This document shows positions 1 to 64,000 of a stretch of 64,000 bases of DNA, piece after piece. The DNA is from Tieghemostelium lacteum. Taxonomy: Eukaryota > Evosea > Eumycetozoa > Dictyosteliales > Raperosteliaceae. The stretch spans positions 992,001 through 1,056,000 of the forward strand of contig LODT01000004.1 of assembly GCA_001606155.1 (NCBI GenBank). The letters are read 5' to 3'. Position 1 is the first letter of the stretch; each line of letters starts with the position of its first letter. Made by a program: the position numbers and the translations under genes. The notes beneath the pieces were generated by a model that did no database searches, was not told the origin of the DNA, and saw only the letters and a list, made by a program, of their open reading frames with translations.

Positions 1-2637
1 TCTGCTTGTCTGAGAAAGTCATGTAAATTCAGAGTTAATACAGTTGAATGGTCACTGCTATGGTATGTAGAAAGTGATGTAAATGCTGTTGGATTGGACA
101 ATGAATAGGGTGATTGGTTAGGTGCTATGACATTAGTGGGATACCTCACTAATAACAATTTAGAGTATTTTAGAAAGTCTTTGGATACCCTAATTAGTGA
201 TCTATATACCCATTTATAATCAATATTTTTTCTTTTACAAGATAGTAGTTTGGAGATTATGGTTTTAATTATTATTGGTGGAAGAGGTGGAATTGTAGTT
301 GTAACTGGGGAGACAGGAACTTGAAATTCTATAGATTTTACTTCTTTTGTAGAAATTCTCAAGATTTCTCTTAGATAGTTTTCATCTAGATAATGTTGGT
401 ATTTTGGTAGAATATAGTTACAAAATAGGAGGAAATCATTCTTTTTGTCTTGTTTAAATATAATTAATAATGATTTTAGGAGGATGAGTATGATTTCTTT
501 GTGATCTTCAGGATGATCTTTTTGAAAGAGATAGTCAACTAAATCCAACTGAAATAGATAGGTATTCTTAAATATGGAAAACAACAGTGTTGATTGGAAT
601 AGTTTTAGATATCTATCAGCTAGAGTGTTATCATCAACAGTTAGCTTTATAAATTCACCATATTGTGGTACATGGGTCTTAAATGTTTCAGCATTGGTCA
701 TTTGGTTAATATATATCCTGTCTAGTGTAACTAATTGATTTATATACTCTGGTTTAACCTCCAAGAGATTATTAATGAGTATCAATCCATTTTCCAATTT
801 ATGAGCATCTATATCAATGGAATTCTCAAATTCTTCACTCTGAATAGCCTTCAGTATCTCATCAGAGTATTCTAACAGAATTTGATTGTTTTTCAGACAT
901 TGAATGAACATTAGGTACTTTTTTGGTTTGACACCTAACGTAGCATAAATATCCTGAGCTATGTTTACCAGTTTGGTTTTTATACGTGATATGGTTTTAC
1001 CTTTCAATATACCTTTACGGTTTTCTAATAGCTCTGAAATCTTATTATGGTCATTATATAGATTTAATGTTGAATGGCAATCTTTAATGTACACCAAGAT
1101 TTCTGTATTCTGAGTCAACATATATACTGAAACTACATATTCTATATAGGTTTTATGAGAATTATCAGCAGATAAAACTGATAGGTATTTGGTTAATGGA
1201 TATTCACCAGGTTGCTCAATTCTTTTAATTAATATTTCAAAACATATTAGATAATATTTTATATATCCTGATGCTTTGGAAATTGATTGAAATATAGTAT
1301 CAAGTGATTCTAGATATTCAATAGGATCTATACTAGTGTCATCCTATAAGATAGATTAGAAAATATTTTTCAAAGGTTTGATATATATTTACATACCATT
1401 GATAAATTTCTTAGTAGATTGTAGAGAAATTGAATTTTATATTCTGGTGTTGAAGTATTTTGTAATTGTTTGTAATGTGAAAATGAAAGATGTTTACTAT
1501 ACTTTTTAATGAGTTTAAGTGACTGATGATTAATTGAGCTTCTGTCATTTAGATATACCATAATGGTATCTTTTATAAGATTACTATGATTAGATATCAA
1601 TGAAGGTTTACATATTATCAATAAGCCTTGAATGAATAGATGTGATTTGGTAGAATAATGTTCCCTCATATATTCAAAGAAGACATTTTCACTTAAATCT
1701 ATTAAGTATTCAAAATGTTTCTTAAAGTTTAATATATAATATATATAGGTTCTTTCCTATAAAGGTTGAGAAACATGGTTATTAGCATCATGCAAGAGAG
1801 TAATACAAAAGAAATATATATTTACATTAAATAGATTATTGTCAATTAGTGCTTTGATAATTTCGCTCCATGATTCAGTGCTTACTGGGAAAGCAGTTGA
1901 AGTTTCCATAATATTTAATAGAAAATTGAGGAAATGGGTGAGTGAGTGGGTGATGATTGGTAATCCCAATTTGGAGATTTCCAAAGTCACTGATAAAAAT
2001 GTTTGATGTGCCAACACTGCATTTCTATCAAATGGTTCTTTGGAAAGAAAAGGAGCAATCAGACTCTGTATAGATTGAATTAAAATGTTACCTTTTTGGT
2101 AGTTCAGCCATAGTACAGGTAACAAGTTGTATACTAACGAATAAGAATAATTAAACAAAATGGATAATCTATTTACAATATAGGTTATCATTTCTTTATC
2201 ATCTGAATTCTTTAACATATCTTCTATATATACAAAAACAAACTCTTTCTTTATCCTGTTGTATCCCAATAAGCTAACAACAAACTTTTTGTAAAAAAGA
2301 GTGGATTTCCCATCTCTAATCTTTTCAATAAAATCTATGATTATCAATTAATAAAGTTGACTATTTTATAAATACTACAGAACATACCATGAATAGTATT
2401 GATATGATTAAAAGCAATGTAATTACTTAATTTCAATGTCATTGATTCAATAATTTGGTTAGTATGTATAGGGTTATCATATTGTGATAACCAATTAATT
2501 AATTCATTGAAAAAGTATTGGTATCTGATTGGATGTTGCTGAATTGATTGACTAATATAAACAATTACACCAAATTCTATATCTTTTTTAAATAAACTTA
2601 AATCCTTATCTATTTGTTTACAATCTTGAGGATCCAT
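1..2637 (-). CDS. Large alpha-helical protein with F-box-like segment (3' end beyond window)
   Basis: Not recognised as a named family. Four exons can be joined in one frame: 2637-2388, 2334-1826, 1756-1397 and 1343-1, with introns of 53, 69 and 53 bp carrying GTATGT or GTAAAT donors and TAG acceptors. The start at 2637 reads MDPQDCKQID. The last exon stays open for 447 codons to the window edge, so at least 820 residues are encoded and the C-terminus is missing. The first 650 or so residues are Leu/Ile/Asn-rich and look like helical (HEAT or ARM type) solenoid. Near positions 290-190 the protein reads PPLPPIIIKTIISKLL followed by SLIRVSKDFLKYSK, which resembles the F-box-like start of many dictyostelid repeat proteins. 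Function unknown; an SCF-type adaptor role is only a guess. A second gene starting inside exon 4 is possible but no stop separates the parts. Confidence 0.7.
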
Positions 2638-3011
2638 TTACAAATTGATTCATTGTGAAATCAAATTAAAAAAACAAAATAAAAAATGTCATCGATCGTA
2701 ATGAATCAAATCCTAAAAATACAATAAATGAATTTAATGACTCATAGATAATGGAACATTAGAATTGATTTTTTTCTGTAAACATATATAAAATTTAAAT
2801 TTTTTGAATATCTGGGTACCTTTAAAGTGTTATATGAAAAAGTAGGTGGTACTAAATTATAAAAAAAAAGAGAATAAAAGAGTATTTTAGAATTTTGTAA
2901 AATTATTTATCTCGATCTAAAATGTGTAATTTGATGAAAGGATAATTAATTCCCATTTTTCATTAAAAATTTTTTTTCGATTCATTCATACAAGGTGTAT
3001 CATACTAAAAA
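2638..3011. other. Divergent intergenic region
   Basis: AT-rich spacer between two divergently transcribed genes, presumably holding both promoters. It has A/T homopolymer runs and no open frame of note; I see no RNA gene or repeat here. Confidence 0.6.
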
Positions 3012-4410
3012 ATGAATTACACTTATTGTACAAAAATATTTCAAGACCAGTTTAAAGTATGTTTTATTAATTTAATAGTAAGATAGTTTGAAATCTAATT
3101 TAGAGTATTGTTTAGATTCCAAACTTTGAAGAATGTCCAATATGTAAGACAAAGAGCCTCGATACCAACGAAAAGTTTATAACACCAAATCACATATTTT
3201 CATGTTCTTATGCATTGTTATCGTATCTAGACATTGATCATGAGTCTATTATATCTCTGACCAAATCAATTATAACACCAATGAAAAAGAGACAAATTAA
3301 TGATTATATAGAGCAAAATGAGAGAAGGACAAGACGTAAGGTCATTGTCTCTAATGACATTGATATTGAAGACCAATTTGATACCAATCATAATATAAGA
3401 ACACCACAGCATAACAATAATATGAGTATCAGTAATGGTGCTAATGGACATCATCATGTTGGAAATATATTAAACTTTATGAATAATAATAACAATAATA
3501 ATAGTACACCTGTTGGTGGTAGTGGTACTTCGACTACACCTGTTTTATATAATAACACCACTAATAGTAATAATCAACAGAATAGTACCACTACTTCCAA
3601 TGACGGTGATTCAGAGGATGAAGACCTTTTAAATAATAATAGAAATGAACCACTTTTACTTACACATCCTAGTACTAATAACAACACAAATAATAATATA
3701 ATTCAATATAACCAACACTCTACTTCTCTATCTAACAGTTTAAATAATAATACTCATCTTCCACTTAAAATCTCAGAATCCTTTATTTCAAAATATGATA
3801 AAACACTCCGATGTATGGGTTGTGAAAAACAAATTACTGGTCAAAACAAAGATAATTTATTTTTAATGTTAAATGGTAAGTTATCTGTGATTCTATCTAT
3901 CCTTCTTCCCCTCTCCCAATATTTGAAAATTAATATATGTTTTATAAAACTGATATATCAGGAAGAGAAATTTCATTTTGTGAACCTGGTAAACATTTTT
4001 ATCAAAAGGATTTATCAATTCTTACTACACTCTCAGATATAATAGATTATTTGGTAATTGATAATATTGATCGTGACGGTTACTATACAGAAAAGAAATG
4101 TTGCAGACCAAAATGTATAAATAATTGTGGAATGTCAATGTTTGTGTATAATAAGAAATTAAATAATACCTATAGGACTTGTTCAAAGAAATGTTTAAGT
4201 GAGTTCCTATCTACCCTATCAACCAGTCATTGGAATAGGTTGAACCCAGGTGCAAAAGTAAATACTGATTGTGACCTGAGACTAGAAAATGACCCATCAC
4301 TTGTAAATATTCCCACCCTAGTTACTCCCATTGCTAGTATCTCTCCACAAAACACTCCTTCTAGTGTTCAAAGAGACATTAATAGAGATAAATTCATCAA
4401 TTTAATCTAG
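3012..4410 (+). CDS. Cys/His-rich putative zinc-binding protein with Asn-rich linker
   Basis: Family not recognised. Three exons: 3012-3056, 3116-3875 and 3962-4410, giving 417 residues; introns of 59 and 86 bp have GTATGT and GTAAGT donors. The short first exon supplies MNYTYCTKIF. Cysteines then come in pairs: ECPICKTKS followed by H and C about 20 residues on, RCMGCEK after the linker, FCEPGKHFYQ, CCRPKCINNCG and TCSKKCLSEF. This pattern suggests several zinc sites split by a long linker (about residues 70-195) that is rich in Asn, Ser and Thr, as is common in dictyostelids. The C-terminal part is Pro/Thr-rich. The C-P-I-C start resembles one half of a RING or TRAF-type finger, but the full ring spacing is not visible. 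Nucleic-acid or protein binding are both possible. Confidence 0.7.
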
Positions 4411-4854
4411 ATCTATATCTAACCCCTCATGTAATTTTTCAAATAAATTCCACTATTTCTCATCCCTATCAATGAGATCTTGACAATATATATAAAAAAC
4501 ACAATAGAAGATTAAATAAAAAATAGAAAATCTCCTGCATATTCATTATTATAAAAATAATAGATTCCGGTATTAGAGGTGGGAAGAATAAATCAAATGG
4601 ATGAAATTAAAGATTAATCTTGAATGATAATCATTGTAAAAATGAAATTTATTTTTCCATGACATCATCAATCATTGAAAGAATAAGATATTAAAAATTA
4701 AATTACTCCTGATTTTATTTTCACAAATTTGTGAGGATATAGATTTTTTAAAAAATCTAGATTTGTTTATCGAAATGTGGGATTTTCGAAACAAACCTTT
4801 TTTAAATATATTCTAACTTATGTTTAAACACTATCTATATTATTATTTATTAAT
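4411..4854. other. Intergenic region
   Basis: AT-rich spacer of about 440 bp between two genes on the + strand. It contains short A/T runs only. The last 100 bases presumably include the promoter of the ComC-like gene. No other feature seen. Confidence 0.5.
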
Positions 4855-7800
4855 ATGAATTATAATTTTAAATTCATTGTATTATTATCTCTTGTATTTA
4901 TAGTATTTTTTGGGTTTGGTAAAAATCTTGATTTGAAAATATCTGTCAAAATTTGACTAATTAACATTTTATAACTATATAAATTTATTCTTATAGGTCA
5001 CTCATATTATTTAGTTGATCAAACATTAGTAGATAATAATGTTTATTCATTAGATAATATAAAATGTGTTTTTAATTATATTTTTATATTATTTCAAGAA
5101 ACTGGGGATGAAAATTTATTAGGTATTGATTTGGGGATGCCATATGAATTGTTAGGCTCAATCTCACAGTCTACTATAAAGTATTTGTACAGGGTAAAAA
5201 TATCACCTCTAATAGATGTTTCCGGTCCAATAAATGTCACCTTAACACCAGGAGGACAAACCTTTTTTCTAGCCAATTATGATTGTAAAGCTCTTCGACC
5301 TACCATCACAATGACACAAACTGAATGGCTCCCTGACCAAGACTCAATGAATTTCACATCTACTCTTCAATTCAATCTCACCAAATATTTTAATTTACAA
5401 ACAGCGCTTTCAATTCAAACACCATATGTTTGTACATTTACTCAACAAGGTTATGCTTATGTAAATCTAAGATGTTCAATTCCAGTTTCAAATGCAATCA
5501 CAGAGCTCAGACTATTCTTTCAAGCACCTACCAATCTTATTAACTTTGATTTAAATCCTATATTTCCAAGTATGTAATTTTTAATTTATTTAAAATAGTT
5601 TTTTACTAACATTAAGTATTTAAATAGATACCAATTATTATGTATCATCTACTCCAAATTTGTACTATTTTAATGCATCAACCATGGGGATAAATTACTA
5701 TTATGTGCTAGATAACCTAACATTAAGTTCAGTAGGTGCCAACAATTATTTTTATTACACCAGATATAGTAATAACTTTATAATGAATGGAAGATCAATC
5801 TATGGAACATCTTTAAAAAGACAAATGCTATTCTATGATAAAACTTCTATACAGCTGACATCCAATATAAAAACACAGTATGCAGTAAACGGTAACGTAA
5901 CTAGTAATACTCAATTTACCAGCACATTAATAGGTATTTATCATTATTAATAATTTTTTGATTTAAGATACTAATTCATAAAAATAGATGTTGACTCTGG
6001 TAAACAGTTTATTATTGTACCTTTAGGTTACGATTCACCAGTTACTACTATTTTAGCATTCATTGGAAACATTAAAAACTATTTCCCTTTTATAAATCAA
6101 TTAGAAGTTGGTCTATACAAAAAGGAACAAAGATTTGAGTGGCCATATGGTTTAAACGATCAAACCATGTCAACCAATACTTATTCGCAATCTATACTGT
6201 TACCTCAATATTCAGTAACTGTTAAATCATTAAAACAAACAATAGCAGTAAATAATGCTCTGCCTGTGGAAACTCAAGGTATTATGCTTCTCAACGTGAC
6301 CTTTACACCATTGAATTTGGAATCTGGTAGAAAACTAATGATAGTCATAGCAGCGTATGTTACAAACAGTAATTCTGGTTTAAATGAAATTAAATTCCTT
6401 GGTGCTGATGGATCTGTTCATTTTTCATTGAACACAAGAGACATAAGTAGTGGTGGGCCTATGAGTGGTGATCTTTCAAAGGTTGTAGATTACACCTATT
6501 TTGATTCTCCTCTCTACCAAGTTCAAACATACACTGTATCAGGTCTAGTTTCTACTAATATATTTACCTATACTACATCCATTATCCAACAATATCCCAC
6601 ATTTGATTTAGGTAGAGGTAAGTAATTTATATATTTGTAAAGATCCACAACATTTGAAAACTAATATTATTTATAGTTATAATTCAAGATCAGATAAGAT
6701 TGACTCATGTTGAGTTTGCATTAAATAATATTGATCTATCATTGGTTGGATGTGAAAACACTATTTTCTTTAATTTTTCAATGATCTCTAAAGGGTTCCC
6801 TGTTAAAGTTGTATTCGATATGGATATAAACAAAGTATTCAGAGGTAAATGGAATGAAGAATTTGGAATGTTTTCAGTTGACTTCTCAATCCCATCTCGT
6901 CAATTCACTGGTCAAATTCAATACACTATATTTTACTATGGATTCCAATATAACAGTACTTCATTCAGTATCTCGTATGGTCTACCAAAGTCATCTTACG
7001 AGCTACAAGTTACATCCACTGTAGCTGATAGAATGCCACCTATTGTAGTTAGCATCAACCGACCACCAATTGCCAACAATATCATGTCTTGGAATTTAAC
7101 TATTTCAGATCCAATCAATGGATTCAAAAATGGAACTATATATATAATTGGTAGTCTCAACAGATTCAATCCAACTGTAGTTCAATTGTCATCCAATGGT
7201 CAAATGAATGTGTTCATGAAGACATTCAACATTGAGTACCAATATAATTGTTCAGTATACCAAGATTATCAAATTTCCATGATTGAACTATTCGATAACA
7301 ATGAATATAGATCTATATACGATCCATTCTATGTCCGTAGTTCAGTTTCTGATAATATCATCAACCCACTTTCAAGTCTTCCAGGTCAAATGAATTACCT
7401 CTCCAATGCTGATCCCTCATGTCCAGTAAAAACCGATTTAGCACCACCTACAATAATCCAATTAACTGATATTTTCAATGTAGAGACATTCAAAGCCAAT
7501 AGAAACTTCTCAATTAGCTTTACAGTTTCTGATATCGCATCTCCAATATCAGCTACCATTTCACCATATTGTTATCTTCACAGTATTCAACATGAAGTTT
7601 TAAAGACTAAAGCTATATTCACTGCCACTGCAGATCCAAAGGTTGCAAACTACGAATGTTTATATGATTCAACAAATATTCCACTTGGGTTTGGGTATCC
7701 TTTGACTAGTCTGGGTTTATCCATTCATGGTTACACTGATTCAAAGTATAATTTTGGTGGTCAAAGTATTGTAAATCTACAACAAAAATTATATATGTAT

Positions 7801-9174
7801 ACAGTACCACTACTATTCTCTAATCCTGTGAATTCCTATCCATTACTTGACAAGGTTTTGGAAATCACATCAGACTATAAACTCATAGTTCTTGGTAGTT
7901 TCCTTGGATTTAACACAACCTATATAATCCCTAATATAACCATTCCTGGTGTAGGATCTATGAAACCACCTGTAATAGACGTAAATAATGTAATTATTAT
8001 CTTTGATATATCATCCATAAAGAATGTTCCAATATTTTCACTTCAAGTTTTCAAATCAGCTCAATATTCCAATCAAATTACTGTTACAAATCGACCAATT
8101 CCAACATCTACACCACCAGTCGTTATAAAATGTCCAGGTACCCCTGAATGTGGTGGTCTATCCAATGGTAAATGTAATTCCATTGGATTATGTGAATGTA
8201 TTATACCATGGAGTGGTGCAGATTGTCTATCACAGATCATTGTTATTCCTCAACCACCAATAATTAACAATACCAGTCCTGGAACCATAAACGATTTCAA
8301 TACAACACTTCCTGATGGTGAACCTGTACAATTGAGAACACTTATCAGTGTTGTCTCACTTCAAGAGCTGGCTATAGATGGTTCCATTGTAAATGAAATT
8401 CCCTTTATACAATGGGTATATACAAATACAACATCAGTGAATAACACATCTATTCAAGAGTACACTTACACTTCTTCATTTAGCTACAACTCCCAGACTA
8501 CCCAAGTTGAAGTTCAAGTACAATACTACCAAAACCTAACTACCATTTTATTTGCAAACCAGAAATTAGAAATGTTACCTCAGACCTTAAAATACAGAAT
8601 ACAACTATCACCATATGCATTCAAATTGAGAACCAATACTCTCCAATTAGTAATGTCAGCTAGTATTCAGTCATCTTCAGAATCATTAAATACATGTTCC
8701 TATCAAGAGACTGGTGAGACTACTGGTAATACTGACTATTTTAAATTGCAAATTGATACCCACTCACTCTACGGAAGATTCATTAAAAGGGCTATTATAG
8801 ATAACAGAATTCAGTCTGTTTCCAACACTATTCTTAACCAAACATCAGAAAACACAGGTAGTCTATCCCAAAGTCTAATCGGTATACATATACCCAATTA
8901 TCTATCCTCTGTTATTATAGATCCTGATTTCTCTATTCTCTTAGACACCAAAACAACATCATCTATTGAATCTGATCAAGTAATCTGTAATGCCCAATCT
9001 GAAAATTCTACAAAGCTTTCAAAATCCCAACTAGCTGGTATCATTATAGGTGCTGTTGGTTTCTTCATTGTATCAATTATTGTAATTATCTATTTCATAT
9101 ACAAAAGAAAAGAAAATTCGATACTCCTTGCTAATTTTAATAATAAAATTCAAAATTCAAATAATAATTTGTAA
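4855..9174 (+). CDS. ComC-like secreted/membrane protein with EGF module and single membrane helix
   Basis: Five exons (4855-4918, 4997-5569, 5628-5933, 5988-6617, 6677-9174) join in frame to 1356 residues; the four introns are 54-78 bp. Residues 1-21 are a hydrophobic signal peptide. The long middle part is beta-rich, Asn/Ser/Thr-rich with many N-glycosylation sequons. An EGF-like module lies near residues 1009-1041 (CGGLSNGKCNSIGLCEC). It is followed by a ~250-residue beta domain containing KLQIDTHSLYGRFIKRAIID and DPDFSILLD, which matches position by position the C-terminal domain of the three lectin-TIG proteins at 48176-62014 and the ComC-type domain known from Dictyostelium. A membrane helix (about 1309-1333, GIIIGAVGFFIVSIIVIIYF) and a short Asn-rich tail end the protein. 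Type I surface protein; ligand unknown. ComC of D. discoideum is a developmental communication gene, so a cell-contact or signalling role is plausible. Confidence 0.85.
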
Positions 9175-9282
9175 CACTAATATAAAAATGATAAATTGAA
9201 AATGTTTTATTTTTTTTTATTTTTTTATTTGATTGTGGAGAATATGACAACAAAAATAGGGTAAATTAATTTATAAAGACAG

Positions 9283-10221
9283 ATGGCTGAAAGAAAATCT
9301 GTAAATAAATATTATCCACCAGATTGGGATCCTTCAAAAGGTACAATTAATCAGTATAGAAACAGTCATCCCTATGGTGATAGAGCAAAGAAATGGTATA
9401 GTGAAGGTATATTAGTTGTTAGATTTGAAATGCCTTGGAATGTAAATTGTACAACATGTCAAAATCATATTGGAAAAGGTGTTAGATATAATGCAGAAAA
9501 GAAGAAATCAACTAAAATGTATTTTAGTTCTGCTATCATTCATTTCACAATGAAATGTCATTTGTGTGGAGGTACTATTGAGATTGAAACTGACCCAAAG
9601 AATAGAGACTTTAAAATAATATCTGGAATCAAAAGAAAGACGGTGGATACTGAAAATAGTGAAATTGACGAAGATTTATTAGATAGTTTAGAAACTGAAC
9701 ATTTAAAGTTGATGGAAAGCTTTAAACTTGATAGCCAAAACCCTATTCTTCAACTATTAGTAAAGAAAAAGGATATAGAGATAGCTCAAAAGAAGGCACC
9801 TTCCATAGAGGATCTATACCATTTCAAAACAGAGAATAGAAGTAATCATGCAGCTCTTAACTCCAATCTTAGATCAAGATTCAGACATACTAAAAATCAG
9901 GAAAAACAAGAATTGGAGGTGGCAAAGAGTAAAGGTTTTCACATACTGTTGCAACCAGAAACCACGGATGACATTAAAAAAGCAAAATCCCACATGGCAC
10001 ACGGTAAACAATTACAAAATACAATTGATAAACAACAAAAGATCAACAGAGTGTTAACTGTAACCAAACTGAACAGAGATTTAAATAGTAATTCCCTATC
10101 TACACCACAAACTCTAGAAATTATAAAAAAGAAAGTTAACATTGATCCGTCGGTATTTTATAAACAATCATTAAGTAATAATACCGTAAAAGATGCATTT
10201 TCATCCAGTTTATTTAAATAA
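9283..10221 (+). CDS. YJU2B/CCDC130 (CWC16 family) spliceosome-associated protein
   Basis: Single exon, 312 residues. The N-terminus MAERKSVNKYYPPDWDPSKG and the block RFEMPWNVNCTTC...HIGKGVRYNAEKKKS...MKCHLCGGTIEIETDP are the hallmark of the CWC16/Yju2 family. Two CxxC pairs (CTTC and CHLC) form the zinc site. The start AERKSVNKYYPPD matches the CCDC130 (YJU2B, yeast Saf4-like) branch rather than the CCDC94/Yju2 branch, which begins differently. Family members act in the nucleus in pre-mRNA splicing around the Prp19-containing spliceosome. The C-terminal half is charged and likely helical, as in the family. It starts 108 bp after the previous stop on the same strand. Confidence 0.93.
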   Translation: MAERKSVNKYYPPDWDPSKGTINQYRNSHPYGDRAKKWYSEGILVVRFEMPWNVNCTTCQNHIGKGVRYNAEKKKSTKMYFSSAIIHFTMKCHLCGGTIEIETDPKNRDFKIISGIKRKTVDTENSEIDEDLLDSLETEHLKLMESFKLDSQNPILQLLVKKKDIEIAQKKAPSIEDLYHFKTENRSNHAALNSNLRSRFRHTKNQEKQELEVAKSKGFHILLQPETTDDIKKAKSHMAHGKQLQNTIDKQQKINRVLTVTKLNRDLNSNSLSTPQTLEIIKKKVNIDPSVFYKQSLSNNTVKDAFSSSLFK

Positions 10222-10357
10222 AACATATAAAATATATGATACTTGAGTTTCATATCTATATGATATGATTAAAGTTTAATTAAATAAAACCTAAATTTAT
10301 TATTATTAACAAGATTTTCCTTTTTTTTTTAATTTGATTTTATTTTCAAGGGAGCAC

Positions 10358-12460
10358 ATGACAGAATCTGATCATTTATTTTTTTTAGTATTCAGGAATA
10401 AATACATTTCTAATTTAATATTTAGTTACTGTAAAACTATTAATAGAATATCATATTCTTATAATAGGCTACCATTGGAATATTTGATTAGCAAAGATAG
10501 ATTTGATATAATTAAAGAGAAATGGAACAGAGATTGGGTTTCTGTTGATTTTGATGATCATCTTTTACTGTATTTTTTAATGAAAAATACAGATTTGGAT
10601 CTATTTATATCGATATTTAAAAAGTATGGTAAAAGAATTCTAAATTTGTTCACAGTACACCACTATAAAATGATTGAAAGTAGATCATTCAATTACATTC
10701 AATGGATGATTGAAAATGCTAAATTAGATATGAAATATGTATTTGATTACAATTATACAATGGCATCTCGTAGTAATGTTGAAATGATTCAGTATACACT
10801 TAAACATCATCCTGAGAAATTAGTTGGAAATCTAAAGAATCTGAAGTCAACTCTTGAACATATTATTATTATTATCTCAATAACTACTATTACCAGAACC
10901 CTAGTTGATAATATTAAAATACTTTTACAACTCTTGATTCAAATGAACCAATTTGAACCTAACTCATTCAAATACTATGACACTTCGATAAAAATATTGG
11001 TAACCAATGCCAATGTAGATGATTTAAAATCTCTGTTTCCAGGTGGTCCTACTACTATTCAACTGAGAAAACCTATAGATTTTCCAGAACCTCTATCAGA
11101 TGAACATTTTGAAAATATAAAATGGCTATTTGATAACGGAACTTATAAGGATCTAGTGAAATTCACTTGTTTGGCAACCTACAGAAACTCAGATGCCATT
11201 CAGTATCTTCTGGATAAATACTATAATGGAGATGCTCAACAATGTGTTAGTGATAAAGGAATATCACAGATGTCTACAAGTATGTCATTACCAGTATTTG
11301 AACTACTGATGAACCGTACCAATATGAAATTCACTCTAGAATCACTACTGAGCTCACAAGTACCTCTAGACTATATAAAACAGTTGATTGAATGTCAAAG
11401 AGTACCAATTAATAATTTAACCGATTTTATCAATTGTAGAGATAAAGAGACTCTAGAATACTTTCTAAAACAAAAGTTTCATTTAATTTTAAAAAGGAGT
11501 GAATTTATAGTTGGTGATATAGAAACTCTGAAAATGGTGGCTAAATACCATACATTAACAATTGATTTCCTAAAATTGGCAATTAAGCACGAGTGCTATG
11601 ATTCTATGTTATTTATATACAACAAATTATCTACCAAACCCACATTTTGGGATATAAATGGATATGTACATATAGAGCTCATCAATTCTATAGATATCCA
11701 AATGTTTATCTATAACATGGACCCAAATGGTTTCTGGAATGAATTTACAACCAATGAAAGGAATACACTATACCATCTTATTTGTAAGGGTAGATTTCAG
11801 TTTATACAATTTCTAGTATCACAAAGACCTAATATCATACTAAACCAGGTAAACACCTTGTTTTTGATGAATAATGTCTATAAGCTATTCGAGATACTGT
11901 TGGATGAACCTGGATTTGACAACTCAACTAAACCACCATTGAAAATATCAAGGATTGATAACCTTAGTCTTTGTCTATATTCACCAATGGAGAAGATATT
12001 CAATGTGAGTTGGGTGAAACTTACGACGGAGAGTAGTTGTAAGAATCTGGTTAAAATTGGTAAATACTCAAATATATCTTATCTCTTAGACCATGGACAT
12101 ATAAAGCCAATAGCTCTATGCTTAAATTGGAGAAAATTAAGTTCAGTTGCTATATTAAGGATATGTAATAATATAGGTTCCAATGAAATTAGAGAACAAA
12201 CCTATTGTTGTATGTTTTTGCGTATTCTTCAATTATCTAAAACCTTGGATCATAGATACTTTGTAAATGTATTTCAAGTGGTAAATTATAAATGTAATCC
12301 TCAGGTATTAAATCAAATGTATATAGAATACCTATCCAACCTATCATCAAGATCTAGAATTTCATTACAAAAAAAAATCAGACTAAACTTTAATCTATTG
12401 ACTATTCCAATAAGAGAATTCCTATTCAACCAAGGATTTCATTTTATTAATACTAAATAA
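10358..12460 (+). CDS. Dictyostelid ankyrin-like repeat family protein
   Basis: Single exon of 700 residues when started at the ATG at 10358 (MTESDHLFFLVFRNKYISNL); an upstream in-frame TTG is not used. This opening, a Leu/Phe/Tyr-rich helix followed by weak repeats, is the signature of a very large dictyostelid family annotated as ankyrin-repeat or ankyrin-like. Repeated units carry pattern pieces such as NVEMIQYTLKHHPEKL, NIKWLFDNGTYKDL, DAIQYLLDKYYN, SLPVFELLMNRTNMKF and NISYLLDHGHIKPI, spaced about 30-60 residues apart. The ankyrin consensus is degenerate. No catalytic motif or membrane segment is seen. Specific role unknown; protein-protein interaction in the cytosol is the family expectation. 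Confidence 0.8.
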   Translation: MTESDHLFFLVFRNKYISNLIFSYCKTINRISYSYNRLPLEYLISKDRFDIIKEKWNRDWVSVDFDDHLLLYFLMKNTDLDLFISIFKKYGKRILNLFTVHHYKMIESRSFNYIQWMIENAKLDMKYVFDYNYTMASRSNVEMIQYTLKHHPEKLVGNLKNLKSTLEHIIIIISITTITRTLVDNIKILLQLLIQMNQFEPNSFKYYDTSIKILVTNANVDDLKSLFPGGPTTIQLRKPIDFPEPLSDEHFENIKWLFDNGTYKDLVKFTCLATYRNSDAIQYLLDKYYNGDAQQCVSDKGISQMSTSMSLPVFELLMNRTNMKFTLESLLSSQVPLDYIKQLIECQRVPINNLTDFINCRDKETLEYFLKQKFHLILKRSEFIVGDIETLKMVAKYHTLTIDFLKLAIKHECYDSMLFIYNKLSTKPTFWDINGYVHIELINSIDIQMFIYNMDPNGFWNEFTTNERNTLYHLICKGRFQFIQFLVSQRPNIILNQVNTLFLMNNVYKLFEILLDEPGFDNSTKPPLKISRIDNLSLCLYSPMEKIFNVSWVKLTTESSCKNLVKIGKYSNISYLLDHGHIKPIALCLNWRKLSSVAILRICNNIGSNEIREQTYCCMFLRILQLSKTLDHRYFVNVFQVVNYKCNPQVLNQMYIEYLSNLSSRSRISLQKKIRLNFNLLTIPIREFLFNQGFHFINTK

Positions 12461-12548
12461 ACACTCGACTGACTCTGAGGCCAATTAATTTTTAAAAAAG
12501 TAATTTTTCTCTTTAATCTCATTTCTTTCGAAATTAAACGAGACACAA

Positions 12549-12999
12549 ATGAAAAAATCTAATAATACTCAAAACAATGACAATTCTAAAATAAATCCAA
12601 TGGAACAATTATATTCAAACAAAGTTCAATTAACAAATGATATAGTAGATTATAAAAGAAAAGTAAGAAGTGAGGTTAATGTAGATACTTGAGATTACAT
12701 GCTAACTCTAGAGTTTATAGATATTGGATTTAGATCAAAGAAATAATTTAAATATAGAGGCAATTGATATAATAGATTCTCAGAATAAACAGAGTAAACC
12801 TAAATCTAAAATGTGGATATATTCAGGTGACATTTTTATACAGCTGAAATCAAAAGAAACTAAACATTTGTTATTAGTAGAAAATGATCATATGGAATCT
12901 GAAATTGAAAAACTAAGAACTGAAATTAAAGATAAAGAACATGAATATATAGATAATGAAAAGAAACTAGAAAAAGAAAGAAATAAAATATTTAATTGA
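12549..12999 (+). CDS. PDRG1-like prefoldin-type protein
   Basis: Two exons, 12549-12662 and 12721-12999, give 130 residues (human PDRG1 has 133). The splice joins YKRK to ILDLDQRNN, recreating the PDRG1 pattern KRQIVDLDxKRNxN. Downstream, MWIYSGDIFIQLKSKETKHL and DHMESEIEKLRTEI line up with the MVCFGNMFIKMPHPETKEM and DHLDKEIEKLRKQL region of PDRG1. The fold is prefoldin beta-like: two helices of a coiled coil flanking short beta hairpins. PDRG1 is a subunit of the R2TP/prefoldin-like (PAQosome) co-chaperone that helps assemble RNA polymerases and PIKK kinases. The intron is 58 bp with a GTAAGA donor and contains a branch-like GCTAAC. Cytosolic or nuclear; no targeting signal seen. Confidence 0.82.
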
Positions 13000-13240
13000 A
13001 AACCCATGTAGATATATATTGTATATAAACACACATTAGTAAGTGAATCTTCATAATTTATAAGATACCTAAGAAAATATGAAAAGTTTATCTATCAAAA
13101 ACATTAGTCGTTACTCTATAGAGTTGATATTTTCTTGATTTCATTGGGAGTAATTTTCTATAGAGAATTAAGAAATAAAAATTTTAATTTTTCATTTAGA
13201 TTTTTACACACCACAACCTTTTTGTATTTTTCTTGTTCTG

Positions 13241-16200
13241 ATGGACTTTCAATTTAGTACATTTGACTCCAGAAGATATGGATATATTAGAGGAATATCC
13301 ATTTTGAATAATATAATGATAGGGAAAGGTGGTAGTAAACGAGAGGTATTAGGAGATTTGGGAGTTAATGATATTGCTATAATTTCAGGTCACATTGCAA
13401 TCAAATACCAACAATCTAAATCTATTGTACTATTTGATGCTACTGCTTCCAAGTATCAGTTAGGCGAAACTATTACACAGAATATTGAAGATTCAATATT
13501 TTCAAAACAAACTCTACCTTTAGTGTCACCAACATCATCTCAATTACCTCTGTTGGCTTGTTCTTTCCAGACTAATATCATAAAGTTTGGTTTTGAAAAG
13601 TTTCAAGCAGCAGGTTCTCAACAGCAACAGCAACAGCAACAAACACCTCTCCAACAGCAACATAATAAGGCAAATAGTAAGACTCAAACAGCATCTTCTT
13701 CACAACAAGACACCAATCCTTTGAGATTCTATGTATTTGAATCGGATGGAATGTTTCATTTGTGGGAGTGGAATAGTGTGGATTACAAATGGAAATATAT
13801 AGTTAAAGTGTATCTACCATTTCAGAGAATGACACAGTTCCTCGACCCTATCTACCAAGGTCCACAACAATATATTCAACAGCAACAATCGTATTCATCT
13901 GCAACAAGTAAAGTTACAGCATCTGTCATTGGATCTTCACAAGGTCTGCAAGTCAGTTGGCTGGTAGATGGTCAAGTCAATGTTAGAGTCTTCAATTTTG
14001 ATCAATACTCTCAAAAGAAAAAAGACCAAATACATCAACAGCAAATACCTATTCGTGACCACACTGGTAAACTCCTAGAAGAGATGTTTCCACTAAACAT
14101 TAATATATCAGCTGTCGAATCATTTGATATCAAACGAGAGTGGTTAGAAACCATCAATCAGGAATCAACTCAAATTCAATCTACAAAACTAGGTATCTGG
14201 TTCATCACCAAATCCTTCATTCTTCTATGGTCACAAAGAACAAAGTTATGGAATATAACCTATTTTAAAAATCAATCCAATCAACAATCAAATTCCATCA
14301 ATAACAGTACCATTACAACATGTGAAATTCACCCTCCTTCACCTTTATTATCCGATATCGATACAAAAGAACAGACAAATACAGAGGTACCAACATCAAC
14401 AGAGGATAGTAACAGCAGTAAAAAGTCAATTGAAAATGTAATATTTCAGGTATTGGGGTATTGTAGAAATCCGTCAAGTCAAGAACTACTGATACTCGAA
14501 CCCTCAGGTAGACTATTTTCATTGGAACCTACTACATCAGATAAGATTAAACTCAATTTGATATCTCTTATTCATTTGGTACCTGAAAATATAAGTCAAA
14601 AAATTATAAAAATGGTAATGCATCAGAATGCACTGATACTGTTTACTTTGAAATACTCCTATCTCTATGATTTGAAATGTGGTAAACATCTCTCAAGAGT
14701 ACTTCTACCAATCGAATTCAAACCCACCAATTGCATTGCATTATCATCTTGTCAAGGAATTTGGGAGAATGGTACTGCTGGTATAGTGTGGGGATGTGGT
14801 ATATGGTCTAGATCAGAAGGGTTGTGGGAAATCAGACCTTTATCACCTACCAATCTCATTCAGAATCTCAGTACTCATAAAGTCATTTACAGTAGCAATG
14901 GTAGCAATCTACCAAAGAATACTATAGGTTGTGCACCTTTAACTTGTAGACAGTTGGATATGAAGAGACTGGAAGCCAAGTATCTTCTAGACATGGCACT
15001 CTCAGAACAAGATGTAGAATTAAAAATTCAAATTTGTAAAAGTCTTTTACCAAGACTTGAAAACCCTGCGTTAGTTATTGCAATTCTCTCTAACCTTCAG
15101 TCAGAGTCCAGCAGTAAGTTCATCTTGGATGAGTTGAATCAGTTCCTTGAACAATACGACTACCAAGAGAACATTAACAATCACAATGTATCGACCAACA
15201 GTGGCACTAACCTTCGTCAAACTGGAAACTATTTCCTAAATGAAGATGAAAAATCACAAATTAGTAAGATTAGAAACTCATTTTTATTCCACACACCTTT
15301 CAATCAAAAAATGATTCCATTATTGAAAGAGTATCAGAAATTACAGGGAGAGGCTATAACCTCAGGTGCTTCAGTAGACCAGGAATCAGACCCACTAGCC
15401 ATGGACCAGTATTATCAAAAGATGAATTCTAATGAATCTCTTTTGGGACTCTCTAGTGGTGTCATTGATATTCTAAAAAGAAAATATCCAAAGGAGTTAT
15501 TACATAGACTAGAAATAGCTTTACAATTGAATTTAATTGAGTATCACAAGTACCAAGACCTAACAGTACCTGATATAATGCCTCCTATTGACCCACTAAT
15601 TTTACATCCTGAGGAAGTCATTACACAGAAACAAGGTTCAAACAAAGATAATAATATAGATTTAGTCTCTGATCAGCAATCAAATCAACAACAATGGTAT
15701 ACAGAATTCCCATTATTCGAAACACTCTGTCAATTATACTATTACGAGAAACCTCTATGCCTAATACCCTTCGTTCGAATTGTTCACAACACTGCCATGT
15801 TGAAACTTATCGAGCAATCACTATCCAATAACAATCAACAAAATGGATCTGTATTATTAGAGGTTAGAGAAAAGGACCATTTCCTTCGGTGTCTATTGGC
15901 ACTACCATTCCATCTTCCAACAGTGATATCACCCAGTCAATGGCAAATTGAAGAGTATAGAATTGATTGTAGATTCAAATTACTTTGTGCCATCGGACAT
16001 AAACCCAATGCACTTAGATTCCTATTGAATACCGGACGTTGGGATAAATCAATTCAAATGATTAAACAAACTCACTATCACGACAAGGAAATATTTGTAC
16101 TCTATGAAATCATTCTCAGCTACTGTGTAGAGAAAAAAGATAATACCAAACTCAAACAGTGTTGGGAAATCATTCCAAAGAATTTTAGTGTTTTCAATCT

Positions 16201-16528
16201 ACTCTCACTTTTGAAACCTTCTTCAACCTATCAAAATTCAACTTCGACAACTACAACTCCAAAACAACAATCACCAATTTCCACCTCTACAACTCCTGTT
16301 AAATTTCCAAAACCTATATCCCCATCTACATCTGCAAATAGTCAGAGTCCAATATCACCTCAATCAACTTCAACTTCACCTACAGTCACATCTACACCTA
16401 CTACACCCATCAATATACCTATTTATAATCCACTGATTCTTTCCCCTAATCCATCAGAAGATCTAACAATCGATATGTTTAGAGGTCAACTTTTAAAAAT
16501 GTTGGCTATTAATATAAACAAAAATTAA
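13241..16528 (+). CDS. Probable HPS6, BLOC-2 complex subunit
   Basis: Single exon, 1095 residues. The N-terminal ~470 residues look like a beta-propeller broken by Gln- and Ser-rich inserts (Q tract at about 13619-13650). The C-terminal third is helical and matches the end of HPS6 in order: FPLFETLCQLYYYEKPLCLI-PFVRI (HPS6 [20 protein letters not shown]), CRFKLLCAIGHKPNALRFLL, RWDKSIQMIKQ, then IFVLYEIILSYCVEKKDNTK, and a final DLTIDMFRGQLLKML. BLOC-2 (HPS3/HPS5/HPS6) directs cargo from early endosomes to lysosome-related organelles in animals. The protein is longer than human HPS6 (775 residues) largely through low-complexity inserts, including a Ser/Thr/Pro-rich segment near residues 1000-1065. 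The match is from memory of the family, so a diverged propeller-solenoid trafficking protein of another kind remains possible. Confidence 0.6.
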   Translation: MDFQFSTFDSRRYGYIRGISILNNIMIGKGGSKREVLGDLGVNDIAIISGHIAIKYQQSKSIVLFDATASKYQLGETITQNIEDSIFSKQTLPLVSPTSSQLPLLACSFQTNIIKFGFEKFQAAGSQQQQQQQQTPLQQQHNKANSKTQTASSSQQDTNPLRFYVFESDGMFHLWEWNSVDYKWKYIVKVYLPFQRMTQFLDPIYQGPQQYIQQQQSYSSATSKVTASVIGSSQGLQVSWLVDGQVNVRVFNFDQYSQKKKDQIHQQQIPIRDHTGKLLEEMFPLNINISAVESFDIKREWLETINQESTQIQSTKLGIWFITKSFILLWSQRTKLWNITYFKNQSNQQSNSINNSTITTCEIHPPSPLLSDIDTKEQTNTEVPTSTEDSNSSKKSIENVIFQVLGYCRNPSSQELLILEPSGRLFSLEPTTSDKIKLNLISLIHLVPENISQKIIKMVMHQNALILFTLKYSYLYDLKCGKHLSRVLLPIEFKPTNCIALSSCQGIWENGTAGIVWGCGIWSRSEGLWEIRPLSPTNLIQNLSTHKVIYSSNGSNLPKNTIGCAPLTCRQLDMKRLEAKYLLDMALSEQDVELKIQICKSLLPRLENPALVIAILSNLQSESSSKFILDELNQFLEQYDYQENINNHNVSTNSGTNLRQTGNYFLNEDEKSQISKIRNSFLFHTPFNQKMIPLLKEYQKLQGEAITSGASVDQESDPLAMDQYYQKMNSNESLLGLSSGVIDILKRKYPKELLHRLEIALQLNLIEYHKYQDLTVPDIMPPIDPLILHPEEVITQKQGSNKDNNIDLVSDQQSNQQQWYTEFPLFETLCQLYYYEKPLCLIPFVRIVHNTAMLKLIEQSLSNNNQQNGSVLLEVREKDHFLRCLLALPFHLPTVISPSQWQIEEYRIDCRFKLLCAIGHKPNALRFLLNTGRWDKSIQMIKQTHYHDKEIFVLYEIILSYCVEKKDNTKLKQCWEIIPKNFSVFNLLSLLKPSSTYQNSTSTTTTPKQQSPISTSTTPVKFPKPISPSTSANSQSPISPQSTSTSPTVTSTPTTPINIPIYNPLILSPNPSEDLTIDMFRGQLLKMLAININKN

Positions 16529-16713
16529 AATCAAATCTCCATAAAAAATAAAAAATCCTTATAAACATTATTAATGGGATAGTTTAAAAGATATAATTTT
16601 ATATTTTATAATTCTCTTTATTGGATATGAATATATCTCATTTAAATTTTTTTTTTTTTTTTTTTAATTTGTGGGAACTGAAGTTTTCAACAAGATACCA
16701 GCATAGGGAGAAA

Positions 16714-18050
16714 ATGAAGTTATCTGAAAAATCATTATTCAATTTATCCAAACATAAATATTCAGGAATTGATGATTCACTATTAGCAAAATATGTACTT
16801 CAAAAGTATTGGAATTTTGCATTGAAATTTCTACCACTGAATATCGCACCTAATCTAGTAACATTAACAGGTACCATTGCAATAGTAGTTACATTTCTAA
16901 TTGTTGCCTACTATTCACCATTCCTCACAGGTACACTCCCAACATGGTTATATGTTCTCTGTGGATTATCATTGTTTTTCTATCAGACTATGGACAATTT
17001 AGATGGTAAACAAGCTAGAAGAACCAACTCAAGTTCAGCACTCGGTCAACTATTTGACCATGGTTGTGATTCTCTAGTTTGCATGTTTCAGTCACTTTCA
17101 CAGGCTAGTGTAGGTCAATACGGAACAGGATCATTGGCATTAGTACAATTGTTTATTGCCACCTTTTTACCATTTTGGATGGCAACATGGGAGGAATATC
17201 ACACTGGTACATTACATCTAGGTAAATTCAATGGTCCTGATGAAGGTATTATCATCATTGTCTTATCATGTTTTGTAACTGCCTATTTTGGTGGTGATAT
17301 TTGGGTTCAGAAATTAAGTTATTTCATACCAAAATCACAAGAATCAATGTGGATATCGATCTTACCACAAGGTTTATTACAATTACAATTAAATCAACTT
17401 ACAGTTTCCCTATTGGCAATTCCATGTATAATAACATGTTATTTTAAGTAAGTATTTTTTCAAACTACATAATCCCTACATGTGTATACTAATAATAAAT
17501 ATAATTAGTATACAGAATGTTGTTAAGCATTTAAGAGCTAAAAACCAACCTATATTCCCAGCAATTAAACATATTCTAGTTTGGGTATTGGTATTCACAT
17601 TTTCATTATCATGGTACTACACATCAACTTCATTTTATAATTTATCATCAGTATGGCATCAGTATCCTAGAACTACTCAATATACAATTGGTATCATTTT
17701 TGGTGAATTAGTTGTATGTATATTTAATATATAGTTTGGAAATTTTGTATTCATTATATAATATATATTAACCAATAATTATAATTGAAACACAGAGTAG
17801 ACTAATTATAGCACACATGTGCCATGACAGCTATGCTATTATTCAGAAACCAATTATACCATTAATTTTAATATCTATATTTTCCAATTTAACATTCTAT
17901 CTTCAAAGAGAATTGGTACCAGAATATATTTTACTGTTTATATTTACAATATATTGTAGCATTCAGTATTCCTTATTTGTTAGGGACATTGTCAAACAGT
18001 TATGTGCATTTTTGAAAATTAAATGTTTCTCAATTGCAAAACAACATTAA
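16714..18050 (+). CDS. Choline/ethanolamine phosphotransferase (CEPT/CHPT family)
   Basis: Three exons, 16714-17447, 17509-17713 and 17796-18050, give 397 residues (human CEPT1 416). It carries the complete CDP-alcohol phosphatidyltransferase motif D-G-x2-A-R-x8-G-x3-D-x3-D in DNLDGKQARRTNSSS and ALGQLFDHGCDSL. Family members transfer phosphocholine or phosphoethanolamine from the CDP form to diacylglycerol, making PC or PE at the ER/Golgi. Around eight to ten hydrophobic helices are visible. The start is set at MKLSEKSLFNLSKHKYSGID; an in-frame ATG at 16627 lies before a 17-T run and would add an implausible poly-Phe leader. Joined exon borders read YFNIQNVVKH and GELVSRLIIAHMCH, both family-like. 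Which head group is preferred cannot be read from the sequence. Confidence 0.92.
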
Positions 18051-18259
18051 TATCACTTTTAGATGAGACTGATTGGTCATTAGAACCAAAACCATTACAC
18101 ACGCACTCCAAAAATAAATTATTTAATTAGATAAAATCATGTCATCAAATTATAGTAAATTTTGATATGACTCTCAAACGAATTGACAAAGTTTAGAATA
18201 ATCTATATATTATTTCATTAAAATGTGTATCAATTTCTATTAACAATTTAATATTAAAA

Positions 18260-18503
18260 ATGATTTATAGTATGTATTCTTTAAAAATATTTTAACATAA
18301 ATTTTATATTCTAATAATTGAATACAGAATCAATTTCTAAAATTTTAAATATGGTTTCAAATAATGTTTCAGGAGCTACTATTCAACAATCTTATGATCT
18401 TACTGCTTCACAAACTTCAATTTCATTAGCATGTTCAAAATCAAATACAGTTGCTACACCATGTCCCCCACCAACTACTGAAATAGTTCAAGGATGTCTT
18501 TAA
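18260..18503 (+). CDS. Small 61-residue protein with 10-nt first exon
   Basis: A 10-nt first exon (18260-18269, ATG ATT TAT A) is joined across a 58-bp intron with GTATGT donor and ACAG acceptor to 18328-18503. The product starts MIYKSISKILNMVSNNVSG and ends Cys/Pro-rich (CPPPTTEIVQGC). A very short first exon and a M-x-x-K/x-SIS start are usual in the many small HssA/SigN-like developmental proteins of dictyostelids, but the glycine-rich body of that family is absent, so membership is uncertain. Function unknown. It lies just upstream of the small heat shock gene. Confidence 0.55.
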
Positions 18504-18712
18504 TTTATAAATTATAAATTACTTAATAATTTAAATTTTACAACAATTCATGATTGTAATTGACTCAAAATTTAAAAGTATACTTTTTTTTTTTTCCATT
18601 TTTAATTTAGTTTTCATCGGAATTCATATGAAATTTTTTTGATTTACAACGTACTAATATGAATCGTTGAAATTACCTATAATTCTCTAGAATGTAGAAC
18701 AAAAGAATAGAG

Positions 18713-18718
18713 TATAAA
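18713..18718 (+). promoter_or_regulatory. TATA-like element of the small heat shock gene
   Basis: TATAAA lies 90 bases before the Hsp20 start codon, followed by an A-rich leader with ACAAACAAAC repeats. Position and context fit a core promoter. I found no clean array of inverted GAA units upstream. Confidence 0.45.
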
Positions 18719-18802
18719 TTGAATGTTTGGCAAACATTAATTTCATTCAACAAACAATTAAACAAACAAACAATTAATCAGCAATTAAATTAAATAACAA
18801 GA

Positions 18803-19384
18803 ATGTCCTGCAAAGTATTTTATAATAGACCAAATCCATTTTATTTCAATCATATATATAATGAATTGGTTAAACAACAACAACAACAACTAGCCAATCA
18901 AGATAGATTCTATACACCAAATAGTAATATAATTGATACAGAGGATGCTTATATCGTTGAATTGGAGTTAGCTGGTGTTGATAAGCAAGATATTAAAATT
19001 GATATTGAAAAGTCTACTCTTGTCATTTCTGGTGAGAATAAAAGAAAATCTGCATTTTTGACTAAGGAAACTAAAGTAGAAGCTAAACCAATTGTATCTA
19101 ATGATCAACCATCTATTGAGGAATTTGAAGATGATCTAGAAACTAGTACCACAACAACAAATAACAATAATATCACAACCTCAACTACCTCCAATACAGA
19201 AAAACCAAAAGAAACTACTAGATATCTAGTTCAAGAAATTGATAGCGGAAAGTTTAAAAAAGTTTTATCAATTAAAGAGAACCAATTGGATTTAACAAAA
19301 ATTAATGCTACTTTTGAAAATGGAATTCTTACTGTTAAACTATTGAAAAAAGAACCAGTTTCTCTTAAAGTTAATATTCAATAG
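18803..19384 (+). CDS. Small heat shock protein (Hsp20 / alpha-crystallin domain)
   Basis: Single exon, 193 residues. The first half of the alpha-crystallin domain is clear: DTEDAYIVELELAGVDKQDI, KIDIEKSTLVISGENKRKS. The closing half is LSIKENQLDLTKINATFENG followed by ILTVKLLKKE, the A-x-x-x-n-G-v-L-t-v hallmark. Between them, at about residues 85-150, sits a low-complexity insert rich in Glu, Thr and Asn, the position where Dictyostelium HspG-type proteins are also expanded. ATP-independent holdase that keeps unfolded cytosolic proteins soluble. The leader is A-rich and short. It lacks the usual C-terminal I-x-I beyond a final VSLKVNIQ, which may serve as a weak anchor. Confidence 0.92.
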   Translation: MSCKVFYNRPNPFYFNHIYNELVKQQQQQLANQDRFYTPNSNIIDTEDAYIVELELAGVDKQDIKIDIEKSTLVISGENKRKSAFLTKETKVEAKPIVSNDQPSIEEFEDDLETSTTTTNNNNITTSTTSNTEKPKETTRYLVQEIDSGKFKKVLSIKENQLDLTKINATFENGILTVKLLKKEPVSLKVNIQ

Positions 19385-19516
19385 ATACCATAATTAAAAT
19401 TGTATATTTTGTAAATAAATTATAATTATTCATACTCATTGTATAAATTGAACTTAAATTTCAAATAATATTGATTTTTAATTTTGTAAAAATACACACA
19501 TCATCAGAAGGTGCAA

Positions 19517-21530
19517 ATGAATGTAACACTTCAAAGAAAGATACAAAAAGTTTTAGAAACAAAATTAGATTCAAAGGAATTATCAGAATCTTTAAATGAT
19601 TTATCTGGTTTTTATACAGAAAACTCTATTGCTTCAAGAAGAAATCTTAGAAATGATATAGAGAGAAGATACCTGGATATAAATAAACAGTTTTATCAAC
19701 AATTTGAAATGTTAAATAAGTCAATTGAAGAACTGGTTGATGATTTCAATGAGATAAAGTCATCATGTAATGACATATGTCAACATTTATCATCAACCTC
19801 TAAAGGTTCATTGGAATTACTAAGTAAATCACAAGTCTTATCCAATGAATTGTAATGTATTTCACCCCCTCTTCAAATTTCAAATAATACATAGATATTC
19901 TAATAATATATCATTATAATAATATAGAAAAGAAATTGACCATCAAGATATAATGATTAAAGATTTTCATGATAAATTTATATTGTCTGAAGAAACATTA
20001 GAATCTCTACACCAAAAGAAAGAGATTGACCAACAATTTTATCAGACTTTAGAACGACTTTCAGAAATACAAAAACAATGTAAAATCAATCTACAAAACA
20101 ACCAATACCTAAAATCAACTTATGAGATATTACAGCAGATTAACGATCACCAAGAGAAAGCCTATAGAAAACTCTATAGTTGGATTTTAGAGGAATTTAA
20201 AAACACATTGTCTAAAGAACTTCCAGAGATATCACCAAAAGGTCCCTTACCAACTGCTCTAAAGGCACTGGATTTGAGACCTCGTCTACTCAAGCTGTGT
20301 CTTCATGACATCTCAGAATACAGATACAAAACCATTTCTAATGGATTCATAACTGCATTGTCATTGGGTGGTCCTAATGGTGTACCAAGACCCATTGAGA
20401 TCAATGCTCATGACCCTCTGCGGTATCTAGGTGACATGTTAGCATGGATACATCAGTCACTTGCATCTGAATATGAACTTTTGTCACTACTGTTGAAGGA
20501 CATTACTACAAAAGTACCTCTGTCTGATGATATTAAAGAAGATGAACCTGATACTGAGAAGATTGAACCTATATTCAAAGTTTTAAACTCAACATTTGAG
20601 AGTGTAAATAGACCTCTTTCCATAAGACTAGACCATATTTTGCAATCTAAACCTTCAATTGTGGTTATCTATAAGATTATTTCAGTTTTGGACTTTTACA
20701 GTAGGATAACTAAACAGATTACAAAGAATAATGAGTCGAAGGTCACAGCTATTATTCAGAGTCTAAAGAGTAAATGTCTTTCACTTTTCTTTCAAATGAT
20801 TAAAGATCAGTTTGATCGATTGGAAAGACAACCCACTCTACCTACAAGTGACCTTACACCGACATTTGAGATTAAAGACTCTGTAGTGAAACTAAATGAG
20901 TTGATTCAGACTTTTAATAGCTCATTGATACCTGTAGAAGAAAGAGAGAGAGAATACACTCCTGTCTTTACATCAATAGTTCAGAAATTAATTAATCTCA
21001 GTACACTAAGTGCAAGTGCATCCAAGTTACCTCTCATTAGTATATCGGTATTCATGATCAATTGTCTGCACTCCATCGAAGAGATTTTACTAAAATATTC
21101 AGATTTTACAAAACAAAATCTGGAGTTAATTTCAGCGCAATTAGAGGTACATATAGAAACTTTAGTGGATGAGCAAACATCACAGATACTCGAACAGATG
21201 GGTATTGGTAGTAAGATTAGAATCCTTACATATGCCGATCCTAAAGTACCCCTTTCACAATTATCTGGAATGGATAGGCAATCCATCGTCCAATCCATTC
21301 GACAATTTGATCAGAGTTTAGAACAATCTTTTGGGTCACTGGTAATGACAGATTGTGATAGACTGGTGAATAATAAACTAAAATCAACAACTAAACGTTC
21401 TGTATCTAATCTGATATCCACTGCCTACTCTTCCCTATACTCTGCCATTCAAGATCCATTCAACCAATATGAAGATCCTATATCACTATTTCAATATAAA
21501 CCTGACCAAATAAAAACAATGTTACTCTAG
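19517..21530 (+). CDS. cog6: Conserved oligomeric Golgi complex subunit 6
   Basis: Two exons, 19517-19851 and 19928-21530, give 645 residues, the usual COG6 length. The splice (GTAATG donor, ATATAG acceptor, 76 bp) joins VLSNEL to KEIDHQDIMIKDF. The N-terminal half is coiled coil (SRRNLRNDIERRYLDINKQF). The segment LRPRLLKLCLHDISEYRYKT, then DPLRYLGDMLAWIHQSLASE, is strongly COG6. COG is the eight-subunit tether for retrograde vesicles inside the Golgi; COG6 sits in lobe B with COG5, 7 and 8. Cytosolic peripheral protein with no membrane segment. An upstream GTG in the same frame is ignored in favour of the ATG at 19517. Confidence 0.93.
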
Positions 21531-21661
21531 AGTATAGAGTAAAATATGTAAGGGTTTTTTTAAAATTAAATTTGTACAAATTGGGGGGTTGTGTTGGAGG
21601 TTGTTTCACACCAACTATTTTATATAAATAATATATTTCGTTTAAAATGTTCCAAGGCTAT

Positions 21662-22555
21662 TTAATAATCTTGATCAAATTCACCTGATAAAAGATTTGA
21701 TATTCTTGGATAATTACATTTCTGATCCAAATGTGATTGTACCCACTGAAGTAGTTTTAAAATACTAGGTAATTTAGGATCTTTGTCTTGTGATTGACTT
21801 AATAATATAGCTGAATTTAATTCTGAAGCTGTACGTTGTCTCTGTGAATTATCCAATAAACCTGATAGTGGTGATTTACTTGTATCCTCAAATGCCAATA
21901 ATGATATTGTCTTTTCTAATTCCTCTAAAAATTTATTCTAAAGATAAAAAGAAGTGTATTAGTATGACTCTTCAACTACCTATATTACTATAATCCTCTA
22001 TTCATGTTGATCTATACATTTTCTTCACCTTGAGGTGCTAATTCATCCTGTGCAAATTTTAGAGCTTCATTTATATCACCTTTTCTAATTAGTTCTATCA
22101 GTTTTTGTTGTTGTAGATGAAAATATAATTGTGGATTACTGTCTAGTATCTGATGAATATTCTACTGTTAATTCTATGTTTTGTATTGCATTTGATTTGT
22201 TTTAAAAGTAAACTAAACATACCTCAGGGTTTAAATCATTAACAATTTCAATACCTTTTTCAACATCACCACTCTGTATGGCTGATCTAATGGCCATACG
22301 ATCCGCTATTGAATTGAGATCAACCATGGATTGTGTACCTGATTCCTGTTGAAATTTTTCAGCAGCCTCTTGGTAGCCTTCAATGACCAAGTAGTTCATT
22401 ACTAATTTATTCAAATCTGATTTGGTTATATTTACATTATTAATTTTCTTCTCCCATTCCTCTTGCGGAATATTTTTTCTCGATGCCTTTATCATAAAAA
22501 CAAAAATTAACAATAAAGCTTATAGAAATGAAAAGATATCCTAAACACATACCAT
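21662..22555 (-). CDS. gid8: GID8 (TWA1), CTLH/GID ubiquitin ligase subunit
   Basis: Four exons on the minus strand: 22555-22553 (ATG alone), 22486-22223, 22149-22018 and 21937-21662, giving 224 residues (human 228). Introns are 66, 73 and 80 bp with GTATGT or GTATAG donors. Protein begins [21 protein letters not shown] LisH motif ([19 protein letters not shown]) is followed by CTLH (about 60-120, [20 protein letters not shown]) and a CRA region ending [23 protein letters not shown]8 scaffolds the CTLH/GID E3 ligase, which in yeast degrades gluconeogenic enzymes. The three-base first exon is inferred because the splice gives the family-like start; starting instead at an internal ATG inside the first intron would add MIK. 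Confidence 0.9.
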
Positions 22556-22651
22556 AGTTCACTATTAGTGTTCTTTTATAATAAATTTTGTAAATTTAAA
22601 AAATAATTAATTTTTTTAATTTTTATTTATTATGAAGTTTTTTATTATAAT

Positions 22652-24913
22652 TTAATTTGAACAAGTTGGTTGATATTTACATTTTTGGGAGGTGGTTAGA
22701 ACTAGGATACAACGATGAGGGGATTTACATGTTATATCAACACAGGTCATACAATAATCTTGTTTAACACATTTATAGATATGATTTGACTCTTCTATAC
22801 AAACATAACCTAAAGCACATGAATTTTGCAAACATGATCCACCTTGATACACATCAAATTCATTTACACAGATATGAGAATCTGGTAAACATATTTGCCC
22901 TATAACGCAAATGCAATCATTGATAATTGTGTTGTTATTGGTACCCGTGGTTGTTGCAGTAGAAGTGACTGGTGGGGCTGGTGATGGTGTAGCAGTAGTG
23001 CTTGTTGTAGCAGTAGTACTTGTTGTAGCAGTAGTACTTGTTGTAGCAGTAGTACTTGTTGTAGCAGTAGTACTTGTTGTAGCAGTAGTACTTGTTGTAG
23101 CAGTAGTACTTGTTGTTGTAGCTGGTTGGGTGGATGTTGTAGTTATAGTTGGATTAGATGTAAATATTCTAATTGTATCATTAATTAAATTTAAATATGT
23201 AATTGAAATTGTAGCAATCGAGGAATTTCTATTTGTTTTATACAAGATGTTTGAGAGACTTTGTAAAAATTTTGGATCTCTATTTGTATTAAATACTTGT
23301 AGCTCACCATTTGAAATACTAACAATATCAGATGATGTGGTGTTAGATGATGAAAATGATAATTGATCAGATGCATCAATATCCAAAACTTTAAAAGTAA
23401 TGAATTGAACATTACAATTTCCAGATGAATTTGGATTAAAATTAGATTCTAAGAAATGATATTCACCACTAGAGTTATAGGGAATAGATGTATTAATGAT
23501 ATTCAACGATGCTGAGATTATAGTTTCTTCACCAAATAAAATATAATTCGTATGATTACTGTTAAATTGTAAAATTAAATCTTGAAAACCATCATTATTA
23601 AAATCAGTCCAAGATGAAAAAGTAAGTGCCGCGAATAATATTATAAAGCCTCTACAATCACCAAATAATGGAGATGTTTTGATATTCAAATCATAAACAG
23701 CTGGTAATTTCATGGTGGTTCCATATACTCCCAACATAATTCCATTTATATAATCAATACATGATAAATCAGATATACCATCTCCATTAATATCACCAAC
23801 ATACATAGAAAGGCAAAATTCTTGAGGTGAAGAAACATCTCTGACCCATTTAACAACTTCAGATGAGTTACCACTGTTGATATCAAAATGAGATTCCCAA
23901 ATTCCACCTTTTTTACCATAAATCATATAAATTGATTTTGAATCCTTACTAGCTACAGCCATATCTTGTAATCCATCACCATTAAAGTCACCAAAACCAA
24001 TCTGAAATAAAAATTCGTACGAAATAGGCTTGATTTCCATTGTAAAACCAGTTGTACCATTTAATACTGGATTATATATAGTTGGATAAAATTTTAAACC
24101 AAAACTAACAGTAGCATTATCAGTTTCCGAAAGTATTACTAAATCATCAATTCCATCATTATTCAAATCTCCACAACCAAGTTTTATAGATCTTTTCAAT
24201 TGCATTATATGTCCATTTGTTCCATTTGATATTAAGTTATTATCAAATAAACCAGAGTTGGTTTGAAACTTTTTACCATTTTCAAGTCCATAGAGAACAT
24301 AAACATTATCTAGGGTATTAAATATCAAATCTTTTATACCATCTCCATTATGATCGCATAAAACTTGATAGGGACCGAAGTAGGGATAGAGTTTAATTAC
24401 AAATCCACCAATTCCATCAAAAGTTGAAAAATCATTCTTAAATGGTCCTGCATGGCCATAAATTATACTAAATGAACCGTATACCGAACGAAATATAATT
24501 TCATCATATCCATCATCATTTATATCTCCACATAAAAAGTTACTCCCAAGATACAATTTTATATAGTCAATACTGAAACCATTGATTCCGTCGATCATTG
24601 AAACTGTTAAAGGTCTCTTGCCACCATATCTTGAGATATCACCAAAAAATACATAAAATTTATTGGTTTGATTATCTGAAATTATAAAATCCTAATTTTA
24701 AATTTTTTTTAGATTTTATTTAATCACTTTTTAAATTTCAACTTAAAAACTTACTTGTTTACCATCACCATTAAAATCAAAACCTCCAGTTTTATATTCA
24801 GAATAAAGCTCTAAACCATAACTATTAGTATTATTAAGTAAATTCTCTGATGTAGGGAAACCAATATTTATAGATATCTTTAGAATAAAAATTAGTAAGA
24901 TAAATATATACAT
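22652..24913 (-). CDS. FG-GAP repeat (integrin-alpha-like propeller) secreted protein with Thr/Ala repeat and Cys-rich tail
   Basis: Two exons, 24913-24755 and 24691-22652, give 732 residues; the intron is 63 bp. A signal peptide (MYIFILLIFILKISI) is followed by about seven FG-GAP/VCBS units, each with a calcium loop of D-x-N-x-D-G-x-x-D type: DFNGDG, DINDDGYDE, DHNGDGIKD, DLNNDGIDD, DFNGDGLQD, DINGDGISD and DFNNDGFQD. This is the blade pattern of integrin-alpha and tachylectin-like propellers. After about residue 490 comes a Thr/Ser/Ala linker made of seven identical hexapeptides, then a Cys-rich C-terminus (about 16 cysteines) with short C-x-x-G-x-x-C units. No membrane helix follows, so it is probably secreted. 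A calcium-stabilised adhesion or matrix protein is the likely role. Confidence 0.85.
22989..23114. repeat. 18-bp minisatellite, seven units
   Basis: Seven head-to-tail copies of GTAGCAGTAGTACTTGTT (first copy one base different) lie inside the FG-GAP gene and encode, on the minus strand, seven hexapeptides of Thr, Ser and Ala. The near-perfect identity suggests recent slippage. Confidence 0.95.
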
Positions 24914-24982
24914 CTTTTATGAAAGAATGAATATTTAATAAAGAGAATAATATAATATATAATATTTTTGAAGAGAATAGTG

Positions 24983-25160
24983 TTTGAAATATGGGTGATA
25001 AAATTTTACAAAAACATATATATATGTGCTATAGGGCGTAACTAGATTATCATTTTATTTTTAAATCACTAAATTTGTTGAAAAGTGGGTGACAAAATTT
25101 TACAAAAACATATATATGCACCATAGGGAGTACTAGATTATCATTTTATTTTTAAATCAC
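24983..25160. repeat. Tandem imperfect direct repeat, two ~86-bp copies
   Basis: Copies at 24983-25069 and 25076-25160 share the blocks AAATTTTACAAAAACATATA, a CATAGGG/CTATAGGG core, then CTAGATTATCATTTTATTTT and TTAAATCAC. About ten differences separate them. The pair abuts the transposase remnant, so they may be old element ends. Confidence 0.85.
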
Positions 25161-25240
25161 ATCAAACAACTGATATCAAAGAGTTGTAGATATCACTTAA
25201 ATGATTGATTTAAAAGATTGACTATGAATAATAGGAATAG

Positions 25241-25546
25241 TTATAATTTGATAAAATGGAATAAGTTGTCAGATAGATTATTTAGTTTCAGAGGTGTCAA
25301 ATAAGGCATATCTCTTCTTAAAGGGTTCAAAGGAATTAAATAAAAATCCAAATATGCACCATATTTGATGGTGAAGTTCAGTAGCTCCATAATTCCCAAC
25401 TTTGCTCTATAATAATCTCTGCAAATTGCAAAACTTTTTAAGTATGCAAATACATTTTCAATTATAATTTTAAAGTTGGTAAGATTTATTTTGCTTCATG
25501 AATCATGTCTAGGTTCTATTGAATCCAAGATAATAGGACCTGTTTT
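25241..25546 (-). mobile_element. Decayed C-terminal part of a DDE transposase (IS4/IS5 or PIF/Harbinger-like)
   Basis: Reading the minus strand, one frame ends at 25241 and gives FKIIIENVFAYLKSFAI, then CRDYYRAKLGIMELLNFTIK, ending NNLSDNLFHFIKL. The E-N-V-F-x-x-L-K-x-F-x-I-x-R-x-x-Y-R pattern is the C-terminal glutamate helix of IS5/PIF-Harbinger-type DDE transposases (last catalytic acid in I-I-E-N-V-F). About 80 residues are intact; upstream the same frame has a TGA near 25497, where the context (D-S-stop-S-K) suggests a lost tryptophan, and further stops beyond 25550. No upstream catalytic Asp regions, terminal inverted repeats or target duplication could be found. A plain DNA transposon relic; family assignment is tentative. 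Confidence 0.6.
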
Positions 25547-26777
25547 TATTATAATTATGTTTCTCTATTATTTTTAATGTCAATTATAACATTCATCATG
25601 TCATATCGTTAAAAATAGACAAATCATATCCAAATTCAAATAAATACCCTAAAATGCAAGTTTTGAAATGAGCTTTAGCCTATTTTAAAAGTAGGTTTTG
25701 TTTACAAATTGAAAAAGTCAGTTGATTATGAAGGTATTTTTTTACTTTGTTTTACAAAATTTTTTTTTAACTTATTTTTTTTTATCATCTTCCACCTAAA
25801 CAATCTCACATGAGCCCAGTCAGATGAAAAGAGGGCTTTGTTTTTAAACCCCTTTTTTATATAGTTGGCACACTGGAAATATTAAATTGTAGGGGCAATT
25901 ATGTCATAGTTTTTCAAAAAAATTTAATTAATATAGGGGTGATTGTGGGTTCTAATCACCTTTTACAAGTGTGAAAATCCCTTTCTTTAAATTTATAGTG
26001 AAGGAAAAAGACAACAGGTAGGGTATGAATAAAAAAAATAAAAAAATAATTTCATCTTCATTTATCAATATAACATTAATCATCAATCACAAAGAGACTC
26101 TTTAACTCATATATAAATTATCTATACACATATATATTAATTTATTTATAAATCATCATAATCTCAAATACTCCTCTGTAAATTTAAAAAGGTAAATGAA
26201 ATAGAAGGATCTTGGAAAAACATTTACATACCTTCACACCAATTGATCTTTTTTTCATTTTTTTATTAAATTGTTTAGTTTGATATTGTTAGTGTTTATA
26301 TTTCCAATTGAAAGATTTACCTAATTAGGAAAAATGGGTGATGCTTTTTAAATAATTTTTTAATTTTTCAATAATTTACAAAAAAAAACACCTTGTTATC
26401 AAGTAATACTATAGTATTCGTTAACTCTTCACATTAAACATCACCAATAGTGATTATGGCACCAAAATACAAATCCAAAACTAAAAATCAAACTCTGATG
26501 ATATATTGATTTGTGGGTGTTTTTTTTGTAAATTCTCTACTCACTTTGATCATAATGGATTTATTTAAATAAAACGATAAGAATTAATTAAATAAATCCT
26601 AGATGTATCGTTTTGTACAAAAACCCTTCACACCACTCTCTCCTTTATCCTACTATACCCAATAACCCACATGTTAGATTTCATTAAATAGTTACTAGTG
26701 AAAAGGTACCCATCACCAATAGAGGATATAGGAGAATAAATTCAATGATAGGTTGTTACAAAGTTTATTTAGTGTTT

Positions 26778-26804
26778 TTGTTGTTGTTGTTGTTGTTGTT
26801 GTTG
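26778..26804. repeat. (TTG)9 microsatellite
   Basis: Nine perfect TTG units followed by an eight-T run, in the non-coding region upstream of the histone deacetylase gene. Confidence 0.95.
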
Positions 26805-28293
26805 TTTTTTTTAGAGTGTGTTATGAAATACAATTAGAAGTGATAGACATAAAACTATTCTACTCCTATATAGGGTGCTGTCATTATTAGTATTGATGCG
26901 CATGGAGATTTCTAGAAAAAGATATATAGGAGAATGGAGAGAAGTGAAAATGTGTGGGTGTGTGTGTGTAGGGGAGTTAGTGTTTATATGTGGGTAATAA
27001 ATGTTTTTAATGTAGGTGAGGGGGTGTTTTTCAAACATCAACACTAATTTCAAACTAAAGTTTGTATAAAACAAAAAAAAAAAGGGTGGCACCACCACAT
27101 TAGTTCAACAATTGTTTTTTTTTTCATAATTATTATCTATCTGGAAGTGTTCCTAATAATAAAACTCGCCCTCAACATGCCAAAATAGCTTTTTTATTAA
27201 TTTTATATCAGCCTACTGAACTGAAAGGGGGTACAGCATCAAATTTCACAATTTGACAAATATTTTTTTATTCAATTTGTTGTTTTTTTATATATTTATA
27301 TATATTAAATATTTAAACACTACCAAAAACAGTGTGCTAAAATATCTATCAGAGAGTTAAATAGTGACTGCTCTACTACAACCAACCTTGGTTTTATTTT
27401 TTTATTTTGAATTTTAATATTTGGTGTTGTTTTAAATTTATAAATTTTTATTCTATAATAAAAAATAAAAGACACAAACCTAAAGCCAACCAGAGAAAAC
27501 AAGAGGATAATAGAACAGAACCTCAAACCAAGAATTCCCAATCTCCATTTTAATTTTTTATTTATTTATTCCACTACCATCACTCCATTATTAATATTAT
27601 AATATTAATTTTAAATAACCACAATAATATTTATTTATTTTCCAAAGCCATATATTTCATCACAAATTAGGAAATCAAAAGGTCACACCTAAGAACTCTT
27701 TAGACTTTAGAAAAAAAAATTAATTTTTTTTAAAAGGAAAAACAGAAACTCCCAAAAAAGTAATTACCCCTCCAAACAATTTTGTATACAATTTATTTCA
27801 AATCAATCAAAAACAACAATTTTTAAAGTTTTTTAATATTTTTATATTAAAAGAACTATAGGAGTTCAAAACAATTGTTGTTATTTTAAATTTAAAAACC
27901 CCTGTAAAAATTTTTTTTGTAAAACCACCTCCTGTTTAAAAAAGCCCCCTCTTTTGTTGTTCCAAATTAATTGAATAGTTTTTTTTTTTAAATGTGTGAA
28001 TCTGTATACAAGTGTGTGTGTCAAAACCCCCTTTAGAACATGTTAAATATTTTTTCAGAAAAAAAACAAAAAGGACCACTAAAAACCTCTGTCCACTTTG
28101 CAAACAAACTCAAATAATATTTAATTATTTTTTTTATTAATATATTCAAAGTCACATTGTACAAAGAAAAAAAAAAGACTTGCACATTTATACTAAAAAT
28201 AATCCTAAATTCATAGTCCTAATACCTTTTTGATTTTTTACTTAAATATATATATTTAGAGTATAAAATATTTTAAAATCTCACTTTTAGAAG

Positions 28294-31200
28294 ATGATGA
28301 CACTACATCAATCAGTTTCTGATCCTCAGAGATTAGAGAAACCTGAGTGTTGCATTACAGCTGCCAGAGGACATTGCACTATACATTGTCCAAGAATTGA
28401 AGATGTTCTTTACTCACAGAGAAAAGGAAAAACCAATAAAGGAGCTCAAAGATGGAGATGTAAAGCTTGTGGCACTAAATGGACTGTATGTATATCAACA
28501 AAAGTACACAAAAAAAAAAAAAAAAAATACAAATTATTTGAATTTCTAATTATGGTAATTTATTATTTTCTAGTCAAAACAAAGTTTGATTCCACCTGTT
28601 GTACCTGACACAATGGCAAATAGTATAGGTTATGGAAATGGTCCAGAAGAGATATCAATGGACTTACGAGGTGTTAGACCCTATAAAAAGAGTAGAACCA
28701 TTGTCTCGAATGGTATAGGTGATGGAATGATCTCTTCACCATTTTCAACCAATCTCTATGGTAGTAATATATCTCCTTCTCACAGCCCAATTCCATCACC
28801 ACCATCACCATCACCTCTTTCTGGATTGTTATCATCAGCAGTACCCAATAGTAGACAGATTAATCAACCTCCTCAACAAGGTATCATATCAGCTCTAAGT
28901 AGTCTCAGTAACAGTAACAGTAACAGTCTTGGAAGTAGCAATAACTTTGTTCCTATTCTTCCAACAAGTAGTAGTATTGGGTCTTCTTCCACCAATAGTT
29001 CTTCATCATCCATCTCCAGGAACACCCCCATAAATAACCATGGAAATTCCTCAACAATAAAATCTCAAAATATTACAACCAAACCAGTTGTAGTTGGTGC
29101 ACCCTCACCATCACAATCTGCCACACCATCTTTGAATAACAGTCTAAATAGCACTAGTTCGATCACACAAAAATCTTCATCACTTTTACCCATGCCTTTT
29201 AACACCAACAACTCCAACACAAATATAAATAGCAACCAACAACAGAATTCCATACCTTTACCAGGGTCACAACAGCAATTGAATTCTGCTCATTTAAATC
29301 AGAGATCAACTACTCCAAGTGGAAATAGAAGTAGTAAACAAAGTAGCCAAACATCACAAGGTGGGTTAGTACATCAACCACCACTTTCTCCAAAATCTAT
29401 AAAAATTGCAAATATGTTTAATAACTATATGGCTACTAATCCAAATGCACTTGTAAATGCAAAATATCCACCACATATACACGCATCTACAATTAAAGCT
29501 AGTAAATCATCTCCAATGCCTAAAGTACCTAATCTATATACCAGCTCATCGACTAGCTCAAATGCATCCTCATCATCTGCCATTAGAAACGTACCTGATT
29601 ATCAGTCACCTCCAACCCCACAACCTACACAACAATATAGATCAACACCATCTGCATCAGATCAGGTTTTTAATATGGTTGATCCCTACATGTACGAACA
29701 ACACCATCATCAACAAGCACACCATCATCCACACCAATCTAACCATCCCCACTACATTCACAGTCAAGGTAACTTACATTTCCAGTATCTCACCAATCAA
29801 CAAATATCCACATATACTCCATCCAGTAACCTAGTTGAGTGTTTCAAAAAACTTTTACTATCATTCTCTATATTCATCGGTGAATATACCGTTGATAATA
29901 GATTGAAGTTAAATAGTTTTTTACAATATATACAAATGCCATCAACTGAAACTCTGTTTAATAATTCGATTGCTAGAAACCTATTGGCACCTTTAGATAA
30001 CAATTGTTTTAAAATTAGTAAACACTATCAGTCACTGTACAGTGTGGTTTCAAAGCACCTTTCAATGATGGAAGATCCCATGCAACCCATCGCCAAAGTC
30101 TATTTTGATGAAAATGAAATCTATAGACTTTTAGTATTCCTTGACCATCATAAATCTATTGAAGATATATTTGAACTTATTTTACAAGATGTTCAATCCT
30201 ATCGTGAATCTCTAATTCAGAAAAGAGAACAAATTGAATCTACTCTTATGGACCCTGGTTTATCAACTTTGGCCAATAGTCAGAATAATAATAGTAACAG
30301 TAGTAATAGTAATAATTCTAATCAACAAAATTCCAATTTGTCAAATCAAAATAGTAACAGTTCATCAACACCAAATAATGAAAATAATTTAGAAAAAACC
30401 AAAGCAGAGTCCAGTAGAGTTTTGGATACTTTGGCACCTTTAGAAACTACTCTATCTCATATGGAAAGTAAATTGAGATCAACTCAAAAGGATTTGATTT
30501 TTATTGGAAAGATATTTGGTATTGTTGAATTACTCTATGGAATACATGCACAACATCACCAATTGATTATAGAGAAACATAGTAAAACAGTTCAAAATTA
30601 TATTGTTGATGTCATTCAACAGACCCTCTATAATGCTGATGTATTATCGAATAGCTATAATAAGATGAAATTGACTATTAGTAATAATGCAAGTCTTAAC
30701 GGAAAGAGACTGAGAGATGAAGATGACCAAGGTCTAATCGATACCAATAATCCATTTATTAATAGTCTCTATGAGGTATTGTCAAAGTTTGATACTAGAA
30801 GTTCAACTAACGCCACTCCAACTAGAGAACTACTGAGAGAACGTAAAGTACTAGCTGTCTATCATACATTATGTCTGGACCATAATGTACCTGATGAACA
30901 TCCAGAATCACCTAAACGTCTGTCCAGTGTTATCAGTGCTATCAATGAACTCTATCAAAAGTTCCCTGAGAAAATTGTTATAAAGAATGATCCGGAGGAA
31001 GCTCAGGATAAGTGGATTCTGACTGTACATTCTCCAGATTATCTCAGACAATTGGATGAAATTACTGAGAAATTGGATCTAAATGAAATTAGAGCTTTGA
31101 ATGCTCCAGATGGTGCCAATAGTTCAACTGGTGGTGCTTCTTTGACTATCAACGCTAACCAAGATCAAACAGGTGAATGTGAAGACGGTGACACATTTAT

Positions 31201-31966
31201 CTCCAAATTGTCATTAAAGGCTGCTAAAAGATCAGCCGGTGCTACTATATCTGCTATAGATCATGTATTTAAAGGTACTGTTTCTTCTGCATTTGTAGCT
31301 GCTAGACCACCAGGTCATCATGCTGGAAGAGACGGTTTAACCAGTGGAACTAGTTCACAGGGATTCTGTCTGTTGAATAATGTCTGTATAGGTGCTAAAT
31401 ATGCACAACTAAAGTATAATCTCGAGAGAATTGCTATTATTGATATTGACGTACACCATGGAAATGGAACTGAAGAAATTGTTGCTAATGACAATGGCTT
31501 CCTATTTTGCTCTATACATATGTTTGAGGAGGGTTTCTATCCTGGATCAGGTGCAGCCTCTCAATCTGTAAATACCTTAGAATACCAAGAAGAAAGTAAA
31601 CCATTACAACAGCAACAACAATTGAATACCAATATCAGTACTAATAACAATATTGTAAATATCCCATTGGATCCAAAGTCATCAGCTGTATCTTTTCTCA
31701 AAGCATTCTCTATCATTATAGATAGATTAAATGACTATCAACCAGAGCTTTTAATGATATCTTGTGGTTTTGATGCTCACCAAGATGACCATTTGGCCTC
31801 ATTGTGTTTGACTGATGAAAACTATATTGAAATTACTAAGCAACTGCGTATAGTTGCCGACAGATGGGCAAAAGGTAGAATAATTTCCGTATTGGAAGGT
31901 GGTTACAATATCAGCGCTTTGAAACAATGTACCATTGCTCATCTCATGTCTTTGTATGATGACTAA
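28294..31966 (+). CDS. Class II histone deacetylase with N-terminal zinc-ribbon-like segment
   Basis: Two exons, 28294-28485 and 28574-31966, give 1194 residues; the 88-bp intron has a GTATGT donor and includes a 19-A run. The C-terminal ~370 residues are a complete HDAC domain: AARPPGHHAGRD, GFCLLNNVCIGAKYA, IIDIDVHHGNGTEEI, GFDAHQDDHL and LEGGYNISALK. Zinc ligands (Asp and His in DVHHG, Asp in GFDAH) and the tandem His are present, so it should be active. The sequence type is class II (HDAC4/5/6-like, as D. discoideum type-2 enzymes). Residues 20-64 have CC, HC, HC and WRCKACGTKW, a putative zinc ribbon. Between lies about 600 residues of Ser/Asn/Pro-rich disorder plus a helical region near 420-720. 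An insert with a Q tract splits the domain near 31590-31670. Nuclear chromatin role expected. Confidence 0.93.
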
Positions 31967-32144
31967 GATCAATCACAGAGCCATACACTATATTTCACAC
32001 CAATTTAAAATATATAAATATATATAGAAAATAAAAATTAAAATAATATTCTCACACGTCTACATTCTCTAGTGAATATGTAGAGATTGAAACCTAATCT
32101 AAATCAACAGCAATCTGTATTCAAAATTATAGTTTATTATTATT

Positions 32145-32707
32145 TTACATATTGTAACTTTGTGGTTGGTATACTTGTGGTTGGAATACTTGTGGTTGAG
32201 TTTGGTATACTGGTACATTGGATGAGTGGTGATGGTGATGGTGATTATCAGGTGGTACTGGAACGTATTGTGGTTGAGAATAGAAAATATTGTGGTGATG
32301 GTATCTCTTTCCAGGTCTGCAACAACAGGCATAAATACAACAACAACACATCATCAATAAAACAATTGGTACAACTACAAAAACTGCAATACCACCACTA
32401 GTGACATTGGTAGAACAACTATCACATACCTTAATAGTAAAAAGATTGAATAAGTATTAAATTTAAATTTTGAATAAATAATTTTAAAATTACTACTTAC
32501 TTGAGCATTGAAAATAGATTCTGCGGATGTAGAGTAACCATTACAAGTATATGTTATAAAAAAGTTATCTTTATAAAGTGGATCACAATCATTTAATGAC
32601 ATATCAACAACGCTAACAGATGCACCTAAACAACAGTCAGCATTTACTACATTGGAAATAAATATAGTTGATAATAAAATTAATAATAAAATATTTAATT
32701 GTTTCAT
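32145..32707 (-). CDS. Small Cys-rich single-pass membrane protein, copy A
   Basis: Two exons, 32707-32501 and 32429-32145, give 163 residues; intron 71 bp. Signal peptide MKQLNILLLILLSTIFISNV, then a short ectodomain with six or more cysteines (ADCCLGAS, NDCDPLYKDNFFITYTCNG, VCDSCS), a membrane helix (GGIAVFVVVPIVLLMM) that runs into CCCCIYACCC, and a cytosolic tail rich in His, Gln, Pro and Tyr (repeats of QPQVYQPQ-type, run of six His). The general plan, signal peptide, CC ectodomain, helix ending in a cysteine cluster and a Pro/Tyr-rich tail, recalls Shisa/VOPP1-type adaptors, but homology is not shown. The cysteine cluster at the membrane face is a likely palmitoylation site. Paralog of the neighbouring gene at 32887-33317, with an intron at the same place. 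Confidence 0.82.
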
Positions 32708-32886
32708 TTTATGTTGGGGTATAAGTATATGGAATAATGAGAAAAAAAAGATGATCAAATTAGAGCTTAAGTATTTAACAAAAAAAAAAACTCACATTTC
32801 AAGGATTAGATAAAATATCAAATCTCAGTTTGTGCAGATGGCTTGTTTTTTTTAAAATTTTAGGATAAATTTAGAAAATTTATTAA

Positions 32887-33317
32887 TTAACTATTAATTG
32901 GTTCATATTGGTTCTTTTTAAAAAAATTATGTCTACTGTATCTCTGACCATTTCTACAACAACACATGTAAAAGCAACAGCAACATGATAACATTATCAG
33001 TGATGGAATTATAATTAGAATTGCTAATCCACCACGAGTTATTTGTCTTGAACAACTGTCACAGCTCTATTATAAAATTTGAGAATTAATACTTATTATA
33101 AACTAATCATATTTTAATGACATACTTGGCCAATGGAGGTATTAATACCATTACATCGATATTTTATAAAAAAATTATCTCTTTTGTATATTCTGCATTC
33201 ACCAATTGACCAATCTCCCCCTGGTTTTATTGTTGTACCAATACAACAATCTGCATAGATTTTATCTAAAGAAAAGAATAAAACAATTAAAATAATTAAA
33301 ATATAACTATATTTCAT
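32887..33317 (-). CDS. Small Cys-rich single-pass membrane protein, copy B
   Basis: Two exons, 33317-33126 and 33066-32887, give 123 residues; intron 59 bp with a GTATGT donor. It matches copy A along its length: signal peptide MKYSYILIILIVLFFSL, ADCCIGT, YKRDNFFIKYRCNG, CDSCSRQITRGGLAILIIIP, CCCCFYMCCCRNGQRYSRHN. The long His/Gln/Pro tail of copy A is missing; this copy ends soon after the cysteine cluster with KKNQYEPINS. The shared phase-0 intron after a Gln codon and head-to-tail position show a local duplication. Function unknown. Confidence 0.82.
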
Positions 33318-33607
33318 TATTCAATTAAATATTTAGGTTGAGGTAAAAGAAACAAACAAGAGAACTGAATTTATTTGAGTTGACATTAGTTATTAAATAT
33401 TTATAAATATTAAAATAATCACAAGAAAATTATATATGAGATTCATTAACCATTAAAAATATGAAAAAGGAAAAGATAGATAGCCAAACAACATCAAAGA
33501 AAAAGAGTTTGGTAGAGTGGGGTGGTCTTTTTTAGATTGTTTTTTGATTTTTTTTTTTTACCTATTATAATTTAAACACATTTATTAAAAAGATATACTA
33601 GAGTTTT

Positions 33608-34090
33608 TTATAATAAGAGTTCATATCTTAATGGAGCAATAGTTTCAATTTCTGATTTTCTTGGGTTAACAAAGAAACCAGATTTTGGTTGAGTTGGTAA
33701 TCTCTTAGTTTGGACAAAGGTACCGGTTTTTTTGGCTTCGGCGATTCTCTTTTTGTTATCTTCGATACGTTTCTTGTTGGCAGCCATGGAGTTGGATGGT
33801 TTAACGTGTTCAATTCTAACGTGGATTTTCTTGGCAATGATTCTTGGACCAACTCTCTTGTTGATGACAACACCAACTGATCTTGGGGTGACATTCCAGA
33901 CACGACCAGTACGACCATGGTAGAATTTGTGTGGCATACCTCCGTGGATGTTACCGTTGGCTTTGATATCTACGTAATCACCAAGACGGAAGGTTCTTAA
34001 GTAAGTGGTAGTGTTTAACATACCATGGTTACGGAAACCACGAGAGAACAAATATCTAGTACGTGAACGGAGACCGAATGAGTGTGGCAT
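33608..34090 (-). CDS. rpl21: Ribosomal protein eL21
   Basis: Single exon, 160 residues, the family length. MPHSFGLRSRTRYLFSRGFR matches the GxRxxTRYMFSRxFRKHG start; GDYVDIKANG, GMPHKFYHGRTGRVWNVTPR and KKIHVRIEHVKPS are conserved blocks, and the end PLRYELLL matches the family PxPYExx end. Component of the large cytosolic ribosomal subunit. Codons are richer in C-ending forms than in the neighbours, as expected for a highly expressed gene. No intron in the coding part. Confidence 0.97.
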   Translation of the reverse strand: MPHSFGLRSRTRYLFSRGFRNHGMLNTTTYLRTFRLGDYVDIKANGNIHGGMPHKFYHGRTGRVWNVTPRSVGVVINKRVGPRIIAKKIHVRIEHVKPSNSMAANKKRIEDNKKRIAEAKKTGTFVQTKRLPTQPKSGFFVNPRKSEIETIAPLRYELLL

Positions 34091-35087
34091 TTTATATCTC
34101 TATTTTATATTTTAAATATCATATAAATTGGTAAGTTTTCGTTCTTTTTGTTTTTTTTTTTTGAAATCACAATAATTTTTGATAATAATATGGAGTGTGG
34201 AATAAATAGTGATCATCATAATCCATTTTCATTATATAATCCAATTCTGTTCCAAAAATAAGATAATCTATGCCTGTTTTAGTGTATTAAAGTATGTCTA
34301 TCATCTCTAAATAAATCCTATCACAATTTTTAAAATTCGATTTTCTGTGTATTTCGGTTTTTTGGTGGTAATAAATATCTTTTTCTATAATACTTCAATC
34401 ATCTGTGTTGTGTTTTTTAATATCCTAATATGATTCTTTCATTTATTTCCACTTCCATATTATCAATCAAAAAAAAATGTATGGGTCATTCATACCTTGC
34501 TTTGTAATACAAAAAAATCAAAAAAAAAAAAAAAAAATTTTTTGAAAAAAAACGATAGGTTTTTACGAACTCAAAGCTAAAAAATTACAAAATTTTTACG
34601 AAAAAAAAATATTTAGTATTAAATTTACAAAATTAAATATTCAATACTTTTGAAAACTCAACTATAGAAACAATTAGATATTTAATAGTTTAAATCATTA
34701 TAATTCATAGTTTCATTCTTCTCTGTGTTTGTTAACAAGTGCATTCTAAATTAAATGTATTGAACATTTTAAATCATCTTTATCAAGTAAATAGTCATTG
34801 TATTACAATTACAATCACTCATTCTTAAACTCTAAAATTGATGTTACCACCTTTTTTTCTAGAAATTGATGCTATATCAAAAAATAGGTAATAGAATTGC
34901 AAGAGAATCAATTCCATGTGTTGATGTGAGATTTTTTTTTTTTTTTTTCATTGAATTCAATGAAGAGTTCTGACCATCGGACTATTTTAAATTAAAAAAA
35001 AAAAAATGAAAATATATTAAATAGAACAATAAATAAATTATACAATTATAAATTAATATTTATAAATATTAGAAATATATAAATAGA
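34091..35087. other. Divergent intergenic region
   Basis: About 1 kb between eL21 (-) and the peroxiredoxin-like gene (+). It is very AT-rich with A runs near 34505-34560 and a 20-T run near 34930, and presumably holds both promoters. No open frame, RNA gene or repeat family recognised. Confidence 0.5.
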
Positions 35088-35657
35088 ATGTTAAATCACA
35101 TTAAAAAGAATAACAGTTATGTTGATGTTGAACTGGATGACGCACCAGACTTTAAATCACATGATATGTACGGCAATACAATTACATTAAACCAATTTAG
35201 AGATAAAATTTTAATATTATATTGTATGTATATCACTAAATTTTAATTTCAAAATGTATTCATATATTAATTACATATTTTATAATTAGTTTATCCACAT
35301 GATAAATCAAGTGAATCTATAAAAGAGGCATTGGAGTTTAGAGATAAATATGAACAATTTATTAGAAACGGTGCTGTAGTTGTAGGTGTAAGTGGAGATA
35401 GTTCAGATAGCCATAAAGAGTTTTCCAAAAACTATAATATACCTTTTACTCTAATTGTCGATGACGATCACAAATTAGCTAAAAAATATGGTGTTAAAAC
35501 TCATCTTTTCACACCAACCAGAACCTTATTTATAATAGACCAAAATCAAAAAATTATTCACAAATGTTCAAGTCATTTGAACTGCACTGAACATATATCT
35601 GAATCACTAAATGTAATTCAATCCCATAATTCTTGCGCAGTGAATCAAAAACAATAA
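35088..35657 (+). CDS. Peroxiredoxin-Q/BCP-like protein lacking the peroxidatic cysteine
   Basis: Two exons, 35088-35223 and 35290-35657, give 167 residues; intron 66 bp. The thioredoxin-fold Prx pattern is complete: DAPDFKSHDMYGNTITLNQF, ILILYFYPHDKSSESIKEAL, VVVGVSGDSSDSHKEFSKNY, PFTLIVDDDHKLAKKYGV and RTLFIIDQNQKIIHK. In PrxQ/BCP the active loop is T-P-G-C-T-K-E; here it is S-S-E-S-I-K-E, so the catalytic Cys is Ser55 and the helper Thr and Pro are also lost. Three cysteines cluster near the end (KCSSHLNCTEH, NSCAV), unlike typical PrxQ. The frame is otherwise intact and the intron splices cleanly, so it is probably an expressed protein with a non-peroxidase role rather than a dead gene. 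Confidence 0.88.
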
Positions 35658-36452
35658 AATTCTATTTAAATATATAAATATGTATATACATAAAAAACAT
35701 TTACAAGGAGAAGGTGTATATTTCTGTTATGATTTCATTTTGTTTTCACTTTTAAAAATAGTTTTTAATTGGATCTTCAAATTTTTAAATTCAATAAAGG
35801 ATATTACATATTCTAAAAAGTAAAAAGTTAGTTAATATTAAGAATTTCTGATAATTTGATTAATTAAATGTTTCTATTTTAAAAATTTTTTTTTTATTTT
35901 CATTATATTTTTTAACATTTTGATATTTACAAAATTTTTACATAAAATCAAAAAACGAAACACAATCACATTTTTTTTTCGATAGGCAAAATTTTTTTGG
36001 TTTTTTTTTTTTCCTCCTCTTTCGAATTCAACTTAGACTACACATAAGGTACATAGAGAGACTACATCAAATTTTATATTGATTCGTTTGATGGCCCACA
36101 ATATAAACACACATTATTACAAAATGATAAATTAAAGGAATAGAGGAAATTAGATAGAAATTATAAAGAAAAAAAAACACCAATAATGATCATTTAATTG
36201 AAAATATAGAGGACAATAGTTTTATTATAAAAATATACAAATTACAAGAGAGAATAGTTAACAACTAGGGGGTGATTATTCACAAATTTATTGGAATATA
36301 CTATTTTAATGGAAATACAAACATTATCATGAACAATCACTGATTAGGAAAATAATAATGTGTGTGTGGGGGAATGAAAAAATCAAACGAATCAATATAA
36401 ATAGTTATTTTGACAAAAGGGATTTTATATTAATATTTGATTTATTTAATAG
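35658..36452. other. Intergenic region upstream of eS19
   Basis: About 800 bp between two + strand genes. It is AT-rich and contains a long-armed inverted repeat at 36073-36401. The bases directly before the eS19 start (TTTATTTAATAG then ATG) look like a splice acceptor, so a leader intron ending at the start codon is possible. Confidence 0.5.
36073..36401. repeat. Inverted-repeat element (MITE-like) upstream of eS19
   Basis: A perfect 20-bp arm TTTATATTGATTCGTTTGAT at 36073-36092 recurs in reverse complement at 36382-36401. A second 13-bp arm, ACACACATTATTA, at 36107-36119 recurs inverted at 36353-36365, at nearly the same distance from the outer arm (14 and 16 bases). Total span 329 bp. 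The layout fits a non-autonomous DNA transposon with ~47-bp imperfect terminal inverted repeats, or a long RNA/DNA stem in a promoter. No clear target duplication was seen. Confidence 0.65.
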
Positions 36453-36976
36453 ATGGCCTCCTCCGTTACTGTCAAAGACGTTTCAGCTTCAGATTTCATT
36501 GCCACCTACGCCAGATTCTTAAAAAAGACTGGTAGAGTTCAAATTCCAAAATGGGTCGATATTGTTAAAACCGCCACCCACAAGGAACTCCCACCAACCA
36601 ACCCAGATTGGATTTTTGTCAGAATTGCCGTCCTCGCCCGTAAAGTATACTTACGTCAAGGTGATGGTGTTGCTACTTACCGTAGATGTTTCGGTGGTAA
36701 CCAAAGAGATGGTACATATCTTTTCATTCTATTTCATTGATATTCTCAAAATTTAGATTATTAACATTATAGTGTATTTTTTAATATTTAGGTGTCAGAC
36801 CAAACCACTTCCACGTTGCCAATGGTGGTGTCATCCGTTATTGCTTGAAACAATTACAAAACTTAAAAGTCGTTGAAGTTGATGCCTCCAAAGGTGGTAG
36901 AAAGATCACCTCAACTGGTCGTAGAGATCTAGATCGTATTGCCAAACAAATCCACGACAAAAAGAACAAACAATAA
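36453..36976 (+). CDS. rps19: Ribosomal protein eS19
   Basis: Two exons, 36453-36711 and 36792-36976, give 147 residues (human 145). The 80-bp intron interrupts the Gly of QRDG|VRPNHF. Conserved blocks: VKDVSASDFIATYARFLKKT, PKWVDIVKTATHKELPP, DWIFVRIAVLARKVYLRQG, GVIRYCLKQLQNLKVVE and ITSTGRRDLDRIAKQI. Small cytosolic subunit protein needed for 18S rRNA maturation. C-ending codons are frequent, unlike most neighbours, in line with high expression. Confidence 0.97.
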
Positions 36977-37213
36977 ACTATAGGGTCACAATAAGGCTGT
37001 AGATTTTTATATAAAAGAAAAACAATAGTTAGGTTGTTCTCTCCTCTTTTTTGATACCTTTCTATTTGGGATATATACTTTTAATTTACCTTCCTCTGTG
37101 TATTTATAGGAGGTTTGAAGTGATATTATACATTTTATTTATAAGGATAATGTGAGAGCGAGAGTGTAAATGATTTATAATTGATAAATATTATTATTAT
37201 AGTTATTGTTGTA

Positions 37214-37694
37214 TTATTGAGTATATTTTAATTCATATTCAACAGCAGATAAATCATTTTCTGTATTTACAGTGAAATCTGCTGGTTGAGGTGCCATTTT
37301 TATATTACCCCATATATTAACATAAAGTCTCATAAATCCATTAAAAACTTTTATAATTCCATTTCTAATGACAACTGTGTTTCCGGGTTGTACAACATCA
37401 TTTTGTTCTATTTAAACATATTTTACAATATAGAAAGAAATATATTAATAGATAGACGATTAACTCTAATCTATGCTAAAAATGCATACCATTTTTTACA
37501 GTTAATATAACAGTTCCAGTTTCATCTCCAACAACAGCTTCTGAAATCATTTCTTTTTTATCATTTCCATTTCTATCCAAAACAACTTTAGTGCTCATAA
37601 CCTTTAGTACTAAATTGTGTCCTGATGTAGATGGTTTTAGTGCATCAACTTTTACAAATACTGCTTTTGCTAATGGAGGATTGGGAGTTGTCAT
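37214..37694 (-). CDS. Small OB-fold protein (SOSS-B / plant RPA-related At4g28440-like)
   Basis: Two exons, 37694-37490 and 37407-37214, give 132 residues; the intron is 82 bp with GTATGC donor. Reads AVFVKVDALKPSTSGHNLVL, then EAVVGDETGTVILTVKN joined across the intron to EQNDVVQPGNTVVIRNGIIK and GFMRLYVNIWGNIKM. This is the plant-type single-domain OB protein pattern (KVDQLKPGTSGHxL, VGDETGCIxFxARNEQ, GNTVIIRNAKIDMFKGSMRL), related to SOSS-B1/NABP single-stranded DNA-binding proteins. Single-stranded nucleic acid binding is the family expectation; the partner is unknown. It is convergent with eS19, with 237 bp between the stops. Confidence 0.85.
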
Positions 37695-38015
37695 TTCTAA
37701 ATATAATTACTGTATATAGGTTTCAATTAAATAGTGTAACTTTTGATTTATGTTCAAAACAAGGAAATTAAATTTAATTAAAAAAAATTGTAAAAAAAAA
37801 ATAAATTAATTTCAACTATGGAAATGTGTGAGTGATGGGGTTGAAGTACCTAAAGATAGGTTTTACCTGATCGTTTCAGTTAATGACTGAAAATTTACTC
37901 AAAATAGGTATATATTCATTCACTTTTGATAATAAGTGATGTGTATAGAGATTTTCTTTTAATTTATAGGTGGAGAGATTGGTTTTATTATTTAAAGAGT
38001 CAACAGAGAATGTAT
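37695..38015. other. Intergenic region
   Basis: About 320 bp between two minus-strand genes, including the promoter of the OB-fold gene and the 3' flank of uL5. Poly-A/T runs near 37775-37800; nothing else seen. Confidence 0.5.
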
Positions 38016-38754
38016 TTATTGTTTTCCAATGACAATACCATCGTAGGTTTGTTTGAACCATTGAATAGATTCATCTCTTTGGATTTTGTGTGGGAAACCA
38101 ACTTTACCTTGACATCTCTTCTTTTGAGCTACACGGTAACCTGGACGAGATAAGACAACAAAGAAATCCATACCATAGATACCAATTGATGGATCATATT
38201 TAATACCTAAATCAATGTGTTCTTGGATACCAAAACCAAATGAACCGTTTTGAGCAAAGTTCTTGGCACGGAGTTCAAATTCTTTTACTTTCAAACCTTT
38301 TTCTAAGATTTCAACAGCTTTTTCACCTCTGACAGTGACGTGAGTAGCGATTTGTTCGTTTCTACGAATGCTGAAGGATCTGACAGTGTAACGAGCTGTA
38401 TAATATGTTAATATCCTCTTTTTCTAAATATCTTTTGTGTGGGTGTGGTGTGATGATAAATACCTCTAGAGTAAACTGGAGTTTGACCAGTGAGTTGTTC
38501 AAGAACTTTAGCAGCACGAACTAATCTATCACCAGATTCACCAACACAAATGTTTAAGATCAATTTGTCGATACGGAGAGCTCTCATTGGGTTATCTTTC
38601 TTGGATTTTTTGGTTTGGGTAGGTTTGGTTGCTACCTTGGCAACATTCTTGGTGGCTGCTTTAGATGACTATAATGAAATTATCCGATTAATCCTCTATT
38701 CTCTTATAATATCTGTGTATCCTAAAATTTTGCAATAGTTAATCCACCTACCAT
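38016..38754 (-). CDS. rpl11: Ribosomal protein uL5 (RPL11)
   Basis: Three exons, 38754-38752 (ATG alone), 38668-38464 and 38395-38016, give 195 residues; introns 83 and 68 bp. Conserved blocks: [40 protein letters not shown], then across the intron [20 protein letters not shown] and [20 protein letters not shown]. It binds 5S rRNA with uL18 in the large subunit. The N-terminus has an extra ~20-residue Lys/Thr/Ala-rich leader compared with human RPL11 (178 residues). The start codon forms a whole exon by itself, as in the GID8 gene of this window. Confidence 0.95.
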
Positions 38755-39184
38755 TGTTCTCTTCTACTGTATACAAAAACAAAAAAAAAAGGCTAAAATC
38801 GATTATAAAATTTTATTTTTTTTGATTTTTTTTTCAATTTAGAAATCAGTCGTCACGTTTTTCATTTATTCAATTTATCAAAATGAAAATTCATTACTAT
38901 TTAAATTATTTTATAATGTATCAATTATTAACTATTATAAATAAATAATTTACTCAACTATTACAAATCTATATGTAGTTTTAGATTTGGAATATTTTTA
39001 CAAGTTATTTTAATAATTATATAATTTTAATTTGGTGAAATATGATTTTAAAATAGTTACCAGGCTAAATTAATGTTTTTCAATTGACTTGAAAATATCA
39101 GTTACCCTTGTTTGCCCCAGATATTTTAACACTTCAAAAATAAATTAAAAATTTTTTTTTTACTATTTTAAAATCAACAAACAA
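38755..39184. other. Divergent intergenic region
   Basis: 430 bp between uL5 (-) and the Rogdi-like gene (+), presumably carrying both promoters. AT-rich with T runs at about 38810-38835 and 39150; no further feature. Confidence 0.5.
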
Positions 39185-40807
39185 ATGATGGATATGGAAA
39201 ATGAGACAATTAATAATGATACTGTATCTTTAGAATTGATTCAAATGGTTTGTATATTATTGAAATATGAGTTATCTTCAATGTTTATCTATTTACACTA
39301 GTATTCAAACCAATAGCAAAATGAAACTATATGGTTAATTCAAAGAGATATACCAGTAGTGTGCAAGAGAGTAAAGAGAATAATACAAAGATGTATAGAA
39401 TTACTTCAACCTACATCTTATAGAAAAGATAAAGGTGATGGTAGTAATGGTATACATAGTGATGCTGATTATAAAGATAGTAGGAATAACAACAACAACA
39501 ACAACAACAACAATAGTAATAATAATAATAATAATAGGGAAGAGGATCAAAAAGATTTTGATTATTTAGATGATTTGTTAGATGACGATAAAAATGATGG
39601 TCAAGAGAAGAAACCAGATGCCAATGTGATACAGACAGTGGCTCAGAAGAAAGCACAAGCTGAGAAAGAGAAATTCGATATCAATACTAATAAATTTGAG
39701 AGTGAACATGGTAGTAGAGGTATTGTTACTTTGGATGGCTGGTTTTTGGATGCACAGGAAATCATTATTAAATTTTTAAAAGTAAACAAAGCATCACCAA
39801 TCTACAAAACATCAATACAAAAGAACAAACCATGGAGAATACAACAGATACAGAATGTCTATAACCATCTGTGTTTTATTCTGTCAGAGATTGATAATAT
39901 TATAAACTTTTCTTTAAATTATAAACCAATATTACCAAATAGTTTAGCAGTTAATAGTAACAGTTGTAGTAATAATAATAATAATGAAATTGTGTCACCA
40001 CCAGGTAATAAACAAATTATACAGTTACCTGAGATATATGCACTGGTGGAAAATATAAGATCTATAAGCGAGTCTTTGGCAATGGCTAAAGATGAACTGT
40101 TGCTACCTAGTAAGAGTGTGTTTCCAAGCACACTCTATCAACCAAATGTCTTACAACCTCATTTACCATTTGAAATTAATGTAGATATTACAGTGTCTAA
40201 CTGTGAGATTGTACTGAGTTTTCATGAACTCTCTATAATATCAGAGTCTACAAGCAGTGGTTTGAATTCACCTGGTAAACAGTTATCAAAGAGTTCAGGT
40301 TCAATAAGATCAAGTTCAGGGTCTTTGAATGGAAGCTCTAATGGTATAGCACCAATATCGCCATTGTCAACTTCATTGTCTTCGCACAGACAGAAATCAG
40401 AGGAGCTAGGAGCTATGTCAACTCCACAGTCATCTATCCCTCAGTCACATTCAAGTAACAGTTTACATCAAATGTTAGTACAACAACAACAATTACAACA
40501 ACAGCAACAACAACAAAGAAACACATATTCAGGATTTACAACCAATTCTATTTTACATGGTATTCCAACAAGTTCAGTCTTATTATCACCAACTGAATCT
40601 GAACAAACACATTCCACTCCAGATTACATCAAAAGACCATTCCAAACCAGCAAATCTGGAAGTAACCAATTAATTACTGTCACTGATCACATAGAAGCAA
40701 GAGTATCATTTAAAAAGCTATCAGATTCTTTTTCACTACTATCCAATGCCTATGATAAATTAGCAGAGTTGGGTGAAAAGTTTTTAGTATTATCAAATAT
40801 TAATTAA
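39185..40807 (+). CDS. Rogdi-like protein (RAVE / V-ATPase assembly)
   Basis: Two exons, 39185-39247 and 39317-40807, give 517 residues; the intron has a GTTTGT donor and ends CAATAG. The central part GIVTLDGWFLDAQEIIIKFL and KPWRIQQIQNVYNHLCFIL match the Rogdi pattern GVLTLxGExLxxADVxLKL and KQWKLQQIQDxRNHxxxAL. The later QPHLPFEINVDITVSNCEIV and LSFHEL match the PPLPxDVxVNxYIxxxxLxLxxYxL beta part, and the last residues form the returning helix (SFSLLSNAYDKLAELGEKF). Rogdi is the Rav2-like partner of DMXL/Rav1 and WDR7 in the complex that reassembles V-ATPase on endolysosomes. Asn (39485-39535) and Gln (about 40480-40515) tracts and a Ser-rich insert explain the extra length over human Rogdi (287). 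Confidence 0.78.
39485..39535. repeat. AAC/AAT trinucleotide tract (poly-Asn)
   Basis: AAC units followed by AAT units encode a poly-Asn tract broken by one Ser near the N-terminus of the Rogdi-like protein. Confidence 0.9.
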
Positions 40808-41052
40808 ATATTTATTATCGAGTTTAAACTAGTTTTAGAAAACCATTGTAAAGTTTATTGTATGAATGAAAATATATAAATAATAAATTCATTATTTGAA
40901 TTTAGTTTTCATTGAATATCCTTTATATGCATAAATACAATTAGCGCCAAATTTAAATATTTAAGAAATATTCTATTTATTTTCTATTCAAATTTTCGAC
41001 TACAAAAATCAAATTTTCGAAATATTTAATATAGTGTGTTTGATAGTTAATA

Positions 41053-41880
41053 ATGGAAAACCAACCTTGTATCTATTTAAGTGGTTGCAATGTTTCAAAT
41101 CAAAGTGAAATAACTGAAAAGGTTCAAAGTTTTGAATGCATTTCAACTAAAAGAGAAGAAAGATATTTAAATCAAAATACTGTAGTTAAGAAACAATATG
41201 TTTACTACTTTTATGAAAATGAATACTTTATTAAAGACTTAAATGAACCAGACTATCCACCAGTTATGGGTGTTATAGAAAACCCTAATCAAATAACTCA
41301 TTTCTCGGCATTATATGATGGTGGTGATAATATATATTTAGTTGGCACACCAAAAAGAATGAAAGTAAAATATATATTAAGATTCAATATCAACGATAAA
41401 ACATTTCATAAAATTGGTGAATTGCCAGAAGCATTCAATGACAGCAATCTCAGTTTGAGTGGTGATCAATTGTATGTCATTGGTGGTAAAGTTGATAGAT
41501 TTAATCTCACTAGTGGTACTTGTGATAATATAATACCAGTGGCTAATAACTACGGTAGTGGGGTTGTATGTGGTTCTGTAGATTTCACTAGAGGTTTATT
41601 ATACTACTTCACCCAAAATTTTATATTTTATTCATATAATCTGGAAACTAAAGTAACAGTCAAGTTACCTCAACCTATAGACGATAATCTCAATGGTTTT
41701 GCAAGTTTTGGAAAGATGGTCTATCTCAAAGATCACATTTACTTAATTTTAAATAATCAAACTGACAAGATACTAAAATATAGTATTATCTCTGGAACAT
41801 GGGTTCAATCAATTGTACTATCATTTCCAACCAAAACAGAAAGAAATGTAATGTATACAGACTACATAACAATAAATTAA
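41053..41880 (+). CDS. Kelch-like beta-propeller protein
   Basis: Single exon, 275 residues, ATG at 41053. Repeated blades carry Kelch-like pieces: HFSALYDGGDNIYLVG, LSLSGDQLYVIGGKVDRFNL, SVDFTRGLLYYFTQNFIFYS and FGKMVYLKDHIYLIL, each followed by a YxLxTxxW-like strand (SIISGTWVQSI). Dictyostelids have many such proteins, often with a B-box or F-box in front; here the first 40 residues (MENQPCIYLSGCNVS) show no zinc-binding motif. Cytosolic; function unknown. Confidence 0.7.
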   Translation: MENQPCIYLSGCNVSNQSEITEKVQSFECISTKREERYLNQNTVVKKQYVYYFYENEYFIKDLNEPDYPPVMGVIENPNQITHFSALYDGGDNIYLVGTPKRMKVKYILRFNINDKTFHKIGELPEAFNDSNLSLSGDQLYVIGGKVDRFNLTSGTCDNIIPVANNYGSGVVCGSVDFTRGLLYYFTQNFIFYSYNLETKVTVKLPQPIDDNLNGFASFGKMVYLKDHIYLILNNQTDKILKYSIISGTWVQSIVLSFPTKTERNVMYTDYITIN

Positions 41881-42100
41881 AAATACCTTCATTTATCACA
41901 TTATATATAATATTACTAGTAATACATTACAATTATTTTTTTATTAGTTTTTAAGATATATGATATTGATTGTGAATAATAATTTAATTAGACCCTTTTT
42001 GATGTTCTTGTTTACTACCTCTTTTGTTATGGTTGAAGATTAGGGTTTGCATATATAGTAGGAGGGAAAGGAAGGAGTACACAGGAGGATTATGTATATT

Positions 42101-44251
42101 TTAAATTGGATCAAGATGATTCATTACATTGGCAATAAATATCTGAGCTAAAATCTTCTTCATTGTCTCTGGATGTTCAGCAATAGCAAGCCAAGGATGT
42201 TTGAGTAATTGTTCGGCAGTTGATCTCTTGAGTGGATCCATTTCCAAACACAACTTTATAAAGTTTTTAAAATTATCGGACCATCTCTCAGGTTTATCAA
42301 AACCATTAGAACCAATACCCTGAGTGGCAATAGTAAACATGGCATTCAGAGAAGACTTTCTGTTGGGAGGTTCACCATTAGCCAACTCTAATAGACAAAT
42401 GCCAAATGACCATATATCTGAAGGACAACTGTATCCGTCACCTCTAATCATCTCTGGAGACATCCAGAATGGTGATCCAGCCATATGACAGAGTTTTCTC
42501 TCACTTGAGTCTACACACAATCCAAAATCGACAATTTTAATTTTACCTTCAATAGTCATCATAATGTTACCCGATTTGATATCTCTATGAACTAATTGAT
42601 GTGAATGCAAGTAGTTTAGACCTTCAAGCATACCTTTACCAACAAAAGCAATGCAGGATTCGTTAAAGGTATGACCAGCAGCAGCCTCAGTAAGTGTACC
42701 ACCATGCATGTATTCCATCGCTATCCACACATGATCATCCACCAAATGACTACGAAGATAATTTACAATATTGGGATGTTTACAAAAATTAAGGTAACCA
42801 ATTTCATTGAGGTTAGTTCTCTGTGCTTTTCCAGAGTGATGCGCAATCTTTTTGATTGCAATTTCACACTTGTCCACAGTGGATTTTGCCAAAAATACAC
42901 TTCCAAAACCACCGCTGCCAATTTGTTTTAGATTTTTATAGACTTTTTTGACATCCAGTGTTTTGTCAAAGAGTTCTGTTGTACCTTTTGGTACAATTGC
43001 ATTCTCAAGTCTAGATCCATCGTCATAGTCGTCAACTTCAACTTCTTCATAGTTGCTATTGTTGTTGTTATTGGTGGGGGTATTTGTAGTGACTGTTGTG
43101 GTTGTTGTGGTAGTAGTTGTAGTAGTTGTAGTTGTTGAAGTCTGACTTGGTAGAGGTTGATTTACATCACCAGTTGCATTGTCAGGTGAGATGGCAGTAC
43201 CACCAGTTGACGAACTGAGGTTATCCCTCGAGGTATTGGCACCATTAGCAGTACTGGTTCTCAAAGGGGCAGGACGGAGATTGAAACCAGTTCTAAATCT
43301 TAAAATTGGAATGAGTATATTAAAGTGTTGGACAAGCTTATCTTCAGAAATTCTACTTTTTTTTATCATTTTTAGGCATTCTGGGGGTAATTCCTGAAGT
43401 GTAGAGACAAACATTGGTTTGTCTCTGGCTCTTTGTCTCTTTTGATCTTTTCTCTTTCTTCTCTCTTCCTCATTCTTTTGCATTCTGCTCAGTGGTCTTG
43501 AATGTGTAGATTTTCTCTTATTAGTACCTGAACCTCCTATAGTTCCGCTACCAGAGCCTTTATCACCACCTTTTATATTATCAACATTAGATGAAGAATT
43601 GGATAACTTTACCTTTCTATCACTGAGTGGTGATGAATTTACAGGTAGTTGCTGTTGTTGGTGTGTTGATATTGAAGATGAACTTAAACTATTTAAACTA
43701 GACTGTTTAATCTTTTGAATATCTTGTTCACTGGTATAGGAAAGGAAACCCTGTGGACCTGGAACTTTAAAACCCATTCCAGTGTCAGGGTCAGTCTCAT
43801 CCAACAACTGTGATTGTGTTTTATCTTTCTGAATCTGACCTCCCAATTGTGTCATTACATAACTCTTTCTGTGCATACTACACTGTAGTTTTCCACTAGT
43901 AGCTTGTTCTATTTTAATTTCACCACTACTACTATTAATACTAGTTAAAGATGGTTGTGGTTGAACTTGTTGTGGTTGTGGTTGAGGTTGAGGTTGTTCT
44001 TCCTGTTTAACTACTGCTAGTTGTATATCAATACTATTGTTACTACTATTTACAACAACTCTATTTTCTAGTTGTTGAGGTAATTGTTCTTGTTGTTGAG
44101 TTTGTTGTTGTTGTTCTTGAATAATTTCAATATTATTATTATCAATAATTATTGTACTGGTAGTAGTTGTTGTTGTTGGTTGGAGGGGGAGTGTTTCCTG
44201 TGGTGGGGTGGTATTTTCTAATTGTTGTTTTTCATTTATAACATCAATCAT
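42101..44251 (-). CDS. Ste20-like Ser/Thr kinase of the dictyostelid MKC type
   Basis: Single exon, 716 residues. The kinase domain fills about 440-710: GSGGFGSV glycine loop, AIKKI lysine, VHRDIKSGNIMM catalytic loop, DFGLC, then MAGSPFWMSPEMIRG activation segment and DIWSFGICLLELANGEPP; all catalytic residues are present. The region before it, QELPPECLKMIKKSRISEDK followed by FNILIPILRFRTGF, occurs in the Dictyostelium Mkc kinases, and a DPDTGMGFKVPGPQGFLSYT block lies further upstream. No typical CRIB GTPase-binding motif is visible. The N-terminal third is rich in Gln, Pro, Thr and Ser. Likely cytosolic signalling kinase; targets unknown. Confidence 0.85.
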   Translation of the reverse strand: MIDVINEKQQLENTTPPQETLPLQPTTTTTTSTIIIDNNNIEIIQEQQQQTQQQEQLPQQLENRVVVNSSNNSIDIQLAVVKQEEQPQPQPQPQQVQPQPSLTSINSSSGEIKIEQATSGKLQCSMHRKSYVMTQLGGQIQKDKTQSQLLDETDPDTGMGFKVPGPQGFLSYTSEQDIQKIKQSSLNSLSSSSISTHQQQQLPVNSSPLSDRKVKLSNSSSNVDNIKGGDKGSGSGTIGGSGTNKRKSTHSRPLSRMQKNEEERRKRKDQKRQRARDKPMFVSTLQELPPECLKMIKKSRISEDKLVQHFNILIPILRFRTGFNLRPAPLRTSTANGANTSRDNLSSSTGGTAISPDNATGDVNQPLPSQTSTTTTTTTTTTTTTTVTTNTPTNNNNNSNYEEVEVDDYDDGSRLENAIVPKGTTELFDKTLDVKKVYKNLKQIGSGGFGSVFLAKSTVDKCEIAIKKIAHHSGKAQRTNLNEIGYLNFCKHPNIVNYLRSHLVDDHVWIAMEYMHGGTLTEAAAGHTFNESCIAFVGKGMLEGLNYLHSHQLVHRDIKSGNIMMTIEGKIKIVDFGLCVDSSERKLCHMAGSPFWMSPEMIRGDGYSCPSDIWSFGICLLELANGEPPNRKSSLNAMFTIATQGIGSNGFDKPERWSDNFKNFIKLCLEMDPLKRSTAEQLLKHPWLAIAEHPETMKKILAQIFIANVMNHLDPI

Positions 44252-44722
44252 TTCAATAACATATAATTTAATCTATATGATTATTGTATGTATGTGGTGT
44301 GTTGTGATATTTATATACGTAACTCTGAATAGGACTTGGTTTGAAAAAAAAATCTGTTTTGGAATAAAAAAAAAAAAAGAAAAAATATCGTTATCGAGAT
44401 ATTTATCTAATTTTACCCAAATAAATATTTATATATTTATAATAAATGAATTTAAAATTAGTAAAATAAAATCATAGGTATTCAGACATAATCCAACCTT
44501 ACCCAATACCAAACACACACTAAAAAAAAATTTTAGTTATACAAAAATAAAAAGATAAAATAAATAAAAAAATTTAAAAAAAAAACAAAAAAAAAAGATT
44601 TTATTTCAAATCTGATCAGAAAAATATCTTTGGATAAGATTTGGACATATTGGGACTAAAATTTTCAGATTTGATAGAATTAATTACATAATAAATTATT
44701 TTTTATTGAGCTAGGGATATTG
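44252..44722. other. Intergenic region
   Basis: 470 bp between two minus-strand genes. Very A-rich at 44520-44600. Contains the promoter of the kinase gene; no other feature recognised. Confidence 0.5.
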
Positions 44723-46345
44723 TTATTTATAAACCATAAGTAATCCTTCTCTTTTATCAGTACTACAATCTTTGTATCTGTAATTGTTGGTATGCAGGAA
44801 TTCCTTGATTTTAGTTGGTAGTCTAGCGCTGCTAGTTGTAGTATGGTGACCTGTACCAATGATTATATACAATGGTTCAGAGTTGTAGGCTAATCTATCT
44901 TGTAGTATTTCAATAGCCTCTTTAACGTGCAGACCATGAAGATCCAATGTATCCGATTCAAAGTTCATGTTTCTTTCGTTGAAAATCAATTCTTTTGCCT
45001 GAGCATGTAGTTCTTTCATAATACGATCATGTTCATGACCCTTTGCAGATAAACGTTTAGCAGAAGATGGGTCACCTGACAAGAATGCTTTGGCTGCTAA
45101 ATTAAAACACAGATTTCTTTCTCTTGCATGTAATATAGCTTCTTTTCTGTGTTTTTCATAGAGATTACTGATATCTTTACCTGTTTCAACCCAATTAATG
45201 TGTTTACTGTTTGTAATTGGTGTTCTTGAGTGTCCACTAACACCTATGCTACTTGAGCTTGTAGGTGTTGGTGCTGAAACTCTAGGAGCACCATATTTGG
45301 TAGTCAGTGAAGATGTAGTTTGTTTTACATCTTTATTATTACTATTAAATTCCCTAGTGATATCATTAATGTTTACATGTTTGAATGACTCTTCTAAATG
45401 TTTGAGTTGTACCATATAAGACATATCCGATCCTTGACCTATAGTAACAGAAGTAGGAGAATTTCTATTCTGTCTAACCTTCTTAGCATTAGATAATGTA
45501 GGAAATGGATCATTGTCAATATCTTTACTTGTACTCTGGTCTGGTGTAGTAGTTACTTTACTACTTTGTGAAATTGTATTAATATTTGGTTTACTAGAAG
45601 GTGGAGGTGTAGTAGTAACCTGTGTAGTAGCTTTAGCTTTCTTCTTCTTCGTCTTTACATTAAAAACAGTGGGTATTTGTTGTGAAGGTGGTGGTGTAGC
45701 TTTAACAAGCGATGGATAATCATTGCTTTTCTTTGATGGTGATAGTGATGGAAATTGTTCTTTTTTATCAATATCAATTTGATTTGCAACCGTAATACTA
45801 TTACTATTACTATTTCCATTTGAGTTTTTATCAAAAATCTCCAGAGTATTATTAATTTGATGTGAATATATACAATCCTGTCCTTTAATGCAACTACCCA
45901 TCATCCAAAATTTACATAATACAGTTTCAGAGGAATGTCTATATGGACAATTATATATTTTACAACCCTCATTCAGATAGAATTTACAAATTGGTGCTAT
46001 AGTTGGTGCTTTTCCATCTGGTGTCTGATGTAGAAATTTACAGTTGATATCTTGACATATACCATTAATATAGTATCTACAAATTACTGGTATAGTTGCT
46101 TGCTGTTGCTGTTGTTGTTGTTGCTGTTGTTGTTGTGGTTGCTGTTGTTGAGTTATATTTTCATTATTTTCAATATCCTCATCATCTTCTGTTACAGTTA
46201 GATCATTTAGTGTCTGATATAGATCATAGTGATTCTTTTTCAGAGTTAATATTATGTCTTCTGAGTTAAACGTTGGGAAGAGGTATTGTAAGAATTCAAG
46301 TGGTGTTGTGAGTGCTGTTATATTGTCATTGGTAGTCTCACTCAT
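44723..46345 (-). CDS. Triple CCCH zinc finger plus DUF1771-Smr protein
   Basis: Single exon, 540 residues. Order: a CUE-like helix bundle at about 15-50 (LFPTFNSEDIILTLKKNHYD), a Gln tract, three CCCH fingers at about 88-165 (C-x7-C-x4-C-x3-H twice, then C-x7-C-x5-C-x3-H, for example CKFYLNEGCKIYNCPYRH), a Ser/Thr/Pro linker, then DUF1771 (EKHRKEAILHARERNLCFN) and a C-terminal Smr domain with LDLHGLHVKEAIEIL and the GTGHHT loop. The same order is known in plant and animal CCCH-Smr proteins. CCCH fingers bind RNA and Smr domains can cut RNA near stalled ribosomes, so a role in mRNA or ribosome quality control is likely. The Smr DLHG and G-x-G motifs look intact. Confidence 0.9.
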   Translation of the reverse strand: MSETTNDNITALTTPLEFLQYLFPTFNSEDIILTLKKNHYDLYQTLNDLTVTEDDEDIENNENITQQQQPQQQQQQQQQQQQATIPVICRYYINGICQDINCKFLHQTPDGKAPTIAPICKFYLNEGCKIYNCPYRHSSETVLCKFWMMGSCIKGQDCIYSHQINNTLEIFDKNSNGNSNSNSITVANQIDIDKKEQFPSLSPSKKSNDYPSLVKATPPPSQQIPTVFNVKTKKKKAKATTQVTTTPPPSSKPNINTISQSSKVTTTPDQSTSKDIDNDPFPTLSNAKKVRQNRNSPTSVTIGQGSDMSYMVQLKHLEESFKHVNINDITREFNSNNKDVKQTTSSLTTKYGAPRVSAPTPTSSSSIGVSGHSRTPITNSKHINWVETGKDISNLYEKHRKEAILHARERNLCFNLAAKAFLSGDPSSAKRLSAKGHEHDRIMKELHAQAKELIFNERNMNFESDTLDLHGLHVKEAIEILQDRLAYNSEPLYIIIGTGHHTTTSSARLPTKIKEFLHTNNYRYKDCSTDKREGLLMVYK

Positions 46346-46453
46346 TTATCATTCATCCAAATGATTGAAAAATACAATAAAAATAAATTTAAAAAAAAAA
46401 CTTCAAAAGAAGGATTGTGAAGAGCGTGTGAGTATAGGGAGTGGGGGGGAGTT

Positions 46454-47755
46454 TTAGGAATTCCTAGAATGTGTTTTATTATTATTATTAATAGAATCCA
46501 ATGTGGATTCTATTAAATACTCGTTGTTTTTAATGTCTATTTCTACAGATGATGAACTGTCAATATTAAAACTATTAATAACTTCAAGTTCAATAGGTTT
46601 GCTTTGTGTTTGGGGAGTCGGAGAGGAAATGGTGTGAAATATAGTAAGAGAATTAGATCTAGATAGTGATAATGGATTTTGAATATTTTTAAAAGAAGAT
46701 GTTCTGGAGAGTGTTGTTATTGAGTTACTAGTATTTGAAATTTTATCATTTGTTATTTTAATTGGTAATGGTGATGTACTTTCATTTTCCAGAGTGGTAT
46801 TGGGGTGGAATATTATATTGTATTTCTTAACTATTAGCTTTTCAAGGTACTTAAGTGACACTACTAACCAAAGAGATACAACGAATGGAAATGTAAGAGT
46901 TGTGAATTTGTATCCTAGTAGGAAAATAAAGAAATAGGTGGAGACAATAGTGGCAATGACCATATAAAAACCATCAATTACACGGTCACCCGCACAAGCA
47001 ATTCCTGAAAGTACTGCATTGAAACTTGATAGACCTCCTCGAATGGCAGTCTCAGGCTGTCCTTCACTATATGCTATAGCTACACTAACCATAGTTGCAA
47101 TAATTCCATAGAATGCCGAATTTGGACTCTCCAAATAGATACCCAATACAGTGAGTATTCCAGCTAGAATATGGCCTTGAAATATAACCTGTCCAAATGC
47201 ATGTGCGGGTATTGCAAAGTCACTAAACCCAATCTGATGCCAATCTGTAATAGGTCCAGGTGCCCTATCCGTTGTCACACTTCCAATTTTCAAAAGTGCC
47301 AATAGAATCCAAGTAATGGAAATAAAAGGAAATGTAAAAGGGGGTAGTTTTTTTCTGATAAAAAACTCCATCATGCAAGCGGATAGAATAGATCCAATGA
47401 TGGCACCAACCATGACTAAGCCATTGACTTCAAAATAGAAAATCATGGCTTGTCCTATAAGAGCTGCATTGAAACCGTATAGTCCTTTAACTATATTCTG
47501 ACTATCAAATCTAAATAAATAGGCAGATAGCGTCGCTATAGCTGTACAAAATAGTGATACTGCTGCCATTCTATAAGAATCAAAGCAACAGGCAATCAAA
47601 AACAATAGACCTGTCAATGAATTTTCCATTAGGAATATTTGACCCATTCCTCTAAATACACTGAGAATTGACAATCTTAATCTCTCTATCAACCCAGATA
47701 TAATTATTATTTTCCAAATTCTGGAAATATATCCAAAAGAGTTTTCACTGTACAT
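46454..47755 (-). CDS. Urea transporter family protein
   Basis: Single exon, 433 residues. Two homologous halves of about five membrane helices each. Half one has SVFRGMGQIFLMENSLTGLL, GLYGFNAALIGQAM and PPFTFPFISITWILL; half two has AHAFGQVIFQGHILAGILTV, GLSSFNAVLSGIACAG and TTLTFPFVVSLWLVV. The paired N-A-x-L-x-G and T-F-P-F boxes define the urea transporter (UT) fold. It would conduct urea across the plasma or contractile-vacuole membrane. The last ~115 residues are a Ser/Thr/Asn-rich cytosolic tail. UT proteins are scattered among bacteria, animals and a few protists and fungi, so the origin is of interest. Confidence 0.92.
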   Translation of the reverse strand: MYSENSFGYISRIWKIIIISGLIERLRLSILSVFRGMGQIFLMENSLTGLLFLIACCFDSYRMAAVSLFCTAIATLSAYLFRFDSQNIVKGLYGFNAALIGQAMIFYFEVNGLVMVGAIIGSILSACMMEFFIRKKLPPFTFPFISITWILLALLKIGSVTTDRAPGPITDWHQIGFSDFAIPAHAFGQVIFQGHILAGILTVLGIYLESPNSAFYGIIATMVSVAIAYSEGQPETAIRGGLSSFNAVLSGIACAGDRVIDGFYMVIATIVSTYFFIFLLGYKFTTLTFPFVVSLWLVVSLKYLEKLIVKKYNIIFHPNTTLENESTSPLPIKITNDKISNTSNSITTLSRTSSFKNIQNPLSLSRSNSLTIFHTISSPTPQTQSKPIELEVINSFNIDSSSSVEIDIKNNEYLIESTLDSINNNNKTHSRNS

Positions 47756-48175
47756 TATTATTCATTGTAATCTATTCTATAACAATTTGTCAATGAATAA
47801 TTCTAAATTTTAATATTCTTTTAAATTATAATATATAGAGGTTACAAAATAAAAAAAGGTGATAAATGGGGCTGATTTGATTTCTTTTTTAAAAAATTTT
47901 TGACTAAAATTTATTTTCCAAAAGAAATCAAAAAAAAAAAAAAAACACATAGCAAGTCAAAATAACAATTTTATATCAACTTTATTAATTTACTTTTAAA
48001 CATTAATTATTTTTAGAATTATAATTATTAGAAAAAATAAACTTTTTAGGTCGGCCGAATAATATGAAAAAATGAATAATAAGATTGTATATTTTTTAAA
48101 GTTTTCGTTACCAATCAATAAAATCAGATTTTTTTTTTAAAAATTTTTAGATATTTATTTAAATTCTCCCCTCAA
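47756..48175. other. Divergent intergenic region
   Basis: 420 bp between the urea transporter (-) and the first lectin-TIG gene (+). A/T runs at 47930-47945 and around 48130-48150; presumably both promoters. Nothing else seen. Confidence 0.5.
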
Positions 48176-51100
48176 ATGAAAATTCCATTACAATTAATTA
48201 CGATTATAGTTATATCACTATGTTTAAGTGGTATATTAGGACAAACATTTATTTACAATTCACAGAATGACCATTACTACACATTTAATACATCAACAAC
48301 AACAATAACTAGAACTGAGGCTGTTACAGCATGTTCACAAATCACACATCCAACACACGGTATTGGGTATGTATAGACAACCTAATATTTATTATTTTAA
48401 AAAAAATATTAAAATAACATAATTGTTGAATTTCAAATAAAAACAGGTATCTGGCAACTATAACTACAAATCAGGAATTTAAATTTTTAATTCCAAATGC
48501 ATTTTCTCAACCCACAGATGTGAATAAAAGGAAATTTTGGATTAGTGGTTCGAATATTGCTCAAGATAATCTCTTTGTTTATGACAGTGGTCCTGAGATA
48601 GGAGAGTCAATGTACATGGTCTACCAAGACAGATCTAATTACTACTCGGCATTTCAGTTTGGTGAACCTAATCTACTGAACACCGAACATTACGTCAGCA
48701 CTCACTATGATCCCAGTAAAAATATATACCATATGAACAATTTACCAGATAACGGTGCAGTTACTAATTACCTTTGTGAGTTTTCCGCTAAATTGCCATT
48801 TGTACCTGCATTTTCATCCAGTTTGGGAGGTGCTTATCTAATGGTAACTTCACAGTTCCCAGTAGGTTGGAATTTTGTTAATATGACAGGCCAGTTGATT
48901 AGACCTGGTGGCCAGACTCCTTCAGAGACAAAGAATTTCACCATCACTGTTTTGGCACCTACTTTGGTTTTTGGTTTTGTGCCTCCTGGATATGGTATTT
49001 ATGATGTTGTTTTTACTGATACTCTAAATAGACAACAAGTTACTGTTAAAGGGTACCAGTATAGAGCACCTTGGATATCATTAGTATACCCACCTTCCCA
49101 ATCGACACTTGTAACCATTGCTGGATTCAACTTTGGTAATATCTCTAGTGCTGTTAAAGTCTATGTTGGAAGTTCTGCACAAGAATGTACTAGTCCTACT
49201 ATTGTAGTAAGTGATACTGTGATAACATGTTCTTATACTTTACCAATAATCAACTTCCTTCCTGTTACTGTCAGTGTTGGTGGAGTTGAATACTCATCTT
49301 ATAAAACACCAGTTTATAGAGATACCTCAAATTCCATATACTATGGTACCAATGCTATAAATACCTTTAAATACCAACAAGAGAATGCAATGAACCCAAT
49401 CTATGGATACACACCTAGATTCTCTGTTGTTGAAACTCAAGCTCTATACAGTTGGTATTCTTCAATGCAACCAGTACTCCTACAAAACAATCAATATACA
49501 CAATGGGAAGGTATGGAATATAACGATGCTACATCTGTCTTTGTGTCAATGTATGGTGGGCAGGTTGTACCATACCGTAACACATTCACACAAATTCCTT
49601 GGACATTTACATCGAGATATTATCTCAATTGGTATGATCTATCATTACACGGAGTGGATTACGATGGTATTATATACGCTGGTTTGTTACTGGAATATAA
49701 CTGCTCACTTGACCCAGAAATTAAAATTTCATATGGTTCAATGGGTACTGAGGGAGGACCAATTTCAGTTACTCTATACAACTACCAATCCCCATTAAGT
49801 TCAAGTCAATATCAATTCTTGTATGATGGCTTACCTATTGAATTTGATACATCTGGTCTCTATAATCCTGATAATTGGCCCACTAGTTACTCTGTTAAAG
49901 TCGTTGTACCCCCTGGTGTTGGAGGACCACACTTAATCACAGGTACACACAGTGAAATACCTCTTGCAGGAAGTGTAAGTATAACATTCTCCGCACCTTA
50001 TATTAGTGGAATTCCCAATGCACCTTCAGCAACCGGTCTAATAACTATTTCTGGAGAAAGCTTTGGAAATGATATCACAATGGTATCTATTCTCGTTGAT
50101 AATGCTGAATGTCCTAATAAAGCTATGGTAATCCCACATAAAGCCATATCATGTGAGATGGGACAGGGTGTACCAGGTTCAACTAAATCAGTTCAAGTTG
50201 TAGTAGCTGAACAACCATCTAATCAATATACAGTCACCTATGCATCACCTGCAATTCAACAGATTATACCACCTTATTCTCTACCAAATGGTGGAAATAT
50301 AACTATTGTAGGATCCAATTTTTATGATAATCTTTCATTGGTAATAGTTAAAAAGTATGATTCTGCAATTACTGTTTTAAATTGTCAATTCTTAACTTTA
50401 GACACTACATTAGAATGTTCAATTCCTTATGGAAGAGGTGGTTATGATATTACAGTCGAAGTCACAACCTATCCTAATATCATATCCTCATTGGCCTCTG
50501 CATCCTATTATAATCCTGTTGTTAATGCTATATCACAGAATGGTGTGGTGGTTGACATTGTAGGTCAATACTTTGGATATTTAGTTAATGGACCACATTT
50601 CGTTGGATTCACTTCGATATCCCATACCAACCCTACAACCGATATCATGTCCTATTGTGTAGGTTTGAATGATACTGTTATAAGATGTACACTTCCATTA
50701 ACTAGTACATTTGCGGGTAATGGTACACTTTCTATTCTTATCAGCAGTGGATACAATCTATTGCATCCATTGTCACTCAATCCATATGTAACTGCACTAT
50801 CCAATACCATCTTTGACACAGATACCACACAAACTATAGATATCTCTGGTCTTTTCTTTGATAATTCCAATTCATTATTGGTTATAACAAATGATGGTGT
50901 TGCAGATTTGTCATCTGATAGTACAGTAGTAAACAGTGTGCAATCTATAACCTATAAAATACCTCAAGATACTGGTAAGGATATAGAGCTTCAAGTTAAA
51001 ATTGGTAATACTAGGATATCCAATATCATGACATATTCATATAAACCACCGGTGATCACTTCATTAGCTTCTACACTTCAAAACGAAATCTACCAACTAA

Positions 51101-52803
51101 CAATCACTGGATCACAATTTGGTATGCAAGTAAGTGATGTTCAGGCACTGTATGTAGTAAATTCAAGACAGTTACAGGTGTTATCTGTAAACCAGCATAC
51201 AGCAGTGGTATCTGTAGATCCATCCTTTGAATATGAATCCCACGTTCTATTAAACGTTAGTTCACAAGATGTACTCTCTGTTTCAACTGTACCTTTAAAA
51301 CCACTATTTCAGAGTATTACCAATAAGGCTCCTGTAATAGGTGGTACTGTAACTATAATTGGTTCATACATGTCCATCAATCAAACAAAAATACAACTTC
51401 AGTCACAGAGTGGTTCAATTGTGGATCTTGCTAGTGTAACTAAAAATACATCAACACATTGGGAGACAATAGTCGCAGTGCCACCTGGTACTGGTTCATT
51501 CCAACTACGTATTGTATTGGATAATTCAATAGGTGACTTTTATTCAACCACCTACCAATCACCAATAATAAGAAGATCAACTGAACTATACTTTAATCAA
51601 CCCGGTAATGTAACAATCACTGGTGATAACTTTGCACAAGTCACCCCTGTAGTAACTATTGGAACCATTCCATGTACCAATCCATTTGTACTTTCAACAA
51701 GTATATTGGTATGTCATTTCTCAGCAAATGTAACTTCTGAAAATGGTGAATCACTTGATGTATCAGTAACTGTTGATTCCTTAACTGGAAGTAACCAAGT
51801 ATTCTTCTACACTCTTGATAAAGATTGTGAAAAGAATTGTTCAGGACATGGAGATTGTGATAGAACAACATCAACATGCACATGTTATACTGGTTTTACT
51901 GGTTCTGATTGTTCAATTAAAAACAACACAAAACCTGAACCTCCCAAAACTGATGGAAATGGAAACACAAATCTTCCTGGACAATCTGTTAATTTCAATA
52001 TCTCATTAGCATTCATCAGAGAAAAGAAATTTGATGATTCAATTGTTAAAGTTCTTGATCTAACAACAATGAATATCATTGAACAGAAACTAGTTCCACC
52101 AAACATTTCATTCTTCAAAGGTATATTTAATAATAATAATGTATCAGTTCAGTTTAATGTCACCTATTACCCAACACAAACCACAATTGATTTCGCAGGA
52201 GAACCAATTCAACAACCATCCAATTCAATCAAATATCAAATCAGTATCTTTGATTGGGATTTTGAAGAACAAACCAATCATCTTGAATTGATTTATAAAA
52301 GCTCAACACCATCAGTTTCAGAATTGAATTGTGAAGAAACTAAAACCAATTCAACCAATAATATTGATAATTATCGAGGATACAAAATTCAAGCAGGATC
52401 TGATCTATTTGAAACTAAATTCTCAGATAGAATGATTGTTGATAACAGACTTTTGAAAAGTCGAATTTCACAATTACCTGAATCAGATCCATTATATCAA
52501 CAAATCAGCAATAACCAAGATTCAGAACAAGATGAACTTTCAATCCTGATATCACTCTCAACTCCCTATTTTAGATATTATTGCACATTAGATCCTAATT
52601 TCTCAGTTCTTCTCACAACTGAATCAACCAATGACAATGATTGTGAATCTAAAAACAAATGGAAACTACCAGTCATTATAGTTTTAACAGTAGTTGGTGG
52701 ATTATCAATAATAATTGCAATAATTATATTGATCAAAAAGAAAATAATATTCAAAAGACAAATGAAAATATTCTTGCAGAAAAACATAAAAATTTCAAGA
52801 TAA
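48176..52803 (+). CDS. Lectin-TIG-EGF surface protein, tandem copy 1
   Basis: Two exons, 48176-48366 and 48447-52803, give 1515 residues; the 80-bp intron splits a Gly codon (phase 2) in all three copies. Order: signal peptide (MKIPLQLITIIVISLCLSG); C-type-lectin-like domain at about 25-176 with FWISGSN, FGEPN and final YLCEF; TIG/IPT-like repeats, for example PWISLVYPPSQSTLVTIAGF, ISGIPNAPSATGLITISGES and PLFQSITNKAPVIGGTVTII; an unassigned 130-residue domain between the first and second TIG; EGF module near 1190 (CEKNCSGHGDCDRTTSTCTC); ComC-type domain; membrane helix near 1469-1494; short basic tail. The FGEPN triplet sits where EPN sets mannose-type specificity in animal lectins. Type I surface protein, probably a cell-recognition receptor (inference). 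Confidence 0.88.
51721..52627 (+). repeat. Near-identical 3' block, copy 1 of 3
   Basis: Encodes the last TIG strand, EGF module and ComC-type domain. It is almost the same at the DNA level, including third codon positions, as 56188-57082 and 60929-61824, whereas upstream parts of the genes are far less alike. Suggests gene conversion. Confidence 0.9.
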
Positions 52804-52961
52804 CTTTTTTGTGAGGTTATGTCTGCCCAAAATAAAGATATTTAAATTAAATTTTTTAAAGAGAAATCTTTACCAACGTTTCCAAGATTTTTTCGATTAC
52901 AAATTTTATAGTTGAATTTACTATTTTTTCGATAATTACATTGTTAAAAATATTTTTAAAG

Positions 52962-55900
52962 ATGAGGGGATATCACCTATCTTTATTCGTATTACTACTT
53001 ATTTGTACTATTATTAAAGCAGAGCCATTTTTTTACAACCCTGCAAATGATCATTATTATACATATGTTTTAGGTTCTTCTCCTATTAGTAGAGCTGATG
53101 CAGTTACTGCATGTAGTTCACTTCCACTCTATCAAGGATACAAAGGGTTTGTTTTATAAATAAATGTTTTAAGAATATTAATATTAATATTTTCATTCTT
53201 GTAAATTTAAAAAAAGGTATTTGGTTACAATTAACAGCAAAGATGAATATGAGATATTGAAAAATAATATTTTTAAACTTCCATCTGAAAATTTACGACA
53301 ATTTTGGATCAGTGGAAATAATTTAGATAATACAAATATTTTCAAATATGATACAGGTCCTGAATCAGGTCAGAATTTTTATATAGTAAATCAAGATAGA
53401 ACTCACTATTTTGCTGATTTTCAGTTTGCTCATCCCAATAGTTTGGATACTAATAACTATGTCATTGTTAATTATGATTCATTTTATTCGTATCATATGG
53501 AATCTAGTACTTCAGGTGCATCTGTTATGAATTATGTTTGTGAATTTGGAGGTTTAGAAAAACCTTTTGTGCCATCAGCCGATACCAAAGACGGTACTGT
53601 AACATTTTCTGGAACTAGTGGGTTCCCTGCTGATTGGGTATTTACAAATATGTCCATTACATTTACTAGACCTGGACAGCCTTTAAATACAGGTGTTGAT
53701 TGTCAACAACTCAGTATGGTGTCACCTAATGTCTATCAATGTCAGACACCAAATAGCAACGGGGTCTATGATATTAATTTTGTTGAGGCAACTTCTAGAG
53801 TTGTTGCTGTAAAGGGATGGCACTACAGACCACCTTGGATATCAGTAGTCTACCCATCTGCAATCATTGGAAGTGTAGTTACTATTGCTGGTTATAATTT
53901 TGGATCTGTTGCATCTGATATATCAGTTTATATTGGTACTGGTCAAGACCAATGTATTAATCAAAATCTATTTGTTAATCAACTTGTGATTGTATGTACA
54001 CTTAATGCAGCTCCTACAAAATTCCTACCAGTTAGTGTAGTCTCCAATTCCGTTGGATATACAAGTTATAAACCATCAGTGTATTGGAGTACAAATCAAA
54101 AGTATTATATTGGTATTAATAGTAGATGTACATTTAACTATTATGGATATTCATATCCTAACAATCTCTATGGAAGCTATGGTAACAAGGCAATAACTAC
54201 TACCGCACTCTATGACTGGTACTTAACAATGTTCCCAAATATACCAGTTACAGAAGAATACACACAATGGGAGAATGTATTTCATACAACCGAAGGCTTT
54301 TATTCTTTAGTCGATTCAAGTTCTGTAAATTTATACTATACAGTCGAAAATATAACTTTTCCTACAACTGCAACACGTTTCTATCTATCGTGGGGAGGTC
54401 AAACTATTATAAATAGTGTTCAAGATCAATGGGCAGCAGATAGAGCTGGTTTATTAATTGAGAATCCTGTCTACTCTCCATCACTGGAACCAATAACCTT
54501 GTATGTAGATACAACTGGAGGTGTAATTGAAGCTAGAATTGTCTTTTTTGGACCACCTATCAATTCTCAATTGTATGATTTTAAATTCCAAGGTAACTCA
54601 TTGGCATTTGAAAACTTTCAGTTATATAACCCTGACAATCTCAGTCAAATGGTATATATTACTATACCTCCTGGTATAGGTAATGGTACACTTTCAGCCA
54701 CCATCAATGGTGCTTCCATCCCTTCTGCTACTACTGTTATGTACTATCTTCCATGGATTACCAATGTTACTTTTGCAGTTATAGAAACAGGTCTGATTAC
54801 TGTAACTGGTGCAAACTTTGGTAACCAATTAGGAGCCATTACCGTTCTAGTTGATGGTGCTGCTACTTGTGGTAATCTTCAAATGCTTGAACCACATACC
54901 AAAGTCTCATGTGAAATGGGTTTGGGTAGAGGTATTCGTAATATAACTCTACAAATTGGTGATGTGGTTTCACATTACTATATAACCCATTATATAGATC
55001 CTATTTTAACTGGGATTGCACAATCTTCTGACAAAATCACCATCAATGGAAATGGATTTGGTGTTGTAAGTAACACATTTTATGCACTTACAATTCAACT
55101 TGGTGTAACAACTTTTACATCAATCAACAGCTATTGTGTAGGAGCAAGTGATACATTGATAACTTGTGTTATCCCTGATACTTTCAGTTTCAGAGGTTCT
55201 GGGCGTCTGAGAATCATTGGTGATTTTCCAACTTTAGTTTTCAATGTTAATTTCGGACCTTACATTACTAAGATCAGTGAAACACTATTTGATACCGATA
55301 CAACAATTACTATGACAATCACTGGTATGTTTTTTGATGATTCAACTCCAATTACAGTTTCAATACCAACAATCCCAAGTAACTTGATAGGTAATATCAC
55401 TAGTTATGATTACAATACACTATATTTCCCAGTTCCTCAATACACTGGTAAACTCCATACACTTAGAATAGCAACCAGAGATAATTTCCCTAGTAATGTT
55501 GTCAAGTTTTCTTATGAGCCACCAACTATAACATCAATTACAAACTACTTATATAACAATGTCTATTGGTTAACTATAACTGGTACTCAGTTAGGAACTG
55601 TATCTAGTAATATAAATGTACTTTACAATACCAAAGGTGTAACTTTCAATTCATTCACATCAGCTAATAACTCTGTCATTGTATCAATTCCTGACAGATC
55701 ATATAGTTCTTCAGCAATTGTAGAGTTAGTTGTGAATACTCAAGCAAATTCTCAAAACATAACTTTGAAACCTCTGATTGTATCAATAACCAATAAACCT
55801 CCAGTATTAGGAGGTGACATCACTATACATGGTTATTACTTTTCTGAAAATGCAATAGTGACCTTAATAGCACCTAACAACTCAACAGTTACATTGACTA

Positions 55901-57270
55901 AAAACTATTCAACTGTATTAGATGGCTGGATAGCTATTGCAACTGTTACCCCTGGTACTGGAACTTTTGGAATTAAACTCTCAATTCAAACAGTAGAATC
56001 TGATGTTCTCCAATTTAGTTACCAATCACCAATTATCAGAGAGGCCACTGAACTGTACTTTAACCAACCTGGGAATGTAACAATCACTGGTGATAACTTT
56101 GGGCAAGTAAATCCAACTGTAACAATTGGATATATGCCATGTACCAATCCATTTGTACTATCAACAAATAAATTGGTATGTTACTTCTCAGCAAATGTAA
56201 CTTCTGAAAATGGTGAATCACTTGATGTATCAGTAACTGTTGATTCCTTAACTGGAAGTAACCAAGTATTCTTCTACACTCTTGATAAAGATTGTGAAAA
56301 GAATTGTTCAGGACATGGAGATTGTGATAGAACAACATCAACATGCACATGTTATACTGGTTTTACTGGTTCTGATTGTTCAATTAAAAACAACACAAAA
56401 CCTGAACCTCCCAAAACTGATGGAAATGGAAACACAAATCTTCCAGGACAATCTGTTAATTTCAATATCTCATTAGCATTCATTAGAGAAAAGAAATTTG
56501 ATGATTCAATTGTTAAAGTTCTTGATCTAACAACAATGAATATCATTGAAAAGAAATTAATTCAACCAAATACCTCATTTTTCAAAGGTGTATTTAATAA
56601 TAATAATGTATCAGTTCAGTTTAATGTCACCTATTACCCAACACAAACCACAATTGATTTCGCAGGAGAACCAATTCAACAACCATCCAATTCAATCAAA
56701 TACCAAATCAGTATCTTTGATTGGGATTTTGACGAACAAACCAATCATCTTGAATTGATTTATAAAAGCTCAACACCATCAGTTTCAGAGTTGAATTGTG
56801 AAGAAACTCAAACCAATTCAACCAATAATATTGATAATTATCGAGGATACAAAATTCAAGCAGGATCTGATCTATTTGAAACTAAATTCTCAGATAGAAT
56901 GATTGTTGATAATAGACTTTTGAAAAGTCGAATTTCACAATTACCTGAATCTGACCCACTATACCAACAAATCGGCAACACAGAACAAGATGAACTTTCA
57001 ATCTTGATATCACTCTCAACTCCATATTTCAGACACTTTTGTACATTAGATCCTAATTTCTCAGTTCTTCTCACAACTGAATCCACCAATGACGATGATA
57101 ATGAATGTTCATCCAAAAATAACAAATGGAAATTACCAGTCATTCTAGTTGTGTCAATAGTTGGTGGTCTATCTATAATTGTTGCTGTGATTGTATTGGT
57201 GAAAAAAGAAATAATTCTAAAAAGACAAAAGCAAATACTAATGAAAAGAATAAGCGATAATTTTTCTTAA
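52962..57270 (+). CDS. Lectin-TIG-EGF surface protein, tandem copy 2
   Basis: Two exons, 52962-53146 and 53217-57270, give 1412 residues; intron 70 bp with a GTTTGT donor at the conserved place. The ATG at 52962 (MRGYHLSLFVLLLICTIIKA) gives a good signal peptide; an upstream TTG frame is not used. Same domain order as copy 1: lectin-like domain (FWISGNN, FAHPN instead of FGEPN, YVCEFGG), TIG repeats starting PWISVVYPSAIIGSVVTIAG, EGF, ComC-type domain, membrane helix (KLPVILVVSIVGGLSIIVAV) and a basic tail. It is about 100 residues shorter than copy 1 because a stretch of TIG-like sequence is missing in the middle. Starts 158 bp after copy 1 ends. Confidence 0.88.
56188..57082 (+). repeat. 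Near-identical 3' block, copy 2 of 3
   Basis: Matches 51721-52627 and 60929-61824 with scattered single-base differences and one 9-base length difference in the acidic stretch before the last beta strands. Confidence 0.9.
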
Positions 57271-57433
57271 ATGTCGCAGAAATATTAAATAAAACGAAAA
57301 TCTAATCGATCAAAAAAAATCATGATTTTTTTCACAAAATCAAAATATCTATCTATCTTTCGTGAATAACGTATTTAAAATGATTTTCTCAAGATATTAA
57401 AGTTTATAAAATTTTATAAGTTCATTAAAAAGA

Positions 57434-60400
57434 ATGAAGAAGGTAGAATATGTTGGATTGCTTTTCATATTTGTACTTTTTAATATAACATATGCTCAAA
57501 ATTATTTTTATAATCCAGAGAATGGGCATTATTATTCATATAATAAATTATTATTAGTTACACAAGCACAAGCAGTTAGTTTTTGTTCTACTTTAGGCTT
57601 TAATAATTCAGCAGGGTATATATAATTAATTAAATTAATTTAAAAAAAAAATGGATTATATTAATAGTTTATAAAAAAATTTAGGTATTTGGTGACTATA
57701 ACATCTCAAAGCGAATTTAAGTTCCTTGAGAACAATATATTTAATGTACCATTGGATATTAATTCAAAAGTGTTTTGGATAAGTGGAACTAATGCTGATA
57801 ATTCCAATCTATATTCATATGGTGATGGACCTGAAAAAGGAGAAGTTATGTATATTGTAAATTTAGATCAATCTAGATACTATTCTTTATTTCATTTTGC
57901 AGAACCTTCTAACTTGGATACCAATAGCTTTGTTACTGTGGCCTATAATGATTACACATCGAAATTCTATATGAAAACAGCGGATTCTACTTTGACTGTT
58001 GAATATGTTATTTGTGAATATGGTGGTTTAGAATTACCTTTTATGCCTGCAGGTGCTACTAAAAATGGTATAGTTACTGTAAAGGGGAATAGTGGATTTC
58101 CATTAGACTGGATTTACTCTAATATGCAAATTAAATTTACAGTTCCCGGGCAACCAATTAGCACAGGAATACAATGTACAAACTATGTCCTAACACAAGT
58201 CAATAACATACAATGTACACTGCCACTAGGATCTGGGGTCTATGATCTTTACTATATTGAAACTGCAAGTAATCGTACTATAAATGTAAAAGGGTGGGGT
58301 TATAGACCACCTTGGATATCCATTGTATATCCCCCAAATTCTATAGGTACTGTAACAATTGCTGGTTACAATTTTGGATCTGATCCAACTAACTTGTTGG
58401 TATGGATTGGTGACAACCAACAGGCGTGTAACAACCCAACTCTATTGGTTAATGAAATGGCTATAACATGTATCTTACCTGCACCTGTAGGTAGACTTCT
58501 TCCAGTTACAATATCTGTCAATGGCATTCAATATACATCGTATAAATCATATGTATATTGGAATGAAACAGATCTATTTTATTCAGGTACAAATGCCCCA
58601 GTTTCCTTTTCTTTACAAGGTTATTCATCACTTCCAGGTATTTATGGATTCCAATCAACAAAGTCAATTACCACAAGTGAACTAAAAATATGGTACTCTA
58701 AAATGTATCCTTATTTACTTGAAGGTTCATATCTTCAATGGAACAATATGTTTTATGATTCAACAAACTTTATATTTAAAAGTTTGGATACTAGTTTGCC
58801 CGTCACTCCTTCATATGGAATTCTATCTGGACAACTTGTAGGTTCAAATAGACTCTATCTAGATTGGGCTGCTAATGTCTTATCCAGCGTAGACCCTCAA
58901 TTAAGTACAAGTAAAGCTGGCCTATTGGTTGAATATGGTGGATATAATCCACTCTTATTATCACAATCAATTACAATATACACATCCGGTGCTACAGTAA
59001 GCTTTAGAATGTCTTATTATGGGTCACCTATTTATGCAAGATCTTATGTTTTTACATTTTTGGGGTCTACAATAAGTTACGATAGTTCATCACTATACAA
59101 TACTGATGTAATTATGCCTATGATATCAGTAACCATTCCACCAGGTGTTGGTACTCCAGGTAATGTGGTTGGTACACTCAATGGTGTTCCTATTGATGGA
59201 ACTATTTCTATAACATACTTTGCACCAAATATATTAAGTATCAGTCCAGCACCATCTGATACCGGTCTTATTACTATTATCGGTAATGGTTTTGGAAATG
59301 ACCCCACCTATCTATCAGTATCAGTTGATACTACCTCTCAATGTAGTAATATTAAGTTTTTAGATCAACATTTGGTATTTACATGTGAGATGGGACCAGG
59401 AATACCAGGAAGCACTAGAAGTATTATTGTTACACTTAGTTCGCAAAATTCCCTACCTACAACAGCTACCTATTGGATTCCTTTAGTGTCTTCTATAAGT
59501 AAAGGTCTACCATCTGGAGGACAGATAACAATTAAAGGTTTAAACTTTTATATTGACATTTCAATAGTAACTGTAACTCTAGATAGAACAACTATATTGA
59601 CTTGTACAATGCCCGTTGCATTCACAGAGATACATTGCATACTCAGTCCAGGTAGAGGTAGCCACACTATACAAATACAAGTTGGAACTTCTCAATCAAG
59701 CCTTGAAACCTTGAGTTACAATTCTGCTATGCCAGAAGTTGTAAGCCAACAATCTACAAAAATAATAGTTGAAGGGCTGAATTTTGGATATATATCAGCA
59801 CCACCTCACTTTGTAGGATTAACTATAGAGATAGGACCACCTTATTTAAACATTACCAACCTATGTACTGGTATGAATAACACAATGTTTGAATGTATAT
59901 TAACAGGATCAGAGCTTTTTAGTGGTAATGGACAATTGAAAGTAACTAGTGGATTTGGTCCTAATTATGCAGCGGTCAATTTAAGACCTGTAATTTCAGT
60001 CCTCGGTGGTACATTATATGATACAACTACAACAGATATAATGACAATTAGTGGTATGTTTTTTGATAACTCGTCTGAACCTATTAGAGTAACCAACTCT
60101 GGAGTTCCAAGTAACTATATTGGAAATATAACTGTTAATAGCTATAATACAATATATTACTCAGTTCCTCAATATACTGGTAAAAATCACACAATTAGAG
60201 TTCTTATTGGCCAATCTATGTACTCCAATTCCGTTCAGTATTCCTATCTACCACCTTCCATTGTATCTGTTACTCCAACTCTTTTATCCAATAATACATA
60301 TTCATTTACTGTTATAGCTACACAAATGGGTTCACTTCAAAGCAACTTGTATTTGTCTCTGGGTGGTTATATTATGCCAGTAATATCCTTTACATCAACT

Positions 60401-62014
60401 AACAATACAGTTGTTGGAAATGTTTATACTAGAGTAATCAAATACAACACTTATCTTTCCCTATTTGTGAATGATCAAGAGGCAACTTATCCTACAACTT
60501 TAAAACCTGTAATTGGAACAATCAAAAATAGGCCACCATTGATTGGTGGATTGGTAACAATCATAGGTTACTACTTATCCTATAGTGAATCACCTCAAGT
60601 TATTCTACAATCCCAAAACTTGCAAAATATATCATTAACCTCAAACACCACTTTACTAGCTGATAAATGGGAAATTATTGCATCTTTTACACCTGGTACT
60701 GGTTTATTTGGTATTTTACTCACCCTACCAAATTCAGAAAGTGATATATATCAATTTAGTTACCAATCACCAATTGTCAGAGAGTCTACAGAGCTCTATT
60801 TTAACCAACCTGGTAATGTAACAATCACTGGTGATAACTTTGCACAAGTAAATCCGACTGTCTCTATTGGATCCATTCCATGTACCAACCCTTTTATATT
60901 GTCTATAAATCAATTGGTATGTCACTTCTCAGCAAATGTAACTTCTGAAAATGGTGAATCACTTGATGTATCAGTAACTGTTGATTCCTTAACTGGAAGT
61001 AACCAAGTATTCTTCTACACTCTTGATAAAGATTGTGAAAAGAATTGTTCAGGACATGGAGATTGTGATAGAACAACATCAACATGTACATGTTATACTG
61101 GTTATATTGGTTCTGATTGTTCAATTAAAAACAACACAAAACCTGAACCTCCCAAAACTGATGGAAATGGAAACACAAATCTTCCTGGACAATCTGTTAA
61201 TTTCAATATCTCATTGGCATTCATCAGAGAAAAGAAATTTGATGATTCAATTGTTAAAGTTCTTGATCTAACAACAATGAATATCATTGAAAAGAAATTA
61301 ATTCCACCAAATACCTCATTTTTCAAAGGTGTATTTAATGATAATAATGTATCAGTTTAGTTTAATGTCACCTATTACCCAACACAAACCACAATTGATT
61401 TCGCAGGAGAACCAATTCAACAACCATCCAATTCAATTAAATATCAAATCAGTATCTTTGATTGGGATTTTGAAGAACAAACCAATCATCTTGAATTGAT
61501 TTATAAAAGCTCAACACCATCAGTTTCAGAATTGAATTGTGAAGAAACTAAAACCAATTCAACCAATAATATTGAAAATTATCGAGGATACAAAATTCAA
61601 GCAGGATCTGATCTATTTGAAACTAAATTCTCAGATAGAATGATTGTTGATAACAGACTTTTGAAAAGTCGAATTTCACAATTACCTGAATCTGACCCAC
61701 TATACCAACAAATCGGCAACACAGAACAAGATGAACTTTCAATCTTGATATCACTCTCAACACCCTATTTCAGACACTTTTGCACACTAGATCCTAATTT
61801 CTCAGTTCTTCTCACAACTGAATCCAATGAAAATAACGATTGTGATTCACATTCTAAAAGTAACAAATGGAAATTACCAGTCATTCTAGTTGTATCAATA
61901 ACTGCTGGTTTATCTATTGCTGTAGCATCAATATGGTACTTCAGAAACAAAATAGTATTTAAAAGACAAAGAAACTTTATCTTAGAAAGATTGAGAAACG
62001 GAAGTAGAGAATAA
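57434..62014 (+). CDS. Lectin-TIG-EGF surface protein, tandem copy 3, interrupted by one in-frame stop
   Basis: Two exons, 57434-57615 and 57685 onward; intron 69 bp at the conserved phase-2 Gly. Same order as copies 1 and 2: signal peptide (MKKVEYVGLLFIFVLFNITY), lectin-like domain (VFWISGTN, FAEPS, YVICEYGG), TIG repeats (PWISIVYPPNSIGTVTIAGY and others), EGF (CTCYTGYIGSDC) and start of the ComC-type domain. At 61358-61360 the codon CAG of both sister genes is TAG, ending the protein at 1285 residues. After it the frame continues without further damage to 62014, including the membrane helix (KLPVILVVSITAGLSIAVAS). So this is a very young pseudogene, a secreted version without anchor, a read-through case or a sequence error. 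Apart from this one base the copy looks fully maintained. Confidence 0.85.
60929..61824 (+). repeat. Near-identical 3' block, copy 3 of 3
   Basis: Third copy of the block described at 51721 and 56188. It carries a few private changes, including the TAG codon at 61358-61360. Confidence 0.9.
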
Positions 62015-62120
62015 TAAATTCACTTTTATTTTGAACGTAATTTTGAATCTGTTGATTGTTATTGTTTTTTTTCTTTTACTTTTTTGTGCACACGTATATA
62101 TATTAGTAATGTATTGACCC

Positions 62121-64000
62121 TTATACAAGGTAATCAATTAGATTTTTTATAAAATCTTTTTCATATTGGGTATTTAACATCATATTTGGATCATTTGGAG
62201 GACATCTCAAAAGACCAGGGGCAAAGACCATAGAAATGTTATCAGCGTCCATTTTAGTTTTTGGTGTATTTGCAGGGTTGGCAACATATTTTAGGAATTT
62301 GAGAATGAAAAACAAAACCTCACGGTTAATTGGAGGTAGATTGTGAACTTGTCTAGTAACTTCATCACGTGATTTTGATTTGATGCAATCATAGTACAAT
62401 TCAGTTGGAATGACTGGATCTGTGAGCTCTCTAAGCCAGAGTTTGAGTAGACCTGCCAAAACATGTGGGTCATCACTGGTCAGAGTGAAATCAAATTCAT
62501 TCATTTGTTTCTTTATACGGTTGACTTCAGAGGTTGTACCAGGTACACGGAAAATACCTTCAGTTGAACACCCATTACAATTGATGATACCTTCAGTTAC
62601 AATTTTAAGGAATGCAGGGTAAGGCAGATCAGCGTATTCAACTACCTTTTCTCTCTGGACTTCCATAATTTGATCGAGGGTTGAATTGAAAATGGTTGGT
62701 GTTGGACCTACATTTCCAGAACCCTTTAATTTATTACCACTCTTTTTCTTGTCATCATCTTTCTTCTTCTTGTCTTTATCTTTTTTTTCTTGTTCTTCTT
62801 TTTTCTTTTTCTCTTGTTCCTCTTTTTTCTTTTCCTTTTTCTCTTGTTCATCTTTTTCCTTTTTCTCTTTTTTGTCACGTTTTTCTTGTTCTTCTTTTTC
62901 CTTTTTTGTTTTTTCCCTTTCTCTTCTTTCTTTTTCTTCGTTATCTCTCTTTTCTTTGAGTTCTTGTGCTTTGGAGGCTGATGATAAAACTTTTTCGTCG
63001 TAGAATGGGGTGGATACAGGGGGTGATAAACCGTTGGTAAGTCTATTTTGGAACATTGAATTCAAATCCTGAGATAATCTGTTATTGTTGCCTGATATCA
63101 GACCTCCATTTGAGTTTCTCTTCTCTTTTAATAGATTGGTTGGTGGGGGTGGTGGTGTGCTGTTACCGCTGTGGGATAGTGGTGAGGTGTTTCCACTACC
63201 ACTTGACATTGGGGGTGAGAGTGATGATGCACTAGTTGAGAATGACAATTGACCTGAAACACCTCCACTTTGTGGATGGGTGTAAGATGACATTGTCTTA
63301 GGGTCCAATGAATTGGATTTAACAAATGCCGGAGGCTGTTGAAGAGATTTAAGTGCTGGTACACTGCCCAAAGGTGACCCTAACATTGTTATAGGTTGGG
63401 GAGAGTTATTGTTATTACTGTTGTTATTGGCAATTGGTTTGAATTGTGGTGGTACACCTGACATTCTTTTAGGAGTGGTAGGTGTTGAATTTGGTGATTG
63501 TTGTGGTGGTTTATTTAACATTGTTGGAGGTGGAGGTGGAGGCATGCTGTTATTTGTAATTACAATAGGTGGTGGGGGTAAGGTTACTGTACTTGGAGGA
63601 GGTGGTGGTAAATGTACTATAGGAGGTGGAAGATTATTAACAGATGTTATTGGTGGTGGTAATATGACTGTGTTGGGTGGAGGTGGGGGTAATCCCCCTG
63701 AATTACTGAGTTGCTGACCAGGTTGAGGAGGTGGTCTTCTAGGTACTGGTGGGGACCCTGATGGTGATGGAGATGGTGATAGTTTACTAATCATCTTTGG
63801 TGATGGTGGTGGCAATGTAGAGTTATTAATACTATTAATTACAGGTGAAGAAGAGCTATGTGAAGGTGATGGTGTAGTGCTATTTTGAGGTGGGTTATTG
63901 TTCATTGGCTGTTGTACTGGTGGTTGTGGTGGTCCTTGATTATTAGTAGGATGCATTATAGGTGATTTAAATGTTCTAGGAGGTGCCTGTGGTGGAGTCT
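62121..64000 (-). CDS. RhoGAP protein, Vilse/ARHGAP39-like (5' end beyond window)
   Basis: The frame is open from the stop at 62121 to the window edge, passing the ATG at 63956: upstream codons read [14 protein letters not shown], still Pro-rich coding sequence, so the true start is outside. At least 626 residues. The first ~290 residues are Pro/Ser-rich with SH3- or WW-binding type PPPPP runs; residues near 320-410 are a Lys/Glu charged helix; the last ~180 form a RhoGAP domain with the arginine finger in [10 protein letters not shown], then [20 protein letters not shown], and [20 protein letters not shown]. The [14 protein letters not shown] and LRCPPNDP wording is closest to ARHGAP39/Vilse. 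It should speed GTP hydrolysis on Rac-type GTPases and act on actin. Whether a MyTH4 or WW domain exists cannot be judged here. Confidence 0.9.

Follow-up and report, generated by a model that had tools for sequence, protein, structure and literature searches.

Organisation of the tandem trio

The window, a stretch of 64,000 nucleotides from Tieghemostelium lacteum contig LODT01000004.1, contains at positions 48176-62014 a tandem trio of genes, g1, g2 and g3, all on the + strand and separated by intergenic gaps of 158 bp (g1-g2) and 163 bp (g2-g3). The gene models, their introns and the membrane helices located by hydropathy are as follows:

48176..52803, +, g1, exons 48176-48366 and 48447-52803, 1515 aa
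48367..48446, +, g1 intron, 80 bp, GT...AG, phase 2
52672..52734, +, g1 membrane helix
52962..57270, +, g2, exons 52962-53146 and 53217-57270, 1412 aa
53147..53216, +, g2 intron, 70 bp, GT...AG, phase 2
57139..57201, +, g2 membrane helix
57434..62014, +, g3, exons 57434-57615 and 57685-62014, 1285 aa as assembled (TAG)
57616..57684, +, g3 intron, 69 bp, GT...AG, phase 2
61358..61360, +, g3 in-frame TAG, inside the ComC domain and upstream of the membrane helix
61874..61936, +, g3 membrane helix, past the TAG

The adjacency of three same-strand genes and their identically placed phase-2 intron, both claimed in a first-pass annotation, are borne out by these models, and the intron position is also common to five paralogues elsewhere in the genome. 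The product of g1 comprises, in order, a signal peptide, a C-type-lectin-like domain (CTLD1), TIG repeats, a probable second CTLD (CTLD2), further TIG repeats, an EGF unit, a ComC_SSD domain, a membrane helix and a short tail; g2 has the same architecture. Hydropathy peaks exceed the threshold at the N- and C-terminus in g1 and g2, and at the C-terminus alone in g3.

A Pfam domain search confirmed the proposed TIG-like repeats above cut-off in all three genes (E = 3.1e-27, 1.5e-27 and 2.4e-31, over 6, 7 and 6 stretches in g1, g2 and g3, respectively). The EGF unit carries six cysteines, and its assignment is supported by Pfam matches to EGF_2 (E 7e-4 to 9e-4) and EGF_TEN (E 1.2e-5 to 3.7e-5) in each gene, all of them below the curated cut-offs. 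ComC_SSD scored 36.9 bits in g1 and 42.8 bits in g2 against a curated Pfam cut-off of 24. In g3 the domain is interrupted by the TAG: a genome search that reads through this codon yields 44.6 bits, and the piece past it alone reaches 20.3 bits, under the cut-off. Thus, the complete ComC domain and in-frame membrane helix that had been ascribed to all three genes hold for g1 and g2 and fail for g3. A phmmer search of the PDB with the whole of g2 returned no match at E ≤ 0.01.

Due to the TAG, g3 as assembled ends short of its membrane helix, and the lower bound of the previously given range of 1285-1515 codons is this truncated frame, which is otherwise open to 62014. We see an even chance that g3 is a pseudogene, that the assembly is in error at the TAG, or that g3 gives rise to a soluble secreted form. 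The single TAG in an otherwise open frame fits such an explanation, as do two stalk-less relatives, L040 (C23) and L046 (C20), whose 1019-aa frames share one end point, following a TIG. The flanking DNA examined downstream of these two contained no stalk; the match near L040 belongs to the neighbouring gene. Intact paralogues of g3 lie next door.

The C-type-lectin-like heads

Each gene has an N-terminal CTLD1, supported by a family profile, and a degenerate, probable CTLD2, supported by profile-profile comparison:

48245..48786, +, g1 CTLD1, split by the intron 48367-48446
53025..53550, +, g2 CTLD1, split by the intron 53147-53216
57500..58024, +, g3 CTLD1, split by the intron 57616-57684
49312..49713, +, g1 CTLD2, degenerate, probable, between TIG repeats
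54079..54477, +, g2 CTLD2, degenerate, probable
58553..58948, +, g3 CTLD2, degenerate, probable

Full-length g1-g3 gave no Pfam match to a CTLD, Lectin_C included, even at E ≤ 1; across the whole genome the Lectin_C profile had one match. A PDB search with the g1-g3 heads only yielded marginal CTLD matches (best E 0.034). A profile of 12 heads of the family retrieved a best solved chain at E 1.4e-16, a value that sums the eight CTLDs of a single receptor, the best of which scored 0.0033 by itself. The best single-CTLD chain reached E 6e-6, and the best 60 of 108 chains are all CTLD proteins by name. Moreover, at E ≤ 1 Lectin_C matched seven of the 12 heads, the best of them at 3.9e-6, and the predicted structure of a single-exon paralogue matches C-type lectins with a TM by target of 0.72. 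The structure predicted for a part of g2 exon 2 had a mean pLDDT of 68, low over the exon-split CTLD1; its matches were long immunoglobulin-like and other multi-domain chains with TM-scores of 0.22 or less, which is uninformative on CTLD2. Taken together, the 12-head profile, the Lectin_C matches and the paralogue model support a predicted CTLD-type fold for the g1-g3 heads, in line with the lectin-like head proposed at first pass.

EPN or QPD together with WND are the calcium-site-2 motifs of Ca2+-dependent sugar-binding C-type lectins. The tripeptide at this site reads EPN in g1, HPN in g2 and EPS in g3. EPN is kept in 6 of the 12 heads, and the second motif is NN or degenerate in most, being WMND in L037. 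In a tree of the 12 heads g1-g3 group together (support 0.97), so no head exchange with other clusters is seen there.

An hhalign profile-profile comparison gave CTLD2 a probability of 64 and P 6.7e-5. In a sliding-window control, windows on CTLD1 matched strongly and the CTLD2 window reached P 5e-6, followed by four windows half overlapping CTLD2 (P 2.3e-4 to 4.5e-4); the rest ranged from 0.003 to 0.96. Against the PDB, CTLD2 had no match (best E 0.29, a non-lectin). As its assignment comes from profile-profile comparison without a PDB match, we grade a degenerate second CTLD between the TIG repeats as probable.

Diverged heads and a homogenised stalk

Windowed dS delimited one block of high similarity in each gene, comprising the last TIG, the EGF unit and most of ComC_SSD:

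51604..52503, +, g1 homogenised block
56071..56970, +, g2 homogenised block
60812..61711, +, g3 homogenised block, which holds the TAG

The heads and TIG repeats of g1-g3 share 26-55% amino acid identity with dS from 0.77 to saturated, whereas the block shows 89-100% identity and dS of 0.04-0.25. Past the block divergence climbs again, the last two windows having dS of 0.37-0.47 and 0.84-2.28. The flanking non-coding DNA is not homogenised, with identities of 54-57% in 5' flanks, 47-49% in 3' flanks and 58-62% in introns. This contrast between head and stalk was absent from the first-pass annotation.

Purifying selection as the sole cause of the stalk identity is rejected, as synonymous sites carry the identity. 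Chance is rejected by codon shuffles: the longest run of identical codons spans 53-86 codons, whereas 2000 shuffles for each pair of g1-g3 yielded no run longer than 14-15. Heads and TIGs near synonymous saturation beside a near-identical block in the same cluster thus point to recent ectopic recombination, which may have been gene conversion or unequal crossing-over. The block shows no rise in GC3 (0.17-0.18 vs 0.20-0.23 in the heads), so GC-biased conversion is not seen. A similar arrangement is described for the clustered protocadherins of fugu, likewise tandem genes with diverged N-terminal domains and a membrane-proximal ectodomain homogenised within each subcluster, although the domains are unrelated and GC3 is raised in the converted region there, unlike in g1-g3 (PMC1852091).

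A layout similar to that of g1-g3 was present in five of seven tandem clusters examined, a small and non-random sample, one of the five being a pair without a detected CTLD. Besides g1-g3, a similar head/stalk contrast occurs in C11 132-147 kb, C24 genes 1 vs 2, the C34 pair and C24 349 vs 353 kb. Two of the seven clusters showed no strong block: C11 380/384 kb had a single window at dS 0.62, and the C23 1572-1577 kb pair had a lowest window of 0.52 and no ComC match among the matches listed. C24 genes 2 vs 3 are likewise without a block. In two comparisons between clusters the stalks lie far apart, with dS of 1.06 for C2 vs C11 (39% amino acid identity) and saturation for C2 vs C23 (35%), and the low stalk dS is therefore local.

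No test gave support for positive selection on the heads in the dS comparisons of g1-g3 and other clusters. The sole recent duplicate pair with dS unsaturated throughout had an omega of 0.57 (95% bootstrap 0.43-0.75); 3 of its 17 windows were at omega ≥ 1, none significantly (P 0.12-0.62).

Recombination requires stretches of identity. A constrained ComC stalk would stay similar enough for ectopic recombination while the heads drifted under the threshold, and the block would carry no message about a shared output. We give this passive course somewhat less than an even chance. Variable block edges speak for it: in C11 the edge follows CTLD2, in C2 it falls at the last TIG, and in C24 genes 1 vs 2 it comes about 200 aa into the long frame. 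Helix and tail are diverged as well in both C2 and C34, so the membrane-proximal region is not uniformly kept alike. The head lies within the diverged part in all five clusters with a block, which counts against passive homogenisation yet does not separate it from a functional reading.

Family membership and possible roles

The dictyostelid group OG5_153020, labelled IPT/TIG, EGF-like and C-type lectin, resembles g1-g3 in three domain kinds and is expanded outside D. discoideum, with 9 members in this species, 43 in A. subglobosum, 35 in P. pallidum and 50 in D. fasciculatum (PMC4334915 Table 2). These sizes are based on homology to D. discoideum genes, so members need not all have every domain (PMC4334915); D. 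discoideum DDB_G0269040 bears this label (PMC7190356). The account of the group in PMC4334915 is a label with counts, which makes no mention of a ComC stalk, a second CTLD or a homogenised block, and g1-g3 were matched to it by domain content. Judged by their domains, g1-g3 are probable members of this published CTLD, TIG and EGF family, here on a ComC stalk, and the architecture is not new. The suggestion of a separate system in this lineage finds no support: the same domain combination marks a published family, and across 11 contigs this genome has no fewer than 20 heads of this kind. Its ComC-domain matches number at least 150.

The Tgr (tiger) proteins, among them TgrB1/TgrC1 of D. discoideum, share TIG repeats, surface location, clustering and fast change with g1-g3 (PMC12324515), and TIG repeats with a membrane helix are present in g1 and g2. 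In contrast, g1-g3 have a CTLD head, an EGF and ComC stalk and genes all in one direction; the divergent pair with one promoter described for tgrB1/tgrC1 (PMC12324515) is absent from the trio. The only match to a Tgr-named Pfam model was Ig_TgrO1 in g1 (19.3 bits vs a cut-off of 27.9). ComC of D. discoideum, which has EGF domains, a signal peptide and a membrane helix and whose mutant aggregates aberrantly (PMC4931340 Table 3, PMC2873529), shares the ComC_SSD supersandwich domain, to which g1-g3 add the CTLD head and TIG rod.

In our preferred explanation, which we consider fairly probable, g1-g3 are tandem surface receptors or adhesins with diverging heads and a stalk homogenised by ectopic recombination. 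By sequence the proteins have a CTLD-type head on a TIG rod above an EGF and ComC 'supersandwich' stalk, in g1 and g2 with one membrane helix and a short tail, and they would be exported to the cell surface. The head may bind a glycan or protein ligand, with paralogues differing in specificity (EPN, HPN and EPS in g1, g2 and g3). If the constant stalk couples binding to a membrane or signalling function common to the array, the array members would act as exchangeable heads with a single output.

The most likely role is recognition by contact, or adhesion, with other cells or bacterial prey as the partner. Prey or surface adhesion and developmental cell-cell recognition or adhesion seem equally plausible, each short of an even chance, and any other role is rather unlikely. 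Kin recognition is possible, and prey recognition fits equally and predicts the same features. Phagocytic or sensing receptors of lectin type, with heads that recognise bacterial glycans, are a serious candidate, if below even odds. Mammalian C-type lectins act as phagocytic receptors (PMC5758549), substrata, mates and prey have been suggested as binding partners of adhesion families in unicellular amoebozoa (PMC4931340), and gene conversion also affects the tandem innate receptors TLR1/TLR6 (PMC2077338); the loss of the EPN tripeptide from half of the heads weighs against such a role.

That the cluster is a polymorphic self/non-self locus, doing the job of TgrB1/TgrC1 with a lectin head, appears unlikely. 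Clustered genes with divergent heads and a shared stalk would suit it, and so would the listing of tgrB1 as limited to group 4 and of tgrC1 as limited to D. discoideum (PMC4931340 Table 3), the larger OG5_153020 in the other three tabulated species (PMC4334915), kin discrimination in P. violaceum (PMC3041686) and N-glycans described as species-specific in two Dictyostelium species (PMC11795075). Against it, the heads are spread over 11 contigs and hence over more than one locus, positive selection was looked for and not found, and three genes on one strand form no tgrB1/tgrC1-like divergent pair.

By analogy with protocadherins, the ComC stalk could conceivably be a cluster-specific 'address' that concerted evolution keeps identical within each tandem cluster, so that different-headed receptors co-assemble on one cell into combinatorial identities, but we regard this as a long shot. 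If true, it would be an independent amoebozoan route to cell-surface individuality, using heads of at least two kinds, some of them released stalk-less and soluble.

This large family, whose lectin heads differ while their stalks are locally homogenised, makes a testable set of candidates for kin recognition outside group 4, or for prey receptors; targeted knock-ins work in several dictyostelids including T. lacteum (PMC13046832). The head/stalk contrast itself offers a simple genome-scale statistic to find receptor families with diverging heads and a shared stalk.

Architecture of the tandem genes and their lectin-like heads

The genome around the window comprises 23.33 Mb in 43 contigs, with genes of dictyostelid type. 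The window features considered here are:

6700-9174 (+): a further ComC-stalk protein with DUF7035, DUF7034 and DUF7949; a genome search places a ComC_SSD match in this gene at 8335-8940 (C2:1000335-1000940)
22652-24598 (-): an FG-GAP repeat protein, with propeller repeats of the integrin alpha chain kind
46454-47755 (-): a urea transporter adjoining g1 in divergent orientation
48176-62014 (+): three tandem genes, g1, g2 and g3, filling the interval on one strand
61358-61360 (+): an in-frame TAG in g3, upstream of the membrane helix

The first-pass annotation had described three adjacent same-strand genes with an identically placed phase-2 intron, and both points hold: introns of 80, 70 and 69 bp interrupt g1, g2 and g3 at the same codon position, each in phase 2. 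A membrane helix had also been claimed for all three, which is not confirmed for g3 as assembled, where the TAG precedes it. Intron position and phase also fit five paralogues elsewhere (L035, L036, L038, L040 and L041; two candidate donors in L036, a single one in each of the others), so the family has carried it for a long time. At this position L037, L039, L042 and L044, which are single-exon paralogues, have no intron. A Pfam search confirmed the TIG repeats (six, seven and six stretches in g1, g2 and g3, respectively). It also matched the ComC supersandwich domain and an EGF-like unit, the latter under the curated cut-offs in g1-g3.

The N-terminal head is, as judged from a profile of 12 heads and a predicted paralogue structure, a C-type-lectin-like domain (CTLD), although Pfam yielded no CTLD match in the g1-g3 sequences themselves. 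For the phospholipase A2 receptor the profile gave an E-value of 1.4e-16 when all CTLDs of the chain were counted together and 0.0033 for the best of them taken singly, and matches to chains with one CTLD started at 6e-6; the best 60 of the 108 chains matched were all CTLD proteins by name. Lectin_C was matched at E<=1 in 7 of the 12 heads (best 3.9e-6), g1 not being among them. The L037 model (mean pLDDT 77), computed from an alignment with ten relatives in which the intron-split window heads were represented by their exon-2 parts, found C-type lectins as its best PDB matches, with CEL-I at the top, CD23 among the next and a TM-score by target of about 0.7. An extra cysteine pair, whose two members always co-occur, is present in seven of the 12 heads and missing from g1, g2, g3, L038 and L044. 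The calcium-site-2 tripeptide, which carries meaning for sugar binding, is EPN in six of the 12 and reads EPN, HPN and EPS in g1, g2 and g3, respectively. A degenerate second CTLD, absent from the first-pass annotation, probably sits between the TIGs of g1-g3.

Diverged heads and a probably homogenised stalk

Across the three pairwise comparisons, the head and TIGs (~1120 alignment columns) show dS values from 0.77 to saturation, whereas the last TIG, EGF and most of ComC (~300 codons) form a block with a dS of 0.04-0.25. Beyond it, dS climbs to 0.37-0.47 and then to 0.84-2.28 at the helix and tail. The longest runs of identical codons span 53-86, compared to at most 15 in shuffles (2000 per pair). 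Amino-acid constraint as the sole cause is ruled out because synonymous sites carry the low divergence, and a recent origin of the whole genes because heads, flanks and introns (58-62% identical) are far diverged. The block shows no rise in GC3, which speaks against GC-biased conversion; unequal crossing-over is possible. The block might also be of neutral origin, recombination continuing wherever sequences remain alike, a reading to which we give somewhat less than even weight. It addresses the cause of the block, not protein function, and thus does not compete with functional readings.

Tandem clusters and family size

We compared seven tandem clusters, five of which show a low-dS block, a share that is not unbiased, the clusters having been chosen as already at hand or tandem-looking among ComC_SSD matches. 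Besides the window (contig C2), these are C11 132-147 kb (head dS 0.87-2.71, thereafter mainly 0-0.10 with patches up to 0.33), C24 genes 1 versus 2 (head 1.23 and 0.58, thereafter mainly <0.3 with patches up to 0.44), C24 349-353 kb (head of no assigned type 0.77-2.47, then 0.09-0.22, then 0.57) and the C34 pair (head 0.60 to saturated; EGF and ComC 0.34, 0.21 and 0.09; tail 0.45, then saturated). Pfam named no domain in the C34 head; by eye the heads of these tandem ComC genes (L055, C34:281000-288500), in which dS reaches saturation, look leucine-rich-repeat-like, and the stalk has low dS. At C11 380-384 kb the block is weak (a single window at dS 0.62), and windowed dS revealed none in C24 genes 2 versus 3 or in the C23 1572-1577 kb pair, where two windows have omega about 1 (dS 0.82 and 0.52). 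Two comparisons of stalks between clusters gave identities of 39% and 35%, with dS 1.06 and saturated.

Run on 20 loci (L035-L054), the profile detected heads in 17, nine of which had contributed to it and eight of which (L046-L053) were independent; L043, L045 and L054 yielded none. Including g1-g3, the genome has 20 heads or more, spread over 11 contigs. The E-values apply to a search of few frames, and some finds are weakly scoring fragments of exons (L050, L052 and L053; 9e-7 to 4e-5). ComC_SSD and TIG each have at least 150 scored matches.

L040 (C23:977500-983800) and L046 (C20:206500-213000) are recent duplicates on separate contigs, 86% identical, with an omega of 0.57 (0.43-0.75) over 1019 codons; when the pair was divided into 17 windows, each 60 codons long, three reached omega >=1 (1.07, 2.93 and 1.06), none significantly (P 0.61, 0.12 and 0.62). 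The omega values lend no support to positive selection. Both genes end after a TIG, no EGF, ComC or membrane helix being found, which makes them stalk-less and possibly secreted members. L040 adjoins L041 on the same strand, and L041 has a ComC stalk. In L039 (C7:85500-92500), with CTLD head and TIG, a hydrophobic segment follows directly on the EGF-like unit, and no ComC domain is seen.

Possible roles in recognition

The CTLD-TIG-EGF family is already named and expanded outside D. discoideum (PMC4334915), D. lacteum has 76 IPT/TIG proteins, seven with both TIG and EGF, tgrB1 and comC are listed as restricted to group 4, with tgrC1 confined to D. discoideum (PMC4931340), and Tgr families are described (PMC12324515). 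Searches of open-licence literature on the architecture and on concerted evolution listed no paper about a homogenised ComC stalk. Allorecognition, as the cluster was first read, is retained as a rival that we hold to be fairly unlikely. Beyond the architecture, the divergence pattern and the lower bounds on family size, which are established by observation, we propose that the head would bind a ligand and the stalk would give a shared output. The g1-g3 proteins may act in contact recognition, with prey recognition and cell-cell recognition fitting the data alike.
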